Source: Actinomycetospora chiangmaiensis DSM 45062 (GTDB lineage Bacteria; Actinomycetota; Actinomycetes; Mycobacteriales; Pseudonocardiaceae). Taken from it: 64,000 bases of DNA. Shown here piece after piece: positions 1 to 64,000 of this stretch. Within the stretch, counting starts at the first letter, position 1, and every line of letters starts with the position of its first letter. The notes under the pieces were generated by a model. The model saw nothing but the letters and a program-made list of their open reading frames with translations. It did not search any database and was not told the origin of the DNA. The DNA lies in NCBI RefSeq assembly GCF_000379625.1, contig NZ_KB903217.1, positions 327,816 to 391,815 of the forward strand. The letters run 5' to 3'. A program made the position numbers and the translations under genes.

Positions 1-1
1 T

Positions 2-1204
2 GGCGGTCCCCGTCCCGGCGCGCGCGGCGACGGGGACACGCGCGGGGAGGCGGCGCGGCTGCGACGCGAGGTCCGGCGCGCCCGAACCCGGCTCGCCGAG
101 ACCGACGCCGTCGAGGCCCGCGTGACGGCGGGCGAGCACACCGTGACCGTGGACCGTGGCGTGTTCGACCAGCTCGTGGCGCACGCGCTGCAGGAGACGG
201 TCACGGAGATCGACCGCTCGGCCGGGCCCGACGGCGCCGCGTCCGGCGACGGCCCCGTCGTCGTCCTCGGTGACCGCCCCACCCCGTTGACCCGTCGCCT
301 CGCCGAGCTCGTCGGCGGCGGCGAGGACGCGCTCGTGGTGCCCCGCACCGGGGCCGACGGCGTGCTCGGTCTCGCTGCGCTGCTGCAGCCGTCCCGCCCC
401 CGCACCACGCGCGCCGCGTCCGGGGCCCAGGCGATCCGGGCCCGGCGCACCGTCGGCAGCCCGTCCGCGCCGGTCGGGGTCGGCGCGGCGGTCGGAGCGT
501 CCGCCGGTCCGGCCCTCGACGAACCGCCCGTTCCCCGCGAGGCTCCGACCCCGCCGCGCGGGACGCCGCGGCCCGCCGTGGGCGACCACGTGGCCGACCA
601 GGAGGGTCCGGAGGAGACGACCGCCGTCGACGCGGCTCCGGTGGTCCACGACCAGGCCGTGGCGGACGGGACCGACGACCAGGTCCCGGGGATCCCCGCC
701 GCCCGGCTGCCGTCCACGCCGGTCCAGGCCCAGCGGGAGTCGCAGGTCTGGCCGCAGGCGTTCGGCACGGGTGTCGGCGGGCCGACCGTCGCCCCCGCCC
801 TCGTCGGGGTCACCGACCACGGACGGTCGGGAAACGGCACCGGCGTTGCCGGACACGCGCCGCTGGCCGCCGCCCGCCCGCACGAGGCGCGGCCCACCTC
901 CGACGCGCCGCCCGGGAGCTCCGGTCCGCTGCGCCGTCCGGAGCCCGACGCCGTCCCGACGCCGGCCACGTCCACCCCGGGCACCGGACCCGTCGTCCGG
1001 AGCGGCCGGGGCCCGGACACCGCGCCGCAGCCCCTGCCGGAGCCGGCGGGATCGGCCGGGCCGCCGCGCGCCGCGGTCCCGGTCCTCGTGGTCCTGCTCG
1101 TCGTCGCCGTGCTTGCGGCGGTGGGGATCCTGGTGCTCGGGCCCGGCGAGATCAGCGCCGCGTTCGGCGGGCTGGGCGCGGGAGCCGTCAGCTGGTGGTC
1201 GTGA
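2..1204 (+). CDS. Pro-rich protein with C-terminal membrane anchor (5' end outside window)
   Basis: The frame is open from the first bases of the window and reads as real protein (an Arg/Glu-rich helix with AARLRREVRRAR) before the first GTG at 122, so the start probably lies upstream. After a short ordered part (to about residue 130) comes a long Pro/Ala/Gly/Thr-rich disordered stretch, then one hydrophobic helix near the end (VLVVLLVVAVLAAVGILVL) and about 25 extracytoplasmic-type residues. I do not recognise the family. A single-pass anchored protein with a disordered linker is all that can be supported. The stop overlaps the hemerythrin-like gene tail-to-tail by 17 bp, so the two are convergent. 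Confidence 0.6.
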   Translation, partial: GGPRPGARGDGDTRGEAARLRREVRRARTRLAETDAVEARVTAGEHTVTVDRGVFDQLVAHALQETVTEIDRSAGPDGAASGDGPVVVLGDRPTPLTRRLAELVGGGEDALVVPRTGADGVLGLAALLQPSRPRTTRAASGAQAIRARRTVGSPSAPVGVGAAVGASAGPALDEPPVPREAPTPPRGTPRPAVGDHVADQEGPEETTAVDAAPVVHDQAVADGTDDQVPGIPAARLPSTPVQAQRESQVWPQAFGTGVGGPTVAPALVGVTDHGRSGNGTGVAGHAPLAAARPHEARPTSDAPPGSSGPLRRPEPDAVPTPATSTPGTGPVVRSGRGPDTAPQPLPEPAGSAGPPRAAVPVLVVLLVVAVLAAVGILVLGPGEISAAFGGLGAGAVSWWS

Positions 1205-1712
1205 CCGACTCGACGTAGGCGTCGGGGTCCTTGTCCGCGAAGTCGAGGCCCTTGGCGTGGGCGTGCTCGGACTTGAACTGCTCGAACTTGGCGCCCAGCT
1301 CCTGGCGGAAGGCGAGCGTGGTGACCCGGCGGAACGGGGCCAGGTCGTCGCTCTCCTCCTCGGACATGTGGTGGTTGTTGGCCTTGTCGCACTCGTCGAT
1401 CGCGGCCCACCAGGCCTCGCTGCCCGACTTCTCGTCGAAGGACTTGCGCGCGGCGGCCCGGATGTCGTCGTGGTCGCCGACCGCGTCCTCGGTCGCCGAG
1501 GCCTCCTCGTCGTCGGCGCGGCGGGCCATCGACGGGTAGAAGTGCTCCTCCTCCGCCGAGGCGTGCACCTCGAGGTGGCGGGCGAGCTCGTCCCAGACCT
1601 TCGCGGCCTCGTCCTGCTGCTCGGGGTGGTCCCGCAGCCCGGCGAGGAGCAGGAACTGCCGACGGAACCAGTCGTGGTCGTCGAGGATCATCTCGGTGAT
1701 GTCCGCGGACAT
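1188..1712 (-). CDS. Hemerythrin HHE cation-binding domain protein
   Basis: 174 aa, soluble. It shows the four-helix HHE pattern: H13 in DDHDWF, H46/H50 with acidic residues in HASAEEEHF, H81 in GDHDD, and HH(114-115) with EEE (118-120). These residues suit a non-haem di-iron centre that binds O2 or NO, or senses iron or oxygen. Actinobacterial relatives are about 160-200 aa, so the length is normal. ATG at 1712 is preceded by GAAGGAG at a good distance (GAAGGAGTGCCCGTATG). Monocistronic by position. The physiological role, such as oxidative or nitrosative stress, is inference. Confidence 0.8.
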   Translation of the reverse strand: MSADITEMILDDHDWFRRQFLLLAGLRDHPEQQDEAAKVWDELARHLEVHASAEEEHFYPSMARRADDEEASATEDAVGDHDDIRAAARKSFDEKSGSEAWWAAIDECDKANNHHMSEEESDDLAPFRRVTTLAFRQELGAKFEQFKSEHAHAKGLDFADKDPDAYVESVTTTS

Positions 1713-1774
1713 ACGGGCACTCCTTCGCGTGGTGGTCCGCTGGAGCTACCCGGGGCCGCGCGCGGGCAACCCGC

Positions 1775-3127
1775 TCAGCTGAGCTGGACCTGGCCGGCGG
1801 CGTCGACGAACCAGACCTCCGCGCGGGCCTGCGACAACGTCGTCGCCGCGTCCGCGGCGAGGCTGCGGTAGCGCCGGGTGTCGGGCAGCGCGATGACCAC
1901 GCGGCTGCGCGGGTGCGCCCGGCGACGCTGGACGGCGGCCGCACCCGCGGCGCGGAACCAGTCCGCGGCGAGCGTGCTCGGGTGGGTGCGGGCGCCGTCC
2001 GGCGGCCAGCCGGTGACCTCCACGTGGACGTCCTCGCCGTCCAGGGCGGCCACCAGGTCCAGCGCCGGGCCCTGCTCGGTCGCGCGGCGCACGGTGCCGC
2101 CGCGGCGGGTCAGCCAGGTGGCCACTGCGGCCGCCACGTTCTGCGTCCGCGACCAGCCCTGCAGCACGTCGCGCTGCGGGATCACGACCTCGGGGGGCCG
2201 CGTCGGCACCGCCCGCAGCGCGGCGCGCTGCGCGAGCCGCTCGCGCAGCACGACCGAGGCCGACGGCGAGACGGGCAGGAACCGCAGCGGCGTCTCGTCC
2301 GGGTCGTCGCCCGCGCGCTCGGAGCGGCGTCGCCGGGCGAGGTCGTCGCTCGGCGCCTTGGGCCGGGAACGCGGGCGGCGCGACGGCGGCTCCTCGTCCT
2401 CGACCTCGTCCCGGGTGTCCGCGGTGAACACGGTGGGGTCGGTGCGCGGTGCCGCGGGCCTCGTGGGCTCGGGCGACACCGTGAGCGTGGGGCGCTCCGT
2501 GGCCTCGGGCAGCTGCGGGGAGCCGGGCAGCTCCGGGGCCGGGCGTGTCGCCTCCTCGCGACCCGCCTCGGTGATGCGGGTGCGGATCGGCGCGTCCTTC
2601 GAGCGGGCGGAGCGCTCCACGAGGCCGGCCTTCACCAGCTTGCGGCACTGGTAGTTGAACGCCTTGGGGTCGACGTCCGGGTGGGCGGGCGCGAGGACGG
2701 CGGCGATCTCGTTGTCGGTCAGCCCCGCGGGCGCGTCGACGAGGGCGGCGAGCACGGCGGCTTGCACGGGCGGCAGACCGGAGATCGTCGGCGCGGGGGA
2801 CACATCAGGCGCATCGGTCGCCGGCCCCGGCTCCTCGATGGGCCGGTCGGGTGGCGGGGACGCGTCGGGACCGTCGTCGGACCCGTCGTCGGGGACGAAC
2901 CCGGGGACCAGCCGCGTCCGGACCGGCTTCGTGCCCACCCGCTCCACCGCGCCCGCGGTGACCAGCTTGCGGCACTGGTGGTTGACGGCCTTGTAGTCGA
3001 TGCCGGGGTGGAGCCCGGTGAGCGCCTCGGCGAGCTCACGGTCCGAGAGGCCCTCGGGATGCTCGACGAGCGTTCGGAGGATGTCCTCCCGCGTCCCGGC
3101 GGCCGATTCGGGGACCGGGAGTGCCAT
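1775..3127 (-). CDS. Duplicated winged-helix protein with a degenerate PD-(D/E)XK-like domain
   Basis: 450 aa from the ATG at 3127, which has GGAGGAG 8 bases upstream; a longer frame to 3241 would run into the divergent promoter, so I rejected it. Two similar 65-residue winged-helix modules occupy about residues 10-75 and 120-185; both carry a (N/Y)QCRKLV recognition-helix motif and an (A)GxVER wing. A disordered acidic/Pro linker follows. The C-terminal 130 residues resemble the nuclease-like domain with the pattern WL-RRGG-D-VA-VEVxG found in many actinobacterial proteins. Here the VEVKG lysine is a threonine (HVEVTGW), so cleavage activity is doubtful. A DNA-binding regulator or inactive nuclease is inferred; the exact role is unknown. 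Confidence 0.65.
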   Translation of the reverse strand: MALPVPESAAGTREDILRTLVEHPEGLSDRELAEALTGLHPGIDYKAVNHQCRKLVTAGAVERVGTKPVRTRLVPGFVPDDGSDDGPDASPPPDRPIEEPGPATDAPDVSPAPTISGLPPVQAAVLAALVDAPAGLTDNEIAAVLAPAHPDVDPKAFNYQCRKLVKAGLVERSARSKDAPIRTRITEAGREEATRPAPELPGSPQLPEATERPTLTVSPEPTRPAAPRTDPTVFTADTRDEVEDEEPPSRRPRSRPKAPSDDLARRRRSERAGDDPDETPLRFLPVSPSASVVLRERLAQRAALRAVPTRPPEVVIPQRDVLQGWSRTQNVAAAVATWLTRRGGTVRRATEQGPALDLVAALDGEDVHVEVTGWPPDGARTHPSTLAADWFRAAGAAAVQRRRAHPRSRVVIALPDTRRYRSLAADAATTLSQARAEVWFVDAAGQVQLS

Positions 3128-3190
3128 GGCCGCTCTCCTCCGTGACCAGGCGCCGGGCCGGTGGACCAACCCGTGTGATGGCGCGCGCGA

Positions 3191-3231
3191 TGACGTGCGT
3201 GATTTTTCCGTGATCCGTATGGTAACGGGGC
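3191..3231 (+). promoter_or_regulatory. Candidate promoter for a leaderless HesB-like gene
   Basis: A TATGGT hexamer at 3218-3223 lies 8 bases before the ATG at 3232, and no ribosome binding site precedes that ATG. This spacing fits a sigma-A -10 box and leaderless translation, common in actinobacteria. No convincing -35 box is visible (TGACGT at 3191 is too far away). Confidence 0.35.
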
Positions 3232-3552
3232 ATGCTGGCACTGACGGAGACGGCGGCCGAGGCGATCTCCAACATCCTCGAGACCAACGAGATGCCCGAG
3301 GGGTCCGGTCTGCGGATCGCCGCCACGCCGAACATGGCGGAGGAGGGCCTGGAGCTCTCCGTCGCGCCGAACCCGGCGGCGGACGACACCGTGCTCGAGG
3401 GCGGCGGCGCCGTCATCTTCCTCGAGCCGATGGCCGCGTCCGCCCTCGACGACAAGGTCCTCGACGTCGAGCGCATCCCGGAGAACGAGTCCGACGGCTC
3501 GGGCGACGAGTACCGCTTCGCCATCACCCCGCAGTCCGAGCTGCAGGGCTGA
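3232..3552 (+). CDS. HesB/IscA-like small protein lacking the cluster cysteines
   Basis: 106 aa. The start LTETAAEAISNIL, the middle GLRIAA and LELSVAP, and the end DDKVLDV match the HesB/IscA beta fold of actinobacterial proteins usually annotated as iron-sulfur cluster biosynthesis. True A-type carriers use one mid-chain cysteine plus a C-terminal CxC; this protein contains no cysteine at all, so it cannot coordinate a cluster in the usual way. The start has no Shine-Dalgarno sequence and a -10-like box 8 bases upstream, suggesting a leaderless message. Divergent from the winged-helix gene and convergent with valS. Function unknown beyond the fold. Confidence 0.65.
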   Translation: MLALTETAAEAISNILETNEMPEGSGLRIAATPNMAEEGLELSVAPNPAADDTVLEGGGAVIFLEPMAASALDDKVLDVERIPENESDGSGDEYRFAITPQSELQG

Positions 3553-3558
3553 GCAGCA

Positions 3559-3582
3559 CCGGGCCCCTCGGACGGGGCCCGG
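3559..3582. terminator. Bidirectional hairpin terminator
   Basis: A 9-bp perfect GC stem (CCGGGCCCC at 3559-3567, GGGGCCCGG at 3574-3582) with a 6-nt loop lies between two converging stops (3552 and 3590). No U tract, as is usual in high-GC actinobacteria. Confidence 0.65.
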
Positions 3583-3589
3583 CACCGCT

Positions 3590-6160
3590 CTACGCCTGCA
3601 CCGCCTCCACGGGCCCGCCCACGCGGGTCACCAGGTCGCCGTCCTCGGACGGCACCAGCTCGACGTCGCGCACCCGTCCGGCCGCCTGCACGTCGCCCAG
3701 CACGGCGCGCAGCGCGTCCAGCTGCTTCTCGGGGCCCGAGACCGACAGCGACTCGACCTCGGTGCGGATCGAGAGCTTCTGGTCGGACTTGCCCTTGCGG
3801 ATGCCGGAGATGACGTCGGAGGCGACGTCGAGCACCGCCTCGTCGACGCCCTCGGAGGCCGGGAGCTCGTCGGTGGTCGGCCAGGTGGACCGGTGCACCG
3901 AGCCCTCCTGCCACCAGGACCACACCTCCTCGGCGACGAACGGCAGCACCGGCGCGAACAGCCGCTGCAGCACCCGCAGCGCGACGGCCAGCGCGGCGCG
4001 GGCGGAGTCCCGTCCCGCCTCGTCGAACTCGCCGTAGGCCCGGGCCTTGACCAGCTCGAGGTAGTCGTCGCAGAAGAACCAGAAGAACTGCTCGGTGACC
4101 TCGAGGGCGACCGCGTAGTCGAACCGCTCCAGCGCCTCGGTGGCCCGCTCCACGACCGTCGCGAGCCGCGCGAGCAGCGCGCGGTCGATCGGCGCCGTCA
4201 CCGACCCGACGTCGGGAAGGCCCGTGCCGACCCCCACCCCGAGGATGAACTTGGAGGCGTTGAGCAGCTTCATGGCCAGCCGGCGGCCGACCTTCATCTG
4301 GCCGCGGTCGAAGGCGGTGTCGACACCGGGGCGTCCGCCGGCGGCCCAGTAGCGGACCGCGTCGGAGCCGAACTCCTCGAGCAGCCCCATCGGGGTGACG
4401 ACGTTGCCCTTGGACTTCGACATCTTCTTGCGGTCCGGGTCGAGGATCCAGCCCGAGAGGGCGGCGTGCGCCCAGGGCAGCTCCCCGAACTCCAGCGAGC
4501 TGCGCACGACCGTCGAGAACAGCCAGGTCCGGATGATGTCGTGGCCCTGCGGGCGCAGGTCCATCGGGAAGACCCGCTCGAACAGGTCGTCGTCGACGGT
4601 CCACCGCCCGGCGATCTGCGGGGTCAGCGATGAGGTCGCCCACGTGTCGAGGACGTCGGGGTCGCCGGTGAACCCCCCCGGCCGGTCGCGCTGCTCGGCG
4701 GAGTAGCCGGGCGGCACGTCGGTGGTCGGGTCGATCGGCAGCACGTCGTCGGCGGGCGTGAGGACCTGCTCGGGCAGGACCTCGCCGTCGGCGTCGAGGG
4801 CGTACCAGACCGGGATCGGCACGCCGAAGAAGCGCTGGCGGCTGACCAGCCAGTCGCCGTTGAGGCCGCGCACCCAGTCCGCGTAGCGGTGGCGCATGTA
4901 GTCGGGGTGCCAGACCAGCTCGTCGCCGCGGCGCAGCATCGCCTGACGCAGCTCCGCGTCCCGCCCGCCGTTGCGGATGTACCACTGGCGCGAGGAGACG
5001 ATCTCGAGCGGCTTGTCGCCCTTCTCGAAGAACTTCACCGGGCGCGTGACGGGACGGACCTCGCCCTCCAGCTCGCCGCTCTCGGCGAGCATCGTCACGA
5101 TCTTCTCCTTGGCGGAGAAGACGGTGGCGCCCGCGATCTCCTCGTAGCGCGCGCGGCCCGCCTCGGAGGTGATCCACTCCGGGGTCTCGCGCAGCAGGCG
5201 GCCGTCGCGGGTGATGACGGTGCGGTTGGGCAGATCGAGCTCGCGCCACCACTGGACGTCGGTCAGGTCACCGAAGGTGCAGCACATCGCGATGCCGGCG
5301 CCACGGTCCATCTCGGCGGCGGGGTGCGCGAGCACCGGGACCTCGACGTCGAACAGCGGCGAGCGGACCGTGGTGCCGAACAGCGGCTGGTAGCGCTCGT
5401 CGTCGGGGTGTGCGATGAGCGCGACGCAGGCCGGGATCAGCTCCGGGCGGGTCGTCTCGATGTACACCGGGGCGTCCGCGCCGTGGTAGGCGATCCGGTG
5501 CCACGCACCCGTGTGCTCCCGGTCCTCCAGCTCGGCCTGGGCGACCGCGGTACGGAACGTGACGTCCCACAGTGTCGGCGCCATCGAGACGTAGGCCTCG
5601 CCGCGCGCGAGGTTCCGCAGGAACGCCCGCTGGCTGATCGCACGGGCCCGGGCGTCGATGGTCTGGTAGGTGTGCGACCAGTCGACCGACAGTCCGCCGC
5701 GGCGCCACAGCGCCTCGAAGGCCTTCTCGTCCTCGGCGGTCAGCGTCTCGCACAACTCGACGAAATTGCGCCGCGAGATCGCGATCTGCTGCTTGCCCGG
5801 CTTCTCCGGCGGGGTGAAGTCCGGGTCGTAGGGCAGGCTCGGCTCGCACCGGACGCCGTAGTAGTTCTGCACGCGGCGCTCGGTCGGCAGGCCGTTGTCG
5901 TCCCACCCCATGGGGTAGAAGACGGACTTGCCGCGCATGCGCTGGAAGCGCGCCACGACGTCGGTGTGCGTGTAGCTGAAGACGTGCCCGACGTGCAGGG
6001 ACCCGGAGACCGTGGGCGGCGGCGTGTCGACGGAGAAGACGTCCGCGCGCTGGGCCGTCCGGTCGAACGCGTAGGTGCCCTGCTCCTCCCATACGGCGGC
6101 CCAGGTGTCCTCGAGACCGTCGAGCGTCGGCTTCTCGGGAACCCGGGGGGACTGCGTCAT
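3590..6160 (-). CDS. valS: Valine--tRNA ligase
   Basis: 856 aa cytoplasmic class I synthetase charging tRNA-Val. The signature HIGH appears as HVGH (residues 56-59, GSLHVGH) and KMSKS as KKMSKSKGN near residue 577. The editing (CP1) domain lies between them and the anticodon-binding helical domain follows. GWDDNGLPTERRVQ is typical of the shorter ValS type. The chain ends soon after the anticodon domain, so the C-terminal coiled-coil arm of E. coli-type ValS (about 950 aa) is absent; several actinobacteria carry this form. ATG at 6160. Convergent with the HesB-like gene, with a hairpin between them. Confidence 0.96.
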   Translation of the reverse strand: MTQSPRVPEKPTLDGLEDTWAAVWEEQGTYAFDRTAQRADVFSVDTPPPTVSGSLHVGHVFSYTHTDVVARFQRMRGKSVFYPMGWDDNGLPTERRVQNYYGVRCEPSLPYDPDFTPPEKPGKQQIAISRRNFVELCETLTAEDEKAFEALWRRGGLSVDWSHTYQTIDARARAISQRAFLRNLARGEAYVSMAPTLWDVTFRTAVAQAELEDREHTGAWHRIAYHGADAPVYIETTRPELIPACVALIAHPDDERYQPLFGTTVRSPLFDVEVPVLAHPAAEMDRGAGIAMCCTFGDLTDVQWWRELDLPNRTVITRDGRLLRETPEWITSEAGRARYEEIAGATVFSAKEKIVTMLAESGELEGEVRPVTRPVKFFEKGDKPLEIVSSRQWYIRNGGRDAELRQAMLRRGDELVWHPDYMRHRYADWVRGLNGDWLVSRQRFFGVPIPVWYALDADGEVLPEQVLTPADDVLPIDPTTDVPPGYSAEQRDRPGGFTGDPDVLDTWATSSLTPQIAGRWTVDDDLFERVFPMDLRPQGHDIIRTWLFSTVVRSSLEFGELPWAHAALSGWILDPDRKKMSKSKGNVVTPMGLLEEFGSDAVRYWAAGGRPGVDTAFDRGQMKVGRRLAMKLLNASKFILGVGVGTGLPDVGSVTAPIDRALLARLATVVERATEALERFDYAVALEVTEQFFWFFCDDYLELVKARAYGEFDEAGRDSARAALAVALRVLQRLFAPVLPFVAEEVWSWWQEGSVHRSTWPTTDELPASEGVDEAVLDVASDVISGIRKGKSDQKLSIRTEVESLSVSGPEKQLDALRAVLGDVQAAGRVRDVELVPSEDGDLVTRVGGPVEAVQA

Positions 6161-6334
6161 GCTCCCAGTTTACGGAGGGTGTCGTCGGCGTTTCCGGGCG
6201 CGGGTCCCCCGGTCCGGCACACCTGATGGGCCGGGCGGGTGGCAGCGGTAACGCCGCGGGTGCTCGTGGGGACAGAGTGGCGGGGACCGCGCACGTGGCG
6301 GCGCGTGTACGTCTGTTCGGGGGAGTGGTTGTCG

Positions 6335-7351
6335 ATGCACGCGCAGGATTCGCAGCAGGCCCGTCACCGGGCCACCGGAGGGCGGGGCTACGGTCGCGAG
6401 GCCGGCGGGTCGGCGTCGTACACCCCGCCGCGCCGGGAGGGCGGCCGACACCGTGCCCCCGAGGCGCCGTCGACCGAGTTCGCCGCCGTGCCGATGCAGC
6501 AGCGCGGCTCGGTCGACTCACCCCCCTCGGGCTTCCGCCGGATTCCCCCGCCCTTCCCGACGACGGGTCCGGCCTCCGGTTCGGTCCCGACGCAGGGTGG
6601 GTCGCCGGACGTCAGCGGTGGCCCACGGCGGACACCGGGGGTCAGCAGCGCGCCACAGCCGTCGGGCCCGCTGCCGGCGGTGGGGTCGCCGGACGTCAGC
6701 GGTGGCCCACGGCGGACACCGGATGTCGGCGGTGGCCCACGGCGGACACCGGGCGTCAGCAGCGCACCACAGCCGTCGGGTCCGCTGCCTGCGGTGGGGT
6801 CCGAGGACGAGCCGGTGACCGTCCCGGTCCGTCGGGCCGCGCTGGACGCCACCCGTCGTCGGGACGGGGACCGCGAGGCGGCCGTGCCCCGGCAGCGGCG
6901 TGCGGTGGATGTGTCGGAGACGCCCACGCTGCGGCCGTTGGCGGTGCGCGAGCGCGGCACCGCCGTGCGACCCGGCGCGTTCGGTACCGGCAGCTACGGC
7001 TCGACCGGCGTCGGCCCGGCCCGGAGTCGCACGCCCGCCGCCGCCCGGCAGTCGCTGCCCTGGGAGCGTCGGGCGGAGGGACGTCTCGGTCTCGTCGGGA
7101 CGGTCGTCGGGGCGGTGGGTGTCCTCCTGGGCCTCGCACCTAGGTCGGGGCTGCTGCCCCGCGTGATGCCGACCGACACGCTCGGCAGTACGCCCCTGTT
7201 CAGCCTCCTCGGCGCGCTGTGCGGGGTGGCCGCGCTCGGGCTCGGCGCCTTCGCGATGTTCCGGGCCGACGGGGTGGGTCGTCCGCTGGTCCTCGGGGTG
7301 GGGTCCGCCTGCCTCGGCGCGGCCGCCGTGGTGGTGGGTCTGACGCTCTGA
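6335..7351 (+). CDS. Pro/Ser/Gly-rich protein with three C-terminal membrane helices
   Basis: 338 aa from the ATG at 6335 (GGGGGAG about 12 bases upstream). The first 230 residues are basic, Pro/Ser/Gly-rich and disordered, and contain an internal duplication of the module SPDVSGGPRRTPGVSSAPQP. The last 80 residues form three hydrophobic segments: one starting RLGLVGTVVGAVGVLLGL, one around FSLLGALCGVAALGLGAF, and a final helix from GRPLVLGVGS. DUF4190-like actinobacterial membrane proteins share this small-residue three-helix pattern, but I cannot assign a family. Function unknown. Confidence 0.6.
   Translation: MHAQDSQQARHRATGGRGYGREAGGSASYTPPRREGGRHRAPEAPSTEFAAVPMQQRGSVDSPPSGFRRIPPPFPTTGPASGSVPTQGGSPDVSGGPRRTPGVSSAPQPSGPLPAVGSPDVSGGPRRTPDVGGGPRRTPGVSSAPQPSGPLPAVGSEDEPVTVPVRRAALDATRRRDGDREAAVPRQRRAVDVSETPTLRPLAVRERGTAVRPGAFGTGSYGSTGVGPARSRTPAAARQSLPWERRAEGRLGLVGTVVGAVGVLLGLAPRSGLLPRVMPTDTLGSTPLFSLLGALCGVAALGLGAFAMFRADGVGRPLVLGVGSACLGAAAVVVGLTL
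6601..6799 (+). repeat. Imperfect tandem duplication (about 84 bp unit) inside a coding gene
   Basis: Copy 1 spans 6601-6684. Copy 2 spans 6685-6799 and carries an extra 30-bp internal repeat of its own segment (GGTGGCCCACGGCGGACACC occurs three times in all). The reading frame is kept, so the repeat lengthens the disordered part of the host protein. Confidence 0.85.
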
Positions 7352-7391
7352 CCTCCGGAGGACCCGTGACCGTCGGGGTGCCACGGAGTGG

Positions 7392-8141
7392 TCAACCCAG
7401 CGCCGACACCCGGAACCAGTCCTCCGCGACGGCCGGGTCGCCGAACACCTCGACGCCCTCGAGTCCGCGCCGTCCGGTGACCGCGGCGAGGAGGTCGACG
7501 GCCCGCCCGCGCACGGCGACGTCGGCCTTCACGTGCTCGCGGGTGATCGTCACGCCGTCGGCGCCCCGGCGGACCAGCCACTCGCCGTCCGGGGCGTCGG
7601 TCACGTGCAGGTGGATCGAGGCGTCCCCGCGCAACCGTCGGGAGCCACTCCGGTAGGCGGCCAGCAGGTCGTACCACTCGGCGATGCCGTCGACGGCGAC
7701 CTCCGGGGTCACGTCGGCGAGCGGCGCGAATCCCACCGCGAGCTCGGCGTCGAGCCGGTGCACCAGCGTCTCGTGCAGCTGGCGCCGCGCCCAGAACGCG
7801 ACCGTGACCGGCCCGACGAAGCCGCCGACCTCGCGCTGCGGGTCACCGGCGTCGAGCGTCGTCGCCAGGGCGGACGCCCCCTGCAGCAGCCAGGTCGCCA
7901 CCTCGTCGCGGGACGCCGGCGGCTCGCCATCGGGAATCTCGGCGTCGCGCGGCACCATGCGCTCCGCCCCGCTCCCGATCGTCATGACGACCCGCCGGTG
8001 CACCTGGCCGAGATGGCGGGCCAGGTCCCGGACGGTCCAGCCGGGGCACGTCGGTACGGGCGCGGCGAGGTCGTCGCCCGCGGCCGGCGCGCTCACCGCG
8101 TCGGCGAACGCGGCGGCCTGGAGGAGCAGCTGATCGGGCAC
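7392..8141 (-). CDS. Maleylpyruvate isomerase family mycothiol-dependent protein
   Basis: 249 aa. The N-terminal half has the DinB-like four-helix pattern of the actinobacterial MDMPI family: CPGWTVRDLARHLGQVH at residues 32-48 (metal-ligand His), then HETLVHRLDAEL further on. The C-terminal half is the small SCP2-like domain (GVTITREHVKADVAVRGRA). Such proteins use mycothiol as cofactor, but most paralogues have unknown substrates, so maleylpyruvate isomerisation is not claimed. GTG start with a weak ribosome site; 15 bp beyond the nirD stop on the same strand, so possibly read through from the nitrate operon. Confidence 0.8.
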   Translation of the reverse strand: MPDQLLLQAAAFADAVSAPAAGDDLAAPVPTCPGWTVRDLARHLGQVHRRVVMTIGSGAERMVPRDAEIPDGEPPASRDEVATWLLQGASALATTLDAGDPQREVGGFVGPVTVAFWARRQLHETLVHRLDAELAVGFAPLADVTPEVAVDGIAEWYDLLAAYRSGSRRLRGDASIHLHVTDAPDGEWLVRRGADGVTITREHVKADVAVRGRAVDLLAAVTGRRGLEGVEVFGDPAVAEDWFRVSALG

Positions 8142-8156
8142 GACCGTGAGCCTGCC

Positions 8157-8492
8157 CTACGGCGCGACCAGGCTCACCACGAGTTCCCCGTCGTCGTCCT
8201 CCGCGGAGTAGGCGGCGACGTCGTCCACGTCGCCGCCGGAGACGCACGAGCCGGAGGCCAGCTCGAAGCGGTGGTTGTGCAGCGGGCACATCACCACCTC
8301 GCCGTCGAGCAGCCCGTCCGCGAGCGGCCCGCCGCGGTGCGGGCAGATCGCCCGCAGCGCGTACAGGCCGCCCGACCGCGGACGGAAGACCGCCACCGGT
8401 TCGTCCCCGACGAGGAAGGCCCGGCCCTCCCCGACGGGGATCTGGTCCACCGGCCCGAGCCGGACCGAGACGGCCTCGTCCGACGCCGTCAC
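8157..8492 (-). CDS. nirD: Nitrite reductase (NADH) small subunit, Rieske type
   Basis: 111 aa. It has the Rieske [2Fe-2S] motif as CPHRGG (C50, H52) and CPLHNHRF (C69, H72), followed by the conserved C-terminal strands. NirD partners NirB in NADH-dependent reduction of nitrite to ammonium in the cytoplasm. The GTG start at 8492 overlaps the nirB stop in a GTGA tetranucleotide, indicating coupled translation. Last gene of the nitrate operon unless the MDMPI-like gene is also read. Confidence 0.92.
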   Translation of the reverse strand: MTASDEAVSVRLGPVDQIPVGEGRAFLVGDEPVAVFRPRSGGLYALRAICPHRGGPLADGLLDGEVVMCPLHNHRFELASGSCVSGGDVDDVAAYSAEDDDGELVVSLVAP

Positions 8493-11053
8493 GCCGGGGC
8501 CCCCTCGGAGGACCGCACCGGGACCTGCGGCAGCGGGATCAGGGGCAGCGCGTCGTGGAACTGGCCCGGCGTCGCCTCGTCCTGGTCGGCCGCCCACGGG
8601 TCGACGTAGGCGTCGACCGCCGCCTGCATGCGCTCGTCGAGCTCGGCGGCGATGCCCTCGGTGTCGTCGACGATCACGCCGATGAGGTAGTCCAGGCCCA
8701 TGCGCGGGACGAAGTCGTACGTGCGCTCGAGCCAGTTGGCGTGCTCGCGGTAGTACTGCAGGAACCGCCCGGTGAGCTGCACGGCCGCGTCGTGGGAGTC
8801 GACCGTGGCGAGGATGTCGCCCTTGCGGATCGTCGCGCCGGCTGCGCCGCCCACGTAGATCTGCCACTGACCGCCCTCGACGGCCACGATCCCGACGTCC
8901 TTGACCATCGACTCCGCGCAGTTGCGGGGGCAGCCGGACACCGCGAGCTTCATCTTCGCGGGGCCCTCGATGCCCTTGAACCGCTCCTCGATGTCGATCC
9001 CGAGCCGGGTGGAGTCGCCGAGCCCGAACCGGCAGAAGTCGGTGCCGACGCAGGTCTTCACCGTCCGGAAGCTCTTGCCGTAGGCCCAGCCCGAGGGCAT
9101 CTCGAGGTCGGCCCAGACCTCCTGCAGCTTCTCCTTCGGCACACCGAGCAGGTCGATCCGCTGGCCACCGGTGAGCTTGACCATCGGGATGTCGTGCTTG
9201 TCGGCGACGTCGGCGATGCGGCGCAGCTGGTCCGGCGAGGTCACCCCGCCCGACATCCGCGGGACCACCGAGAACGTCCCGTCGCGCTGGATGTTGGCGT
9301 GCACCCGGTCGTTGATGAACCGGCCGTCGCGTTCGTCGACGTAGTCGTCGGGCCACATCATCCGCAGCAGCGCCGTGAGCCCCATCTTGGAGGCGACGTC
9401 GTCGCGGCCCTCCGGGGCGAGCGCCGCGAACACCGCGGACACGCTCTTCAGCTCCTGCGCCCGGATCTCCTGCATCAGCGTGGGCTTGTCCAGCGGGATG
9501 CCCGGCACGTAGTACGAGTCGGCCGGGTCCTCCGCGCCCGCGCCGCCCAGCGCGGCCTCGACGACCTCACGGACGAGGCCCTTGCACGACCCGCACCCCT
9601 TGCCGGCGCGCGTCGCGTCCATGCAGGCCGAGACGGTCTCGGCGCCGTCGTGGACGCAGCCGACCAGGTCGCCCTTCGAGACGCCGTTGCAGTTGCAGAT
9701 CTGGGTGTCGTCGGGCAGGTCGGCCGCGGACGCCGAGTCGTCGGCGGACCCGAGGTCGAACAGCAGCTTCACCCGCTCCTCGGGCAGCGCCGAGCGCGAG
9801 TCGAAGGCCTGGGTCAGGGCGGCGACCTTGGAGACGTCGCCGACCAGGGTCGCCCCGATCAGCGTGCCGTCGCGGATGATCACCGTCTGGTAGACGCCGC
9901 GTCCGGTCTCGGAGAACTGCACGAACTCGTCGGACTCCCGCTCCGGGGTCTTCACGCCCATCTGGGCGACGTCGACGCCGGCGACCTTGAGCTTCGTCGT
10001 GAGCCGCGAGCCGTGGTAGGCCGCGTCCGGGTCGGCCCCGGTGATGACGTCGGCGAGGACGGCGGCCTGCTCCCAGAGCGGCCCGACCACGCCGTAGACC
10101 TCACCGCGGTGCTGGGCGCACTCCCCGACGACGAAGATGTCGTCGTCGTCCACCGAGCGCATCCGGTCGTCGACCACGATCGCCCGCTGCGTCTCCAGGC
10201 CGCTGAGCACCGCCAGGCCGATGTTCGGCCGGATGCCCGCGGTGACGACCACCATGTCGCAGTCGAGGTCGGACCCGTCGGTGAAGCGCACGCCGGAGAC
10301 GGCGCCGTCGGTCACGAGGATCTCCGAGGTCTTGACCCCGAGGTGCATGTGCATGCCCATGTCCTCGAGCTTCGAGCGCAGCACCTTCGACGCCGAGGCC
10401 TCGAGCTGCTGGTTCATCAGCACCTCGGTCGGGTGCACGACGTGCACGGCGAGCCCGTGCGCCTGCAGCCCCGCCGCGGCCTCCAGCCCGAGCAGGCCGC
10501 CGCCGATCACCACGGCCGTGCGGGCGTCCGCGACGTGCTCGAGCATGCCGTTGGCGTCGTCGAGCGAGCGGAAGCCGAAGACACCCGGCGTCAGGTCGGT
10601 CTTCGAGGCCCACATGCCGTCCATCGGCGGGAAGAACGAGCGGCTGCCGGTGGCGAGGACGAGGGTGTCGTACCCGGTGACCGACCCGTCGTCGCCCATG
10701 ACGACCTTCGCGTGCCGGTCGATCCGCACGATGCGCACCCCGGCGTGCAGCGTGATGCCGTTGTCGGTGTACCAGTCGACGGGGTTGAGGAAGAGCTCGT
10801 CGTCGTCGAACCCGTCCGCGTCCTCGTTGTCCACCGCCTCGCCCGCGGCGTTGGCCAGCACCTCGGAGAGCAGGATGCGGTTGTAGTTGCCGTAGGGCTC
10901 GTCGCCGAAGACGGTGATGTCGAACAGCTCCGACCCGCCGCGCGCGAGGATCTCCTCGAGGGCGCGCGCCCCGGACATCCCGTTCCCGACGACGACCAGC
11001 TTCGCGCGGCTCCCGCCGTCGGTCTGCTGCTCCGGTTCCGCGAGAGCCGTCAT
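8489..11053 (-). CDS. nirB: Nitrite reductase (NADH) large subunit
   Basis: 854 aa, assimilatory reduction of nitrite to ammonium. Domains in order: NAD(P)/FAD oxidoreductase (VVVGNGMSG near residue 22), a BFD-like [2Fe-2S] domain (CNCNGVSKGD and CGSC), a ferredoxin-like half domain, and the sirohaem/[4Fe-4S] domain with CVGTDFCRFG and SGCPRNC. Length is typical. The ATG at 11053 overlaps the previous stop (TGATG), so translation is coupled. A 50-codon in-frame extension upstream overlaps the 115-aa gene and was rejected. Confidence 0.96.
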   Translation of the reverse strand: MTALAEPEQQTDGGSRAKLVVVGNGMSGARALEEILARGGSELFDITVFGDEPYGNYNRILLSEVLANAAGEAVDNEDADGFDDDELFLNPVDWYTDNGITLHAGVRIVRIDRHAKVVMGDDGSVTGYDTLVLATGSRSFFPPMDGMWASKTDLTPGVFGFRSLDDANGMLEHVADARTAVVIGGGLLGLEAAAGLQAHGLAVHVVHPTEVLMNQQLEASASKVLRSKLEDMGMHMHLGVKTSEILVTDGAVSGVRFTDGSDLDCDMVVVTAGIRPNIGLAVLSGLETQRAIVVDDRMRSVDDDDIFVVGECAQHRGEVYGVVGPLWEQAAVLADVITGADPDAAYHGSRLTTKLKVAGVDVAQMGVKTPERESDEFVQFSETGRGVYQTVIIRDGTLIGATLVGDVSKVAALTQAFDSRSALPEERVKLLFDLGSADDSASAADLPDDTQICNCNGVSKGDLVGCVHDGAETVSACMDATRAGKGCGSCKGLVREVVEAALGGAGAEDPADSYYVPGIPLDKPTLMQEIRAQELKSVSAVFAALAPEGRDDVASKMGLTALLRMMWPDDYVDERDGRFINDRVHANIQRDGTFSVVPRMSGGVTSPDQLRRIADVADKHDIPMVKLTGGQRIDLLGVPKEKLQEVWADLEMPSGWAYGKSFRTVKTCVGTDFCRFGLGDSTRLGIDIEERFKGIEGPAKMKLAVSGCPRNCAESMVKDVGIVAVEGGQWQIYVGGAAGATIRKGDILATVDSHDAAVQLTGRFLQYYREHANWLERTYDFVPRMGLDYLIGVIVDDTEGIAAELDERMQAAVDAYVDPWAADQDEATPGQFHDALPLIPLPQVPVRSSEGAPA

Positions 11054-11400
11054 CAGACCTCCACCAGGCCGCAGTCGACGACGAGCGTGCCGGACACCCC
11101 GGCGGGGGCCGCGAAGTGGATCTCCACGGTGCTGCCCGCGAGCAGGTCCTCGACCACCCGCAGCGAGACGTGCATGTCGCTCTTCGCGCCCACCGGCAGC
11201 CACCGCGCGGGAGCGCCGTCGAACGCCAGCACCACCGACGCGAGCTCGTCGGAGGAGTTGCCGGCCCGGACGTAGAGCACCTGGCCGGTGACCCCCTCGG
11301 GCACCGTGTAGGTCAGGGAGGGGTGCAGGAGGGCCGGTTTGTCCAGGCCCTGCCCCTCGAAGGCGAACGCGCCCTGCAGGAAGCGCGGCGTCGTCATCAT
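11053..11400 (-). CDS. Unrecognised 115-aa protein embedded in the nitrate assimilation operon
   Basis: 115 aa beginning MMTTPRFLQGAFAFEGQG. Mostly predicted beta strands (LTYTVPEGVTGQVLYVRAG, TVEIHFAAPAGVSGTLVVD), one cysteine, no signal peptide, no membrane segment, no cofactor motif. It overlaps both neighbours (ATGA with the nitrate reductase stop, TGATG with the nirB start), so it is a true operon member with coupled translation. GGAGAGGA precedes the start. The beta-sandwich look suggests a small binding or scaffolding protein; a chaperone or assembly role for the reductases is inference from position only. Confidence 0.75.
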   Translation of the reverse strand: MMTTPRFLQGAFAFEGQGLDKPALLHPSLTYTVPEGVTGQVLYVRAGNSSDELASVVLAFDGAPARWLPVGAKSDMHVSLRVVEDLLAGSTVEIHFAAPAGVSGTLVVDCGLVEV

Positions 11401-13499
11401 GTGCCGGGGTCCTCTCCGGTGGTGGCTTCGAGGGCGACGGCGCAGACCTTGAACTCCGGCATCCGCGACGCCGGGTCGAGCGCTGGGTTGGTCAGCGCGT
11501 TGATGGTCTGCTCGTCGCCCCAGTGGAACGGGGCGAAGACGGTGTCGGTCCGGATCTCGCGGGACAACCGCACGCGCATCCGCGCGGTGCCACGCCGGGT
11601 CCGCAGGCGGACGTCGGCGCCGTCGGCGAGCCCGAGGTGGGCGGCCAGGTCGGGGTGGATCTCGACGGCGGGGCCGGGCTCGGCGTCGAGCAGGGCCTTC
11701 GTCCGCCGGGTCTGGGTGCCGGACTGGTAGTGGGAGCGGGACCGCCCGGTCGTCAGGCGGTAGGGGTACTCGTCGTCGGGGTCCTCGGCGGCGGCCCGGT
11801 GGTGGACCACGTGGAAGCGGGCCCGGCCGTCCGGGGTGGCGAACCGCTCGCGGAACAGACGCGGGGTGCCCTCGTGCTCCGGATCGGGGCACGGCCAGAA
11901 GACACCGCGCTCGGCCTCGATGCGCTCGTAGGTGATGCCGGCGTAGTCGGCCTTCCCGCCGGCCGAGGCCCGCCCCAGCTCCTCGAACACCGTCTCCGGG
12001 TCGTCGGAGAAGTGCTCGCCCCGGCCGAGACGTCCCGCGAGGTCGTTCAGGACCTCGAGATCCGAACGGACCCCGGACGGCGGCGTCACGGCACGCCGTC
12101 GCCGCAGGACCCGGCCCTCGAGGTTGGTCATCGTGCCCTCCTCCTCGGCCCACTGGACACAGGGCAGGACGACGTCGGCGAGCTCGGCGGTCTCCGAGAG
12201 GAACATGTCGGAGACCACGAGGAAGTCCAGCGACCGCAGCCGCTCGCGCACGTGTCCGGCGCGGGGGGCGCTGACGACGACGTTCGACGCCATGATCATC
12301 AGCGCGCGCACGCCGCCGTCGGTGCCGAGCCGGTCGAGCATCTCGTAGGCCGAGAGCCCGGGCTGCGGCAGCTCGTCGGGGTCGACGCCCCAGACACCCG
12401 CCACGTGGGCGCGGGCGGCCGGGTCGGCGAGCATCCGGTAGCCGGGCAACTGGTCGGCCTTCTGGCCGTGCTCCCGCCCGCCCTGCCCGTTGCCCTGCCC
12501 GGTGACCGTCGCCCAGCCCGAGTACGGCCGGCCCGGCAGGCCCAGGGCGAGGGCGAGGTTGATCCACGCGAGCGCGGTGTCCGAGCCCTTCGCGTGCTGC
12601 TCGGCGCCGCGCGCGGACAGGATCATCGTGGCCCGCGACTCCGCGAGCAGGCGCACCGTGCGCTCCATGACCCGCACCGGCACCCCGGTGATGCGCTCGA
12701 CCCGGTCGGGCCAGTACTGCCGGGCGGCGCGCTTCACCGCGTCCCAGCCCGTCGTCCGGGCCGCGACGTAGGCGGTGTCGACGAGCCGCAGCTTGATCGC
12801 GAGGTGCAGCAGGCCGTTGGCCAGCGCGAGGTCGGTGCCGGGCACGGGCTGCAGGTGGACGTCGGCGGCCGCGGCGGTGGCGGTGTACCGGGGGTCGACG
12901 ACGATGTGCCGGGCCCCGCGCTCCCGGCCCGCGGCGAACCAGCGCATCGCGGGCGGCATCGTGTCGGCGGGGTTGGAGCCGACGAGCAGCACCGTGTCCG
13001 CCCGGGCGACGTCGGCCAGCGGGAACGGCAGGCCGCGGTCGATGCCGAACGCCTTGTTCGACGCGGCGGCGGCGCTCGACATGCAGAACCGGCCGTTGTA
13101 GTCGATCGCGGCGCTGCGCAACGCGACCCGCACGAACTTCCCCGCCTGGTAGGCCTTCTCGTTGGTCAGCCCGCCGCCGCCGAACAGTCCGGCGGCGTCG
13201 CGGCCGTAGCGCTCCTGGGCGACGGTGAGCCCGTCCACCACCCGCGTGAGCGCCTCGTCCCACGTGGCCTCGCGGAACGGCTCGTCGCGGTGGTCGCGCA
13301 CCAGCGGGGTGGTCAGCCGGTCGGGGTGGGCGAGCAGCTCGGCCGAGCTGAGCCCCTTCTCGCAGAGCCCGCCGCGGTTCGTCGGGAAGTTCGCGCCCTC
13401 GACCTCGTAGCCCCCGCCGTCGCTCTCCGGGCGTGGCGTGAGCGTCATGCCGCACTGCAGCGAGCAGTACGGGCAGTGCGTCAGCACGGGGAGGGACAC
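11397..13499 (-). CDS. nasA: Assimilatory nitrate reductase, molybdopterin catalytic subunit
   Basis: 700 aa Mo-bis-MGD oxidoreductase. The N terminus has the [4Fe-4S] motif CPYCSLQC with the downstream C in GGLCEKG; then come the molybdopterin domains (GRFCMSSAAAASNKAFG, VGSNPADTMP, GQGNGQGGREHG) and the C-terminal beta barrel (TTGRSRSHYQSGTQTRRTKAL). No twin-arginine leader, so cytoplasmic. Formate dehydrogenases share the fold, but the operon with nirBD makes nitrate the likely substrate. GTG start at 13499 with GGAG upstream. A GlnR-like box lies 25 bp upstream. The gene name follows common usage; narB or nasC would be equally acceptable. Confidence 0.9.
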   Translation of the reverse strand: MSLPVLTHCPYCSLQCGMTLTPRPESDGGGYEVEGANFPTNRGGLCEKGLSSAELLAHPDRLTTPLVRDHRDEPFREATWDEALTRVVDGLTVAQERYGRDAAGLFGGGGLTNEKAYQAGKFVRVALRSAAIDYNGRFCMSSAAAASNKAFGIDRGLPFPLADVARADTVLLVGSNPADTMPPAMRWFAAGRERGARHIVVDPRYTATAAAADVHLQPVPGTDLALANGLLHLAIKLRLVDTAYVAARTTGWDAVKRAARQYWPDRVERITGVPVRVMERTVRLLAESRATMILSARGAEQHAKGSDTALAWINLALALGLPGRPYSGWATVTGQGNGQGGREHGQKADQLPGYRMLADPAARAHVAGVWGVDPDELPQPGLSAYEMLDRLGTDGGVRALMIMASNVVVSAPRAGHVRERLRSLDFLVVSDMFLSETAELADVVLPCVQWAEEEGTMTNLEGRVLRRRRAVTPPSGVRSDLEVLNDLAGRLGRGEHFSDDPETVFEELGRASAGGKADYAGITYERIEAERGVFWPCPDPEHEGTPRLFRERFATPDGRARFHVVHHRAAAEDPDDEYPYRLTTGRSRSHYQSGTQTRRTKALLDAEPGPAVEIHPDLAAHLGLADGADVRLRTRRGTARMRVRLSREIRTDTVFAPFHWGDEQTINALTNPALDPASRMPEFKVCAVALEATTGEDPGT

Positions 13500-13523
13500 A
13501 ACGCTCCACGTTGCGGGCCGGGC

Positions 13524-13539
13524 GTTTCGCGCCCGTTAC
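13524..13539 (-). promoter_or_regulatory. GlnR-like operator upstream of nitrate reductase
   Basis: On the minus strand the sequence is GTAAC-GGGCGC-GAAAC, an exact match to the actinobacterial GlnR pattern gTnAC-N6-GaAAC, 25 bp before the nasA GTG. A partial third half-site (GTAGC) lies 6 bp further upstream. GlnR controls nitrogen assimilation, so activation of nas-nir under nitrogen limitation is the expected role (inference). Confidence 0.65.
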
Positions 13540-13741
13540 GTCGGCGCTACGCCTCCGGAAGCCGGTGTGAGGCGTCGGTGATCGGTGCGACGGTCGTCAT
13601 CTCGATCGTTCAGCCTGCCTCGATGCGAGACAGGTCACATGCTGGACAACAGCGTCGGTCTAGTGTCCGCCGCACGGCCGTCGGCGCACCCGGCGGTCGG
13701 AGCAGGCCCCGGACCGGGGCCCCACGAGAAGGGGCGCGAGC

Positions 13742-15277
13742 GTGCGCATCGGTGTCCCCCGGGAGACCCGGGAACGCGAGACCCGGGTGGCGGCCACCCC
13801 CGCCACCGTGATCGGGCTGCAGAACCTCGGCTGGACGGTGACGGTCGAGCCGGGCGCGGGGGTGCGGGCCGACTTCCCCGACGACGCCTACGTCGCGGCC
13901 GGCGCGGAGATCGGCGACCCGTGGTCGGCCGACGTCGTCCTCGCCCTCAACACCCCGGCCCCGGCGGACCTCGCCCGCCTGCAGGAACGCGCGACGCTGA
14001 TCTGCCGCGTCGCCCCCGCGCAGAACGCCGAGCTGGTCGCCGACCTCGCCGGCCGGGGCATCACGGTGCTGGCCACCGACGCGGTGCCGCGCATCTCGCG
14101 CGCCCAGTCCCTCGACGTGCTCAGCTCCATGGCGAACATCGCGGGCTACCGCGCGGTGATCGAGGCCGCCAACCACTTCGGCCGGTTCTTCACCGGTCAG
14201 GTCACCGCCGCCGGCAAGGTGCCGCCGGCGAAGGTCCTGGTCGCCGGGGCGGGCGTCGCCGGCCTCGCCGCCATCGGCGCGGCCTCCTCGCTGGGCGCCA
14301 TCGTGCGCGCCACCGACCCGCGCCCGGAGGTCGCCGAGCAGGTCAGCTCCCTCGGCGGGGACTTCCTGACGGTGGACGTGGAGCAGGAGCGCTCCACCGA
14401 CGGCTACGCCCGGGCCACCTCCGAGGCCTACGACCGGCGCGCCGCCGAGATCTACTCCGAGCAGGCCGCCGACGTCGACATCATCATCACGACCGCCCTC
14501 ATCCCCGGGCGCGCCGCGCCGCGGCTGATCACCGCGGCCGACGTCGCCGCGATGCGGCCGGGCTCGGTCGTCGTCGACATGGCGGCCGGGATGGGCGGCA
14601 ACGTCGAGGGCTCGGTGCCCGACGAGGTCGTGGTCACCCCCAACGGCGTCACGATCATCGGCGACACCGACCTCGCCGCCCGCCTCCCCGCGCAGGCCTC
14701 CCAGCTCTACGGCACCAACCTGGTCAACCTGCTCAAGCTGCTGACGCCGGAGTCCGACGGCGAGCTCGTCCTCGACCTCGACGACGTCGTCCAGCGCGGC
14801 ATGACGGTGGCCCACGACGGCGCCGTCATGTGGCCGCCGCCCCCGGTGTCGGTCTCGGCCGCACCCCCGCCCGCGCCCGCCCCCGAGGTGCCCTCGCCCG
14901 CCGTCGAGCCGGCCAGGCCCCGGTCGGCGGCGTGGGGCTACGGCGCGATCGCCGTCGGGCTCGCGCTGCTGTTCGTCGCCACCGCGTTCGCCCCGGCGGA
15001 GCTCGCCACCAACCTCACCGTGTTCGTGCTGGCCGTCGTCATCGGCTACTACGTGATCGGCAAGGTGCACCACGCGCTGCACACGCCGCTGATGTCGGTC
15101 ACCAACGCCATCTCGGGCGTCGTGATCGTCGGGGCGCTCGTGCAGTTCGGGGCGCACGGGACGCTCGTCTCGGTCCTCGCGTTCGTCGCGATCGTGCTCG
15201 CCAGCATCAACATCGTCGGGGGCTTCGCGGTGACCCGCCGCATGCTCGCCATGTTCACGAAGGGCCCCGCCGCATGA
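13742..15277 (+). CDS. pntA: NAD(P) transhydrogenase subunit alpha
   Basis: 511 aa, the same length as E. coli PntA. The NAD-binding domain dI starts MRIGVPRE (IGVPxE signature) with the Rossmann glycine motif [13 protein letters not shown] and [19 protein letters not shown]. An Ala/Pro linker (about 370-395) leads to the membrane part, with hydrophobic helices from about residue 400 to the end. It couples proton re-entry to hydride transfer from NADH to NADP+. GTG start at 13742 preceded by AGAAGGGG. The stop overlaps the pntB ATG (ATGA). Confidence 0.95.
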
Positions 15278-16680
15278 GCCCCGAAACGGCGGCCACCGCC
15301 GCCTACATCGTCGCCGCGCTGCTCACCGTCATGAGCCTCGCCGGCCTGTCGAAGCACGAGACCGCCCGCAACGGCGTCGTCTACGGCATCGCCGGTATGA
15401 CGGTGGCCCTGGTCGCCACCGTCGTCCTCGCGGCGAACTCGCTCGAGGCCGGCGCGGTCGCGCTCATGATCGCGGGCTTCGTCATCGGCGGTGGGGTCGG
15501 CCTGTGGCGGGCCCGCGTCGTCGAGATGACCGGCATGCCCGAGCTCATCGCCCTGCTGCACAGCTTCGTCGGCCTCGCCGCCGTGCTCGTCGGCTGGAAC
15601 GGCTACCTCGAGGTGGAGGCCGTCGGCGCCGCGCAGACGACGGTGCCGCCGGAGCTGCTCGGCATCCACTCGGTGGAGGTCGGCGTCGGGGTGTTCATCG
15701 GCGCCGTGACCTTCACCGGCTCGATCGTCGCCTTCGGCAAGCTGTCCGGGCGCATGAAGTCGCGGCCGCTGGCCCTGCCGGGCAAGAACGCGCTGAACCT
15801 CGGGGCGCTCGTCGCCTTCGCCGCGCTCACGGTCGCCTTCGTCCTGGCACCCTCGCTCGGCGTGATGATCGCGATCACCGCGGTCGCCCTCGGGCTCGGC
15901 TGGCACCTGGTGGCGTCGATCGGCGGCGGCGACATGCCCGTCGTCGTGTCGATGCTCAACAGCTACTCGGGCTGGGCCGCGGCGGCGTCGGGCTTCCTGC
16001 TCAACAACACGCTGCTGATCGTCACCGGCGCGCTCGTCGGCTCCTCCGGTGCGTACCTGTCCTACGTCATGTGCCAGGCGATGAACCGCTCGTTCCTGTC
16101 GGTCATCGCCGGCGGGTTCGGCGTGGAGTCCGGGACCGCCGCCGCCGACGTCGAGGGCGAGCACCGCGAGGTCCAGGCCGACGAGGTCGCGGAGATGCTG
16201 CGCGAGGCGGCGTCGGTCGTCATCACCCCCGGCTACGGCATGGCCGTGGCGCAGGCGCAGTACCCGGTGGCGGACCTGACGCGGAAGCTGCGGGACAAGG
16301 GCGTCGAGGTCCGCTTCGGCATCCACCCCGTCGCGGGCCGCCTGCCGGGGCACATGAACGTGCTCCTCGCCGAGGCCAAGGTCCCCTACGACATCGTCCT
16401 GGAGATGGACGAGATCAACGACGACCTCGCCTCCACCTCGGTCGTCCTCGTCATCGGCGCGAACGACACGGTGAACCCCGCGGCGATGGACGACCCGGGC
16501 AGCCCGATCGCCGGCATGCCCGTCCTGCGGGTGTGGGAGGCGAAGAACGTCGTCGTGTTCAAGCGCTCCATGGCCGTCGGCTACGCGGGCGTGCAGAACC
16601 CGCTGTTCTTCCGCGAGAACACGTCGATGATCTTCGGGGACGCGAAGAAGCGGGTCGAGGACATCCTCGCCGCGCTGTAG
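15274..16680 (+). CDS. pntB: NAD(P) transhydrogenase subunit beta
   Basis: 468 aa integral membrane protein (E. coli PntB 462). About eight or nine membrane helices fill the first 270 residues; then the NADP-binding domain dIII carries [43 protein letters not shown] and the terminal [17 protein letters not shown]. The ATGA overlap with pntA shows a two-gene operon. Neighbouring nirB uses reduced pyridine nucleotide, but a direct link is inference. Followed by a strong hairpin. Confidence 0.95.
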
Positions 16681-16687
16681 GTCCCCG

Positions 16688-16746
16688 GACCTGACGAACG
16701 GGTCGTTCGTGCCGATAGAGGCCACGAACGACCCGTTCGTCAGGTC
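16688..16746. terminator. Strong bidirectional hairpin terminator
   Basis: A perfect 24-bp inverted repeat (arms 16688-16711 and 16723-16746, 11-nt loop) sits between the converging pntB and monooxygenase genes. Each arm itself contains the palindrome ACGAAC-GGGTC-GTTCGT, so cruciform or alternative folds are possible. Confidence 0.85.
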
Positions 16747-16757
16747 GCGGAGAGCGC

Positions 16758-17782
16758 TCAGACGGCCGCGAGCGACACGGCGCCCAGGGCCTCGGCCACG
16801 AGGCGGACGGACTGCCGGCGCTCCGCCGGGTCGTGGATCGCCGTCGTGATCATCAGCTCGTCGGCGTCGGCCTCCCGTGCCTTGCGCGCGAGGTCCTCGG
16901 CGACCTGCTCGGGGGTGCCGACCGACACCTTCCCGGCCATCGAGCGGGCGATGTGCTCCTCGGCGGCGGACCAGTCGTGGGCCAGCGCCTCCTCCGGGCT
17001 CGGCAGCGGGCCGGGGTTGCCGGTGCGCAGCCGGGCCATCGAGAGGGCGTTCGCCCGGCCGAGGGCCCGGGCCCGCTCCGGGTCGGGGTGGGCGATCGCG
17101 GCCGCGCCGAGGATGACGTGCGGCTCCTGCGCGCCGGCGGCCGTGCTCGGGCGGAACGACGACCGGTAGATGCGGGTGGCCTCGCCGGCGTCCGCGCCGC
17201 CGAAGTGCCCCGCGTACGCGTACCCGGTGCCGAACGCCGCCGCGGCCTGGGCGCCGTAGTAGCTGGACCCGAGGATCCAGACCGGCGGCAGCGGCACGTC
17301 GTCGGGGGCGGCGACGATCCCGGCGAAGGGGTGGTCGGCCCCGAAGCCGTCCACGTAGCCGCGGAGCTCGGCGAACTGGTCGGGGAAGTCGTCGGCGGTC
17401 AGCGCCTCGTGCGAGCGGCGCAGCGCGATCGCGGTGCGGGGGTCGGTACCAGCGCCCGGCCGAGGCCGAGATCGATGCGGTCGGGGTAGAGCCCCGCGAG
17501 CGCGCGGAAGGTCTCGGCCACCTTCAGCGGGCTGTGGTTCGGCAGCATGATCCCGCCGGAGCCGACCCGGATGGTGGTGGTGGCGCTCGCGACGGCGGCG
17601 ATCATCACCTCGGGCGCGGAGCTCGCGACGCTCGCGATGCCGTGGTGCTCGGCGAGCCAGTAGCGGCGGTATCCGGCGGCCTCCGCGGTGCGGGCGAGCT
17701 CGACGGTGTCGTGCAGGGCCTGCGAGGCGGGCGCACCGGAGGGGACCGGGGAGAGGTCGAGAACCGAGATCGGGATGCCCAT
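16758..17782 (-). pseudogene. LLM-class flavin-dependent monooxygenase, disrupted by a -1 frameshift
   Basis: The N-terminal part (from ATG 17782, [16 protein letters not shown]) and C-terminal part (to stop 16758) together make a complete MsnO8-like luciferase-family protein of about 340 aa. The frames break at about 17451. The family motif [19 protein letters not shown] needs one more base there: the minus strand reads GCG-CT-GGT-ACC where GCG-CCN-GGN-ACC is expected. No other damage is seen in either half. This is either a recent inactivating deletion or a sequencing/assembly error. The intact enzyme would use FMNH2 and O2 on an unknown substrate. Confidence 0.8.
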
Positions 17783-17830
17783 GTGGGAGTCCAACGCCGG
17801 ATCGGTGGGCCGGGATTCCCGACCGGCACC

Positions 17831-17845
17831 GACCCGGCGTCGGGA
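17831..17845 (+). repeat. Copy of the dispersed 15-bp semi-palindrome
   Basis: GACCCGGCGTCGGGA between the monooxygenase start and the AhpD-like stop. One of about twelve copies in the window. Confidence 0.7.
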
Positions 17846-17849
17846 TCGC

Positions 17850-18458
17850 TCAGCCCTCCGGGAGGTCCGGCATCCGCACCGCGCAGGCGTTGGTCGCCTC
17901 CGAGGTGATGCCGTCGAGGTCCGTCCGGACGGTGGCGTGGAACCGGCTCACCAGCTGATCCAGGCCCACGGTGAAGGAGATCTCCATGATCTGCTTCGTG
18001 TCGAAGTGCTCCGACAGCTTCTTGTAGATGTCATCGCTGATCGGCTGCATCCAGGTGGACGTCCGCGCGAACACGATGATCGCCTCCTCGGGGGGCGAGA
18101 ACATGCCCTCCGGGAGCGGGTCGTCGAGGAGGTGGCTCATCTCCTCGTCGGTCAACCCCGATGCTCGACCGAGCACCACGTGGGTCGGCGTTCAATAGAA
18201 GCAGTTGTTCGCCATCGCGCTGGTCAGGTACGGGAGCTCCCGCATCCTCGCCGTCGGCAGCGAGTTGTCGAAGTACACGGTGGTGGCGAGGGCCATGAAC
18301 TGCTCCATGGCCACCGGGTGGTTCGACAGGGCACGGTGCACGTTGAGCAGCCCGACGTCGGGCTGGGCGGCGTGCACGGCCTCGAGCAGTGCCTTCGCGT
18401 GCGGGTCGAGGCCGGGGTCGTCGGGATCGTTCAGCGGTACGCGGGCCACGGGGGCCAC
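17850..18458 (-). CDS. AhpD-like carboxymuconolactone decarboxylase family protein, candidate selenoprotein (in-frame UGA)
   Basis: Read through one UGA (18194-18192), the frame gives 202 residues aligned end to end with AhpD/CMD-family proteins ([37 protein letters not shown]). The family active site is E-x11-C-x2-C-x3-H. Here it is E74, C86-F-Y-U89, then H93: the UGA falls exactly on the second, nucleophilic cysteine. Codons after it remain in frame and conserved for 113 residues. A SECIS-like stem-loop starts soon after the UGA. Members are thiol-dependent peroxidase or disulfide-reductase-like enzymes. GTG start at 18458; a second GTG at 18449 has a better ribosome site (GGAAGGTGG). The alternative is a nonsense mutation of a Cys codon (TGC/TGT to TGA). 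Standard gene callers would report two short genes. Confidence 0.7.
18155..18185 (-). other. SECIS-like stem-loop downstream of the in-frame UGA
   Basis: In the mRNA, 14 nt after the UGA, GGUGCUC-GGUC-GAGCAUC (18177 to 18160) forms a 7-bp stem (one G-U) with a GGUC loop. A lower stem ACCC/GGGU (18185-18182 with 18158-18155) encloses a bulge that includes a U. The loop begins 21 nt after the UGA, inside the usual bacterial SECIS window. E. coli fdhF has the same GGUC in its SelB-binding loop and a bulged U (known family feature). Function here is inferred. Confidence 0.55.
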
Positions 18459-18525
18459 CTTCCGATCGGGTTCAGCTGGCCCGTCGATGCTGCGAAGGCG
18501 ACGTTGCGCGCACGTTGACGGCGGA

Positions 18526-18918
18526 TCACATCGGCGGGACCAGGAGTGTCAGCAGGTCCTCGCGGCCGAACATCCGTGCGGTGTCGACGGCGGTCGGGTG
18601 GCCGCTCAGCGGGTCCGCCCCGGCGTCGACCAGCGCCCGCACGACGTCGTCCTCGCCCTTGAACACCGCACCTGCCAGCGGGGCCTGGCCGCGGTCGTTC
18701 ACGCGGTCCACGTCGGCGCCGCGGGCGGTCAGTGCGCGGACCGCGGGCGCGTGCCCGTGGTAGGCGGCGAGCATGAGCAGCGTGTCGCCGGCGTCGTTCG
18801 TGAGGTTGACCGGAACCCCGGCGTCGACGTAGGCGGCCAGCGTGTCGGCGTCGCCGTGCCGGGCCATGTCGAACACCCGGCCGGCGAGCTCGGAGACCTC
18901 CGTGGGGGGTTCGCTCAC
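18526..18918 (-). CDS. Ankyrin repeat protein
   Basis: 130 aa, GTG start (18918). It contains about three ankyrin repeats: DADTLAAYVDAGVPVNLTNDAG, DTLLMLAAYHGHAPAVRALTARGADVDR, and APLAGAVFKGEDDVVRALVDAGADP. Each has the helix-turn-helix-loop signature. No signal peptide or extra domain. Such short bacterial ankyrin proteins mediate protein binding; the partner is unknown. It follows the zinc-ribbon membrane protein gene by 12 bp on the same strand, so the two are probably co-transcribed. Confidence 0.85.
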   Translation of the reverse strand: MSEPPTEVSELAGRVFDMARHGDADTLAAYVDAGVPVNLTNDAGDTLLMLAAYHGHAPAVRALTARGADVDRVNDRGQAPLAGAVFKGEDDVVRALVDAGADPLSGHPTAVDTARMFGREDLLTLLVPPM

Positions 18919-18930
18919 CGGACCACCCGC

Positions 18931-19509
18931 TCAGGTCCGCGAGAGCGGCGCCGCCGTGTCGGGGTCGGGCGTCGGATCCGGGGTCTCCTCGCCGTCGTCG
19001 TCGCGCCCCCATCCGCAGTAGGGGCACCAGGGCTCGACGCGGCGGTGCAGCACGGTCAGGGCCATCGTGCCCAGCGGCAGCAGCAGCACGAGGTCGCCCC
19101 AGCCGGGCCGGATCAGCAGCCCGGCCACCACGCCCACGGCGGCCGTGACGATGAGCATGACGATGCCGGCCGTGGTGGTGGCGGAGTGGAAGAGGCGCAG
19201 CCAGCGTCGCCGGCGCTCGACGACCTGGGCCGGGTCCGCCGGGCTCTCGGCGATGCACCGCAGGCAGAGCCGGTCGTCGTGGGCGAGCGTGAACAGCTGC
19301 ACGACGATGAACACCAGCACCGCGCCGAGGGACACGAGGCTCGCGTCGCGCAGGTCGGAGAAGCCCGCCACGATCGCCACCACGATCAGCGGGCCGCCGA
19401 CGAGCAGCGGGTGGTGCGCGATCGTGGCGCGGAAGCGCACGAGGGCCGAGTCGCGCCCCTCGTCGTCGTGGCTGCCCGCCACGGCGTCCCCGTCCCTGTG
19501 TCGGTCCAC
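18931..19509 (-). CDS. Four-helix membrane protein with two CxxC pairs
   Basis: 192 aa from GTG 19509 (GGGAAGGGG upstream). Two hydrophobic pairs (around HPLLVGGPLIVVAIVAG, AVLVFIVVQLFTLA, GIVMLIVTAAVGVVAG, DLVLLLPLGTMALTVL) frame a loop with CLRC, and the tail carries CPYCGWG. The two CxxC pairs would lie on the same face and could form a zinc ribbon or a redox pair. The family is not recognised. The acidic tail (DDDGEETPDPTPDPD) is probably cytoplasmic. In an apparent operon with the ankyrin gene. Confidence 0.65.
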   Translation of the reverse strand: MDRHRDGDAVAGSHDDEGRDSALVRFRATIAHHPLLVGGPLIVVAIVAGFSDLRDASLVSLGAVLVFIVVQLFTLAHDDRLCLRCIAESPADPAQVVERRRRWLRLFHSATTTAGIVMLIVTAAVGVVAGLLIRPGWGDLVLLLPLGTMALTVLHRRVEPWCPYCGWGRDDDGEETPDPTPDPDTAAPLSRT

Positions 19510-19604
19510 GCAGCGACCCCTTCCCCACCGGTGAAGGCAGCGTATGGGGCGCGGGGCCGACCCGCGACCGCCCATGCCGGATGGATACCGATCGGCGGAA
19601 CGGC

Positions 19605-20810
19605 TCACCCCCGGGCGAGCAGGAGCGGCACGCGTTGCTCGGCGGAGGTCAGCGACCCGTGGTGCCCGACGAGCGCGGTCTCGCGGGGCTCGTTGCGGGA
19701 GCGCACCAGCGTCCAGTTCCCCCGGGCCGCGGCGACCACGTCACCGATCCGGCCGCGGGCGGTGTCGGTGACGGTCGGGCCGAACCAGCCGCCGTCGACG
19801 GCCTCCTCGCGCGAGACCACCCAGGCGGCGTCGGCGAGCTCCGTCCGCCACGCGGCGAGGACGTCGTCGGCGGCGCCGACCCGGGCGTGGACGTGCCGGA
19901 CCCGGGTCTCCCCGGCCAGGCGGCGCACGCCGCTGAGCAGGGTGGGGGTGTGGTCGAGGTCGACCTGCCACCCCCGGTCGGTGGCGACCATCCCGTGGTC
20001 GGCCACGACGAGGAGCACCGCGCCCGGCCGGAGACACTCCGCGATCGCCGCGACGAGCCGGTCGATCACCTGCAGCTGCATCCGCCACGGCAGCGACCCG
20101 GGGCCGTGCTTGTGGCCGATCGTGTCCAGGTCGCCGTGGTAGGCGTAGACGAACGCGCGCTCGTCGGCCTCGACGGCGAGCCCGTGCAGGACCTCGGCGG
20201 CGAGGTCGCCCAGGGCGGACACGCCGTGGAAGCGCCCACCCCGCAGGGCGGCGCGGGTCAGGCCGGAGCGGCGCTGGACCTCCGGGGCCACCTGGGTCAC
20301 GGCGACCCCGGCCCGCAGCGCCCGCTGCAGCACGGTGGGCAGCGGTTGCACCTGCTCGGGCGGGAGGTCGGCGATCAGGTCGACCGGGTCGGTCGCGCCG
20401 TGCGCGCACCAGCGCAGGGTGTTCAGGACGACGTCCGGTGCGGCGTCCGGCTCGGCCAGCGGCGGCACGGCCATCGAGTAGCCCTCGATGCCGTGGGCGC
20501 CCGGCGGGAGCCCGGTGCCGAGCGAGGTGATGCTGACGGCCGTCGTGGCCGGGAAGCAGGCGGTCAGCCCCCGGGAGGACGTGCCTCGCGCGAGGTCGTG
20601 CAGCGCCGGGGCGTCGTGCGGGTGGGCGGCGAGGAGGTCGGCGCCCAGCCCGTCCACGAGGAGCACCGCGGCGGCGCTGACGTCGTCGGGGTGGCGGGCG
20701 ACGCCGAGGGTGTCGGTGAAGCCCGGCACCCCCAGCGCCGCCGCCATCGAGGGCATGACCTCGGCGAGCGTGCCGTGCCCGTACGCAGGGAGGAACGGCC
20801 GCTCGGTCAT
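19605..20810 (-). CDS. Alkaline phosphatase family protein (nucleotide pyrophosphatase/phosphodiesterase type)
   Basis: 401 aa, no signal peptide. Metal and nucleophile signatures of the alkaline-phosphatase fold are present: LLVDGLGADL (metal Asp), FPATTAVSITSLGTG with the nucleophilic Thr of the NPP type, GDLDTIGHKHGP (Asp, His) and VVADHGMV (Asp-His). The match is to actinobacterial proteins annotated as nucleotide pyrophosphatase or phosphodiesterase. It probably hydrolyses phosphodiester or pyrophosphate bonds of an unknown substrate. ATG at 20810, 65 bp downstream of the symporter stop, same strand. Confidence 0.85.
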   Translation of the reverse strand: MTERPFLPAYGHGTLAEVMPSMAAALGVPGFTDTLGVARHPDDVSAAAVLLVDGLGADLLAAHPHDAPALHDLARGTSSRGLTACFPATTAVSITSLGTGLPPGAHGIEGYSMAVPPLAEPDAAPDVVLNTLRWCAHGATDPVDLIADLPPEQVQPLPTVLQRALRAGVAVTQVAPEVQRRSGLTRAALRGGRFHGVSALGDLAAEVLHGLAVEADERAFVYAYHGDLDTIGHKHGPGSLPWRMQLQVIDRLVAAIAECLRPGAVLLVVADHGMVATDRGWQVDLDHTPTLLSGVRRLAGETRVRHVHARVGAADDVLAAWRTELADAAWVVSREEAVDGGWFGPTVTDTARGRIGDVVAAARGNWTLVRSRNEPRETALVGHHGSLTSAEQRVPLLLARG

Positions 20811-20875
20811 GGCGCGGAATCGTAGGGTGGCTCCGCCCCGTGAGCATTCTCCGTGGCTCCTGCCACGGAACGTGC

Positions 20876-22540
20876 TCACCCGGTGGAGACCACCTGCTCC
20901 GGCGCCGTGCCCTCCGGCACCCGGGTGGCGTGGTAGTCCTCGCCGCGGGTGTGGTCGGCGCCCTCGCGCGTCCCGGCGGCGCGCAGGGCCAGCGTCATTA
21001 CGACGGCCACCACGAGATTGCCGATCAGCGCCACGGCCCCGACGTAGATCTGCACCTTGGAACCGTCGAACGGGGCCCAGCCGAACAGGTTCAGCTTGCC
21101 CAGCGCGAGCGCCGACCCGCCGAAGTGCTGCTTGCCGTTCGCCGGGTTGGGGATGCCGTTGAGCATGATCATCCCCCAGATCAGGCCGACGGCCCACCCG
21201 GCGAGCAGGGCCCACCGGTGGAACCAGCGGGTGTAGAGCGCGATCGCCACCGCGGGCAGCGTCTGCAGGATGATCACGCCGCCGATGAGCTGCAGGTCGA
21301 CCGAGAACTGCGGGTCGACCACCACGATGAACAGCACGGCGCCCACCTTGACCACCAGCGACGCGAGCTTGGCCTGACGGGCCTCGTCGCGCGGCGTCGC
21401 GTCGCGGCGCAGGAACTCCTTGTAGATGTTGCGCGTCCACAGGTTGGCCGCGGCGATCGACATGATCGCGGCCGGGACGAGCGCGCCGACGCCGATGGCG
21501 GCGAAGGCGACGCCCGCGAACCACGCCGGGAACTGGCCCGCGAACAGCGCCGGGACGATCGTGTTCGAGTCCGGCCGGCCCGTGGAGCCGTTGACGATCG
21601 GCTTGGTGCCGGCCGCGATGGCCACGTAGCCGAGCAGGGCGAGCAGGGCCAGCAGGAACGAGTAGGCCGGCAGCGCGGTCATGTTCCGGCGGATCGTCGA
21701 CCGGCTCGACGACGACAGGACGCCGGTCACCGAGTGCGGGTAGAGGAACAGCGCCAGCGCCGACCCGAGGGCCAGCGTCGCGTACTGCAGCTGGTTGTTC
21801 GCGGTCAGCAGCGTCGACCCGGCCGGCTGCCCCGTCGTCGGCGAGGGCTGGGCGAGCTTCGTCGCCCCGGCCTGGAAGATCGCGCCGAACCCGCCGAGCT
21901 TCAGCGGCAGGTAGATGATCGCGACGAGGATGACGATGTAGATCAGGACGTCCTTGACCACCGCGATCAGCGCCGGCGCCCGGAGCCCGGACTGGTAGGT
22001 GTAGGCCGCGAGCACCACGAACGCGACGAACAGCGGGGCGTGGCCCCAGAACCCGGACCCGTTGAGCCCGATCGTGCGCAGCACGGCCTCGAGCCCGGCG
22101 AGCTGCAGGGCGATGTAGGGCATCGTCGCGACGATGCCGGTGATCGCGATCGCGAGCGCCAGCAGCGGCGAGTCGTAGCGGCCGCGGACGAAGTCGGCGG
22201 GGGTGACGTAGCCGTGCACCCGGGAGACCGACCACAGCCGCAGCAGCGGCAGCATCACCAGCGGGAACGCGATGATCGTGTACGGCACCGCGTAGAAGCC
22301 CAGCGCGCCCGAGGAGAACAGCAGCGCCGGGATCGCGACGAACGTGTAGGCGGTGTAGAGGTCGCCACCGAGCAGGAACCAGGTGACCCAGGACCCGAAG
22401 CGACGCCCGCCGAGCCCCCACTCGTCGAGGTGCTCGAGGTCGTCGGCGCGCCGCCAGCGGCTCGCCATGAATCCCATGACCGCGACGGCGACGAACAGCA
22501 GCAGGAAGACGACCAGCTGGATGACCTGCGCGCTCGTCAC
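20876..22540 (-). CDS. Sodium:solute symporter family permease (monocarboxylate-type)
   Basis: 554 aa with about 13 hydrophobic segments. The first helix (VIQLVVFLLLFVAVAVMGF), then EWGLGGRRFGSWVTWFLLGGDLYTAYTF, and RVHGYVTPADFVRGRYDSP mark the SSS family near MctP/YodF-type carriers for pyruvate, lactate, propionate or similar acids. Substrate not certain. The GTG start overlaps the DUF3311 stop by 4 bp (GTGA), a pairing seen repeatedly for this carrier type. The Lys/Gly-rich tail is cytoplasmic. Confidence 0.88.
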   Translation of the reverse strand: MTSAQVIQLVVFLLLFVAVAVMGFMASRWRRADDLEHLDEWGLGGRRFGSWVTWFLLGGDLYTAYTFVAIPALLFSSGALGFYAVPYTIIAFPLVMLPLLRLWSVSRVHGYVTPADFVRGRYDSPLLALAIAITGIVATMPYIALQLAGLEAVLRTIGLNGSGFWGHAPLFVAFVVLAAYTYQSGLRAPALIAVVKDVLIYIVILVAIIYLPLKLGGFGAIFQAGATKLAQPSPTTGQPAGSTLLTANNQLQYATLALGSALALFLYPHSVTGVLSSSSRSTIRRNMTALPAYSFLLALLALLGYVAIAAGTKPIVNGSTGRPDSNTIVPALFAGQFPAWFAGVAFAAIGVGALVPAAIMSIAAANLWTRNIYKEFLRRDATPRDEARQAKLASLVVKVGAVLFIVVVDPQFSVDLQLIGGVIILQTLPAVAIALYTRWFHRWALLAGWAVGLIWGMIMLNGIPNPANGKQHFGGSALALGKLNLFGWAPFDGSKVQIYVGAVALIGNLVVAVVMTLALRAAGTREGADHTRGEDYHATRVPEGTAPEQVVSTG

Positions 22541-22794
22541 CGGTCCCCCTCCTCGTCGTCGTGCCGGGTCACGAGGTGGACCGCGAGCGTGCAGATGATG
22601 CCGATCGGGATCACCGCGATCTGGAACCAGTAGAAGAACGGCAACCCGAGCAGGGTCGGCTCCGTCGCGTTGAACAGCGGCGTGATCAGGCTGATGAGCG
22701 GGACGAGCAGGAGCAGGTTCCAGGCCCGGAAGCGGAACGCGGGCCTCGCGGGGGCGGGCTCGGGTGTCTCCGGGTCGGCGACGGATGACGACAT
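22537..22794 (-). CDS. DUF3311 small membrane protein, symporter partner
   Basis: 85 aa with two membrane helices (NLLLLVPLISLITPLF, QIAVIPIGIICTLAVHLV) and the intervening TEPTLLGLPFFYWF that marks DUF3311. Genes of this family sit just before SSS symporters, and here translation is coupled through a GTGA overlap. A role as accessory subunit or stabiliser is inferred. ATG at 22794. A minus-strand CTAACAT (22843-22837) upstream could be the -10 box. Confidence 0.88.
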   Translation of the reverse strand: MSSSVADPETPEPAPARPAFRFRAWNLLLLVPLISLITPLFNATEPTLLGLPFFYWFQIAVIPIGIICTLAVHLVTRHDDEEGDR

Positions 22795-22873
22795 CGGCGG
22801 TCCTGTCGGGGGCGTACTCGTTCGGTGGACGCGCGGATGTTAGGCGCGTGTACAGGTACGCACCAGAGGTCTC

Positions 22874-23518
22874 CTACCGCGCGACCTCTTCCGACCCCGA
22901 TGTCCGGTTCCGCTTCCGACGTCGGGACTCGCGCCAGATGAGAACCGCAGCGACGATCACGACGACGGGGACCGGGCCCCAGGCGAGGTAGCGCGCCACG
23001 GTCTGCAGGGAGAGGGCGAAGACGTAGCCGAGCAGCACGCAGCCGCCGCCCCAGAGGATCCCGCCGACGGCGTTCCACGGCAGGAACGTCCGCAGGTAGG
23101 GCATGCGGGCCATCCCGGCCATGCCGGGGACGAGCGCGCGCAGCAGGGCGGTACCGCGCCCGAGCAGCACGGCCTTGCCGCCGTGGCGGTGCAGGAAGTC
23201 CTCGGTGGCCTGCCAGCGGTGCTCGCCGACGAACCGACCCGCCCGGGAGGCCTGCAGCCGGGGCCCGACGAGCCGACCGACCTCGTAGCCCACCGAGTCG
23301 CCGGCGATCGCGCACAGGATCGCGACGACGATCATCGGGACCAGGCCGATGATCCCCTCGTGGGCGGCGAACCCGGCCACCAGCAGGGCGGTCTCGCCCG
23401 GGAGCACCACGCCCACCATGACGGCGGCCTCGGCGAACGCGAGGCCGCCCGCGATCACGTAGAGCCAGGGACCGACGCTCTCGCCGATGCCGCGCAGGTA
23501 CTCGAGCACGTGATCCAT
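22874..23518 (-). CDS. DedA family membrane protein
   Basis: 214 aa from ATG 23518. It has the DedA/SNARE-associated pattern: FAEAAVMVGVVLPGETALLVAG (E and P of the re-entrant loop), GDSVGYEVGRLVG, FLHRHGGKAVLLGRGTALLRALVPGMAGMARM (the R-x3-R-x3-P signature) and FLPWNAVGGILWG. About five membrane segments and a basic tail. DedA proteins are implicated in lipid scrambling and proton-motive-force-dependent envelope homeostasis. A longer version starting at 23590 would read through the terminator hairpin and is unlikely. Confidence 0.9.
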   Translation of the reverse strand: MDHVLEYLRGIGESVGPWLYVIAGGLAFAEAAVMVGVVLPGETALLVAGFAAHEGIIGLVPMIVVAILCAIAGDSVGYEVGRLVGPRLQASRAGRFVGEHRWQATEDFLHRHGGKAVLLGRGTALLRALVPGMAGMARMPYLRTFLPWNAVGGILWGGGCVLLGYVFALSLQTVARYLAWGPVPVVVIVAAVLIWRESRRRKRNRTSGSEEVAR

Positions 23519-23534
23519 CGTGCCGCAGCCGCGC

Positions 23535-23549
23535 GACCCGGCGTCGGGA
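23535..23549 (+). repeat. Copy of the dispersed 15-bp semi-palindrome
   Basis: GACCCGGCGTCGGGA just upstream of the DedA start and downstream of the pckG terminator; intergenic copy. Confidence 0.7.
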
Positions 23550-23565
23550 AGACCCCCCGGACATG

Positions 23566-23614
23566 CGTGAGGGGAACCCTCGGGCCACACGAGCGCCCGA
23601 GGGTTCCCCTCACG
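23566..23614 (-). terminator. Terminator hairpin of pckG
   Basis: A perfect inverted repeat of about 20 bp (arms 23566-23585 and 23595-23614, 9-nt loop) begins 10 bp after the pckG stop. The arms contain AGGGGAACCCT, which recurs in the intergenic hairpin at 41.25-41.36 kb. Confidence 0.85.
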
Positions 23615-23623
23615 TGCGTCGGA

Positions 23624-25450
23624 TTAGGCGGACAGCCGCTGCTTGAGCGCCTCGAGCTCGTCGCGCATCGAGGTGGGCAGCGAGTCACCGATCTTGTCGA
23701 ACCACTCCTCGATGAGGGGCAGCTCCTCGCGCCACTCGTCGAGGTCCACGCGCAGCGAGGCCTCGATGTCCTCGCGCGGCTCGGAGAGCCCCTCGAGGTC
23801 GAGCTGGTCGGCGGACGGGACGTGGCCGATCGCCGTCTCGGTGGCGGCGGCCTTGCCCTCGAGCCGCTCGATGATCCACTTCAGGACGCGGCTGTTCTCG
23901 CCGAATCCGGGCCACAGGAAGCGGTTGTCCTCGCCCCGGCGGAACCAGTTGACGTAGAAGATCGACGGCAGCTTGGTGACGTCGGCGCTCTTGCCCACGT
24001 TCACCCAGTGCTGGAAGTAGTCGCCGACGTTGTAGCCGAGGAACGGCAGCATGGCCATCGGGTCGCGGCGGACCTGGCCCTTGCCGCCCTTGGCCGCGGC
24101 GGTCATCTCGCTCGACATCGTGGCGCCCATGAAGGTGCCGTGCTGCCAGTCGAAGGACTCGGTGACCAGCGGGATCGTGGTCTTGCGGCGGCCGCCGAAC
24201 AGGATGGCCGAGATCGGCACGCCCTGTGGGTCCTCCCACTCGTCCGCGACGACGGGGCACTGCGAGATCGGCACGGTGTAGCGCGAGTTCGGGTGCGCGG
24301 CGGGCTTCGCCGAGCCCGGCGTCCACTCGTCGCCGGTCCACGAGGTCAGGTGCTGGGGGTCGCCCTCCAGGCCCTCCCACCAGATGTCGCCGTCGTCGGT
24401 CAGCGCGACGTTGGTGAACAGCGCGTTCCCGTGCTCGATGGTCCGCATCGCGTTCGGGTTGGTGTTCCAGTTCGTGCCCGGCGCGACGCCGAAGAAGCCG
24501 TACTCGGGGTTGACCGCGTACAGCCGGCCGTCCTCGCCGAAGCGCATCCAGGCGATGTCGTCGCCGACGGTCTCGGCGCGCCAGCCCGGGACGGTGGGCT
24601 GGAGCATCGCGAGGTTCGTCTTGCCACAGGCCGACGGGAAGGCGGCGGCGACGTAGTACGCCTTGTCCTCGGGGCTGATCAGCTTGAGGATCAGCATGTG
24701 CTCGGCGAGCCAGCCCTCGTCGCGCGCCATCACCGAGGCGATGCGCAGCGCGTAGCACTTCTTGCCCAGCAGGGCGTTGCCGCCGTAGCCGGAGCCGAAG
24801 CTCCAGATCTCCCGGGTCTCCGGGAAGTGGCTGATGTACTTCGTCTCGTTGCAGGGCCACGCCACGTCGGCCTGGCCCGGCTCGAGCGGCGCGCCGAGGG
24901 AGTGCAGCGCCGGCACCCACTCCGAGCCCGGCTCCTCGAGGCGCGCCTGCACCGCGGCGCCCATGCGCGTCATGATGTGCATCGAGACGACGACGTAGGG
25001 GCTGTCGGAGATCTCGACGCCCAGCTTCGGCGACTCGGCGTTCGTCGGGCCCATGCAGAACGGGATGACGAACATCGTCCGACCACGCATGCACCCGCGG
25101 TACAGCTCGGTCAGGGTGGCCTTCATCTCGGCCGGGTCCATCCAGTTGTTCGTGACCCCGGCGTCCTTGGGGTCGACCGAACAGATGAAGGTGCGCTCCT
25201 CGACGCGCGCGACGTCATCGGGGTCGGACGCGGCGTGGAACGAGTTCGGCTTCTTCTCCGGGTCGAGCCGGGTGAAGGTGCCGGCGTCCACGAGCTCGTC
25301 GGTGAGGCGAGTCCACTCCTCCGGCGAACCGTCGCACCACACCACCCGGTCGGGCGTGGTGAGCTCGGCGACCTCGGCCACCCACTCCAGCACCTCGCGG
25401 CGCTGCAGCGGCGGGTTGTCGAGCCCAGGGATGGTCGGTGCGGCCGTCAT
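23624..25450 (-). CDS. pckG: Phosphoenolpyruvate carboxykinase (GTP)
   Basis: 608 aa, the normal size of the GTP-dependent enzyme (oxaloacetate + GTP to PEP + CO2 + GDP, gluconeogenesis and anaplerosis). Signatures: VCSVDP-type [31 protein letters not shown], the kinase loop [12 protein letters not shown] near residue 270, GDDIAWM, and [20 protein letters not shown] 25450 with GGAG upstream. A 219-bp gap separates it from the sirtuin gene and holds its promoter. A 20-bp hairpin follows the stop. Confidence 0.97.
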
Positions 25451-25669
25451 GCGTCGTGTCACTCCTCGTTCGCCGGTCAGTGTCGAGCGACGACCAGAGG
25501 TCGTCACGCAACGGGGTCACGGCCTGGTGCACCGGCGTGCGGGCAGGGAGGCGGCCGGTACACATCGCCGTGTGGCCCCGTCGGAGTACTTCGACGTTAA
25601 CGACAGATGTTGCACACGGAACCGCCGTCGGGTGTTCGAGCCACCACTTCCACGATCAAGCTGAACGAT

Positions 25670-26587
25670 TCAGGCCCTCAGGGCCCTGACCAGCGCCGGA
25701 AGGACCTCACCGAGAGGTGACGCGAGCCGCAGCGCCGCCAGGTCGTCCGCCCGGCTCGGTCCGGCGGTGACGATCGCGACCGGGGTTCCCGACCGGGTGG
25801 CGGCCCGCGCGAACCGGAGACCGGACATCACGGCGAGTGACGACCCGAGGATCACCAGGGACCGCGCCTGGGCCACCAGGTCGAAGCACCGGTCGACCCG
25901 CGGGCGGGGCACCGACTCGCCGAAGAACACCACGTCCGGCTTCAGCGGGCCGTCCCCGCACACCGGGCAGGCGATCATGGTGAAGGCGTCCTCGAGCTCC
26001 GGCGGGAGCTCCACGTCGCCGTCCGGGTTGACCTGGGTCTCGCGGAGCCCGGAGACCGCCGCGTCGAACTCGGGGTTCCGGACGGCGAGCTCGGCCTGCA
26101 CCGCGGCCCGGTCCAGCTCCGCGCGGCAGGCCAGGCAGACCACGCGGGCGAGCGCGCCGTGCAGCTCCACGACGTCGCGGGCGCCGCCGGCCTGGTGCAG
26201 CCCGTCGACGTTTTGGGTGATCACGCTCTGCACGAGCCCGCAGCGCTGGAGCGCGGCGACGGCCTCGTGGGCGGGGTTGGGGCGGGCGCGCGCGATCTGC
26301 GGCCAGCCGACGTGGCTGCGGGCCCAGTACCGGTGGCGGGCGGCCGGATCGTGGACGAACGCCTCGTAGGTCATCGGGGTGTGCCGGCGGGCGGCGCTGG
26401 ACGGGCCGCGGTAGTCCGGGATGCCCGAGTCGGTCGACATCCCGGCCCCGGACAGCACGCAGACTCCGCCCGCGCCGACGAGCGCGGCGAGGTCGTTCCC
26501 GTCGCCCCGGATGGGGACCTCGGCGTCCCAGCTCTCCTGGAGCACCGAGCCCGGGTAACGCATGACGACCTTGCCCACGGGATCCAT
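25670..26587 (-). CDS. Sir2-family NAD-dependent protein deacylase
   Basis: 305 aa cytoplasmic sirtuin. Motifs in order: VLSGAGMSTDSGIPDYRG (NAD binding), TQNVDGLHQAGG, catalytic His in ELHGAL, zinc cysteines CLAC and CPVC, GDGPLKPDVVFFGE, GSSLAV and the final VTAGPSRADDL. It removes acyl groups from lysines using NAD+. The zinc module insert (about residues 155-215) is larger than in CobB. Monocistronic by spacing. Substrates unknown; acetyl- and propionyl-CoA synthetases are frequent sirtuin targets and one lies 13 kb away, but no link is shown. Confidence 0.92.
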   Translation of the reverse strand: MDPVGKVVMRYPGSVLQESWDAEVPIRGDGNDLAALVGAGGVCVLSGAGMSTDSGIPDYRGPSSAARRHTPMTYEAFVHDPAARHRYWARSHVGWPQIARARPNPAHEAVAALQRCGLVQSVITQNVDGLHQAGGARDVVELHGALARVVCLACRAELDRAAVQAELAVRNPEFDAAVSGLRETQVNPDGDVELPPELEDAFTMIACPVCGDGPLKPDVVFFGESVPRPRVDRCFDLVAQARSLVILGSSLAVMSGLRFARAATRSGTPVAIVTAGPSRADDLAALRLASPLGEVLPALVRALRA

Positions 26588-26648
26588 GGTGCCCCACCGG
26601 GCCGCGGGCAGTGGGTCGGGCGAGGGGCGGGCGAGGGGCGGGCGAGGG

Positions 26649-27008
26649 TCAGGCGAGCCCGGAGCGCGGGCGTGCGAACACGCGCAGGATCGCGACGATC
26701 ACCGCGCCGATGACGAGCCACGCGATCGCCGGGATGCCGTAGGAGAGCACGAGCTGCACGGTCGCGTTGCCGACCTCGAACAGGTTGGCCAGGCCCAGGG
26801 TCAGCGAGTCCGCCGCGTTCGCCACGAACTGCGTCAGACCGTTGTCGGGGTTCGCGCCGAGGATTTCCAGCACGACGTGCACGACGAGGATCGCGGCGAA
26901 CAGCCCGGTGACGAACCGGACGATGCCGGCCACGAGACCGAGCAGGCCGCGCGCCGCGCCGGTCACCGGGTTCTCGCGGCGGACGGGGCGGTCGGAGATG
27001 TCAGCCAT
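26649..27008 (-). CDS. Small two-helix membrane protein
   Basis: 119 aa from ATG 27008. A basic N terminus (ADISDRPVRRENP) is followed by a first helix region (ARGLLGLVAGIVRFVTGLF then LVVHVVLEILG), a polar middle (NPDNGLTQFVANAADSLTLG) and a second helix (IPAIAWLVIGAVIVAILRVF) with a basic end. The pattern resembles small actinobacterial membrane proteins of unknown function. No enzymatic motif. Monocistronic, divergent from the FAD-Rieske gene. Confidence 0.65.
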   Translation of the reverse strand: MADISDRPVRRENPVTGAARGLLGLVAGIVRFVTGLFAAILVVHVVLEILGANPDNGLTQFVANAADSLTLGLANLFEVGNATVQLVLSYGIPAIAWLVIGAVIVAILRVFARPRSGLA

Positions 27009-27115
27009 GTCACCCGGATGCCCGTTCCGCACCCCGCACGGTCACCGGTCCGGTCACGAGTAGGTCACGGCCAGGTCCCCGTGTGCGGCACGCGGCCCAG
27101 CGGCTACTCCTCCGC

Positions 27116-28675
27116 GTGCCCACCCCGCCTGCACTCCCCGCCCGTCACCGGTCGGTCTGGCTCGACCGCGACCTCCCCTCCCACCCCGCCCTGCGCGGTG
27201 ACCTCCGCGTCGACGTGGCCGTCGTCGGCGGCGGCATCACCGGCCTCACCACCGCGGTCGCGCTGCAGCGGGCGGGGTGTTCGGTCGCCATCTTGGAGGC
27301 CCGCCACCTCGGCGCGGTGGCCAGCGGCAACACGACGGCGAAGGTGTCGGTGCTGCAGGGCACCCGGGCCTCGACCCTCGCGCAGCGCCACCCGCAGGAG
27401 GTCGTCGACGCCTACGTCACGGCCCACCGCGCCGGCCTCGACTGGCTCGCCGCCCGGGCCGAGGGCGTCGAGTGCGGCTTCGAGCGTGCTCCCGCCGTCA
27501 CCTTCTCGACGGCGGGTCGGGACTCGGCGGGCGCCCGCGCGGTCCGGGCCGAGGCGGACGCCCTGCGTGCCGCGGGCCTGCCGGCCCGGCTCGACGCCGA
27601 GCTCGACCTGCCGTTCGCGGTCTCCGAGGCCGTCGTGCTGGACGACCAGGCGCAGTTCGACCCGGTGCCCTACCTGCACGACCTCGCGCGCGAACTCGTC
27701 GAGGCCGGCGCGGCGGTGTTCGAGCGGACCCGCGTGCGCTCGGTGTCGCTGGGGGCGTCGTTCGGCGCGGCCCCGGAGCTGCGGACCGAGCAGGGACGGG
27801 TCGTCGCCGAGCGCGTGGTACTGGCGACCGGCGTCCCCGTGCTCGACCGCGGCCTCTACTTCGCCCGGGTGGAGCCGGCCCGCTCCTACGCCCAGGCGAT
27901 GCGGGTGCGCGACGCGGACACGCTGCCCCGCGGCATGTACCTCTCGGCGGACTCGCCGACGGTCTCGATCCGCTCCGTCGTCGTCGACGGCGAGCGCCTG
28001 CTGCAGACCGGCGGGTTCGGGCACCGCGTCGGGACCGACACGCCGATGGCGCAGCACGAGCGCGACCTCGCGGCGTGGAGCGCGCGGCGCTGGCCCGTCG
28101 CGGAGATCACCCACCGGTGGTCCGCCCAGGACTACGAGCCGGAGGACGGGCTGCCGTTCGTGGGGCCGATGCCGCTGCAGCCGCGGGTGCTCGTCGCGAC
28201 GGGTTTCGCGAAGTGGGGCATGACCGGCGGCACCGCGGCCGGCCTCGCGCTGGCCGACCACGTCGCCGGGCGCGACAACCCCTGGGCGCCGACCTTCGCC
28301 GCCGATCGCGCGCCCGAGCTGCGGTCGGTGCCGCAGCTGGCCCGCGCCAACGGGCAGGTCGCCCGCTACCTCGCGACGGGCTGGGCCAGGCCCGACCTGC
28401 CGTCGGGCAGGCCTCTCGCCGAGGGGGAGGGGCGCGTCGAGACCACCGCCCGCGGCAAGGTCGGCCGCTGTCGGGTCGGCGGGGTCGAGCACGAGGTCGG
28501 CGCGGTGTGCCCGCACCTCGGCGGCATCCTCGCGTGGAACGACGCGGCCGCGAGCTGGGACTGCCCGCTCCACGGGTCGCGCTTCGCCCCCGACGGCGCG
28601 GTGCTCGAGGGGCCGGTCACCGAGGGGCTCGGCGACCCACCCGGGCTGATCCGGGTGATCGCGCCCCGCAGCTAG
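27116..28675 (+). CDS. FAD-dependent oxidoreductase with C-terminal Rieske domain
   Basis: 519 aa from GTG 27116; an in-frame GTG at 27083 is possible and neither has a clear ribosome site. Residues about 30-400 are a DAO-type FAD oxidoreductase (VAVVGGGITGLTTAVAL, GNTTAKVSVLQGT, GFAKWGMTGGTAAGLALAD). The last 110 residues are a Rieske [2Fe-2S] domain with CPHLGG and CPLHGSRF. The same fusion occurs in bacterial YhfW-like proteins of unresolved substrate. A glycine/sarcosine-oxidase-type amine oxidation with Rieske electron transfer is a reasonable guess only. It ends 4 bp inside the convergent PmbA-like gene. Confidence 0.88.
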   Translation: MPTPPALPARHRSVWLDRDLPSHPALRGDLRVDVAVVGGGITGLTTAVALQRAGCSVAILEARHLGAVASGNTTAKVSVLQGTRASTLAQRHPQEVVDAYVTAHRAGLDWLAARAEGVECGFERAPAVTFSTAGRDSAGARAVRAEADALRAAGLPARLDAELDLPFAVSEAVVLDDQAQFDPVPYLHDLARELVEAGAAVFERTRVRSVSLGASFGAAPELRTEQGRVVAERVVLATGVPVLDRGLYFARVEPARSYAQAMRVRDADTLPRGMYLSADSPTVSIRSVVVDGERLLQTGGFGHRVGTDTPMAQHERDLAAWSARRWPVAEITHRWSAQDYEPEDGLPFVGPMPLQPRVLVATGFAKWGMTGGTAAGLALADHVAGRDNPWAPTFAADRAPELRSVPQLARANGQVARYLATGWARPDLPSGRPLAEGEGRVETTARGKVGRCRVGGVEHEVGAVCPHLGGILAWNDAAASWDCPLHGSRFAPDGAVLEGPVTEGLGDPPGLIRVIAPRS

Positions 28676-30075
28676 CTCGCCTGCGACACCGACGACATGT
28701 TGAAGTCCGGGATCCGCAGCGGCGGCATGGCCACGCGGGTGAACCAGTCCTTCCACTCGCGGGGGAGGGTCAGCGCGGTCGCACCGGCCTCCGTCGTGCG
28801 CCGGACGAGGTCGAGGGGCGACTCGTTGAACCGGAAGTTGTTCACCTCGCCCACCACCTCCCCGTCCTCGACGAGGTACACGCCGTCCCGGGTCAGCCCG
28901 GTCAGCAGCATCGTCTCCGGGTCGACCTCGCGCATGTACCAGAGGCAGGTCAGCAGCAGGCCGCGGCGCGTGCCCGCCACGAGGTCGGACAGCGACGCGT
29001 CCGACCCGCCCGTGAGCAGCAGGTTGTCCGACGGCGGCGCGAACCGGGCGCCGTACTCCGCCGCCGCCGCCCGCGGGTAGGCCAGCTCGCCGACGGCGCC
29101 CCCGCGCAGCCACTCCACGCGCCGGGTGCTCGCGCCGTTGTCGAACACGGACACCTCGTCGCCGGAGGACGTCGTGGCGAGCACCGGTTCGTAGCGCAGC
29201 GTCGGGAAGCCCGGGGCGTCCGGGTCGCCCGCCAGCGTCAGCGGCAGGTCGGTCAGCCGCTCGCCGACCCGGGTGCCGCCGGCCCGCGACAGCGCGCTGC
29301 GGCCCTCCTGCGCGGGCCGCCCACCCATGGACCACGCCAGGTAGATCATGAAGTCGCCGACCGCCGAGGGCGGCAGGATCGTCTCGTAATGCCCGGCGTC
29401 GAGGGCGATCCGCCGACGTCCCCAGGCCAGGCGCCCACGCAGGTCGCCGAGGATCGCGGGGAGGTCGACGTCGGCGAAGTCGCGGGTCGACGTCCCGCCC
29501 CACACCGAGCTTCCCGACGACGGGTCCTTGAGGTTGACCTCGACCGCTCCCGCGGGCTCGGTCCAGCGCCGCCGCACCCCGGCGGAGGTGGCGAGCCACG
29601 TGGTGGTGACGTGGTGGTCGGCGAAGCCGGCGCTGCGGTCGGTCGCGAACGAGTCGCCGAGGGCGGCGGCGAGGTCACCGAACACCCCGATCGAGGTCTC
29701 GGCCGCCGGGTCGTCGAAGGCGTCGGCCGGACCGGTCGGCGGCGGCAGTTCCGCGGCGTCCCGGGAGGCGCCGGAGTCCTCCGCCGCCCGGACGGCGGCC
29801 CGGACCGCGTCGGCGAGCCGGGCGTCGGCCTCCGCGCCGCCCGCGAGCAGCGAGTCGGGCGCCGACACCCGGACCACGCCCGCGCCGGTGCCGCCGCCCG
29901 CGAGGGGGACGAGCAGCACGAGGCCGAGGGTGCGGTCGGTGGTCGCCCCGTTCGTCGTCATGGTGGAGTTCGCCCAGCGCAGCACGACCTCGCTGGTCTC
30001 GCGCAGGATCACCGCGACACCCGCGTCGGGACGGATGCGGCCCGCCGTCTCCAGGGCCCGCTCGACCAGGCTCAC
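28672..30075 (-). CDS. TldD/PmbA family protein (PmbA-like, non-catalytic partner)
   Basis: 467 aa. It has the TldD/PmbA fold but no HExxxH motif, as in PmbA/TldE. Recognisable parts are SGSSVWGGTSTRDFADVDLP, GHYETILPPSAVGDFM, TLRYEPVLATTSSGDEVSVFDNG, and ETMLLTGLTRDGVYLVEDGEVVGEVNNFRFNES. PmbA pairs with TldD to form a zinc protease that trims modified peptides and helps mature microcins or degrade unfolded peptides. The GTG start overlaps the TldD stop (GTGA). Confidence 0.9.
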   Translation of the reverse strand: MSLVERALETAGRIRPDAGVAVILRETSEVVLRWANSTMTTNGATTDRTLGLVLLVPLAGGGTGAGVVRVSAPDSLLAGGAEADARLADAVRAAVRAAEDSGASRDAAELPPPTGPADAFDDPAAETSIGVFGDLAAALGDSFATDRSAGFADHHVTTTWLATSAGVRRRWTEPAGAVEVNLKDPSSGSSVWGGTSTRDFADVDLPAILGDLRGRLAWGRRRIALDAGHYETILPPSAVGDFMIYLAWSMGGRPAQEGRSALSRAGGTRVGERLTDLPLTLAGDPDAPGFPTLRYEPVLATTSSGDEVSVFDNGASTRRVEWLRGGAVGELAYPRAAAAEYGARFAPPSDNLLLTGGSDASLSDLVAGTRRGLLLTCLWYMREVDPETMLLTGLTRDGVYLVEDGEVVGEVNNFRFNESPLDLVRRTTEAGATALTLPREWKDWFTRVAMPPLRIPDFNMSSVSQAS

Positions 30076-31607
30076 CGGGCCCCCTCGCTGGACGTGTTCA
30101 GCACGTTGACGCCCCGGAACAGCGCCGACGGACAGCCGTGGCTGACCGGCGCGACCTGCCCGGGCTGGGCCTTCCCGCAGGTGAACGCGCCGCCGAGCCG
30201 CCAGGTCGACGGGCCGCCGACGGCCTCCAGCGCGCCCCAGAAGTCGGTGGTGGTCGCCTGGTAGGCGACGTCGCGGACCTGCCCGGCCAGGGCGCCGTCC
30301 CGGATCCGGTAGAAGCGCTGGCCGGTGAACTGGAAGTTGTAGCGCTGCATGTCGATCGACCAGGACCGGTCGCCCACCACGTAGATCCCGTCGTCCACCC
30401 CGGCGATCAGGTCGGCGGTGGTGACGTCGGACGCGGCCGGTGCGATCGACACGTTGGCCATCCGCTGCAACGGGACGTGCTCGGCGGAGTCGGCGTAGGC
30501 GCAGCCGTTGGAGCGGTCGAGGCCCAGGCGGGGCGCGAAGGAGCGGTCCACCTGGTAGCCGACGAGGACGCCGTCGCGGACGAGGTCGAACTCGCCCGTC
30601 GCCACCCCGTCGTCGTCCCAGCCGACCGACGCGAGCCCGTGCGGCACCGTCCGGTCCCCGGTGACCTGCAGGACCTCGCTGCCGTAGCGCAGCGTGCCGA
30701 GCAGGTCGGGCGTGGCGAAGCTGGTCCCGGCGTAGTTGGCCTCGTAGCCGATCGCGCGGTCGTACTCCGTGGCGTGCCCGATCGACTCGTGGACCACGAG
30801 CCACAGGTTCGTCGGGTCGATGACGAGGTCGGTGGCCCCGGCCTGCACGCTCGGCGCCCGCAGCTTCTCGGCGAGCAGGCCGGGGAGCTCGGCGAGCTCG
30901 GCGTCCCAGTCCCACCCGGTGCCGGTGAGGTACTCCCACCCGCGGCCCACCGGCGGGGCCACGGTGCGCAGCGACTCGAACGCGCCGGCGTCGCGGTCGA
31001 CCGCGGTGACGCTCACCCCGGGGTCGATCCGGACCCGCTGCTGGGTGGTCACCGTGCCCGCGAGGTCGGCGTAGAACGTCTGTTCCTTGACCTCGAGGCA
31101 ACTGGCCTCGACGTGGTCGACACCGGGCGCGGCCAGCAGCGTGCCCGAGCGCTGGGCGAGCAGCCCGATCCGGTCGCCCTCCGGGACGTCGAACGGGTCG
31201 AGCTCGTACTCCGAGACCCACGTGACGTCGGGGTACACCGGCTCGGGGGCCAGCTCGACGGACTCCCGGGCGACCGTGGCCAGTGTGGTCGCGACCTCCA
31301 GGGCCCGGCGGGCCGTCGCGGCGGCGGTGCTCGCGGTGACGTCGACGTGGGCGGCGAACCCCCACACCCCGCGGCGCAGCACCCGCACCGCGAGGCCCAC
31401 GCGGTCGCTGTCCGACGAGCTCACCACCCGGGCGTCCCGCAGCTCGACCGCGCGGCTGCGCAGGCGGTGCACCCGGACGTCGGCGTGCTCGGCGCCGCCG
31501 TCGCGGGCCACCTGCAGCGCGGCGTCGGCGATCGCACGCAGCGGGAGGGCGAGGAAGTCCGGGTCGACGGGGCGCGCGCCGGCGCGCACGAGGGGCTCGG
31601 TCGGCAC
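30072..31607 (-). CDS. TldD-like metallopeptidase catalytic subunit
   Basis: 511 aa. The zinc-binding HESIGHATEYDRA (HExxxH) lies near residue 268. The metal cysteine segment near the end reads FTCGKAQPGQ, and SNGCAYADS, SIDMQRYNFQFTGQRFYRIRDG are family hallmarks. Cytoplasmic. With the overlapping PmbA-like gene it makes the heterodimeric TldD/E protease. No bacteriocin or RiPP precursor is visible nearby, so a general peptide-turnover role is more likely. GTG start at 31607, start slightly uncertain. Confidence 0.92.
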   Translation of the reverse strand: MPTEPLVRAGARPVDPDFLALPLRAIADAALQVARDGGAEHADVRVHRLRSRAVELRDARVVSSSDSDRVGLAVRVLRRGVWGFAAHVDVTASTAAATARRALEVATTLATVARESVELAPEPVYPDVTWVSEYELDPFDVPEGDRIGLLAQRSGTLLAAPGVDHVEASCLEVKEQTFYADLAGTVTTQQRVRIDPGVSVTAVDRDAGAFESLRTVAPPVGRGWEYLTGTGWDWDAELAELPGLLAEKLRAPSVQAGATDLVIDPTNLWLVVHESIGHATEYDRAIGYEANYAGTSFATPDLLGTLRYGSEVLQVTGDRTVPHGLASVGWDDDGVATGEFDLVRDGVLVGYQVDRSFAPRLGLDRSNGCAYADSAEHVPLQRMANVSIAPAASDVTTADLIAGVDDGIYVVGDRSWSIDMQRYNFQFTGQRFYRIRDGALAGQVRDVAYQATTTDFWGALEAVGGPSTWRLGGAFTCGKAQPGQVAPVSHGCPSALFRGVNVLNTSSEGAR

Positions 31608-31667
31608 GCCGCGACGGTAGCGGCCCGGTCCGACGTCAGCCGTCCGTCCCCCGTCGCTCCGCTCGCC

Positions 31668-32024
31668 CTACCCGCGCACCCACGCCCCGGTGCGCGGGTC
31701 GATCGACGGCGCGGGCGGGGGCGGCGCACCCCACGCCCGTTCCGCCACCTCCACCCCGCCCTCGCCGTGGCGGCCGGTGACGATCCCGGCGGGCCCCACA
31801 TGGGTGACCACGTCGGCGTGGCCGTCGTGATCGAGGTCAGTGGCCAGCACCAGCCCGTCCCCCCAGCTCGCGAGCGTGGTGTCGGCGAGCCCGTCCGCGT
31901 CGGAGTCGACCGTCGGCGGGCCGAGGACCGGCGCGCCGGGCAGCAGGTCCCCGGTGGCGAGCGCGGGGACGGCCGGCGGGTGGGGGAACACCGCGGGCTC
32001 GGGGGCGGCCTCGTCCTCGGTCAT
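31668..32024 (-). CDS. Small acidic Asp/Gly-repeat protein (DUF6802-like)
   Basis: 118 aa. The middle carries two calcium-loop-like repeats, DSDADGLADTTLASWGDG and TDLDHDGHADVVTHVGPAG, as in FG-GAP/VCBS-like actinobacterial proteins (DUF6802 as I recall). Pro-rich ends, no signal peptide. The ATG at 32024 overlaps the preceding GTPase stop (ATGA), so it is the last gene of the dynamin-like operon; its relation to the GTPases is unknown. Confidence 0.65.
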   Translation of the reverse strand: MTEDEAAPEPAVFPHPPAVPALATGDLLPGAPVLGPPTVDSDADGLADTTLASWGDGLVLATDLDHDGHADVVTHVGPAGIVTGRHGEGGVEVAERAWGAPPPPAPSIDPRTGAWVRG

Positions 32025-33637
32025 GGCCCCGACGGTAGGTCGGCGCCCGCCGCCGTGGTGGTGGTTCGGGGGAACCCGTCCGCGGCGAGCGCCGCCGCGA
32101 CGCGGTCGAGCACCGCCTCCGCCCGGCGTGCGGCCGCCCGGGCCCGGTCCCGGCGGCCGTGCTCGCCCGGGCCCGCCAGGGCCGCCTCGTCGTCGAGCCG
32201 GCGGCCGTGCTCGTCGAGGGCCCGGTCGAGAGCGAGGGTGATCTCACGGTCGGCGACGATCAGCGCCTCGGAGAGGACCCGCTCGAGGTCGACCCGCGCC
32301 TGCCCGAGGGCCTCGACGAGCCACGCTCGGGTGTGCGCCCGGTCAGCTGCTCGGCGGCGGACGCGGGCCAGCCAGCCGGCCGCGCCCAGCCCGATCCCCA
32401 CGGACACCGGGACCAGCGCGGCCCCGACGACGGGCGCGACCGGGACCGCGAGCAGGGGCAGCAGGGCCAGCCGGGACAGGCCCAGCCCACCGGTCGCCCC
32501 CGCCACGACGAGCATGCGGTCGGTGGGCCGCGGCGCGGTCGCCGGGAGGTCCGCGCGCGGGCGCGGCGCCGGGATGCGCAGCGCGGCGAGGTCGTCCGGC
32601 GGCAGCAGGTCCGCGAGGGTCCCGACGACGAGGCCGCGCAGGCGCTCCCCGAGGGCCGCCACCACCTCGGCCGCGACCGCCTCCAGGTCGCGGGCCACGT
32701 CGGCCGCCACGCCGTCGAGCTCCCGGCGGGACGCCCGGTCGATCCGGTCCCGGTGGGTCGTGGCGAGGGCCCGCACCCGGCGCCCCAGGTCGTCGACGAC
32801 CGCGACCCGCGCCGCGGCGATCTCCGCCCGCCACCGGACGTGGTGCTCCCGGCGCCGGGCCGCCTCCGGGATCGGCGGTCGACGACGGGGCCGATCGGCG
32901 GGGCCGGCAAGGAGACGCACCGCGGTCAGCGCGGCCCGCAGCGCGTTGGCCTCGTCCAGCATCCGCCGTCGCCGGGCCACGAGGCGGTACAGGGCCTGCT
33001 GGAGCGGGGCGACCCCGGCACGCCGTCGCAGCGCCTCGCCCCCGGTCCCCGTCCCGCGCGCCGCCGCGGCCAGCACCGGGGACACCGGGAACCAGGGGGC
33101 GCCGGCCAGCCGGGGCACGTGTTCGGCGACCAGCTCGCGGTCGGCGTCCAGCACGGTGCGCCAGCCGCGGTGCGCCTCGGTGCCGACCAGCGCGAACACC
33201 ACGGTCTCCACCGCGCCCGCCGCGACGGCGAGCCGGTCGAGCTCGTCGCGGTCGAGCGGCGCGCCCGCCCCCGCGACCACGAGCAGGGCGGAGGCCGGGC
33301 CCGGGGACCAGGTGCCGTCCCGGGCGCGGGCGGTCAGGAGCAGGTCGAGCTCCTCGAGCAGCGGGACGGGGACGTGGTCGGCGTCCAGCCGCCCGACCCC
33401 GCGGCCGAGCGTGCCGGGCCCGAGGTCGACCAGCGCCGCCGCGAGCGCCCGCCGTCCCCGTCCCGGGGCGCCCACGAGGGCGACCGCGGGCCGGACGCCG
33501 GCGGCGGGCGGACCCGGCGTCGGGACGCCGGCGGCGGGCGGACCCGGCGTCGGGGCCCCTGCCGCGGCGAGGACCCCGGCCAGCTCGCGGCGTGCCGCCG
33601 AGACCTCCTCGGGCAGCGAGGCCCAGCTCGCGGTCAC
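32021..33637 (-). CDS. Dynamin-like GTPase partner with a degenerate P-loop
   Basis: 538 aa, GTG start at 33637, coupled by GTGA overlap to the upstream GTPase gene. After a short repeat (PTPGPPAAGV twice) comes VALVGAPGRGRRALAAAL, which aligns with a P-loop but has Arg-Arg where GK[S/T] is required. Long Ala/Arg-rich helices follow (WRAEIAAARVAVVDDLGRR, ADVARDLEAVAAEVVAALGERL), then a double hydrophobic segment (LALLPLLAVPVAPVVGAALVPVSVGIG) like the membrane-inserting paddle of bacterial dynamins, and another coiled coil. This is the organisation of IniC/IniA-type pairs, in which one member may lack GTPase activity. Membrane remodelling or stress tolerance is inferred. Confidence 0.75.
   Translation of the reverse strand: MTASWASLPEEVSAARRELAGVLAAAGAPTPGPPAAGVPTPGPPAAGVRPAVALVGAPGRGRRALAAALVDLGPGTLGRGVGRLDADHVPVPLLEELDLLLTARARDGTWSPGPASALLVVAGAGAPLDRDELDRLAVAAGAVETVVFALVGTEAHRGWRTVLDADRELVAEHVPRLAGAPWFPVSPVLAAAARGTGTGGEALRRRAGVAPLQQALYRLVARRRRMLDEANALRAALTAVRLLAGPADRPRRRPPIPEAARRREHHVRWRAEIAAARVAVVDDLGRRVRALATTHRDRIDRASRRELDGVAADVARDLEAVAAEVVAALGERLRGLVVGTLADLLPPDDLAALRIPAPRPRADLPATAPRPTDRMLVVAGATGGLGLSRLALLPLLAVPVAPVVGAALVPVSVGIGLGAAGWLARVRRRAADRAHTRAWLVEALGQARVDLERVLSEALIVADREITLALDRALDEHGRRLDDEAALAGPGEHGRRDRARAAARRAEAVLDRVAAALAADGFPRTTTTAAGADLPSGP
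33511..33555 (+). repeat. Two tandem copies of the dispersed 15-bp semi-palindrome
   Basis: GACCCGGCGTCGGGA at 33511-33525 and a copy ending in G at 33541-33555, separated by GC-rich spacer (the whole 30-bp unit is duplicated). In the minus-strand gene they encode the PTPGPPAAGV doublet. Confidence 0.75.
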
Positions 33638-35079
33638 CGCGTCAGCTCGCCCCAGAGGCGCGCCCAGCCCCGGTGGACGGTCCCGGCGACCTCGGCGCGG
33701 ACCGGCGGCGTGCCCCAGTTCGCGTAGCCCCGCCAGGCCGCGGCGCGACGGGCGGCGTGCCCGGCGAGCTCGCCCGGACCGCCGAGTCCGAGACGCCGGG
33801 CGAGGTCGGGCGCGGGGGCCGCGAGCAGCGCCAGGTCGGCGGCGAGGTCGTCGGGCAGGGGGAGGGCGCCACTGGCGTGCCGGGCGGCCGCCTCCACCAG
33901 CGCGACGTCGACGTGGAGGGGCCGGGCCCGCAGGTCCTCCAGCAGGTCGGTGAGACGGACGAGGTCGCGGTCGTCGCTCCCGGCCGTCCCCCGCCGGCGG
34001 TCCGCCCGCACGGCCAGGCGCTCGGCCTCGGCGAGGGCCGCGACCCGGCGTTCCGCGGCGACGCTCGCCAACAGGTCGCTCCGGCCGCGCACCTCGGCGC
34101 GCAGTCGGTCGACCACCCGGTCCAGGCCCGACGCGGCGAGCAGCGCGGCGCACACCTCGCCGACCCCGGCGTCGGGACACTCCCCCAGCAGGGCGACGGC
34201 GAGTCCGGTCCCGCGGCGGTCGAGCAGGTCGAGCAGGCGCGACCGGGTCGCGGGGTCCACCACCGACGGTGCCGAGGTGAACAGGTCCGGGTCGGCGAGC
34301 GCGGCATCGGTGCCCGGATCGGCGGCGAGCGCGCGGAGGGCGGCGACGTCGGCGGTCACCAGCGCCCCGGTCAGCGCCGTCTCGGCCAGCAGCCCGACGA
34401 CGGGTGTCACCGCCCCCACCTGCGCCCCGAGCCGCCGGGACAGCGCGTCGGCCGCCGCGGCCGCCTCCGCCCCGGTGCCCACCGTGTCCGCGCGGCCCAG
34501 CACCGCCACGACGCCTGCCGGCCCGTGGCGGGCGGCGTCGGCGAGGCCCGCGACGTCTGCGGGCCGCGCGGCCGCAGGTAGCACCACGAGGGCGGCCTCG
34601 GCGGCGTCGGCCGCCCCGCGGGCCGGGCCGCGGGGCCGTCGGGCGGACCCCGCGCCGGGGGTGTCGACCACCGTCAACCCGTCGAGGGCCTCGCTGGTCA
34701 ACGAGACCAGCAGGTGGTCGACATCGGCCGGGTCGACCCCGAGCCGGTCCCCGACCGCCGCGGGCACCCGGCCGCCCTCGGCCAGCGGCAGCGGGCGTCG
34801 CGTGCCGTCGGCGAGCACCACGTCGAGACGGTCGACCGGGCCGCGGACGTAGCGGGCGGTCAGCCGGGTGCACTCGCCCGCCCCGGTGGGCGCCACCCGC
34901 CGTCCGACCAGGGCGTTGACCAGCGTCGACTTCCCCGACGACACCGGCCCCGTCACCACGATCGCCGGCGTGGCGACGGCGCGTGCCGCCACCGTGTCCA
35001 GCGCGTCGGCGACGGGCAGCGCGACCCCCGGCGCCACCGCCCGGCACCGCCGTGCCGTGTCCTCCGCCCACCGCTCCAC
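33634..35079 (-). CDS. IniA-like dynamin-type GTPase
   Basis: 481 aa. GTPase motifs: P-loop GPVSSGKS (44-51) in VVTGPVSSGKSTLVNALVG, the G2 threonine region GECTRLTARY, G3 DTPG (139-142) and a weak G4 (LGRADTVG). Helical bundle after residue 220. Related to mycobacterial IniA-type and other bacterial dynamin-like proteins acting at the inner membrane. First gene of the three-gene operon. GTG at 35079 lacks a clear ribosome site, so the start is less certain. Confidence 0.82.
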   Translation of the reverse strand: MERWAEDTARRCRAVAPGVALPVADALDTVAARAVATPAIVVTGPVSSGKSTLVNALVGRRVAPTGAGECTRLTARYVRGPVDRLDVVLADGTRRPLPLAEGGRVPAAVGDRLGVDPADVDHLLVSLTSEALDGLTVVDTPGAGSARRPRGPARGAADAAEAALVVLPAAARPADVAGLADAARHGPAGVVAVLGRADTVGTGAEAAAAADALSRRLGAQVGAVTPVVGLLAETALTGALVTADVAALRALAADPGTDAALADPDLFTSAPSVVDPATRSRLLDLLDRRGTGLAVALLGECPDAGVGEVCAALLAASGLDRVVDRLRAEVRGRSDLLASVAAERRVAALAEAERLAVRADRRRGTAGSDDRDLVRLTDLLEDLRARPLHVDVALVEAAARHASGALPLPDDLAADLALLAAPAPDLARRLGLGGPGELAGHAARRAAAWRGYANWGTPPVRAEVAGTVHRGWARLWGELTR

Positions 35080-35249
35080 ACGGCGCAGAGTAGGCAGCCC
35101 GACCGGCCCGTGGGGCCGGTTCCGACGACCTCACCAGCCACATCCGTCCCGGGATCACGCGCGCGTCGGGTTTCGCCCGATCGGGATCACGGGGATGCTG
35201 GAGCCCGACCCCGGGGGCGTCCCGGGTATCGTGACGGAAGGGCTCCGCC

Positions 35250-35684
35250 GTGGCCTCCAGCGCCGATACCGGCACCTACCTGCTCGTCGTCGCCGTCGGC
35301 ACCGTGATGGCCGTCGTCGTCGGCCTGGTCCTGCAGCGTTCGGGGCTCGGGTTCCTGCGCGAGGTGTTCGACGACCGCGACGCGGCCCAGTCGGTGAGCC
35401 GGCTGCTCACGGTCGCGTACTACCTGGTCGCGGTCGGCTTCATCGCGCTCATGTCGACGTGGGACCCGTTCGAGGTCGCCGGGACCGTGCAGTACGTCGT
35501 CACCAAGATCGGCTCGATGCTGGTCTTCCTCGGCATCCTGCACGTGGCCACGCTCGCGATCCTCGCCCGCATCCGGAACAACAACCGGGTGCAGCAGATG
35601 GCGGCCAACCTGCGCGGTGGCGGCGGTCGCCGGCAGCCCCGGGACCCCGGCAAGACCCAGGCCCTCGAGTCCGGCGGTTCCTGA
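35250..35684 (+). CDS. Small membrane protein, unknown function
   Basis: 144 aa, GTG start at 35250 with GGAAGGG upstream. Three membrane helices: YLLVVAVGTVMAVVVGLVL, VAYYLVAVGFIALMS, and MLVFLGILHVATLAILARI; then a basic, Gly-rich cytoplasmic tail (NNNRVQQMAANLRGGGGRR). Well-conserved look (DDRDAAQSVSRLLTVAYYL), but I cannot name the family. Divergent from the GTPase operon and upstream of trmB. Confidence 0.75.
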   Translation: MASSADTGTYLLVVAVGTVMAVVVGLVLQRSGLGFLREVFDDRDAAQSVSRLLTVAYYLVAVGFIALMSTWDPFEVAGTVQYVVTKIGSMLVFLGILHVATLAILARIRNNNRVQQMAANLRGGGGRRQPRDPGKTQALESGGS

Positions 35685-35748
35685 CGCTCCTCGTCGCGGG
35701 GTGCTCCCGCCGCTCCGTCCGTCCGTGCCCGATGTGAGGATCGACCCC

Positions 35749-36588
35749 GTGCCAGCAGGAGACGTCACGGGGCTCGATCCACGCCGTGGGATCGTCAGCT
35801 TCGCCGACCGCGGCGGCCGGATCACGCCCGGGCAGCAACGGGCGTGGGACCGCGCCTGGCCGCAGTACGGGCGGGAGCTCGCCGATCTCGGCGACGTCCT
35901 CGACGCCGCCGGGCACCTCGACGCCGCGCGCTGGTTCGGGCGGTCCGCGCCGCTGCGCCTCGAGATCGGCTCCGGCATGGGGGAGACGACGGCGGCGCTC
36001 GCGGCGGCCGAGCCCGACGCGGACCACGTCGCCGTCGAGGTCTACCCGCCCGGGCTCGCCCAGCTGCTCATGCGCATCGAGGCCGCGGAGCTCACGAACC
36101 TGCGGCTCCTGCGCGGAGATGCGGTGGTCGTGCTGCGCGACCACGTCGCGCCCGACTCGCTGGACAACCTGCGCGTCTACTACCCCGACCCCTGGCCGAA
36201 GCGCCGGCACCACAAGCGCCGCCTGATCCAGCCGGCCACCGTCGCCCTCATGGCCTCCCGGCTGCGCCCCGGCGCCACCCTGCACCTCGCGACCGACGTC
36301 GCCGACTACGCCGAGTGGATGCTCGAGGTCACCGACGGCGAGCCCACGCTCGAGAACCCCCACGGCGGGTTCGCCCCGCGACCCGACTGGCGGCCACTGA
36401 CGAAGTTCGAGACCCGCGCCGAGCGTGAGGGCCGACCCAGCCGTGATCTGCTGCTGGTGCGGTCGGCGGAGACGCAGCGGAGCGGAGCTCGACCGGGGCA
36501 GGCGGAGACGCAGCGGAGCGGAGCTCGACCGGGGCAGGCGGAGACGCAGCGGAGCGGAGCTCGACCGGGGCAGGGGGACCCGGCGTGA
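35749..36588 (+). CDS. trmB: tRNA (guanine-N7)-methyltransferase with a repeat-derived C-terminal tail
   Basis: 279 aa from GTG 35749. The SAM-binding core LEIGSGMGETTAALA, VAVEVYPPGLAQLL, VYYPDPWPKRRHHKRRL (the PDPWPK signature) and the end PLTKFETRAEREG identify TrmB, which makes m7G46 in tRNAs. The enzyme normally stops about where RDLLLVR lies; here three identical AETQRSGARPGQ repeats plus GDPA follow, made by a 36-bp DNA repeat that reads through the old end. The tail is probably disordered and neutral. Confidence 0.93.
   Translation: MPAGDVTGLDPRRGIVSFADRGGRITPGQQRAWDRAWPQYGRELADLGDVLDAAGHLDAARWFGRSAPLRLEIGSGMGETTAALAAAEPDADHVAVEVYPPGLAQLLMRIEAAELTNLRLLRGDAVVVLRDHVAPDSLDNLRVYYPDPWPKRRHHKRRLIQPATVALMASRLRPGATLHLATDVADYAEWMLEVTDGEPTLENPHGGFAPRPDWRPLTKFETRAEREGRPSRDLLLVRSAETQRSGARPGQAETQRSGARPGQAETQRSGARPGQGDPA
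36466..36573 (+). repeat. Three perfect tandem copies of a 36-bp unit
   Basis: Copies at 36466-36501, 36502-36537 and 36538-36573, identical in sequence, core GAGACGCAGCGGAGCGGAGC. In frame within the 3' end of trmB. A reverse-complement copy of 27 bp (one mismatch) is at 57598-57624. Confidence 0.95.
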
Positions 36589-36662
36589 TGCGGTCGCGCA
36601 CCGAGCGCAGCGACGGGGGAACGCGACGGACGCGTCGGCGGCGGGCCGTTAGAGTCGACAAC

Positions 36663-37367
36663 GTGTCCCCCTCCCCCGCGCCCTCCCCGGCCGATCTCGC
36701 GCACGCGCCGGGCCCGGTGACGCTGGCCGGTGGGAGCCACCCGGACGACGTCGAGGCCGACGTCCCCGCCCCGCCCGCCCGGACGCTGCTGGTCTGGGAC
36801 GCCCCGAACATGGACATGAGCCTCGGTTCGCTGCTGGGTGCGCGCCCGACGTCGGCCTTCCGTCCCCGCTTCGACGCGGTCGGCCGCTGGCTGCTCGGGC
36901 TCGCCGGGCCGGAGGGCCTGGCCGAGGCGACGGTGTTCACCAACGTCGTCCCCGGCTCCACCGAGATCGTGCGGCCCTGGGTCGAGGCGCTGCGCAACGT
37001 CGGGTTCGCCGTCTTCGCCAAGCCGAAGACGGCCGAGGACTCGGACGTCGACGACGACATGCTCGCCCACATCGCCGCCCGCAACGCCGAGGGCGGCCTC
37101 GAGCACGTGGTGGTGGCCTCCGGCGACGGGCGGGCCTTCCGCGAGCCGCTCGAGGCCCTCGTCGAGCAGGGCATCCGCGTCACCGTGATCGGGTTCCGCG
37201 AGTACGCCGCGTTCGCGGTGGCCTCCGAGGTCGTCGGCTTCCTCGACCTCGAGGACATCGAGGGCGTGTTCCGCGAGCCCCTGCCGCGCGTCAGCCTCGA
37301 CACGCTGCCCCCCGGTGGGGCATGGCTGCAGCCGCTCCGGTCGCTGCGGTCGCTGCTCGACCGGTAG
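36663..37367 (+). CDS. NYN domain protein (PIN-like RNase fold)
   Basis: 234 aa from GTG 36663. A Pro-rich N terminus is followed by the NYN core: LLVWDAPNMDMSLG (first catalytic Asp and Asn), DSDVDDDMLAHIA (acidic cluster), HVVVASGDGRAFREPLEALVEQG (second Asp in SGDGxF) and VTVIGF. These acidic residues suit metal-dependent RNA cleavage; related proteins process RNA. A TTAGAGT box 8 bases upstream suggests leaderless translation. It follows trmB by 74 bp. Confidence 0.88.
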   Translation: MSPSPAPSPADLAHAPGPVTLAGGSHPDDVEADVPAPPARTLLVWDAPNMDMSLGSLLGARPTSAFRPRFDAVGRWLLGLAGPEGLAEATVFTNVVPGSTEIVRPWVEALRNVGFAVFAKPKTAEDSDVDDDMLAHIAARNAEGGLEHVVVASGDGRAFREPLEALVEQGIRVTVIGFREYAAFAVASEVVGFLDLEDIEGVFREPLPRVSLDTLPPGGAWLQPLRSLRSLLDR

Positions 37368-37443
37368 CTCCCCGCCGTGGCAGCGAAGCGTCGTTGTTGT
37401 CATCCAGTGGCAGGAACGCCGCATCGTCGGCCAGGGAGGACGG

Positions 37444-37950
37444 TTGCGTGACCTGCCCGAGCACTGGGGGACGACGGCGGCCGAGCGCGCCCGGCGCACG
37501 CCCGCCGACGACCTCGTCGCGCACCCCACCGGCCGCTGGACCCGCGGCGCCACGAGCACGGCCGACCCGGCCACGCTGTGGCGCTGGCTGTGCCAGCTCA
37601 CGGTCGCGCCGTACAGCTACGACCTGGTCGACAACCTCGGGCGCACGAGCCCCCGCACGCTGACTGCGGGCGCGGAGGACCTGCGCGTGGGGCAGCGGCT
37701 GCTCATCGTCTTCGTCGTCGACTCGTTCGTCCCCGGGCAGCACCTGACGATCCGCCGCCGGACCACGAGCGGGCCCGTCGGCGAGTTCGCCGTCACCTAC
37801 GCCGTGCACGACGATCCGGCCGGCTCGCGGCTGACCGCGACCGTCGTGCTCGACGGGACCCACCCCGTCGTCGGGAAGGGGCTGGCCTGGGGCGACCTGG
37901 TGATGATGCGCCGGCAGCTGACCCTTCTGTGCACCCTCGCGGCGCGCTGA
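37444..37950 (+). CDS. SRPBCC/polyketide cyclase-like protein
   Basis: 168 aa. TTG 37444 is chosen because AGGGAGGA lies 5-6 bases before it and homology-like sequence begins there (MRDLPEHWGTTAAERARRTPADDLV). The body WRWLCQLTVAPYSYDLVDNLGRTSPR, QHLTIRRR and GSRLTATVVLD fits the helix-grip START-like fold that binds hydrophobic ligands. No catalytic residues can be assigned. It precedes the amidohydrolase gene by 13 bp and may be in one operon with it. Confidence 0.65.
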   Translation: MRDLPEHWGTTAAERARRTPADDLVAHPTGRWTRGATSTADPATLWRWLCQLTVAPYSYDLVDNLGRTSPRTLTAGAEDLRVGQRLLIVFVVDSFVPGQHLTIRRRTTSGPVGEFAVTYAVHDDPAGSRLTATVVLDGTHPVVGKGLAWGDLVMMRRQLTLLCTLAAR

Positions 37951-37963
37951 TCAGACTGGTCGC

Positions 37964-39280
37964 ATGACCGCGCGCCGTCTCTCCGCCCCGCTCGTGCTGA
38001 CCTGCGAGGGGACGCCCGTCCCGCTGCGGGACGCGGTCGTCGACGTCGACGACGACGGGCGCATCACCTTCGTCGGACCGGCGGCGGACGCCCCGGCGAC
38101 CGACGCGCCGACGACGCACTGCACCGGCCTGCTCATGCCGGGCCTGGTCAACACGCACGCGCACACCCCGCTCGCCCTGCTGCGGGGGATGGGCGGGGAC
38201 CTGCCGCTGATGCGCTGGCTCACCGAGGTGGTCTGGCCGGCGGAGGCGCGCCTGGACGCCGCGGACGTCCGGACGGGCATGCTGGCGGGCGGCGCGGAGA
38301 TGCTGCGCCACGGCGTCACCACCTCGACCGAGATGTACTTCTGGGCCGACACGGTCGTCGACGCGGTGCTCGAGCTCGGCTCCCGCGTCGTGATGACGCC
38401 GGGCATCATCACCGCGCCCGGGATGGACCGGCTCGGCACGTGGGAGCAGATGCGCGACGGCATCTCGACCTGGATCGACGCCGACGGTCTCCGCTTCGGG
38501 CCCGGCGAGCGGGTCGAGCTCGGGTACGGCGCGCACTCGGCCTACACGCTCTCGGCGGAGGCGGTCGCGACGACGGCGGCGGCGGCCCGCGAACGGGGGG
38601 CGCTGCTGCACATCCACGTCGCGGAGGCGGTCGGGGAGGACGACGAGGTCCGCGCGGTCTACGGCTCGGTGCCCGTGATGCTGGAGACGACGGGCAGCCT
38701 CGGCGGCCGGGTGCTCGCGGCGCACTCCATCCAGATGTCCGACCAGGACCTGGAGATCTTCGCCCGGCACGACGTGGCGGTGGCGCACTGCCCCGGGTCG
38801 AACGCGAAGCTCGCCGCGGGGGTGGCGCGGGTCGGGGAGATGCTGACGGCGGGTCTGCGGGTCGGGCTCGGGACCGACTCGCCCGCCTCCAACGACGACC
38901 TCGACCTGTGGGAGGAGCAGCGCCTCGCCTCGCTGTTCGCCCGGCAGCGGCACGCGGACGCGACCGCGCTGACCGCCGCAGACGTGCTCATGCTCGCGAC
39001 GGCGGGTGGTGCCGACGCGCTGGGCCGCGACGACCTCGGCCGGCTGCGCCCGGGCGCGTGGGCCGACGTCGTGCACGTCGACCTCGACGACCCGGCGTTC
39101 GTCGACCCCGACGACCCGGCCCAGCTGGTCTCGAACCTCGTGTGGTCGGCCGGGTCGCGCTCGGTGCGCGACGTGTGGGTCGCGGGGGACCCGGTGCTCG
39201 CCGACCGGGTGCCGGTCCGCGTCGACCCGGCGGAGATCCTGACGGCCGCCCGCGCGGCGGGGCGTCGCATCAAGGGCTGA
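37964..39280 (+). CDS. Amidohydrolase, 5'-methylthioadenosine/S-adenosylhomocysteine deaminase-like
   Basis: 438 aa cytosolic TIM-barrel metal hydrolase. Metal ligands: NTHAHTPLALLRGMGGD (HxH), HIHVAEA, HSIQMS and GTDSPASNDDLD. GHGVTTSTEMYF-like and CPGSNAKLAAGVA segments place it with the MtaD/TrzN-type deaminases acting on adenosine derivatives; guanine or chlorohydrolase activity cannot be excluded. ATG 37964. Probably co-transcribed with the SRPBCC gene. Confidence 0.85.
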   Translation: MTARRLSAPLVLTCEGTPVPLRDAVVDVDDDGRITFVGPAADAPATDAPTTHCTGLLMPGLVNTHAHTPLALLRGMGGDLPLMRWLTEVVWPAEARLDAADVRTGMLAGGAEMLRHGVTTSTEMYFWADTVVDAVLELGSRVVMTPGIITAPGMDRLGTWEQMRDGISTWIDADGLRFGPGERVELGYGAHSAYTLSAEAVATTAAAARERGALLHIHVAEAVGEDDEVRAVYGSVPVMLETTGSLGGRVLAAHSIQMSDQDLEIFARHDVAVAHCPGSNAKLAAGVARVGEMLTAGLRVGLGTDSPASNDDLDLWEEQRLASLFARQRHADATALTAADVLMLATAGGADALGRDDLGRLRPGAWADVVHVDLDDPAFVDPDDPAQLVSNLVWSAGSRSVRDVWVAGDPVLADRVPVRVDPAEILTAARAAGRRIKG

Positions 39281-39334
39281 GCACGCCCTGTCTGACGGGT
39301 GCGCCACGTCACGTCCCGTGGCAATCTCGCGCCC

Positions 39335-41230
39335 ATGAGTGGCGAGTACCGGCAGGCCTACGACCGCAGCATGACCGACCCCGACGGCTTCTGGCGCGAG
39401 GCCGCCTCACTCATCGACTGGTACACCGAGCCCACGACGATCATGGACGCGTCGGCGCTGCCGTTCTCGCCGTGGTTCGTCGGCGGCGAGCTGAACACGT
39501 GCCACAACGCGCTCGACCGGCACGTCGACGCCGGGCGGGGCGACCAGGTGGCGCTGATCCACGACTCGCCCGTGACCGACAGCCAGGCCCGGTTCACCTA
39601 CGCCGAGCTGCGCGACCTGGTCGCGCGGTTCGCCGGGGTGCTCCGGTCGGTCGGTGTCGGCAAGGGCGACCGAGTGATCATCTACATGCCGATGGTCCCC
39701 GAGGCCGCGATCGCGATGCTGGCCTGCGCGCGGCTCGGCGCGGTGCACAGCGTGGTGTTCGGCGGGTTCGCCGCCCGCGAGCTCGCGGTGCGCATCGACG
39801 ACGCGAAGCCCTCGGCCATCGTGTCCGCCTCGTGCGGCATCGAGGGCAAGCGGGTCGTCGAGTACAAGCCGCTGCTCGATCGCGCCATCGAGCTCGCCGA
39901 GCACGACCCGGGGCGCTCGATCGTGCTCCAGCGCCCGCAGTACGAGGCGCCCATGACCGACCGGGACGTCGACTGGGCCGAGGCGATGGCCGACGCCGAG
40001 CCCACCGAGTGCGTGCCGGTCGCCGCGACGGACCCGCTCTACGTCCTCTACACCTCGGGGACCACCGGCAAGCCCAAGGGCGTGCAGCGCGACAACGGCG
40101 GGCACGCGGTGGCGCTGCGGTGGTCGTTGCCGGCCATCTACGACGTCGGGCCGGGCGAGGTCATGTTCACCGCCTCCGACGTCGGGTGGGTCGTCGGCCA
40201 CTCCTACATCGTCTACGCGCCGCTGCTCACCGGGGCGACGACGGTGCTCTACGAGGGCAAGCCGATCGGCACCCCCGACGCGGGGGCGTTCTGGCGCGTG
40301 ATCCAGGACCACCGGGTCAAGGCGCTGTTCACCGCACCGACGGCGTTCCGCGGGATCAAGAAGGAGGACCCCGACGCCGTCCTCCTGCGCGACTACGACA
40401 TCTCCTCCCTGCAGACCCTGTTCCTCGCCGGTGAGCGGCTCGACCCGGAGACCTGGACGTGGGCCTCGGAGACGCTGGGCGTCCCTGTCGTCGACCACTG
40501 GTGGCAGACCGAGACCGGCTGGCCGATCGCGGCGAACCTGCGCGGGCTCGAGCCGATGGAGCTCAAGGCCGGGTCGCCGTCGGTGCCGTGCCCGGGCTAC
40601 CAGGTCGACGTGCTCGACGTCGACGGCACGGAGCTGCCGCGCGGGGAGGAGGGCGCGATCGTCCTCAAGCTGCCCATGCCCCCGGGCTGCCTGCAGACGC
40701 TCTGGCAGGACGACGAGCGCTTCCGCGAGTCGTACATGTCCCGCTACGAGGGCTACTACCTGACCGGTGACGGCGGGTACGTCGACTCCGACGGCTACGT
40801 GTTCGTCATGGGCCGCACCGACGACGTCATCAACGTCGCCGGGCACCGCCTGTCGACGGGCTCCATGGAGGAGGTCCTCGCCGGCCACCCGGACGTCGCC
40901 GAGTGCGCGGTCATCGGCGTGCACGACGCGATGAAGGGCCAGGTCCCGCGCGGGTTCGTCGTGCTTAAGGCGGGCGTGACCCGGGGCGAGGACGAGATCG
41001 CGCCGGAGCTCGTCGCCCTGGTCCGCAGCGAGGTCGGCGCCGTCGCGTCGTTCAAGAACGTCGCCGTGGTCCCGGCCCTGCCGAAGACCCGCTCCGGCAA
41101 GGTGCTGCGCAAGACGATGCGTCAGATCGCCGACGGCCAGGACGCCATGGTGCCCTCGACCATCGACGACGCGACCGTGCTCGACACCCTGCGCCCGGTC
41201 CTGCAGAAGGGTCCGCAGGCGGGCGGCTGA
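39335..41230 (+). CDS. prpE: Propionyl-CoA synthetase / acetyl-CoA synthetase-like ligase
   Basis: 631 aa acyl-adenylating enzyme. YTSGTTGKPKGV (P-loop), SDVGWVVGHSYIVYAPLL, WWQTETGWPIA, YYLTGDGGYVDSDGYVFVMGRTDDVINVAGHR and PKTRSGKVLRKTMR (catalytic Lys, acylation target of Pat/sirtuin control) are clear. The N-terminal YRQAYDRSMTDPDGFW and the GWP pattern favour the PrpE type over Acs; propionate or acetate as substrate remains inferred. ATG 39335. Ends before a composite hairpin region. Confidence 0.85.
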   Translation: MSGEYRQAYDRSMTDPDGFWREAASLIDWYTEPTTIMDASALPFSPWFVGGELNTCHNALDRHVDAGRGDQVALIHDSPVTDSQARFTYAELRDLVARFAGVLRSVGVGKGDRVIIYMPMVPEAAIAMLACARLGAVHSVVFGGFAARELAVRIDDAKPSAIVSASCGIEGKRVVEYKPLLDRAIELAEHDPGRSIVLQRPQYEAPMTDRDVDWAEAMADAEPTECVPVAATDPLYVLYTSGTTGKPKGVQRDNGGHAVALRWSLPAIYDVGPGEVMFTASDVGWVVGHSYIVYAPLLTGATTVLYEGKPIGTPDAGAFWRVIQDHRVKALFTAPTAFRGIKKEDPDAVLLRDYDISSLQTLFLAGERLDPETWTWASETLGVPVVDHWWQTETGWPIAANLRGLEPMELKAGSPSVPCPGYQVDVLDVDGTELPRGEEGAIVLKLPMPPGCLQTLWQDDERFRESYMSRYEGYYLTGDGGYVDSDGYVFVMGRTDDVINVAGHRLSTGSMEEVLAGHPDVAECAVIGVHDAMKGQVPRGFVVLKAGVTRGEDEIAPELVALVRSEVGAVASFKNVAVVPALPKTRSGKVLRKTMRQIADGQDAMVPSTIDDATVLDTLRPVLQKGPQAGG

Positions 41231-41247
41231 CCGCCTGCCTCGCTCGG

Positions 41248-41365
41248 CGCGAGGGGAACCCTCGTGCCACAAGAGCGGCCGGATCCTCCCCTCGCGATCG
41301 TGCAGGTCCGACCGTGAGGGGAGGATCCGAGCGTTCTACCGGCGTCAGGGTTCCCCTCACGCCGG
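41248..41365. terminator. Nested double hairpin between prpE and the SDR gene
   Basis: Outer arms 41248-41264 and 41349-41365 (16 of 17 pairs) contain AGGGGAACCCT. Inner arms 41282-41298 and 41315-41331 (17 bp with one G-U, 16-nt loop) contain GGATCCTCCCCTC. Lies between converging genes, so a bidirectional terminator; the outer arms share sequence with the pckG terminator. Confidence 0.8.
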
Positions 41366-41383
41366 CAGGGCCGTCGGGCCTCG

Positions 41384-42226
41384 CTACTCGCCCTCGGGGA
41401 AGTCCGCGCCGCGGGCGACCTGCTCCCATCGGGCCGCCTCGTCGATGCGCTGCTGCCAGAGCTTCGGCGCGAGGTCGGCGGCGGCGTTGCCGAGCAGCAG
41501 GCGCAGCGGCGGCTCCTCGGAGGCGACGACCTGCCGCATGGCCTCGGCGGCGCGGCGGGGGTCGCCGGGCTGCGTGAACGCGCCGCGGCCGTCCATCGCC
41601 TCGCGACGGGCGCCGAGGGCCTCGTCGTACGCGGACATCGGCTCCGCCCGCACCATCGACCCGCCGTTCCAGTCGGTGCGGAAGGGGCCGGGCTCGATGA
41701 TCGTGACGTGCACCCCGAAGCCGGCGACCTCCTGCGCCAGCGACTCGCTCAACCCCTCCAGGCCCCACTTGGTCGCGTGGTAGAGCCCGGTGTTGGGGAA
41801 CGCGCCGACCCCGCCCACGGAGGAGATCGGGAGGATGTGCCCGGAGCCCTGCGCCCGCATCGTCGGCAGCACGGCCTGGATCGACCACAGCGCGCCGAAG
41901 AGGTTCACCTCGATCTGGTCGCGCGCCTCGGCCTCGGAGACCTCCTCGACGCCGCCGCCCAGGCCGTAGCCGGCGTTGGCCACCAGCACGTCGATCCGCC
42001 CGACCTGCTCGGCGGCCTCACGGACCACACGGAACGTGGCGTCCCGGTCGGTGACGTCCAGGTCCTTCGCCACGAGCCGGTCACCGTGGGCGCCGCGCAG
42101 GTCGTCCAACGAGGACGCCTTCCGGGCGGTCGCCACGACGGTGTCACCCGCCTCGAGGCACTCCTCGACCAGCGCGCGCCCGAGTCCGCGGGAAGCACCG
42201 GTCACCAGCCACACTCGTTCGCTCAT
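41384..42226 (-). CDS. Short-chain dehydrogenase/reductase
   Basis: 280 aa classical SDR. Cofactor motif TGASRGLG (residues 9-16), D-V in DLDVTD, NAGYG, catalytic Ser in PISSVGG and YHATK (Tyr, Lys). EPGPFRTDW follows. The Arg/Lys after the first strand (ARKAS) suggests NADPH preference. Substrate unknown. ATG 42226, separated by 53 bp from the transglycosylase stop on the same strand. Confidence 0.92.
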   Translation of the reverse strand: MSERVWLVTGASRGLGRALVEECLEAGDTVVATARKASSLDDLRGAHGDRLVAKDLDVTDRDATFRVVREAAEQVGRIDVLVANAGYGLGGGVEEVSEAEARDQIEVNLFGALWSIQAVLPTMRAQGSGHILPISSVGGVGAFPNTGLYHATKWGLEGLSESLAQEVAGFGVHVTIIEPGPFRTDWNGGSMVRAEPMSAYDEALGARREAMDGRGAFTQPGDPRRAAEAMRQVVASEEPPLRLLLGNAAADLAPKLWQQRIDEAARWEQVARGADFPEGE

Positions 42227-42279
42227 GCAACCGGTCTACCCCCGTGGCCCTCGGCGACACCGCGCCGAAGCTCACGGGA

Positions 42280-43281
42280 CTACCCCGCGCGACCCAGCCC
42301 GTCGTCGGGGAGCTTCGCCCCGCCGTAGCCGATGTAACTGCCCGAGGAGCTGCGCAGGCCGCCGCCCACCACCGCGTCGAGACCGTGGTTGGCGATCATC
42401 GTGCGCACGCCAGCGGTGATGTTGGCGACCGGGTCGTAGATGCCCTTGTCGGCCAGCGACGGCAGGACCGCGTTGCGGAAGGTCGTGTCGATGAGCTGCA
42501 TGAGGCCCTTCGACGGGGTCCCGGCCGCGGCGTTCGAGTCCCAGTTGTTGATGGCGCGGGGGTTGCCCGTGGACTCCCGCATGATGATCTGCTTGACGCC
42601 CGGGGCCAGCTTCTGCGGCAGCCCCATGAGCCCGAGCGCCTTCGCGATCTGGCCGTTGAGGGTGTCGTCGTTGCCGGCGGCGTAGGGGCGGCCGAACTCC
42701 ACCGGCCCGTTCTCCCGGGCCACCGTCATCGCCTTCTGCAGGTCGTTCGGGCCGGAGTCGGCGGTCTTCGCGGCGGCGTCGAGGTCGGCGATGGACATCG
42801 CCACGGTGGTGACGTCGCTGATCGCCGACGTCGCGGTGGCGGCGGGCCGGGCCGTCGGGCCCTGCTGCGTGGCCAGGGCCATCTGCGCCGCGGAGAGCTG
42901 CGCGGTGCCGGGGTCCGCGTCGGCGGTGTGCGAGGTGTCGAACGCCTGGACCGCGGGCACGACGGCGCCGGCGGCGACCGCCGCGACGAGGATCTTGCCG
43001 GAGGTCGCGCTCGAGAGGCCGCGAGCCGGGCGCGGGCGGGCGGGTGCCGGCGCGGGGTTCCAGACCGTCACGCGCGAGGCGAGTGGCCGCATCGGCGCCG
43101 GAGCGGCGAACGCGGGTGTGTAGCCGAGGCCGGGGCGGGTAGCCCGATGACCGGAGACCGGAGACCCGTGTCTCGCCACGTGTTCACCCTTCGCCGCAGG
43201 GATCGACACGACGAGGTCGCTGGGGAGCGGTGGCATCGGCGTGATGCCGTGACCTCGTCGTGATCTGGACCGCCGGAACAT
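42280..43281 (-). CDS. Secreted or anchored lytic transglycosylase (SLT domain)
   Basis: 333 aa from ATG 43281; starts at 43362 (longer) and 43236 (shorter) remain possible since none has a strong ribosome site. Basic N terminus, then a hydrophobic segment (GKILVAAVAAGAVVPAVQAF) as signal or anchor, an Ala/Thr-rich linker, and the SLT domain: VKQIIMRESTGNP (catalytic Glu), INNWDSNAAAGTPSKGLMQLIDTTF, DPVANITAGVRTMI. Cleaves the MurNAc-GlcNAc bond of peptidoglycan outside the membrane. Actinobacterial relatives are common and often growth related. Confidence 0.85.
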   Translation of the reverse strand: MFRRSRSRRGHGITPMPPLPSDLVVSIPAAKGEHVARHGSPVSGHRATRPGLGYTPAFAAPAPMRPLASRVTVWNPAPAPARPRPARGLSSATSGKILVAAVAAGAVVPAVQAFDTSHTADADPGTAQLSAAQMALATQQGPTARPAATATSAISDVTTVAMSIADLDAAAKTADSGPNDLQKAMTVARENGPVEFGRPYAAGNDDTLNGQIAKALGLMGLPQKLAPGVKQIIMRESTGNPRAINNWDSNAAAGTPSKGLMQLIDTTFRNAVLPSLADKGIYDPVANITAGVRTMIANHGLDAVVGGGLRSSSGSYIGYGGAKLPDDGLGRAG

Positions 43282-43593
43282 AGCGGTGCGGTGGCGGTGC
43301 GTGGGGAGCGGGTGGCGTCTGTGACGTCCGGGACGCCTCCCGACGGCGAACGCGTCCGACATACGTGCGCGACCGGCGGTCCCGCGCCCCGGACGGGTCG
43401 TGTCCGCGACGCCGACCGGCCGTCGCCACGCGGTCGAGCGGTCCGCACCGTCCGGCGGCGAACGGTCGGACGGCCGAGCGGACGGCGAGCGGTCCGCGGG
43501 CGACCTCCCGGCGAGTCGATCGTGCTTCTCGTCGTGGTCGGGCGCGTCCGGGTGCCTGTCCCCGGCGTCCGGCGCAGCGCCCTCAGGATCCCC
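43282..43593. other. Intergenic region, 312 bp
   Basis: No supportable gene. It holds the promoter side of the transglycosylase gene and, near the esterase stop, short GC-rich inverted repeats (CCGTCCG 43448-43454 with CGGACGG 43467-43473) and a direct repeat GAGCGGTCCGC-like (about 43436 and 43487) that may act as terminator. I looked for a c-di-AMP riboswitch upstream of the transglycosylase and saw no matching motif. Confidence 0.5.
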
Positions 43594-44523
43594 TCAGCCC
43601 AGGAGCTCGAGGAGCGCGTCGAGCGCCCGGTCGCCCTCCCGGCGCGCGGCCGCGGACACGGAGGCCAGCCCGAAGTAGCCGTGCACGAGGCTCTCGCCCC
43701 GCAGCAGGCGCACCGGCACACCGGCCGCTGCCATCGCCTCGGCGTGGGCGACCCCCTCGTCGTGCAGCGGGTCGAGCTGCGCCACCGCGACCACGGCGGG
43801 CGCGAGATCGGTGAGCTCGCCGAGCCGGGCGGCCTCGCCGAGGTTGACGGAGGGGTCGGAGTGCGTGGCCGGGTCGGGCAGGTAGCGGTCGTAGAACCAG
43901 CGCATGTCGTCCGCCGTCAGGAAGGGCCCGTCGGCGTTCTCGACGACGCTGGGGGAGGACAGCGTCGGATCGATCCCGGGGTAGAGGAGCAGCTGGCCGT
44001 CGAGGCGCGGGCCCCAGTCCCGGGCGAGCAGCGCGAGCCCGGCGGCGAGGCCGGCGCCGGCGGAGTCCCCGCCGACGACGAGCCGTCCCCCGACGTGGGT
44101 GGCCGCCCACCGCAGTGCCGTGTGGGCGTCCTGCAGCGGGATGGGGTGCGGGTGCTCGGGGGCCAGCCGGTAGTCGACGGACACCACGCGGGCCCCGAGG
44201 TGCCGGCAGACCCGGCGGGCGGCCGCGTCGGCGGTGTCGAGGTCGCCGAGGACCCATCCGCCGCCGTGCAACCAGACGACGGTGACGTCGGAGGGGGTCT
44301 CCGGCGCGTACACCCGGACGACGACGTCGGTCCCGGTCACCGCGTCGGTGACGACGTCGTCGTGGACGGAGGCCACCGGCAGGTCGTCGGCGCCCCGTCG
44401 CAACAGGGCGAGCTCGCGGTAGTTCCGACGGGCCTCGTCGGGGGTCTGCCGGGTGATCGGCAGCCATCCGTCGGCCTCGAGCTTCTCGATCCCGACGGCG
44501 AGTTCCGGGTCCAGGGCGGTCAC
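43594..44523 (-). CDS. Alpha/beta hydrolase, hormone-sensitive-lipase-type esterase
   Basis: 309 aa cytosolic. Oxyanion motif HGGGW (VVWLHGGGWVLGD), nucleophile GDSAG (VGGDSAGAGLAAG), DYRLAPEHPHP, acid in QLDPLHDEG and catalytic His in VHGYFG. Family IV carboxylesterases act on short acyl esters. No signal peptide. GTG start at 44523. The physiological substrate is unknown. Confidence 0.92.
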   Translation of the reverse strand: MTALDPELAVGIEKLEADGWLPITRQTPDEARRNYRELALLRRGADDLPVASVHDDVVTDAVTGTDVVVRVYAPETPSDVTVVWLHGGGWVLGDLDTADAAARRVCRHLGARVVSVDYRLAPEHPHPIPLQDAHTALRWAATHVGGRLVVGGDSAGAGLAAGLALLARDWGPRLDGQLLLYPGIDPTLSSPSVVENADGPFLTADDMRWFYDRYLPDPATHSDPSVNLGEAARLGELTDLAPAVVAVAQLDPLHDEGVAHAEAMAAAGVPVRLLRGESLVHGYFGLASVSAAARREGDRALDALLELLG

Positions 44524-44600
44524 CCGCCGACCCTGGCACGGACGACGATGGCCCGCCTCCGGATGCCGGACGACGGGCCGCTGACCTGCGCAGTTCCTCG

Positions 44601-44674
44601 TGGAGCGAGTGACGGGAATCGAACCCGCATTCTCAGCTTGGGAAGCTGATGTTCTACCACTGAACTACACTCGC
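44601..44674 (-). tRNA. tRNA-Gly (anticodon CCC), CCA encoded
   Basis: Acceptor GCGAGTG (44674-44668) pairs with CACTCGC; the D-arm has AGTTCAGTGGTAGAAC; the anticodon stem TCAGC-TTCCCAA-GCTGA shows anticodon CCC; the T-arm has GGTTCGATTCC; discriminator U and CCA are encoded (44604-44601). Cloverleaf intact. Confidence 0.95.
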
Positions 44675-44940
44675 CTGCTTCGACGGTGACGATACACCGG
44701 GCCGTCGAGCGGCCGATCAGGCACCCTCCGGCCTCCCGAACGGAGCACGCGGTCTGCAACGACACGCGTGTAACTCACTCGGATCACGCTGTGGTCTCCG
44801 TGTGATCGCGGCCGAACCGGTGACCGTGCGTGTATCCGATTGCGCCCAAGCGGTATTCCTGCGGCACTCGTCTGTCGGGCTGAGACGATGTGGTGTGTGC
44901 TGTTCTCGTGGGTAGCGCGGATCAGAGCGGGGAGGTGCCC

Positions 44941-45555
44941 ATGACTCTCGGTGAGCACCTTGACCCGGATCTCATTCCGGACAGGGCCGAACTGCTGATC
45001 ATCGTCGCGTCCGAGGAGGACGCCCGGGCGCTCGCGCCGCTGGGCCGTCCGGGGGCCTCCGACGAACCGGTCCGCCCGGTCCTCGTCGCCACCGGTCCCG
45101 ATCCCCTCGGTGTGGACGCCGCGCTCGACGACCTCGACGCCCCCGCCGGCCGCCTCCTCATCCTGGACGGACCCGCCGAGGGGTGGGCCGAGGAGGCCGC
45201 CCGCCTCGTCGTCCGCCTCGACGCGCTCGTCGCGGGCGAGCCGCCCGCGGGCGTCGTCGTCCGGGGCGGGTCGGAGGCGGCGCTCGCCGCCGCCCGCTGT
45301 GCGGTCGCCGTCGGCGTGCCGTTGCTCCACCTGCCCGTGCCCGCCGCCGACGGCCGCGCCGCCGCCACCGGCGCTGCGATCGCCGGGCTCGCCGCCTGGC
45401 AGAGCTCGCCGGAGGGTGGGCTGCCCTACCCGACCGAGATCGACCTGCTCGTGCACCGCCGACTCACCCCGGCCGGTGCCCGTCCGCGTCACGCGGGCGA
45501 CCCGAACGTCGTGCGGATGCCGGCGGGCCGGGCCCGCTCCTCGCTCTCGGCCTGA
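44941..45555 (+). CDS. Stand-alone half domain resembling UDP-GlcNAc 2-epimerase N-terminal fold
   Basis: 204 aa from ATG 44941 with GGGGAGGTG 5 bases upstream. Alternating beta/alpha Rossmann-like sequence. PPAGVVVRGGSEAALAAARCAVAVGVPLLHL resembles the VLVQGDTTTTLAGALAA...PVGHVEAG segment of WecB-type epimerases, but the C-terminal nucleotide-binding half and catalytic Asp/His residues are missing (epimerases are about 370 aa). So a truncated or repurposed nucleotide-sugar fold is likely; function unknown. Downstream of tRNA-Gly, monocistronic. Confidence 0.6.
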   Translation: MTLGEHLDPDLIPDRAELLIIVASEEDARALAPLGRPGASDEPVRPVLVATGPDPLGVDAALDDLDAPAGRLLILDGPAEGWAEEAARLVVRLDALVAGEPPAGVVVRGGSEAALAAARCAVAVGVPLLHLPVPAADGRAAATGAAIAGLAAWQSSPEGGLPYPTEIDLLVHRRLTPAGARPRHAGDPNVVRMPAGRARSSLSA

Positions 45556-45762
45556 TTCTGTTCCACCTTCAACGCTGGGCTACTCGGGCGCATCTGCTGG
45601 TCCGTAAGCACGGATCCCCTCGGCCTGCGTCCGGAAAGCTGGGTCCAGTACCCGGAAACGGCTAACGTCATGCCGCCGGTGGGGGATGTCCAGCAGGGGA
45701 GCGCGCTCGTCGGCCGCTCCCGGCGTGGCGCCCGGGGGACATCGGGCCGGGAGGGTGTGCTG

Positions 45763-47523
45763 GTGAGACGAGCACCGAGGTTGACCACCGAGGTCCAGCG
45801 TCTCGGCGTCACGGTCTCCGTCGCCGCCCTCGTGATCGTGCTGCTGGTCGTGTTCCGCGTGCTCTACAGCGCCGCGGTGACGTCCCCGACCGAGGACCGG
45901 CTCCAGGCCGGCCTGCTCGCGGTGGAGGACTCCCACCAGGCGATGCTGTCGACGGACTCGTCGCTGCGGGGCTACCTCGCGACCGGGGACCGGTTCTTCT
46001 CCGACGAGGCCACCAAGGCGAGCCCCGACCTCGCGGCCGCCGACACGCAGATGGTCAACCTCCTCGAGGAGCCCGCGCTGCGGCAGAGCGTGCTGCAGCT
46101 CCTGCTCGCCCAGCAGCGCTGGCGGACCGAGTGGGCCGACCGCGCCCGGCAGCTGCCGCCGCCCGGCGGGGTCGAGGCCTTCCTGCTGCAGGGCAAGGCG
46201 ATCTTCGACAACTACCAGGGCCGCAAGGACGACACCCGCGCCGCGACGCTCGCCGCGATCGAGGACAACCAGCGCATGTCCTCGGTGATGCAGTGGTCGG
46301 TCGGTGTGCTGCTGGTCCTCGTCGGGCTCGGCACGCTCGTGGTCGCCCTGCGTGGCCGTCGTCGGCTGGAGCGGCACGTGGTCGCACCCGTCGACGGGCT
46401 GCTGGCCTCGGTGCGCGGGATCTCCGAGGGGCGGCTCCATCCGCCGGAGCCCGTGGCGGGCTCCGCGGAACTGGTCGCCCTGCGTGACGGCCTCGCCGAC
46501 ATGACCGTGGCCCTGCGCCACCAGCGCGAGGAGTCGGTCGCCCAGGCCGAGCGCCTTCAGGCCCAGACCGACCGCCTCCGCACCATCCTGATCATGACCC
46601 GGGAGATCGCGGGGTCGCTGAACACCCGGTACGTCGTCGACTCCACCGTGCAGGCCGCGGTCGCGGTCACCGACGGCCGGGTGCTGCTCTGGCTGCTCGA
46701 CGAGGGCGGCTCGGGGCTGGAGCTCGCCTACGACTCCGAGCGTGGCGCGATCCCGCCCCTCGAGCGGCAGTGCAGCCTCGGCGTCGGCGTGGTCGGCCGG
46801 TCGGCCCGGTACGGCCAGATCTCCCGCGGGGACCCCGACACCGACGACGAGGCCGCCGTGGCGGTGCCGCTGGTCGTCGGTGCGCGCGTGATCGGCGTCC
46901 TGGAGTGCTTCGACGGCAGCGACGGGGAGGTCGACGGCCAGGCGCTGTCGGCGGTCGAGATGCTCGCGACCCTGGCCGGCTCGGCGATCGAGGCCAGCCG
47001 CCTGCACGCCGCCACGGAGCGGCTCTCGCAGTTCGACCCGCTGACGCAGCTCGCCAACCGGCGCCGGCTCGGGACCGACCTCGACAACGCCGTCGCCAAC
47101 GCGAAGCGGCACGGCCGGCCGATGTCGGTGATCATGCTCGACCTCGACCACTTCAAGGAGCTCAACGACCGCTACGGCCACCAGCAGGGGGACGTGGTCC
47201 TCCAGGAGGTCGCGAGCACCCTGCGAGCGTCGATGCGCGACGGAGAGACGGCCTACCGCTACGGCGGCGAGGAGTTCGCCATCCTCGTCACCCAGGGCGA
47301 CACCGAGGACGCCGCGGCCCTCGCCGAGCGGCTCCGCGAGCGGGTCGAGGCCGACTTCAAGCGCGGCGGACGTCAGCTGGTCACGGCGTCGTTCGGGATC
47401 GCGACGCTGCCCGAGCACGCGGGTGACGGCGAGGGGCTCGTCTCCGAGGCCGACCGCGCGCTCTACTCCGCGAAGAATTCCGGCCGCAACCGCGTCCACC
47501 GGGCGGGCCAGCTCGTCGGCTGA
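45763..47523 (+). CDS. Membrane diguanylate cyclase (CHASE3-like, HAMP, GAF, GGDEF)
   Basis: 586 aa from GTG 45763 (GGGAGGG 6 bases before); an ATG at 45670 in frame lacks a ribosome site. Order: membrane helix (about 15-35), extracytoplasmic CHASE3-like helical sensor (DSHQAMLSTDSSLRGYLATGD, RRWRTEW-like), second helix (SVGVLLVLVGLGTLVVAL), HAMP, coiled coil, GAF (about 270-410), GGDEF with GGEEF at 501-505. The active site is intact, so it should make c-di-GMP from GTP. The inhibitory RxxD site is RDGE here. Sensed signal unknown. Confidence 0.92.
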   Translation: MRRAPRLTTEVQRLGVTVSVAALVIVLLVVFRVLYSAAVTSPTEDRLQAGLLAVEDSHQAMLSTDSSLRGYLATGDRFFSDEATKASPDLAAADTQMVNLLEEPALRQSVLQLLLAQQRWRTEWADRARQLPPPGGVEAFLLQGKAIFDNYQGRKDDTRAATLAAIEDNQRMSSVMQWSVGVLLVLVGLGTLVVALRGRRRLERHVVAPVDGLLASVRGISEGRLHPPEPVAGSAELVALRDGLADMTVALRHQREESVAQAERLQAQTDRLRTILIMTREIAGSLNTRYVVDSTVQAAVAVTDGRVLLWLLDEGGSGLELAYDSERGAIPPLERQCSLGVGVVGRSARYGQISRGDPDTDDEAAVAVPLVVGARVIGVLECFDGSDGEVDGQALSAVEMLATLAGSAIEASRLHAATERLSQFDPLTQLANRRRLGTDLDNAVANAKRHGRPMSVIMLDLDHFKELNDRYGHQQGDVVLQEVASTLRASMRDGETAYRYGGEEFAILVTQGDTEDAAALAERLRERVEADFKRGGRQLVTASFGIATLPEHAGDGEGLVSEADRALYSAKNSGRNRVHRAGQLVG

Positions 47524-47542
47524 CCCCGGCGCGTCCCTCGCG

Positions 47543-48118
47543 CTACGACAGGCCCTTGCGGAAGTTGACGTAGGACCGCGACGGCGTCGGTCCCCGCTGG
47601 TCCTGGTAGCGCGAGCCATAGATCTTCGACCCGTACGGGTGCTCGGAGGGCGAGGAGAGGCGGAACAGACAGAGCTGCCCCACCTTCATCCCGGGCCACA
47701 GCCGGATCGGCAGGTTCGCGACGTTCGACAGCTCCAGCGTCACGTGCCCGGAGAAGCCCGGGTCGATGAAGCCGGCCGTGGAGTGGGTGAGCAGCCCGAG
47801 GCGGCCGAGACTGCTCTTGCCCTCCAGCCGCCCCGCCACGTCGTCGGGCAGCGAGATGACCTCGTAGGTCGAACCCAGGACGAACTCGCCCGGGTGGAGC
47901 ACGAACGCCTCGTCCTCCGGCGGCTCGACCATCCGCGTCAGGTCGTCCTGCTGCAGCGCCGGGTCGATGTGCGTGTAGGCGTGGTTGTTGAACGTCCGGA
48001 AGTGCCGGTCCAGGCGCAGGTCCACGCTCGAGGGCTGCAGCAGCGTCTCGTCGAACGGCTCGAGCGCCACCCGTCCCGCGGCGATCTCGGCACGGATGTC
48101 GCGGTCGGAGAGCAGCAC
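47543..48118 (-). CDS. dcd: dCTP deaminase (dUMP-forming type)
   Basis: 191 aa. Trimeric dUTPase-like fold with [56 protein letters not shown] (catalytic Glu and dCTP pocket) and GSKYGS-type [17 protein letters not shown]. Actinobacterial enzymes of this length convert dCTP directly to dUMP, feeding dTMP synthesis. The name dcd is kept. GTG start at 48118. Convergent with the cyclase gene, 19 bp between stops. Confidence 0.95.
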
Positions 48119-48198
48119 CGCCGCACTCTATCGGCGCAACGCGACACGCCGACCGACCGCACCCGCCGTCGGGAAGCTCGACGGCCACCCCGGAACGA

Positions 48199-48239
48199 AC
48201 GGGGCCCTCCGGTCGACCAGGTCGACCGGAGGGCCCCGT
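48199..48239 (-). terminator. Perfect 20-bp-arm hairpin
   Basis: Arms 48199-48218 and 48220-48239 are exact inverse complements around a single base, downstream of the Fe-S protein stop (48267) and upstream of dcd. Strong terminator for the Fe-S gene. Confidence 0.85.
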
Positions 48240-48266
48240 CGCTCGATCAGCGAGGACCGTGGCGGG

Positions 48267-50747
48267 CTACTCCGCCGGGTTCTTCACGTTCGCCGAGGTG
48301 GCGGTGGTGGCCGGGTCGGACTCGCCCGGGTGGTCACCGTCGGCCGGCTGCCCGCGCTTGACCGCGGCGAGCAGCATCTGCGAGACGTCCATGACCTCGG
48401 TGCCGACCGCCTTCGCCTCGCTCTGTCGCTCGGTGAGGCCGTCGGTGAGCATCACGCGGCAGAAGGGGCAGCCGGAGGCGATCACATCGGGCTCGACGGA
48501 GATGGCCTCGTCGACGCGCTCCATGTTGATGCGCTTGCCGATGTTCTCCTCCATCCACATGCGCGCACCGCCGGCACCACAGCAGAGTGCCCGGTCGGCG
48601 TGGCGCGGCATCTCCTTGAGCACCGCGCCCGCGGCCTCCACCAGCTCACGCGGCGGGGTGTAGACCTCGTTGTGCCGGCCCAGGTAGCACGGGTCGTGGT
48701 AGGTCACCGTCTTCGGCCCGTGCCCGTTCGCCGAGCCGCCGGCGTGCCCGTTGGTCGACCCGTTCGTGGCGACGACCTCCGAGGCGGGGGCCGCCTGGTC
48801 GGTCGGGTGGCCGTTCGTGGAGTGACCGTCGGCCTTGGCCAGACCGCGCTCGGTGCCGTCGGCCTGCGGGCCCTTGTACTGCAGGTTGGTCGACGGGTTG
48901 ATGTCGAGCTTGGCCTGCGGCACCGGCGAGGACTCCGTGGCGACCGGAATCAGCTTCTTCTCCCGGACCAGCTGGTTGAGCAGCTGGGTGTGGTGGACGA
49001 CCTCGTAGTGGCCGTCGAGCTGCGGGTACTCGCGCCCGAGCGTGTTCATGCAGTGCGGGCAGGTGGTGACGATCTTGCGGGTGCCCGGCTCGCGGCCCTC
49101 GAAGACCGAGTCGAGCATCTCCTTGGTCTGCATCGCCATCATCTGGAAGAGGAACTCGTTGCCCGAGCGCCGCGCCGGGTCACCCGTGCAGCTCTCCTCC
49201 TTGCCGAGCACCGTGTAGTTCACGCCCGCGATGTGCAGCAGCTCCGCGGTGGCGCGGACCGTCTTCTTGGCGTTGTCGTCGAACGCGCCGGCGCAGCCGA
49301 TGAAGAACAGGTACTCGGTCTCCGGGGACAGCTCGCCGTCGAACTCGGGCACCTCGAAGGGGAGGTCCTTCGCCCAGTCCATGCGGCTGGAGTTGTTCTG
49401 GCCCCAGGGGTTGCCCTTGTTCTCCAGGTTGCGGAACAGGACGCCGAGCTCGCCGGGGAACTCGGACTCGATCATCACCTGGTTGCGGCGCATGTCGACG
49501 ATGTGGTCGACGTGCTCGATGTCCACCGGGCACTGCTCGACGCAGGCGCCGCAGGTGGTGCAGGACCAGAGAACCTCGGGGTCGATGACGCCGAGCTGCT
49601 GGGCGGTGCCCACCAGCGGCCGCGCGGCCTGGATGTCGTCGGTGCCGCGGTGGCGCTCGTAGCCGGACTCGGGGACCCCGTGCCCGCCGTGCTCGTTCTT
49701 GCCGAGCCCGGCGTCCCAGTCGATCCCACCCTCGTCGGGCATGTCCTTGCCGCCGACCAGGTACGGCGCCTTCGCGAGCATGTGGTCGCGCAGGTCCATG
49801 ATCAGGAGCTTCGGCGACAGCGGCTTGCCGGTGTTCCACGCGGGGCACTGCGACTGGCAGCGGCCGCACTCGGTGCACGTCTCGAAGTCGAGCATGCCCT
49901 TCCACGTGAAGTCCTCGATCTTGCCGCGACCGAACGAGGCCTCCTCGGGCGGGTCCTCGAAGTCGATCGGCTTGCCGTCGTACTCGATCGGCTGCAGCGG
50001 GCCGAGGGCCTTGGGCAGGCGCTTCGCCGCGACGTTGATCGGCGCGATGAAGATGTGGAGGTGCTTGGAGTAGAGCACCTGCACGAGGAACACCAGCGCG
50101 ACGCCGATGTGCAGCAGCAGGAAGACCGTCTCGAGGACGAACAGCGTCGTCGGGGAGAGCCCGGCGAACAGCTGGCCGACCGCGATCGACACGTAGGCAC
50201 CCGACTGGTAGGGCAGGTTGCCGGCGGCCGACGAGACGCCGCGGAAGGCGAACAGCGTCCAGACCACGTTGAAGATCAGGAACAGCACGATCCAGGCGCC
50301 GGAGGTGTGCGACCCGTAGAAGCGGGACGACCGCTGCCTGCGCTCCGGGTCCTGCTGCACGCGCATGATCCCGAAGGTGATGATCGACAGCAGGACCATC
50401 ACGGCGATGAAGTCCTGGAGGAAGCCCAGGATCGGCGAGCGTCCGATCAGCGGGATGTGGAAGTCCTCGACGAACAGCGCGCCGTAGGCCTCGATGTAGA
50501 CCGTCAGCAGGATGACGAAGCCCCACATCGTGAAGAGGTGGGCGACGCCGGGGATCGACCAGCGCAGCAGCTTGCGCTGGCCCGCGACCTCCACGATCTG
50601 GGTGCGCAGCCGGGCGCCGAGGCCCTCGGAGCGCTTGGCATCGGGCTGCCCGGACCTGATGAGGGTGTAGAGCCACCACGCGCGGCGGGCGGCGATCACC
50701 CCCACGGCCAGGGTCAGGGCGAGACCCAGGATCAATCGGACGAGCAC
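48267..50747 (-). CDS. Membrane iron-sulfur oxidoreductase (CCG-domain, HdrD/GlpC-like)
   Basis: 826 aa, GTG start with GGGAGGT upstream. The first 250 residues hold about five membrane helices like the NarI/HdrE haem-b module (IPGVAHLFTMWGFVILLTVYIEAYG, HIGVALVFLVQVLYSKHLHIFIAP with paired His). Then two [4Fe-4S] motifs (CTECGRCQSQCP and CTTCGACVEQCP) and two CCG domains (CPHCMNTLGREYP, CCGAGGARMW, CPFCRVML). A Gly/Asn/His-rich insert (about 650-700) separates the CCG repeats. Homologues are widespread in actinobacteria (M. tuberculosis Rv0338c type) and probably move electrons between a cytosolic donor and menaquinone. Donor unknown. Confidence 0.88.
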   Translation of the reverse strand: MLVRLILGLALTLAVGVIAARRAWWLYTLIRSGQPDAKRSEGLGARLRTQIVEVAGQRKLLRWSIPGVAHLFTMWGFVILLTVYIEAYGALFVEDFHIPLIGRSPILGFLQDFIAVMVLLSIITFGIMRVQQDPERRQRSSRFYGSHTSGAWIVLFLIFNVVWTLFAFRGVSSAAGNLPYQSGAYVSIAVGQLFAGLSPTTLFVLETVFLLLHIGVALVFLVQVLYSKHLHIFIAPINVAAKRLPKALGPLQPIEYDGKPIDFEDPPEEASFGRGKIEDFTWKGMLDFETCTECGRCQSQCPAWNTGKPLSPKLLIMDLRDHMLAKAPYLVGGKDMPDEGGIDWDAGLGKNEHGGHGVPESGYERHRGTDDIQAARPLVGTAQQLGVIDPEVLWSCTTCGACVEQCPVDIEHVDHIVDMRRNQVMIESEFPGELGVLFRNLENKGNPWGQNNSSRMDWAKDLPFEVPEFDGELSPETEYLFFIGCAGAFDDNAKKTVRATAELLHIAGVNYTVLGKEESCTGDPARRSGNEFLFQMMAMQTKEMLDSVFEGREPGTRKIVTTCPHCMNTLGREYPQLDGHYEVVHHTQLLNQLVREKKLIPVATESSPVPQAKLDINPSTNLQYKGPQADGTERGLAKADGHSTNGHPTDQAAPASEVVATNGSTNGHAGGSANGHGPKTVTYHDPCYLGRHNEVYTPPRELVEAAGAVLKEMPRHADRALCCGAGGARMWMEENIGKRINMERVDEAISVEPDVIASGCPFCRVMLTDGLTERQSEAKAVGTEVMDVSQMLLAAVKRGQPADGDHPGESDPATTATSANVKNPAE

Positions 50748-51139
50748 TGTTCGACCTCCCCGCGGGCGCTGCGTCTCACCGCAGGTCCCGTCACGTTCAG
50801 GCGGGCCTGGTGCGCGCTGCTGTGGTGGTCGCGCCGTCGGCCCGGATCAGGGGGACTGTAACCGCTGCCACCGACACCCGTCCCCGGGAGCGGGGTGAGT
50901 TCCTACTCACCGGTAACCGGACGGTCCCGACATCGTCCGCCGCGACACGCGCGGAACCCGTCGGGGCGATCATCCGACGCTCGGACGCGCGGACACGCCA
51001 CGATGGCCTACGACGTCCGTGGGCCGCGCCGCCGCTGTCCACCACCGGGGGTACCCACCTGCTCGCCCGGCGTGTTTACTCGACCGGTCGAGACCGGCGA
51101 ACCCCGACCCAGCACGACACCGTCCGGGAGGACCACCGC
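50748..51139. promoter_or_regulatory. Divergent intergenic region (392 bp) with two palindromic operator candidates
   Basis: No gene seen. Between the Fe-S gene and the secretion-like operon lie GGTGAGT-TCCT-ACTCACC (50894-50911) overlapping CCGGTAACCGG (50910-50920), and a perfect 14-bp palindrome CTCGACCGGTCGAG (51079-51092) 48 bp before the ATG at 51140. These look like dimeric-repressor sites (TetR/GntR type); the regulators are not identified. Confidence 0.5.
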
Positions 51140-51418
51140 ATGACCCTCACGACCCTGGGTGCGCACCTCCTCGACACCCAGATCACGGCGCAGGGTCTGG
51201 GCACCAACGGGCTGCAGGGCTGGATCCGCGACAACATCGTCCCGCTGCTCCTGCTGGGCATCGCGGTGATCATGCTGTGGATCGGTGGGCGCGGCGACAA
51301 CGCGGGCGTGGCCCGCCGCGGTGTCGGCCTGCTCGTGGGCCTGGTCGCCCTCGGGATCGCGGTCTCCGGCAACGGCCCGGCGGTCGGGCAGTTCCTGGCC
51401 CAGCTGATCACGGGGTAA
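51140..51418 (+). CDS. Small two-helix membrane protein, VirB2-like by position
   Basis: 92 aa, ATG 51140 with GGGAGGA upstream. Two hydrophobic helices (NIVPLLLLGIAVIMLWIG and GVGLLVGLVALGIAVSG) separated by a short charged turn (GRGDNAGVARR), the topology of VirB2-type pilins, though without a clear cleaved signal. First gene of a six-gene operon in T4SS order. Not recognised by sequence; the assignment is by topology and context. Confidence 0.7.
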   Translation: MTLTTLGAHLLDTQITAQGLGTNGLQGWIRDNIVPLLLLGIAVIMLWIGGRGDNAGVARRGVGLLVGLVALGIAVSGNGPAVGQFLAQLITG

Positions 51419-51421
51419 CGG

Positions 51422-52105
51422 GTGCAGATCCGCACCGACGACGACGTGTACCGGGTCGACGCCGTCTGGCTCGGCCCCCCGCGGGCGACCTTCCCCTGGC
51501 GCGCCCGCTACTCCAGCTACGGCGTCGGACTGATCGTCATGATCGTCGTGATGTTCGTGCAGCGGCGCCTGGGCATCCAGATCGGCTTCTTCTCGGTGGC
51601 CTGGGCGCTGCTCATCACGGTCGTGGTGGTGCGCTTCGTCAGCAAACGGATCAACGAGGACCGCCCGCTGCTGGAGTGGCTCACGCTGTTCTGGCACGAG
51701 GTCCGCGGCCCCCGCCGTCGCACGCGCGGCGCGGGCAGCACGGTGAGTGCCGGGCACGTCGCCATCGGCCCCGCGCGGCCGCGGGCGGCGCTCCCGCCGG
51801 GTCGGACCGATCCGCACGCCGCGATGGCGGTCCGCGACGACGAGGCACCCCCCGCTCCCGGCCGCCCGCGCCGGCGTCCGAGGCGCTCCTGGACGACGCG
51901 GGCGGGCGCGACGCCCCGCCGCCCGGGCAGGCCCGCCGGCACCGGGGCCGCACCCGGGACCGACCCGGACGGCGTCGTCCGGGTCCCGGCGCGCCGGGCG
52001 GACCGGCCGCGCCGCGACCCGTCGTCGGGAACCCCGCGGCGTTACGGTCCCCGCGCGACGGGCAGGCAGGACGAGGAGGGCGACGGTGCGCCGGGGAGTT
52101 CCTGA
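51422..52105 (+). CDS. Membrane protein, VirB3/PrgI-like by position
   Basis: 227 aa, GTG start 3 bp after the previous stop. Residues 1-100 have a polar start (MQIRTDDDVYRVDAVWLG), two adjacent membrane helices (YGVGLIVMIVVMFVQ and FFSVAWALLITVVVVRFV) and RPLLEWLTLFWHEVR. The rest is Pro/Arg-rich and disordered. A two-helix protein just before the VirB4 ATPase is the usual place of VirB3/PrgI. The 3' end overlaps the ATPase start by 20 bp. Confidence 0.7.
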   Translation: MQIRTDDDVYRVDAVWLGPPRATFPWRARYSSYGVGLIVMIVVMFVQRRLGIQIGFFSVAWALLITVVVVRFVSKRINEDRPLLEWLTLFWHEVRGPRRRTRGAGSTVSAGHVAIGPARPRAALPPGRTDPHAAMAVRDDEAPPAPGRPRRRPRRSWTTRAGATPRRPGRPAGTGAAPGTDPDGVVRVPARRADRPRRDPSSGTPRRYGPRATGRQDEEGDGAPGSS

Positions 52106-55100
52106 CGGCGGGTGGGGGCGGCGGTCGCCGTGGCCCGAGCCCCGCGACTCCTCACCGGCCGACGGTCCCGACGTCGGGTGGGGCGCGTTCCCGGCGGGCC
52201 CGGCCGAGGTCGTGCCCGTCGACCGGGACGAGTCGACCGGGGACCGAGCCATCGACCCGGACCGCGTCGAGCCGCCCGCCGAGTCCGGGCCGACCGCACT
52301 GCGGCGACCGCGACCCCGGGCGAAGCCGCGTCGCGGCCGGTCCCTGGCCGGCGCGTCGGCAGCCCCCGGCTACCGCTCCGCGATCGCGCTGCGCTCGATC
52401 GACGGCAACATCGCCCGCACCGGCTCGACGGTCACGGCCTGGTACCGGCTCGCGGCCCAGCCGTGGAGCTTCCGCTCGGACCCGCAGCGCGAGTCGCTGA
52501 TCCGGCGGATCGCGACGCAGCTCGGCGAGCTGCAGGGCCGGTGGGTGCACGTGCGGGTGACCAGCCGCCCGTTCCCGGTCGCGCGCTGGGCGGAGGCGTT
52601 CGACCGCAACTCCCCGGGTCGGCTGCCCGACGTGCCGGGCGCCCTGTCGTGGGAGGAGTTCGTCACCGGCGAGCAGCACCACCTGATGGGCCTGTCGATG
52701 GCCGACAAGGAGGTGTTCCTCGGCGTCGAGGTCTCCGGGCGCTCCGTGGTCGACCGGTGGCTGGAGTCCGCGGCGCCGGTGCTGCACCGGGTGCTCCCGA
52801 GCGCGGTGAACGCCGAGCTCACCGCCCTGGAGACCGAGATCGCGCACGTCGACGCCCTCGTCGGCGGGCCGGGTCTCGACGGCGCGCCCTGCACCGCCGA
52901 GGACATGGCCTGGCTGATGCACCGCTCGTGCGCGCTCGGGCTGCCCGCGCCGCAGCACGTCGCCGCCGAGCCCGGCGCCGCCTGGGAGGCCGAGGACCTC
53001 GCGGCCTTCACCGACGGCGTCGCGATGCACCAGGAGCCCTACGCCCCGACCGTGCAGGTCGAGGGCCGGCAGGGGCTGTACCCGGTGTCGCGGCACGTCG
53101 CGGTGCTCTCGGTCGGGCTGATGGACTCGCTGCGGATCCCCGAGGCCGACGACCCGTGGATGCAGCGCAGCGACCGGCTCCCGTTCCCGGTGGAGTGGTC
53201 CGCGCGCATCTACGTCCGGCGTCCCGAGGAGGTCTCGGGGGAGCTGCAGCGCCAGATGGGGAAGGTGCGCAGCCAGATTCGGCACTACACCCACGACCAC
53301 GACCTCGACCCGCCGATGTCGCTCGAGCGCCAGGCCGACCGGGTGCTCCAGATCGAGGACGAGCTCTCCGGCGGGCTGACCCAGCTCAACACCCGCGTCT
53401 ACGGCTGGTGGCGGGTCGCGGTCGCGGGTCGCGACGAGGCCGAGGCCCTCACCCGCGCCCAGCAGCTGCTCGACCTCTACCGGCCGCGGGTCGCGCTGGA
53501 GCACCCGGAGGCGCAGTACGCCTACGCCCGCGAGTTCATCCCGGGCGAGCCGCTCGCGTCGACGGCCTACCGGCGGCGGGGATCGGTGACCTGGGTGGCC
53601 GCCGGCGTCCCGGCGGCCTCGGCCAGCGTCGGCGACCGGCGCGGCGTGCTGCTCGGCGAGACCTGCACCGCGACCCGTCGTCCCGTCGCGTGGGACCCGT
53701 GGATGGCGCAGGAGGTCCGGCAGGCGTCCGGCCTCACGGCCGTGGTCGGTGGCCTGGGCTCCGGGAAGTCGTTCCTGACGGGTCTGATGGTCTACAAGAC
53801 GCTCCGGGCCGGGGCGCGGTGGACGGTGCTCGACCCGTCCGGTCCGCTGGCGGCGCTCACCCGGGTGCCGGAGCTCGCGCCGTTCTCCCGGCACATCCAC
53901 CTGCTCGCGGCCGACCCGGGCATCCTCAACCCGTACCGGGTCGTCGCGGAGCCGCGTCGCGAGCACTTCCTCGACGAGGACGACCCGGAGAAGGCCTGGC
54001 GCCGGGAACGGTCCCTGGCGGCGGCGACCCGCCGTCGGCTGGTGCTCGACGTGCTGACCGGGCTCCTGCCCTACGACGTCGCGCGGATGCCGCACACCCG
54101 GATCGTGCTGCTGCGCGCGGTCCGGGAGGTCGGCGGCGGCCAGCACCGGGACCCGGGCCAGGTCATCGCCACGCTGCGCCGGCACGCCCGGGAGGGCGAG
54201 GAGCACGCCGACGTCGTCGCCGACTTCCTCGAGGAGCGCCGCGAGCTGCCGCAGGCCGCGCTGCTCTTCCCGGAGCGCACGCACGACCCGGAGGACCCGC
54301 GCGGCCCGAGCCATGACGCGGGCCGCGCCGACGACCCCGAGATCCTCGACGAGGACTACCGCCTCACCGTCCTGACGATGCAGGGGATGTCGCTCCCGCG
54401 TCCCGGCAGCCCGCGCGAGGAGTGGACCGACGGCGAGTCGCTCGCGGTCGAGCTCCTCAACCTGGCCTCCTGGCTGACGCAGCGGACCGTGTACACCGCC
54501 GACCGCGACCTGCGGAAGGGCGTCGCGCTCGACGAGACCCACTTCCTGTCGCAGATCCCCACCGGCAAGGTCCTCATCGACCGGCTCGCCCGCGACTCCC
54601 GCAAGTTCAACGTTCGCGCGCTGTTCGCCTCGCAGCTCGCGGGCGACCTGCTGCGCGTGCCGGGCTTCGCCTCGCTCGTCGACGCCGTGTTCGTCGGCCG
54701 CACCGACGACGCCGAGGCCCAGGCGGAGGCGCTGCGGCTGCTCCGCGTGCCAACCGACGTCGGCTACGAGGAGATGCTCGGCACGCTCTCCCCGCGCCCG
54801 ACGGCGAGCCAGCAGGACGAGCGCCCCGACGACACCCCGCGCCAGTTCGTCTTCTCCGACGGGCACGGTGGCGTGGAGAAGATCCGCGTCGACCTGGAGG
54901 GCGAGCACCTCGGGCACCTCCGCGCGGCCCTCGACACGAACCCGAACGCGCAGCGCGCCCACCTCCCGCCGGCCCCGCTGCCGGCCGCCCCGCAGGCGCG
55001 GGTGCCGGTCGACGACGGACCGCGACCGGTCCCGCCCGAGCCGGACGACCCGTCGTCGGGACCCGAGGTGGAGGACGGCGTGCCCGCGGCCCGGTCGTCC

Positions 55101-55121
55101 GGCTGGGGTGGCGACGGGTGA
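52086..55121 (+). CDS. VirB4-like AAA+ ATPase of a type IV secretion-like system
   Basis: 1011 aa from GTG 52086, chosen because GAGGAGGG lies just upstream and the earlier frame is low-complexity. Disordered N terminus (1-95), a VirB4-type N-terminal domain, Walker A GGLGSGKS (555-562), Walker B VALDETHFLSQI near 814, and DSRKFNVRALFASQLAGDLL (RecA-like motif). The tail is Pro-rich. VirB4 ATPases power assembly and transport of conjugation or secretion channels at the inner membrane. The stop overlaps the next GTG (GTGA). Confidence 0.85.
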   Translation: MRRGVPDGGWGRRSPWPEPRDSSPADGPDVGWGAFPAGPAEVVPVDRDESTGDRAIDPDRVEPPAESGPTALRRPRPRAKPRRGRSLAGASAAPGYRSAIALRSIDGNIARTGSTVTAWYRLAAQPWSFRSDPQRESLIRRIATQLGELQGRWVHVRVTSRPFPVARWAEAFDRNSPGRLPDVPGALSWEEFVTGEQHHLMGLSMADKEVFLGVEVSGRSVVDRWLESAAPVLHRVLPSAVNAELTALETEIAHVDALVGGPGLDGAPCTAEDMAWLMHRSCALGLPAPQHVAAEPGAAWEAEDLAAFTDGVAMHQEPYAPTVQVEGRQGLYPVSRHVAVLSVGLMDSLRIPEADDPWMQRSDRLPFPVEWSARIYVRRPEEVSGELQRQMGKVRSQIRHYTHDHDLDPPMSLERQADRVLQIEDELSGGLTQLNTRVYGWWRVAVAGRDEAEALTRAQQLLDLYRPRVALEHPEAQYAYAREFIPGEPLASTAYRRRGSVTWVAAGVPAASASVGDRRGVLLGETCTATRRPVAWDPWMAQEVRQASGLTAVVGGLGSGKSFLTGLMVYKTLRAGARWTVLDPSGPLAALTRVPELAPFSRHIHLLAADPGILNPYRVVAEPRREHFLDEDDPEKAWRRERSLAAATRRRLVLDVLTGLLPYDVARMPHTRIVLLRAVREVGGGQHRDPGQVIATLRRHAREGEEHADVVADFLEERRELPQAALLFPERTHDPEDPRGPSHDAGRADDPEILDEDYRLTVLTMQGMSLPRPGSPREEWTDGESLAVELLNLASWLTQRTVYTADRDLRKGVALDETHFLSQIPTGKVLIDRLARDSRKFNVRALFASQLAGDLLRVPGFASLVDAVFVGRTDDAEAQAEALRLLRVPTDVGYEEMLGTLSPRPTASQQDERPDDTPRQFVFSDGHGGVEKIRVDLEGEHLGHLRAALDTNPNAQRAHLPPAPLPAAPQARVPVDDGPRPVPPEPDDPSSGPEVEDGVPAARSSGWGGDG

Positions 55122-56950
55122 GCGGTGCCGTTCTCGTCATCGGCATCGTGGCGGCGGCACTGGTGATCGGGTGGCGGCGGGCCGGCGTGCCGCGCGGCCG
55201 GGCCGTCCCGACGGCGGGTCGTCCCCGGCGCGGGCGGCTGCGCTCGGTGCTCGTCGTGGGCACGCTCGTGGCCGGGTTCGCGGTGATCGGCGGGACGGCC
55301 TCGGCCCAGGCGTTCGACTGCAAGGCGCCGCCCGACCCGGACCGGCCCGGCACCGGGCTCGTCGGCTCGCTCGACCCCGCACCGATCGGCGTCGGCGTGC
55401 CCGGGTCGGTGTACGACGAGGTCGGCTACGCGGGGCAGGTCTGGTGGACCTACGACCTGGGCTGCGGACCCGGCGGGGCCCGCGACCCCGCGGCGGCCAC
55501 CGACACGTGGCTGGGCAACCAGGTCTTCGACGTCGCGAAGCTCGTCGTGGGCGGCGTGAACTGGGCGCACTACCTCATCGCCCGCGGCTCCAGCCTGCTC
55601 ACCCCGCTCGACCAGGTCATCCAGACCGGCACGCGCGCGATGTACGAGGCGGTCTTCACGACGTGGGTGGGGGTCGCGCTGGCGGCGCTCGCCGCGATCC
55701 TGCTCGTGCTCGCCATGCGCGGCGAGCTGTCCCAGCAGGCACGACGGGGCTTCGTCGCGGTCATCGCCCTCGGGCTCGCGGCCGGGGCGTACGCCGCCCC
55801 GATCCAGTGGTCGCGGGCCCTCGACGGGGTGCTGCTCGACGGCGTGACGTCCATGCAGCAGGGATTCCTGCGCCAGGTGGGCGTCGGGGACCAGAACACG
55901 TTGCCGACGGTGCTCTCGGACCAGATCGTCTACTCGAACTGGCTCCGGGGTGAGTTCGGGTCGGCCGACGTGCCGCAGGCCCGCGACCTCGGCCGCCCGC
56001 TGCTGGACGCCCAGACGTTCTCCAAGGTCGAGGTGGCGACGGGCCAGGACGGCCAGGCGCAGGCGAACGCGAAGAAGCAGCAGTTCACCGACGTCGCGAA
56101 CCGCGTCGGCGACCGCTACTCCTACTTCCAGGGCCGCTCCGGCTCGCGCGTCGGCGCCGGCGTCCTCGCCCTGGTGCAGGCCGCGTGCATCGGCCTGTTC
56201 CAGCTCATGAGCAAGGTCCTGATCCTCGTCTCGATGCTCATGATCCGGCTCCTCGTGATGGTGGCGCCCGCCCTCGCCGTGGTCGCCCTGCTGCGCCCCG
56301 AGGTGCTGCCCGCGATGCTGCGGGTGGGCGGGGCGGCCCTCGTGAACACGCTGCTCGTCGGCGCCCTGGCGGGCCTGCACTCCCTCCTGGTGATCTCGCT
56401 CTTCCGGCCCGGCTCCGGGGTGGACACGTGGCTCGCGCTCCTGGTCACGGGCGTGGTCACGGTGATCCTCTGGGCGGTGTCGCGACCCTTCCGGCGGCTG
56501 ACCTCGATGGTGTCGCTGACCCGGGAGCAGGTGAGCGGCGCCCTGCCGGCGAGCGGCAGCGGTGTCCTCGGTCGCGCCCTCGGCCGGCTCGGGAGCCCGG
56601 ACGGCCGCGAGAACTCCTGGTGGGGCGAGCGGGCCGAACGGCACTCGCACGGCATGCGGGTGCGCCCGGAGGAGACCGACCCGGTCACCGAGCGCGCCGC
56701 GCGGACCCGGACCGTGCACGTCGAGTCCGAGGTGGTGCGCCCCGAGCGGCCCGCGGCGGCCCGTCGCGAGATCGACGCCGCCCGCCCGGCGCTGCCCGCG
56801 GCCGCGCCCCGCGTCGTGGAGGTCGACGGGGCGCCGTCGCAGCGCATCTACCGGCCGTCGTCACGCGGTGGCGCGGGCGGCGGACCCGTCGTCGAGGGCC
56901 GGGTCCTGGAGAGTCGCGTGACGCCCGAACCCCGGCGCGACGGGGGGTAG
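55118..56950 (+). CDS. Polytopic membrane protein, VirB6/TcpH-like
   Basis: 610 aa. N-terminal helix (SGAVLVIGIVAAALVIGW), a second signal-like helix (SVLVVGTLVAGFAVIGG) with an extracytoplasmic Cys-containing part (FDCKAPPDPDR, DLGCGPGG), then about five more helices between residues 190 and 450 (WVGVALAALAAILLVLAM, GVLALVQAACIGLFQLMSKVLI and on). The charged 160-residue tail is cytoplasmic. Multi-helix proteins after VirB4 form the inner-membrane channel. GTGA coupling with the ATPase gene. Family name is by context. Confidence 0.75.
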   Translation: MSGAVLVIGIVAAALVIGWRRAGVPRGRAVPTAGRPRRGRLRSVLVVGTLVAGFAVIGGTASAQAFDCKAPPDPDRPGTGLVGSLDPAPIGVGVPGSVYDEVGYAGQVWWTYDLGCGPGGARDPAAATDTWLGNQVFDVAKLVVGGVNWAHYLIARGSSLLTPLDQVIQTGTRAMYEAVFTTWVGVALAALAAILLVLAMRGELSQQARRGFVAVIALGLAAGAYAAPIQWSRALDGVLLDGVTSMQQGFLRQVGVGDQNTLPTVLSDQIVYSNWLRGEFGSADVPQARDLGRPLLDAQTFSKVEVATGQDGQAQANAKKQQFTDVANRVGDRYSYFQGRSGSRVGAGVLALVQAACIGLFQLMSKVLILVSMLMIRLLVMVAPALAVVALLRPEVLPAMLRVGGAALVNTLLVGALAGLHSLLVISLFRPGSGVDTWLALLVTGVVTVILWAVSRPFRRLTSMVSLTREQVSGALPASGSGVLGRALGRLGSPDGRENSWWGERAERHSHGMRVRPEETDPVTERAARTRTVHVESEVVRPERPAAARREIDAARPALPAAAPRVVEVDGAPSQRIYRPSSRGGAGGGPVVEGRVLESRVTPEPRRDGG

Positions 56951-56956
56951 CGGAAC

Positions 56957-57538
56957 GTGCCGATCCGGACCCGGCGCGGCCGCTCGGGCGCGTACCGCGC
57001 GCTGTGGGAGTGGCCGCTGCACAGCCCCGCGCGGCTGGCGCTGGTGCTCGCCGTCGCCGCCGTCGTCGTCGTCGGGATCACGACGGTCTCGGGCTGGCTC
57101 TCGCCGCGCTCGTCGGGCACGGGGACCGCGCTGGGCCCGGTCCCCGAGGCGCCGACGGTCACCGTCGCGCCGCCCGCCGCCACCCCGCCGCCGGAGCTGA
57201 CGCCGACCACGCTGCCGCTCTCCGCCGCCCCGCAGGCCGCGCTCGGCGTGGCGCAGCGATGGGCGACCGCGTGGGCGGACCACCCCGCCGGCACCACCGC
57301 GGCGCAGTGGAGCGACCGGTTGCGGCCCTACACCACCGACGAGTACCTGCCGACCCTCGCGGGGATCGACCCCGCGAACGTGCCCGGTACCCGCGTCACG
57401 GGCCCGCCCCGGGCGGTCGAGGTCCGGCCGGACTCGCTGCGCGTCCAGGTACCCACCGACGCGGTGACCCTGCAGCTGCTCCTCGTGCAGACCGGGCCGG
57501 GCGACTGGCGCGTCGCCGGCTACGACCGGGCGAGCTGA
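56957..57538 (+). CDS. Single-pass protein with NTF2-like domain, VirB8/TcpC-like
   Basis: 193 aa, GTG start. Short basic cytoplasmic N terminus, one helix (LALVLAVAAVVVVGITTVSG), a Pro/Thr linker, then about 100 residues of NTF2-like alpha+beta sequence (AALGVAQRWATAWADHP, LRPYTTDEYLPTLAG, VTLQLLLVQTGPGDWRVAGYD). VirB8 and TcpC share exactly this architecture. 6 bp after the previous gene. Confidence 0.7.
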   Translation: MPIRTRRGRSGAYRALWEWPLHSPARLALVLAVAAVVVVGITTVSGWLSPRSSGTGTALGPVPEAPTVTVAPPAATPPPELTPTTLPLSAAPQAALGVAQRWATAWADHPAGTTAAQWSDRLRPYTTDEYLPTLAGIDPANVPGTRVTGPPRAVEVRPDSLRVQVPTDAVTLQLLLVQTGPGDWRVAGYDRAS

Positions 57539-57539
57539 C

Positions 57540-58658
57540 GTGGCCACGCTCCTCCGGCCACCGCAGCAGGGCGGACCTCCCCGTCGCGGTCCCCGCGGGT
57601 CGAGCCCCGCTCCGCTGCGTCTCCCGCGACTGCCGTCGCGCCTGCGGTTCCTGCGCCTGCTGATCCCGGTCGGCGTGCTCGCGGTGGTGCTCGTCGTCGT
57701 GCTGATGATGGGGCTGCTCGTCGTCGGGCAGTTCACCGGCGGCGGCGACCCCGACGCGGCCGGGGCGTGCGACGCCGGGGCGGGCCGCGCGGCCGTCGGG
57801 GTCCCGCGCACCGGGGCCGACCTGACCCAGGCGCAGCGGGACACCGCAGGGACGATCATCGGGGTCGCGAAGGGCATGGACGCCCCACCCCGGGCCTGGG
57901 TGGTGGCGCTCGCGACCGCGATGCAGGAGTCGCGGATGGGGCTCGCCGGCATCGACGTCGCCGTCGACCACGACTCGCTCGGGGTGTTCCAGCAGCGGCC
58001 CAGCCAGGGCTGGGGCAGCCCGGACCAGGTGCGCGACCCGGTGTACGCCACGCGCACCTTCCTGACGCGGCTGCTGGCGGTCCCCGGGTGGGCCGACCTG
58101 CCGGTGACGAGGGCCGCGCAGATCGTGCAGCGCTCGGCCTTCCCCGACGCCTACGCCCGGTGGGAGCCGCTGGCCACGTCGCTCGTCGGCGACCTCGCCG
58201 GGGTCCAGGGCGCGATCCGGCCCTGCGCGGAGGGCCCGACGGCGGGGGTGGCGACCAGCCTGCCGCCGGGGGTGGCCCGCACGGCCATCGAGTTCGCCGT
58301 CCGCGAGACCGGCAAGCCCTACGTGTGGGGCGGCACGGGGCCGGCGAGCTACGACTGCTCCGGGCTCATGCTGCGCGCCTTCCAGGCCGCCGGGATCGTC
58401 CTGCCGCGCGTCGCCAGCGACCAGTACCGGGCGGGCGCCCACGTCCCGGTGGCGCAGGCCCAGCCCGGTGACCTGCTGTTCTGGGCCTACGACACGTCGG
58501 ACGCGGACTCGATCCACCACGTCGCCCTCTACCTCGGCGACGGGAAGATGATGGAGGCCCAGCAGACCGGGGTGCCGCTCGGCGTCCGGTCGGTGAGCTG
58601 GTCGGAGAAGGGCCTGGTTCCGCTGGCCACCCGACCGGGTACGGCGCCGGTGGCATGA
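57540..58658 (+). CDS. Bifunctional transglycosylase-like and NlpC/P60 cell-wall hydrolase, VirB1-like
   Basis: 372 aa, GTG start directly after the previous stop. Basic N terminus, one membrane helix (about 40-65), a lysozyme/transglycosylase-like domain (VVALATAMQESRMGLAG with the catalytic-type Glu, DHDSLGVFQQRPSQGWG), then NlpC/P60 with C273 (YDCSG), H326/H327 (IHHVALYLG) and Pro-rich ends. It would open peptidoglycan for the channel. Gram-positive T4SS often carry this two-domain VirB1-like protein. The 27-bp repeat copy at 57598-57624 lies in its N-terminal coding part. Confidence 0.85.
   Translation: MATLLRPPQQGGPPRRGPRGSSPAPLRLPRLPSRLRFLRLLIPVGVLAVVLVVVLMMGLLVVGQFTGGGDPDAAGACDAGAGRAAVGVPRTGADLTQAQRDTAGTIIGVAKGMDAPPRAWVVALATAMQESRMGLAGIDVAVDHDSLGVFQQRPSQGWGSPDQVRDPVYATRTFLTRLLAVPGWADLPVTRAAQIVQRSAFPDAYARWEPLATSLVGDLAGVQGAIRPCAEGPTAGVATSLPPGVARTAIEFAVRETGKPYVWGGTGPASYDCSGLMLRAFQAAGIVLPRVASDQYRAGAHVPVAQAQPGDLLFWAYDTSDADSIHHVALYLGDGKMMEAQQTGVPLGVRSVSWSEKGLVPLATRPGTAPVA
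57598..57624 (-). repeat. Dispersed copy of the trmB 36-bp repeat unit
   Basis: 26 of 27 bases match the reverse complement of the unit repeated at 36466-36573 (core GAGACGCAGCGGAGCGG). In a different gene and frame, which shows the DNA, not the protein, is what is repeated. Confidence 0.85.
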
Positions 58659-58661
58659 GTT

Positions 58662-58694
58662 GAGCCGACCGGGAACAAGTCCCGTGACCGGCTC
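58662..58694 (+). terminator. Hairpin after the secretion-like operon
   Basis: Imperfect stem GAGCCG/CGGCTC plus CGGGA/TCCCG with loop ACAAG, 3 bp after the stop of the NlpC/P60 gene. Confidence 0.55.
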
Positions 58695-58714
58695 GTTGTG
58701 CCGTTCGAGAGCAA

Positions 58715-58735
58715 GTTGAGCGCCTCGGGCTCATC
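58715..58735 (+). promoter_or_regulatory. HAIR-like operator 1 (HspR)
   Basis: GTTGAGC-N7-GCTCATC, close to the HAIR consensus CTTGAGT-N7-ACTCAAG; 91 bp before dnaK. Confidence 0.5.
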
Positions 58736-58768
58736 CCCGGCTCGCCGCGTGCGGCGGGGATCGGTAGA

Positions 58769-58789
58769 CTTGAGCGCGACGGGCTCACG
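58769..58789 (+). promoter_or_regulatory. HAIR-like operator 2 (HspR)
   Basis: CTTGAGC-N7-GCTCACG, a better match, overlapping a TAGACT -10-like box (58765-58770) 37 bp before the dnaK ATG. HspR, encoded last in this operon, should bind here for feedback repression. Confidence 0.7.
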
Positions 58790-58825
58790 GACCGAGTGAA
58801 CAGCTCCTGGAAGGAGTCAATAGAC

Positions 58826-60679
58826 ATGGCGCGAGCGGTCGGCATCGACCTCGGCACCACCAACTCCGTGGTCGCGGTCCTGGAGGGCGGCGAGCCCACG
58901 GTCATCGCCAACTCCGAGGGCAGCCGGACCACCCCGTCGGTGGTCGCCTTCGCCCGCAACGGCGACGTCCTCGTCGGACAGTCGGCCAAGAACCAGGCCG
59001 TGACGAACGTCGACCGCACGATCCGGTCGGTCAAGCGGCACATGGGCACCGACTGGACCACGGAGATCGACGGCAAGAAGTACACCGCGCAGGAGATCAG
59101 CGCCCGCACGCTGATGAAGCTCAAGCGCGACGCCGAGTCCTACCTCGGCGAGGAGGTCACCGACGCGGTGATCACCGTCCCCGCCTACTTCGAGGACGCG
59201 CAGCGCCAGGCCACCAAGGAGGCCGGCCAGATCGCGGGCCTCAACGTGCTCCGCATCGTCAACGAGCCGACCGCGGCCGCCCTCGCCTACGGGCTCGAGA
59301 AGGGCTCGGACGAGCAGACGATCCTGGTCTTCGACCTCGGTGGCGGCACGTTCGACGTCTCGCTGCTCGACATCGGCGACGGTGTGGTCGAGGTGCGCGC
59401 CACCAACGGCGACAACAACCTCGGCGGCGACGACTGGGACGAGCGGATCATCAGCTGGCTCGTCGACAAGTTCAAGAGCTCGCAGGGCATTGACCTGTCC
59501 AAGGACAAGATGGCGATGCAGCGGCTCCGTGAGGCGGCCGAGAAGGCGAAGATCGAGCTGTCCAGCTCGACCTCGACCAGCATCAACCTGCCCTACATCA
59601 CGGTCGACGCCGACAAGAACCCGCTCTTCCTCGACGAGACGCTCTCGCGCTCGGAGTTCCAGCGGATCACCTCCGACCTGCTCGACCGGTGCCGTCAGCC
59701 GTTCAACCAGGTCGTGAAGGACGCCGGCATCTCGATCGGGCAGATCAGCCACGTCGTCATGGTCGGCGGCTCGACGCGCATGCCCGCGGTGACCGAGCTG
59801 GTCAAGGAGCTCACCGGCGGCAAGGACCCCAACAAGGGCGTCAACCCGGACGAGGTCGTCGCCGTCGGGGCCACGCTGCAGGCCGGCGTGCTGCGCGGTG
59901 ACGTCAAGGACGTCCTGCTGCTCGACGTCACGCCGCTGTCCCTCGGCATCGAGACCAAGGGCGGCGTCATGACCAAGCTCATCGAGAAGAACACGACGAT
60001 CCCGACCAAGAAGTCGGAGGTCTTCACCACGGCCGAGAACAACCAGCCGTCGGTGCAGATCCAGGTGTTCCAGGGTGAGCGCGAGATCGCGGCCTACAAC
60101 AAGAAGCTCGGCATGTTCGAGCTCACCGGGCTGCCCCCCGCCCCGCAGGGCGTGCCGCAGATCGAGGTCACCTTCGACATCGACGCGAACGGCATCGTCA
60201 ACGTCTCGGCGGTCGACAAGGGCACCGGCAAGTCGCAGGCCATGACGATCACCGGCGGCTCGGCCCTCTCCAAGGAGGAGATCGACCGCATGGTCTCCGA
60301 CGCGGAGGCCCACGCCGACGAGGACCGCAAGCGCCGCGAGGCCGCGGAGACCCGCAACCAGGCGGAGTCGCTGGTCCACCAGACCGAGAAGGTCCTCTCC
60401 GAGAACGGCGACAAGGTCCCGGCGGAGACGAAGGACAAGGTCCAGGGCTCGCTCGACGACCTCAAGAAGGCGCTCGAGGGCGACGACACCGAGACCATCA
60501 AGTCCGCGGTGGAGAAGCTCGCCACCGACTCCCAGGAGCTTGGCCAGGCGATCTACGCCCAGTCGCAGTCCGACGGGGCCGCGGGTGCGGCCGGCGGAGC
60601 CGCCGGTGCCGGTGCCGCGGGCGGTGCGGCCGACGACGACGTCGTCGACGCCGAGATCGTCGACGACGACAAGAAGTAA
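58826..60679 (+). CDS. dnaK: Chaperone DnaK (Hsp70)
   Basis: 617 aa, ATG 58826 with GGAAGGAG upstream. ATPase domain starts [15 protein letters not shown]; the phosphate 2 loop is [14 protein letters not shown]; substrate domain after residue 385 ([16 protein letters not shown]); the C terminus is Gly/Ala-rich ending in the EEVD-like acidic end of bacterial DnaK ([12 protein letters not shown]). First gene of dnaK-grpE-dnaJ-hspR. Refolds heat-damaged proteins with GrpE and DnaJ. Confidence 0.99.
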
Positions 60680-60702
60680 GCCCCACCAGACAACGACGGG
60701 TG

Positions 60703-60733
60703 CCGCGCCCGGCCCCACGGGGGCCGGGCGCGG
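60703..60733 (+). terminator. Perfect 14-bp hairpin between dnaK and grpE
   Basis: Arms 60703-60716 and 60720-60733, 3-nt loop. Since grpE has no other obvious promoter, this probably acts as a partial terminator or an mRNA-processing/stability element that keeps dnaK expression above that of the later genes. Confidence 0.6.
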
Positions 60734-60755
60734 TGGACTCCAGGAGGAGGCCATC

Positions 60756-61436
60756 GTGCAGGACCCGACGGACGTCCGTGAGGACGTGTCGGTGGAGGAC
60801 CACCAGGAGGAGTTCGGCGCCGGCTCGGACGCGCCCGGGGGCAACCCCGTCGTGCCGGCCGACGGAGTCGACATCCCCGACGCGGCGGTGGGGGGCACCC
60901 CCACCTCGGCCGAGGGCGAGGTCGACACGGCGGCGGGCGATCCGCAGCTCACGCGGCTGCGCACCGACCTCGAGGAGCGCACCGAGGATCTCAAGCGGCT
61001 CTCGGCGGAGTACGCCAACTACCGGCGCCGGGTCGAGCGGGACCGCGAGGCCACCGTGGCGGGCGCCAAGGCCCAGGTGGCCGGTGAGTTGCTGACGGTG
61101 CTCGACGACGTCGAGCGGGCTCGGCAGCACGGCGACCTGACGGGTGCGTTCAAGGTCGTGGCCGACCGGCTCTCCGAGACGCTGCAGCGGGCCGGGCTCG
61201 CGGGCTTCGGCGAGGTCGGCGACGCGTTCGACCCGTCGGTGCACGAGGCCGTCGCCAGCGCCTCGTCCGCCGAGGTCGACGGCCCGACCGTCACCACGGT
61301 GATGCGCCGCGGCTACCGCTTCGGGGAGAAGGTGCTGCGTCCCGCGATGGTCGAGGTCACCGACCACGACCCGGACGCGGTGACGGCGGACAGCGGGACC
61401 GGCGGTTCCGGCTCCGCCGCAGGTGCAGGAGAGTAG
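60756..61436 (+). CDS. grpE: Nucleotide exchange factor GrpE
   Basis: 226 aa from GTG 60756, preceded by AGGAGGAGG. Acidic disordered N terminus (about 1-65), long coiled coil (LTRLRTDLEERTEDLKRLSAEYANYRRR), then the beta domain (FDPSVHEAVA, VMRRGYRFGEKVLRPAMVEV). Promotes ADP release from DnaK. Confidence 0.97.
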   Translation: MQDPTDVREDVSVEDHQEEFGAGSDAPGGNPVVPADGVDIPDAAVGGTPTSAEGEVDTAAGDPQLTRLRTDLEERTEDLKRLSAEYANYRRRVERDREATVAGAKAQVAGELLTVLDDVERARQHGDLTGAFKVVADRLSETLQRAGLAGFGEVGDAFDPSVHEAVASASSAEVDGPTVTTVMRRGYRFGEKVLRPAMVEVTDHDPDAVTADSGTGGSGSAAGAGE

Positions 61437-61481
61437 GGACGTCCCGGCCGACGCCGGGTTCACGGGAGGAGGGATGGACCG

Positions 61482-62741
61482 TTGAGCAATCGCGACTGGC
61501 TCGAGAAGGACTTCTACCGTGAGCTCGGCGTCGCGAAGGACGCACCGGCCGACGAGATCAAGAAGGCCTACCGCAAGATCGCGCGGGAGAACCACCCCGA
61601 CGCGAAGCCCGGCGACACGAAGGCCGAGGCGAGGTTCAAGGCCGCGGGCGAGGCGTACGGCGTGCTGTCCGACCCGGCCAAGCGCAAGGAGTACGACGAG
61701 GCCCGCACGCTGTTCGCGGGCGGTCGCTTCGGCGGCTTCGGTGGCGGGGGGCGGTCCGCGGGCGGCCAGGGTGGCGGGTTCGAGGACCTGTTCGCCGGGG
61801 GCGGTCGGAGCGGCGGCGGCGCCGGCGGGCTGGGTGACCTGCTCGGCGGCATCTTCGGTGGCATGGGCGGGATGGGTGGCGGCACCGCCACCGACCCGAC
61901 GGGCGGCATGGGCACCGGCGGGATGGGCGGTTTCGGCGGCGTCCCGCGCCAGCGTCGGGGTGCCGACGTCGAGACCGAGGTGCGTATCGACTTCGCCGAG
62001 GCGGTCAACGGCGCGACGCTGCCGCTCCGGCTCACCTCGCCGATGACCTGCGGCACCTGTGACGGGTCCGGCGCCAAGCCGGGGACCACGCCGCGCACCT
62101 GCACGCGTTGCGGCGGGGCGGGGCTCGTGTCCCGCAGCCAGGGCGCCTTCGCGTTCAGCGAGCCCTGCCCGGACTGCCGCGGCAGCGGACACCTGGTCGA
62201 CGACCCGTGCCCCGAGTGCGGGGGCGACGGCGTCAGCTCCCGCCCGCGCACCATCACCATCCGGGTGCCCGCGGGCGTCGAGGACGGCCAGCGGATCCGG
62301 CTCGCCGGCAAGGGCCAGCCCGGCCCGGCGGGAGGACCGTCCGGCGACCTCTACGTCATCGTCCACGTCAGCACCGACGCCGTGTTCGGCCGGTCGGCCA
62401 AGAACCCGGACGACCTCACGCTGGCACTGCCCGTCACCTACCCCGAGCTGGTCCGCGGGGCCACGGTCACGGTGCCGACGCTCGACGGCCGCATCTCACT
62501 GAAGGTGCCGCCGGGCAGCTCGGCGGGACGCACGCTGCGCGTGCGCGGGCGTGGCGTGAAGCGCAAGGACCGCACCGGCGACCTGCTGGTCACCCTTGAG
62601 CTCGCGGTCCCCGCCCGGCTGTCGTCCGAGGCGAGCGATGCGCTCGACGCGTACGCCCGCGCCACGGCCGACCACGATCCGCGCGCCCATCTCACCGAGC
62701 GGGCCGACCGGGCCCACGCGGACAAGGAAGCGGCGTCATGA
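61482..62741 (+). CDS. dnaJ: Chaperone DnaJ (Hsp40)
   Basis: 419 aa, TTG start 61482 with GGGAGGAGGG upstream. J domain with HPD (ENHPDAKPG), Gly-rich region, four CxxCxGxG repeats (CGTCDGSG, CTRCGGAG, CPDCRGSG, CPECGGDG) binding two zincs, and the C-terminal substrate domain (TITIRVPAGVEDGQRIRLAGKG). Stimulates DnaK ATPase. The stop overlaps hspR by ATGA. Confidence 0.98.
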   Translation: MSNRDWLEKDFYRELGVAKDAPADEIKKAYRKIARENHPDAKPGDTKAEARFKAAGEAYGVLSDPAKRKEYDEARTLFAGGRFGGFGGGGRSAGGQGGGFEDLFAGGGRSGGGAGGLGDLLGGIFGGMGGMGGGTATDPTGGMGTGGMGGFGGVPRQRRGADVETEVRIDFAEAVNGATLPLRLTSPMTCGTCDGSGAKPGTTPRTCTRCGGAGLVSRSQGAFAFSEPCPDCRGSGHLVDDPCPECGGDGVSSRPRTITIRVPAGVEDGQRIRLAGKGQPGPAGGPSGDLYVIVHVSTDAVFGRSAKNPDDLTLALPVTYPELVRGATVTVPTLDGRISLKVPPGSSAGRTLRVRGRGVKRKDRTGDLLVTLELAVPARLSSEASDALDAYARATADHDPRAHLTERADRAHADKEAAS

Positions 62742-63256
62742 CCGGCGGGGACACGGGTTCCGAGCGTGCCCGTCGTGCCCCGCGCGCCGATTCGGCGATC
62801 CCCGGACTGCCGCCGTGGGCCGACGAGGACACCCCCGTCTTCGTCATCTCGATCGCGGCCGAGTTCTCGGGCATGCACGCGCAGACGCTCCGCTCGTACG
62901 ACCGCATCGGCCTGGTCAGCCCGGGGCGCGCGAGCGGTGGCGGTCGCCGCTACTCGGTGCGCGACATCGCCCTGCTCCGCGAGGTGCAGCGGCTCTCCCA
63001 GGAGGAGGGCGTCAACCTCGCGGGCATCAAGCGCATCATCGAACTCGAGCGCGAGGTCGACCAGCTCACCGACAGGCTCGCCGAGGTCACCGACGAGCTC
63101 GCCCGCAGCCAGTCCCGGCTGCAGTCGCTGGCGGAGCAGGCCGGGCGGTCGGGCGACCTGCTCCCCGTCCGGCGCACGCAGTCGGTCGTGGTGTGGCAGC
63201 CCGCGCAGCACCGGCGGCGCCGGCAGGGCCCGGAGGACCCGGGCGGAGAGTCATGA
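62738..63256 (+). CDS. hspR: Heat-shock repressor HspR (MerR family)
   Basis: 172 aa. MerR-type winged helix at residues 33-103 (VFVISIAAEFSGMHAQTLRSYDRIGLVSPGR region, then RRYSVRDIALLREVQRL), dimerisation coiled coil (LEREVDQLTDRLAEVTDELARS) and a basic tail. It represses its own operon by binding HAIR sites, which are present upstream of dnaK. The 3' end overlaps the convergent reductase gene by 6 bp. Confidence 0.96.
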   Translation: MTGGDTGSERARRAPRADSAIPGLPPWADEDTPVFVISIAAEFSGMHAQTLRSYDRIGLVSPGRASGGGRRYSVRDIALLREVQRLSQEEGVNLAGIKRIIELEREVDQLTDRLAEVTDELARSQSRLQSLAEQAGRSGDLLPVRRTQSVVVWQPAQHRRRRQGPEDPGGES

Positions 63257-64000
63257 CCCGTCGTCGGTGAAGGGGTCGTAGTGGATGCGGTCCAGCGGCG
63301 TGCCGTCGACCAGGAGGGCGGCCGTGGTCGCGCGGATCATGTCCGGCGACCCGGCCACCACCACGTCGTGGTCGAGCCACGGGCCGCAGCGGCTGACCGC
63401 CTCCACGACGGTGCCCGGGGCCAGGTCGGTGTCCAACGGGTCGGACTCGCACGCGCCGACCACCGCGAGCCACGGCTCCCCGGCGGCCAGGTCGGCGAAG
63501 CGGTCGAGCGAGTGCAGGTCCTCGGGGGTCCGGCCGCCGATCACCACGGTCGTGGGTCGGACGTCGACCCCGGCCGCCGCGAGGCCGACCAGCTCCTCGC
63601 ACAGGGCCAGCGCCACGGCGGCTCCGGTGCCGCCGCCGACGAGCAGGAGCTCGCGCTCGGCGGCCGGGTCCACCTCCAGCTCGCCCTCGGCCGGTCCGAT
63701 GCGCCAGCGCTCGCCGATCCGGCTGTGTGCCACGACCGACCGGCTCACCCACCCGCCGTCGACCGCCCGCACGTGGAACTCCAGGCGCCCGTCGGCACGC
63801 GGCGCCCCGGCGGGCGTGAGGTGACGCCACAGACGCGGCCGCTGCGGCACCTCGACGGTGACCGACTGCCCCGGCCGGTACGCGACGGGGACGTCGGGCT
63901 CGACCTCCACGACCGCCAGGTCCCAGCTCAGCCGCCGGTGCGCCACGACGGTCGCCCCGACGACGCCGGGCAGGGCCGCGACGGCCGCGCGGGCGGGCCG
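63251..64000 (-). CDS. Flavohemoprotein-like FAD/NAD(P) reductase, 5' end outside window
   Basis: The frame is open to the right edge (AAVAALPGVVGATVVAHRRLSWDLAVV), so the gene continues beyond the window. The visible part contains an FAD-binding barrel (YRPGQSVTVEVPQ and the SRS-type motif as SRSVVA) and an NAD(P)-binding domain (LLLVGGGTGAAVALALCEEL, VVVAGSPDMIRATTAALL). Flavohemoproteins carry a globin before these domains; a phenol-hydroxylase-type reductase or another globin-coupled reductase is also possible. Role in NO or O2 chemistry is inferred. Confidence 0.8.
   Translation of the reverse strand, partial: RPARAAVAALPGVVGATVVAHRRLSWDLAVVEVEPDVPVAYRPGQSVTVEVPQRPRLWRHLTPAGAPRADGRLEFHVRAVDGGWVSRSVVAHSRIGERWRIGPAEGELEVDPAAERELLLVGGGTGAAVALALCEELVGLAAAGVDVRPTTVVIGGRTPEDLHSLDRFADLAAGEPWLAVVGACESDPLDTDLAPGTVVEAVSRCGPWLDHDVVVAGSPDMIRATTAALLVDGTPLDRIHYDPFTDDGS

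What the first reader, a model, noticed from the sequence alone, without database searches (positions are those of the whole stretch)
17850..18458. Candidate selenoprotein: AhpD-like protein with UGA at the nucleophilic cysteine (CxxU)
Two apparently separate short genes join into one normal-length AhpD/CMD-family protein if the UGA at 18194-18192 is read. The UGA replaces exactly the second Cys of the family motif E-x11-C-x2-C-x3-H (E74, C86, U89, H93), which is the peroxide-reactive residue in AhpD. The frame continues without other damage for 113 codons. I recall AhpD-like selenoproteins from metagenome surveys, so the family tolerates Sec. For this actinobacterial lineage it may be undescribed, and annotation pipelines would split or pseudogenise it.
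Basis: partly seen in the sequence, partly recalled or inferred. Interest (0 to 1): 0.93.

Follow-up and report, generated by a model that had tools for sequence, protein, structure and literature searches.

The report
Selenium-containing AhpD-like redox protein
An actinobacterium very probably reads an apparent stop codon as selenocysteine, which joins two apparent gene fragments into one intact AhpD-like redox protein with selenium in its active site; such proteins are a known kind, but this one scores below the cut-offs of the named selenoprotein families it was compared with.

Summary
Window 18449-17850 (minus strand) is one 199-codon AhpD/CMD gene interrupted only by TGA at 18194-18192. 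That codon sits at the second Cys of the motif E-x11-C-x2-C-x3-H.

Error or pseudogene is very unlikely. Seventeen places in 15 Actinomycetota genomes all carry TGA there; no Cys form reached the thresholds used. The UGA is followed after 21 nt by a GGUC loop on an 8-bp stem. It meets a published bacterial SECIS model and shows compensatory changes.

The genome has tRNA-Sec, selA, selB and two Sec formate dehydrogenases. In two of three genomes of another genus, tRNA-Sec lies about 40 bp upstream of this gene.

The likely role is a C-x-x-U peroxide or thiol-disulfide oxidoreductase, inferred from motif and fold. AhpD-like CxxU selenoproteins are known. None of 15 members reaches the cut-off of a curated (seleno)protein family model; 4 pass the general AhpD domain model. 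I call it a new subfamily of a known kind. Sec incorporation itself was not observed.

The parts
17850..18449 (-). ahpD-U: AhpD/CMD-family selenoprotein gene, GTG start, 199 codons, internal UGA at codon 86, terminal TGA 17852-17850
   Evidence: AF2 model (Cys standing for Sec) mean pLDDT 89.1
18192..18194 (-). UGA read as selenocysteine (Sec86), second position of C-F-Y-U; with Glu71, Cys83, Tyr85 and His90 it matches the AhpD proton relay
   Evidence: TGA in 17 of 17 places; E71, C83, Y85, U86, H90 invariant in 15 of 15 aligned
18153..18187 (-). bacterial SECIS: upper stem 8 bp (18178-18171 with 18166-18159), apical loop GGUC (18170-18167), lower stem 6 bp (18187-18182 with 18158-18153)
18458..18463 (-). 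Shine-Dalgarno GGAAGG upstream of GTG 18449
   Evidence: GGAAGG or GGAGG in 8 of the 10 places listed, not in L009 and L010
16758..17794 (-). downstream LLM-class (MsnO8-family) oxidoreductase gene, next to ahpD-U in all 6 Actinomycetospora loci compared; 1-nt frameshift in this assembly near 17452
18526..18918 (-). upstream ankyrin-repeat gene, a syntenic neighbour; not thought part of the function

Best explanation
The locus encodes a full-length selenoprotein. UGA at codon 86 is decoded as Sec by the genome's SelB and tRNA-Sec, directed by a stem-loop just downstream whose GGUC apical loop begins 21 nt after the UGA. The product is an all-helical AhpD/CMD-fold oxidoreductase with active site Glu71 - Cys83-Phe-Tyr-Sec86 - His90. 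Most likely it cycles through a Cys-Sec selenenylsulfide, reducing peroxides or relaying electrons to a partner such as a peroxidase. Shown computationally: intact frame, UGA conservation, SECIS, machinery, fold and motif. Inferred: Sec insertion in the cell, redox cycle, substrate and partner. The confidence given is for the selenoprotein; for the peroxide/thiol role alone it is about 0.6.
For: TGA at the same column in 17 of 17 places from 15 genomes, with no Cys form at the thresholds used. SECIS stem: 8 of 8 pairs in 14 of 17 places and 7 of 8 in the other three (loop length 4 or 5 nt chosen per sequence for most pairs); both-side pair changes at stem positions 2, 3, 6 and 7; GGT at codon +8 in 16 of 17 against 3 of 81 Gly codons elsewhere in ten of these genes. 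Fourfold-site divergence 0.19 in codons +1..+15 against 0.37 in the rest, ten sequences. Synonymous recoding reaches the stem length in 41 of 5000 trials for this gene. tRNA-Sec 70.3 bits against 47, SelB 265.4 against 242.25, SelA 382.9 against 267.9; among 14 control genomes these models passed their cut-offs in 5, 2 and 1. Two FdhA genes of the same genome have an in-frame TGA each, and both carry the hairpin sequence GUCCCC-GGUCU-GGGGAC. tRNA-Sec directly upstream of ahpD-U in two of three g5 genomes, with selD, selA and selB within about 10 kb in one. Fold: the best PDB matches are AhpD-type proteins. Published selenium-dependent formate oxidation and expressed SelA/B/D in Actinomycetospora chiangmaiensis (PMC7176365, passages).
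Against: No protein-level evidence. Against dinucleotide shuffles the 45-nt fold is only moderately unusual (z -1.87, 8 of 200 as good; upper stem z -2.79, 2 of 200). No Rfam SECIS family matches it, even at E 10. L007 has a mismatch in the stem; the MFE folds of L007, L008 and L011 and of the second FdhA, L044, are not the SECIS fold. In the recoding test the rate for other members ran up to 10% (L009) and 21% (L007). Other stretches are as quiet at synonymous sites: among the six Actinomycetospora, 12-codon windows starting at +13 to +17 show no fourfold difference, quieter than +1..+12 (0.13 against 0.27 for the rest). selA is in 17 of 18 genomes of the genus, so co-occurrence there says little. 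In Actinomycetospora and in G212 tRNA-Sec is not near the gene in the stretches held. selD not located in this genome.
Confidence: 0.9

Rival explanations
1. The gene is a pseudogene or a sequencing error: the TGA is a nonsense change or a misread Cys codon.
For: The downstream LLM gene carries a 1-nt frameshift in this assembly, so the assembly or the locus is not flawless; two distant copies of the gene are frameshifted.
Against: The same TGA is in 17 of 17 places in 15 genomes; changes are mostly synonymous on both sides of it against the two closest relatives; residues downstream of it, such as H90, R169, F170 and H171, are invariant in 15 of 15.
Confidence: 0.02
2. UGA is read through by something other than Sec (near-cognate tRNA or programmed read-through), or the gene makes a deliberately truncated protein.
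For: Only sequence evidence is at hand; truncation at low selenium is expected for any selenoprotein (inference).
Against: The SECIS-like stem has compensatory changes and a GGUC loop that the genome's FdhA genes share; tRNA-Sec adjoins the gene in two genomes of another genus; the UGA falls on the redox Cys column.
Confidence: 0.05
3. It is a selenoprotein but not a peroxide- or thiol-active AhpD; it uses the Cys-Sec pair for other chemistry, such as reductive dehalogenation as in Bmp8, or a task within selenium metabolism.
For: Debrominase Bmp8 is among the closest folds; in G237 the gene lies within about 10 kb of Cds1, selD, selA and selB; neighbours differ between genera.
Against: The full AhpD relay (Glu, Cys, Tyr, Cys/Sec, His) is conserved; fold matches are mostly AhpD or peroxidase-related proteins. 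No substrate evidence for any alternative.
Confidence: 0.3

Closest known systems
AhpD-related (seleno)protein NF041238 (AhpD_rel_CFYUT; 'hypothetical protein 1' of the Sargasso Sea survey)
   Same: AhpD-related, CxxU; the model's name gives the same C-F-Y-U-T signature as this protein
   Different: 33.2 bits against a cut-off of 175, 74 residues aligned to a 357-position model; highest among members 38.9
AhpD-like selenoprotein of COG2128/YciW type (TIGR01926; Sargasso Sea, GOS)
   Same: Peroxidase-related AhpD type, CxxU, similar length; all 15 members hit TIGR01926 (PMC1088965, PMC2398784, PMC9312934, passages)
   Different: 32.8 bits for this protein, 31.4 to 69.2 across 15 members, against a cut-off of 81.8; L072 comes nearest. 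The subfamily here has no Cys form in the genomes searched
YciW-related (seleno)protein NF053654 (GroundWater_YciW)
   Same: All 15 members hit it weakly; similar length
   Different: 29.0 bits for this protein, at most 45.0 among members, against a cut-off of 310
AhpD-type proteins of solved structure (PA0269 2o4d, 2prr, 6e8l, Bmp8 6ohi)
   Same: Fold (TM by query 0.62-0.75); relay Glu-Cys-Tyr-Cys-His of PA0269
   Different: PA0269 and its relatives have Cys-x-x-Cys, not Sec (passages; for Bmp8 recalled); 13-23% identity

Membership tests
Bacterial selenoprotein | In-frame UGA at a redox Cys position, conserved in orthologues | tested here: met
   17 of 17 places
Bacterial selenoprotein | bSECIS: loop 3-9 nt, stem 4-16 bp, G in first two loop positions, 16-37 nt from UGA, MFE <= -7.5 (PMC13188914, Fig. 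2 legend) | tested here: met
   Loop GGUC 4 nt, stem 8 bp, 21 nt, -19.5 kcal/mol (-10.5 upper part) for this gene
Bacterial selenoprotein | Sec machinery in the genome: tRNA-Sec, SelA, SelB | tested here: met
   All three over their cut-offs
Bacterial selenoprotein | SelD in the genome | tested here: inconclusive
   Not found on contig C12; rest of the genome not searched. SelD is reported in A. chiangmaiensis (PMC7176365, passage)
Bacterial selenoprotein | Selenium in the purified protein | not testable with these tools
   Needs MS or 75Se
AhpD/CMD superfamily (PF02627) | Pfam gathering score | tested here: met
   36.1 against 23 bits for this protein; 15 of 15 members match at E<=0.001
AhpD core domain TIGR00778 | Curated score 27.8 bits | tested here: not met
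   Not listed at E<=0.001 for this protein; 4 of 15 members pass (L009 34.1, L010 34.3, L052 39.6, L071 30.1)
AhpD-like peroxidases | E-x11-C-x2-C-x3-H with Tyr/His in the spacer | tested here: met
   E71, C83, Y85, U86, H90 in 15 of 15, with U at the second Cys
AhpD-like peroxidases | Peroxidase or adaptor activity | not testable with these tools
   Needs enzyme assays
NF041238 AhpD_rel_CFYUT | Curated score 175 bits | tested here: not met
   33.2 bits; at most 38.9 among members
TIGR01926 peroxidase-related | Curated score 81.8 bits | tested here: not met
   32.8 bits; 31.4-69.2 across 15 members
NF053654 GroundWater_YciW | Curated score 310 bits | tested here: not met
   29.0 bits; at most 45.0 among members

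The most novel reading that the evidence does not exclude
An AhpD subfamily of Actinomycetota that exists only in the Sec form: no Cys orthologue, absent outright rather than converted to Cys (12 of 18 genomes of the genus show no match at E<=1e-20, though 17 of 18 have selA), and in two of three g5 genomes placed behind tRNA-Sec, in one of them within about 10 kb of selD-selA-selB. This hints at a dedicated role in selenium or redox homeostasis of these actinobacteria.
Probability: 0.35. Interest if true: 0.6.

Novelty: new member of a known kind. Interest (0 to 1): 0.45.

Why it matters
It adds what looks like an un-modelled selenoprotein subfamily in Actinomycetota. Because it falls below the cut-offs of the curated (seleno)protein models, annotation would be expected to split it or call it a pseudogene (inference). 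Its seeming lack of Cys forms and its tRNA-Sec neighbour in another genus make it a tractable case for asking why some proteins keep selenium. Actinomycetospora already has a published selenium-dependent growth system (PMC7176365, passages) in which this could be tested.

Tried and rejected
Pseudogene or sequencing error: rejected by 17 of 17 conservation. Chance stem: the pattern TGA-N21-GGTC alone occurs 15 times in the window (9.5 expected; 4 of 100 shuffles reach 15), so the loop motif by itself proves nothing; the stem, its compensatory changes and the rare GGT codon carry the argument. Rfam at E<=10 gave no SECIS family for this gene; the FdhA SECIS of the same genome reached only 19.4 bits against 63 for SECIS_3, so Rfam is not sensitive here. 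Plasmid records: no match at E<=1e-10.

Rows dropped. At E<=1e-15 in the class (394 genomes) 11 genomes match: the own genome, G382, and 9 genomes with 10 weaker places at 59-68 bits. None of those 10 has TGA at the motif; 1 (L061) has CxxC, 7 have a single Cys, 2 have none; the TGA flagged in L053 and L059 is the terminal stop. I took them for other subfamilies and left them out of the orthologue count. A second own-genome match (L002, 30% identity, 5.7e-9) lacks the motif and was left out. L034 and L035 (Streptomyces, 23%) were not examined. L073 and L074 (frameshifted) and L067, L068 (repeats) are not in protein alignment A3, but L073 and L074 are counted in the 17 places.

Limits. Genome searches scored at most 8 to 14 candidates per genome where more were found, in samples, not all genomes; a Cys orthologue could have been missed. 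Co-occurrence with Sec machinery inside the genus was uninformative. A selA or selB survey of the whole family was not run; selB was asked of 9 genomes with the gene (8 over cut-off, G212 at 230.4 against 242.25) and of 2 others. The five f58 genomes were not asked. Paper searches for Bmp8 and for alkylhydroperoxidase + selenocysteine + actinobacteria found nothing.

Full report
OBSERVATION. On the minus strand the frame 18458-17850 contains TGA at 18194-18192 and ends at TGA 17852-17850. The two pieces are listed as separate ORFs of 88 and 109 aa, and neither matches Pfam alone at E<=0.001, while the joined frame matches CMD PF02627 (6.6e-9). Aligned relatives begin at the second in-frame GTG, 18449, with GGAAGG before it, so the protein has 199 codons and the UGA is codon 86. 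The motif is E71-x11-C83-F-Y-U86-x3-H90.

THE UGA IS CONSERVED. The search of 297 family genomes found 10 places in 9 genomes at E<=1e-20: six genomes of the window's genus and three of another genus, g5. Named records in genome contigs point to Actinomycetospora: NBRC 106378 at 96%, A. endophytica 83%, TBRC 11914 81%, A. chibensis 79%. All 10 places have TGA at the same column. A class sample (394 genomes, E<=1e-15) added G382 of another family; the order of G382 (13 genomes, E<=1e-25) added no other. A phylum sample (396 genomes, E<=1e-25) and the family of G757 (39 genomes, E<=1e-20) added six places in five genomes of family f58, again with TGA at the motif. The total is 17 places in 15 genomes, 17 with TGA and 0 with Cys. 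The samples overlap, and in large candidate lists only the best few per genome were scored. Two of the 17 (L073, L074) are frameshifted elsewhere. The next homologues in the class drop to 59-68 bits and look like other subfamilies; only 1 of those 10 places has CxxC.

SECIS. UGA is followed after 21 nt by a GGUC loop on an 8-bp stem, with a 6-bp lower stem; MFE -19.5 kcal/mol for UGA plus 42 nt, -10.5 for the upper part. This meets all four limits of the bacterial SECIS model as given in a 2026 review (PMC13188914, Fig. 2 legend passage). Of 17 places 14 form 8 of 8 pairs and three form 7 of 8; stem positions 2, 3, 6 and 7 show both-side changes. The loop is 4 or 5 nt by lineage, chosen per sequence for most pairs, which favours the structure somewhat. 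Codon +8 is GGT in 16 of 17 (L074 has TGT), while GGT is 3 of 81 Gly codons elsewhere in ten of these genes; in eight genes of the window GGT, CGA and GCA are 6.3, 2.0 and 1.7% of their amino acids' codons. Fourfold sites in codons +1..+15 differ in 0.19 of comparisons against 0.37 in the rest. Random synonymous recoding with the window's codon usage reaches the stem length in 41 of 5000 trials for this gene; for the nine genes tested the rate ran from 0.8 to 21%, the worst being L007. Results that weaken this: shuffles give only z -1.87 for the 45-nt fold and -2.79 for the upper stem; the MFE folds of L007, L008 and L011 are not the SECIS fold; among the six Actinomycetospora, windows starting at +13 to +17 are quieter still at fourfold sites; Rfam has no matching SECIS family.

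MACHINERY. The genome has tRNA-Sec (70.3 bits against 47, C12:7079-7170; ARAGORN anticodon tca), SelB (265.4 with its neighbours in the frame, against 242.25) and SelA (382.9 against 267.9). In the 14 control genomes these models passed their cut-offs in 5, 2 and 1. Two formate dehydrogenase FdhA genes have one in-frame TGA each, followed by the hairpin sequence GUCCCC-GGUCU-GGGGAC; it is the MFE fold in one of the two. selA is in 17 of 18 genomes of the genus, including all 6 with the gene. selB was over cut-off in 8 of the 9 gene-bearing genomes asked; G212 was just under. selD was not found on contig C12, and the rest of the genome was not searched for it. In Actinomycetospora chiangmaiensis formate oxidation depends on selenium and SelA, SelB and SelD were detected (PMC7176365, passages); whether that strain has ahpD-U was not checked.

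CONTEXT. In Actinomycetospora the gene sits between an ankyrin-repeat gene and an LLM oxidoreductase in a block with Pnt and a NasC-like gene; the LLM neighbour is kept in all 6 loci compared, window included, although A. chibensis is rearranged around it. In the g5 stretches held (L038-L041) none of the window's neighbours was found. L040 and L041 have tRNA-Sec ending about 40 bp before the ahpD-U start; the two loci of G212 (L038, L039) have none. In G237 an L-cysteine desulfhydrase (Cds1), selD, selA and selB lie within about 10 kb of that tRNA-Sec; in G122 they are on another contig.

PROTEIN. AF2 on the 15-row alignment, with Cys for Sec, gives mean pLDDT 89.1. The best PDB matches are AhpD-core and peroxidase-related proteins and debrominase Bmp8; by sequence profile 2ouw, 2gmy and PA0269 come first. 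The relay Glu36-Cys48-Tyr50-Cys51-His55 of PA0269 (PMC3141380, abstract and passages) corresponds to Glu71-Cys83-Tyr85-Sec86-His90, invariant in 15 of 15. The distances in the model were not measured. From this I infer a Cys-Sec redox pair; substrate and partner are unknown.

COMPARISON. AhpD-like, distant AhpD, CMD-like and NF041238 CxxU selenoproteins are catalogued (PMC13188914, passages; PMC1088965, PMC9312934, PMC2398784, PMC1794560, passages). Across the 15 members the scores are 31.4-69.2 for TIGR01926 (cut-off 81.8), at most 38.9 for NF041238 (175) and at most 45.0 for NF053654 (310); only the general domain model TIGR00778 (27.8) is passed, by 4 of 15 and not by this protein. I found no paper naming this branch in searches (open-licence library only; I read passages, not whole papers). 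Supplementary tables were not readable, so earlier listing cannot be excluded: PMC1794560 counts 12 selenoprotein families in Actinobacteria and, as I read its table, five selenoproteins in Rubrobacter xylanophilus, of which the passage names only SelD.

VERDICT. A real selenoprotein (about 0.95 for Sec at this UGA; about 0.6 for the peroxide/thiol redox role), forming a new subfamily of a known kind.

Noticed in passing
window 16758-17794 (-): The LLM (MsnO8-family) gene next door is split by a 1-nt deletion near 17452 relative to L030; by the coordinates the five relatives have both parts in one reading frame. Recent pseudogene or assembly error.
   Followed up: partly
L040:6229-6362 and L041:1965-2098: In two g5 genomes tRNA-Sec lies about 40 bp upstream of ahpD-U; in the window's genome tRNA-Sec instead lies just upstream of fdhA (C12:7079-7251).
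   Followed up: yes
L005, L006 against window 17850-18191: The half after the UGA differs from L005/L006 at few synonymous codons (5 and 6) compared with the half before it (16 and 19), which hints at recombination within the gene.
   Followed up: no
L073 and L074: Two f58 copies keep the UGA motif and stem but are frameshifted, upstream and downstream respectively.
   Followed up: no
G212:C1, L008 and L011: One g5 genome carries two ahpD-U copies, both with TGA.
   Followed up: no
window 11397-13499 (-): A NasC/formate-dehydrogenase-like molybdopterin oxidoreductase, without an in-frame TGA, lies about 4.4 kb away.
   Followed up: no
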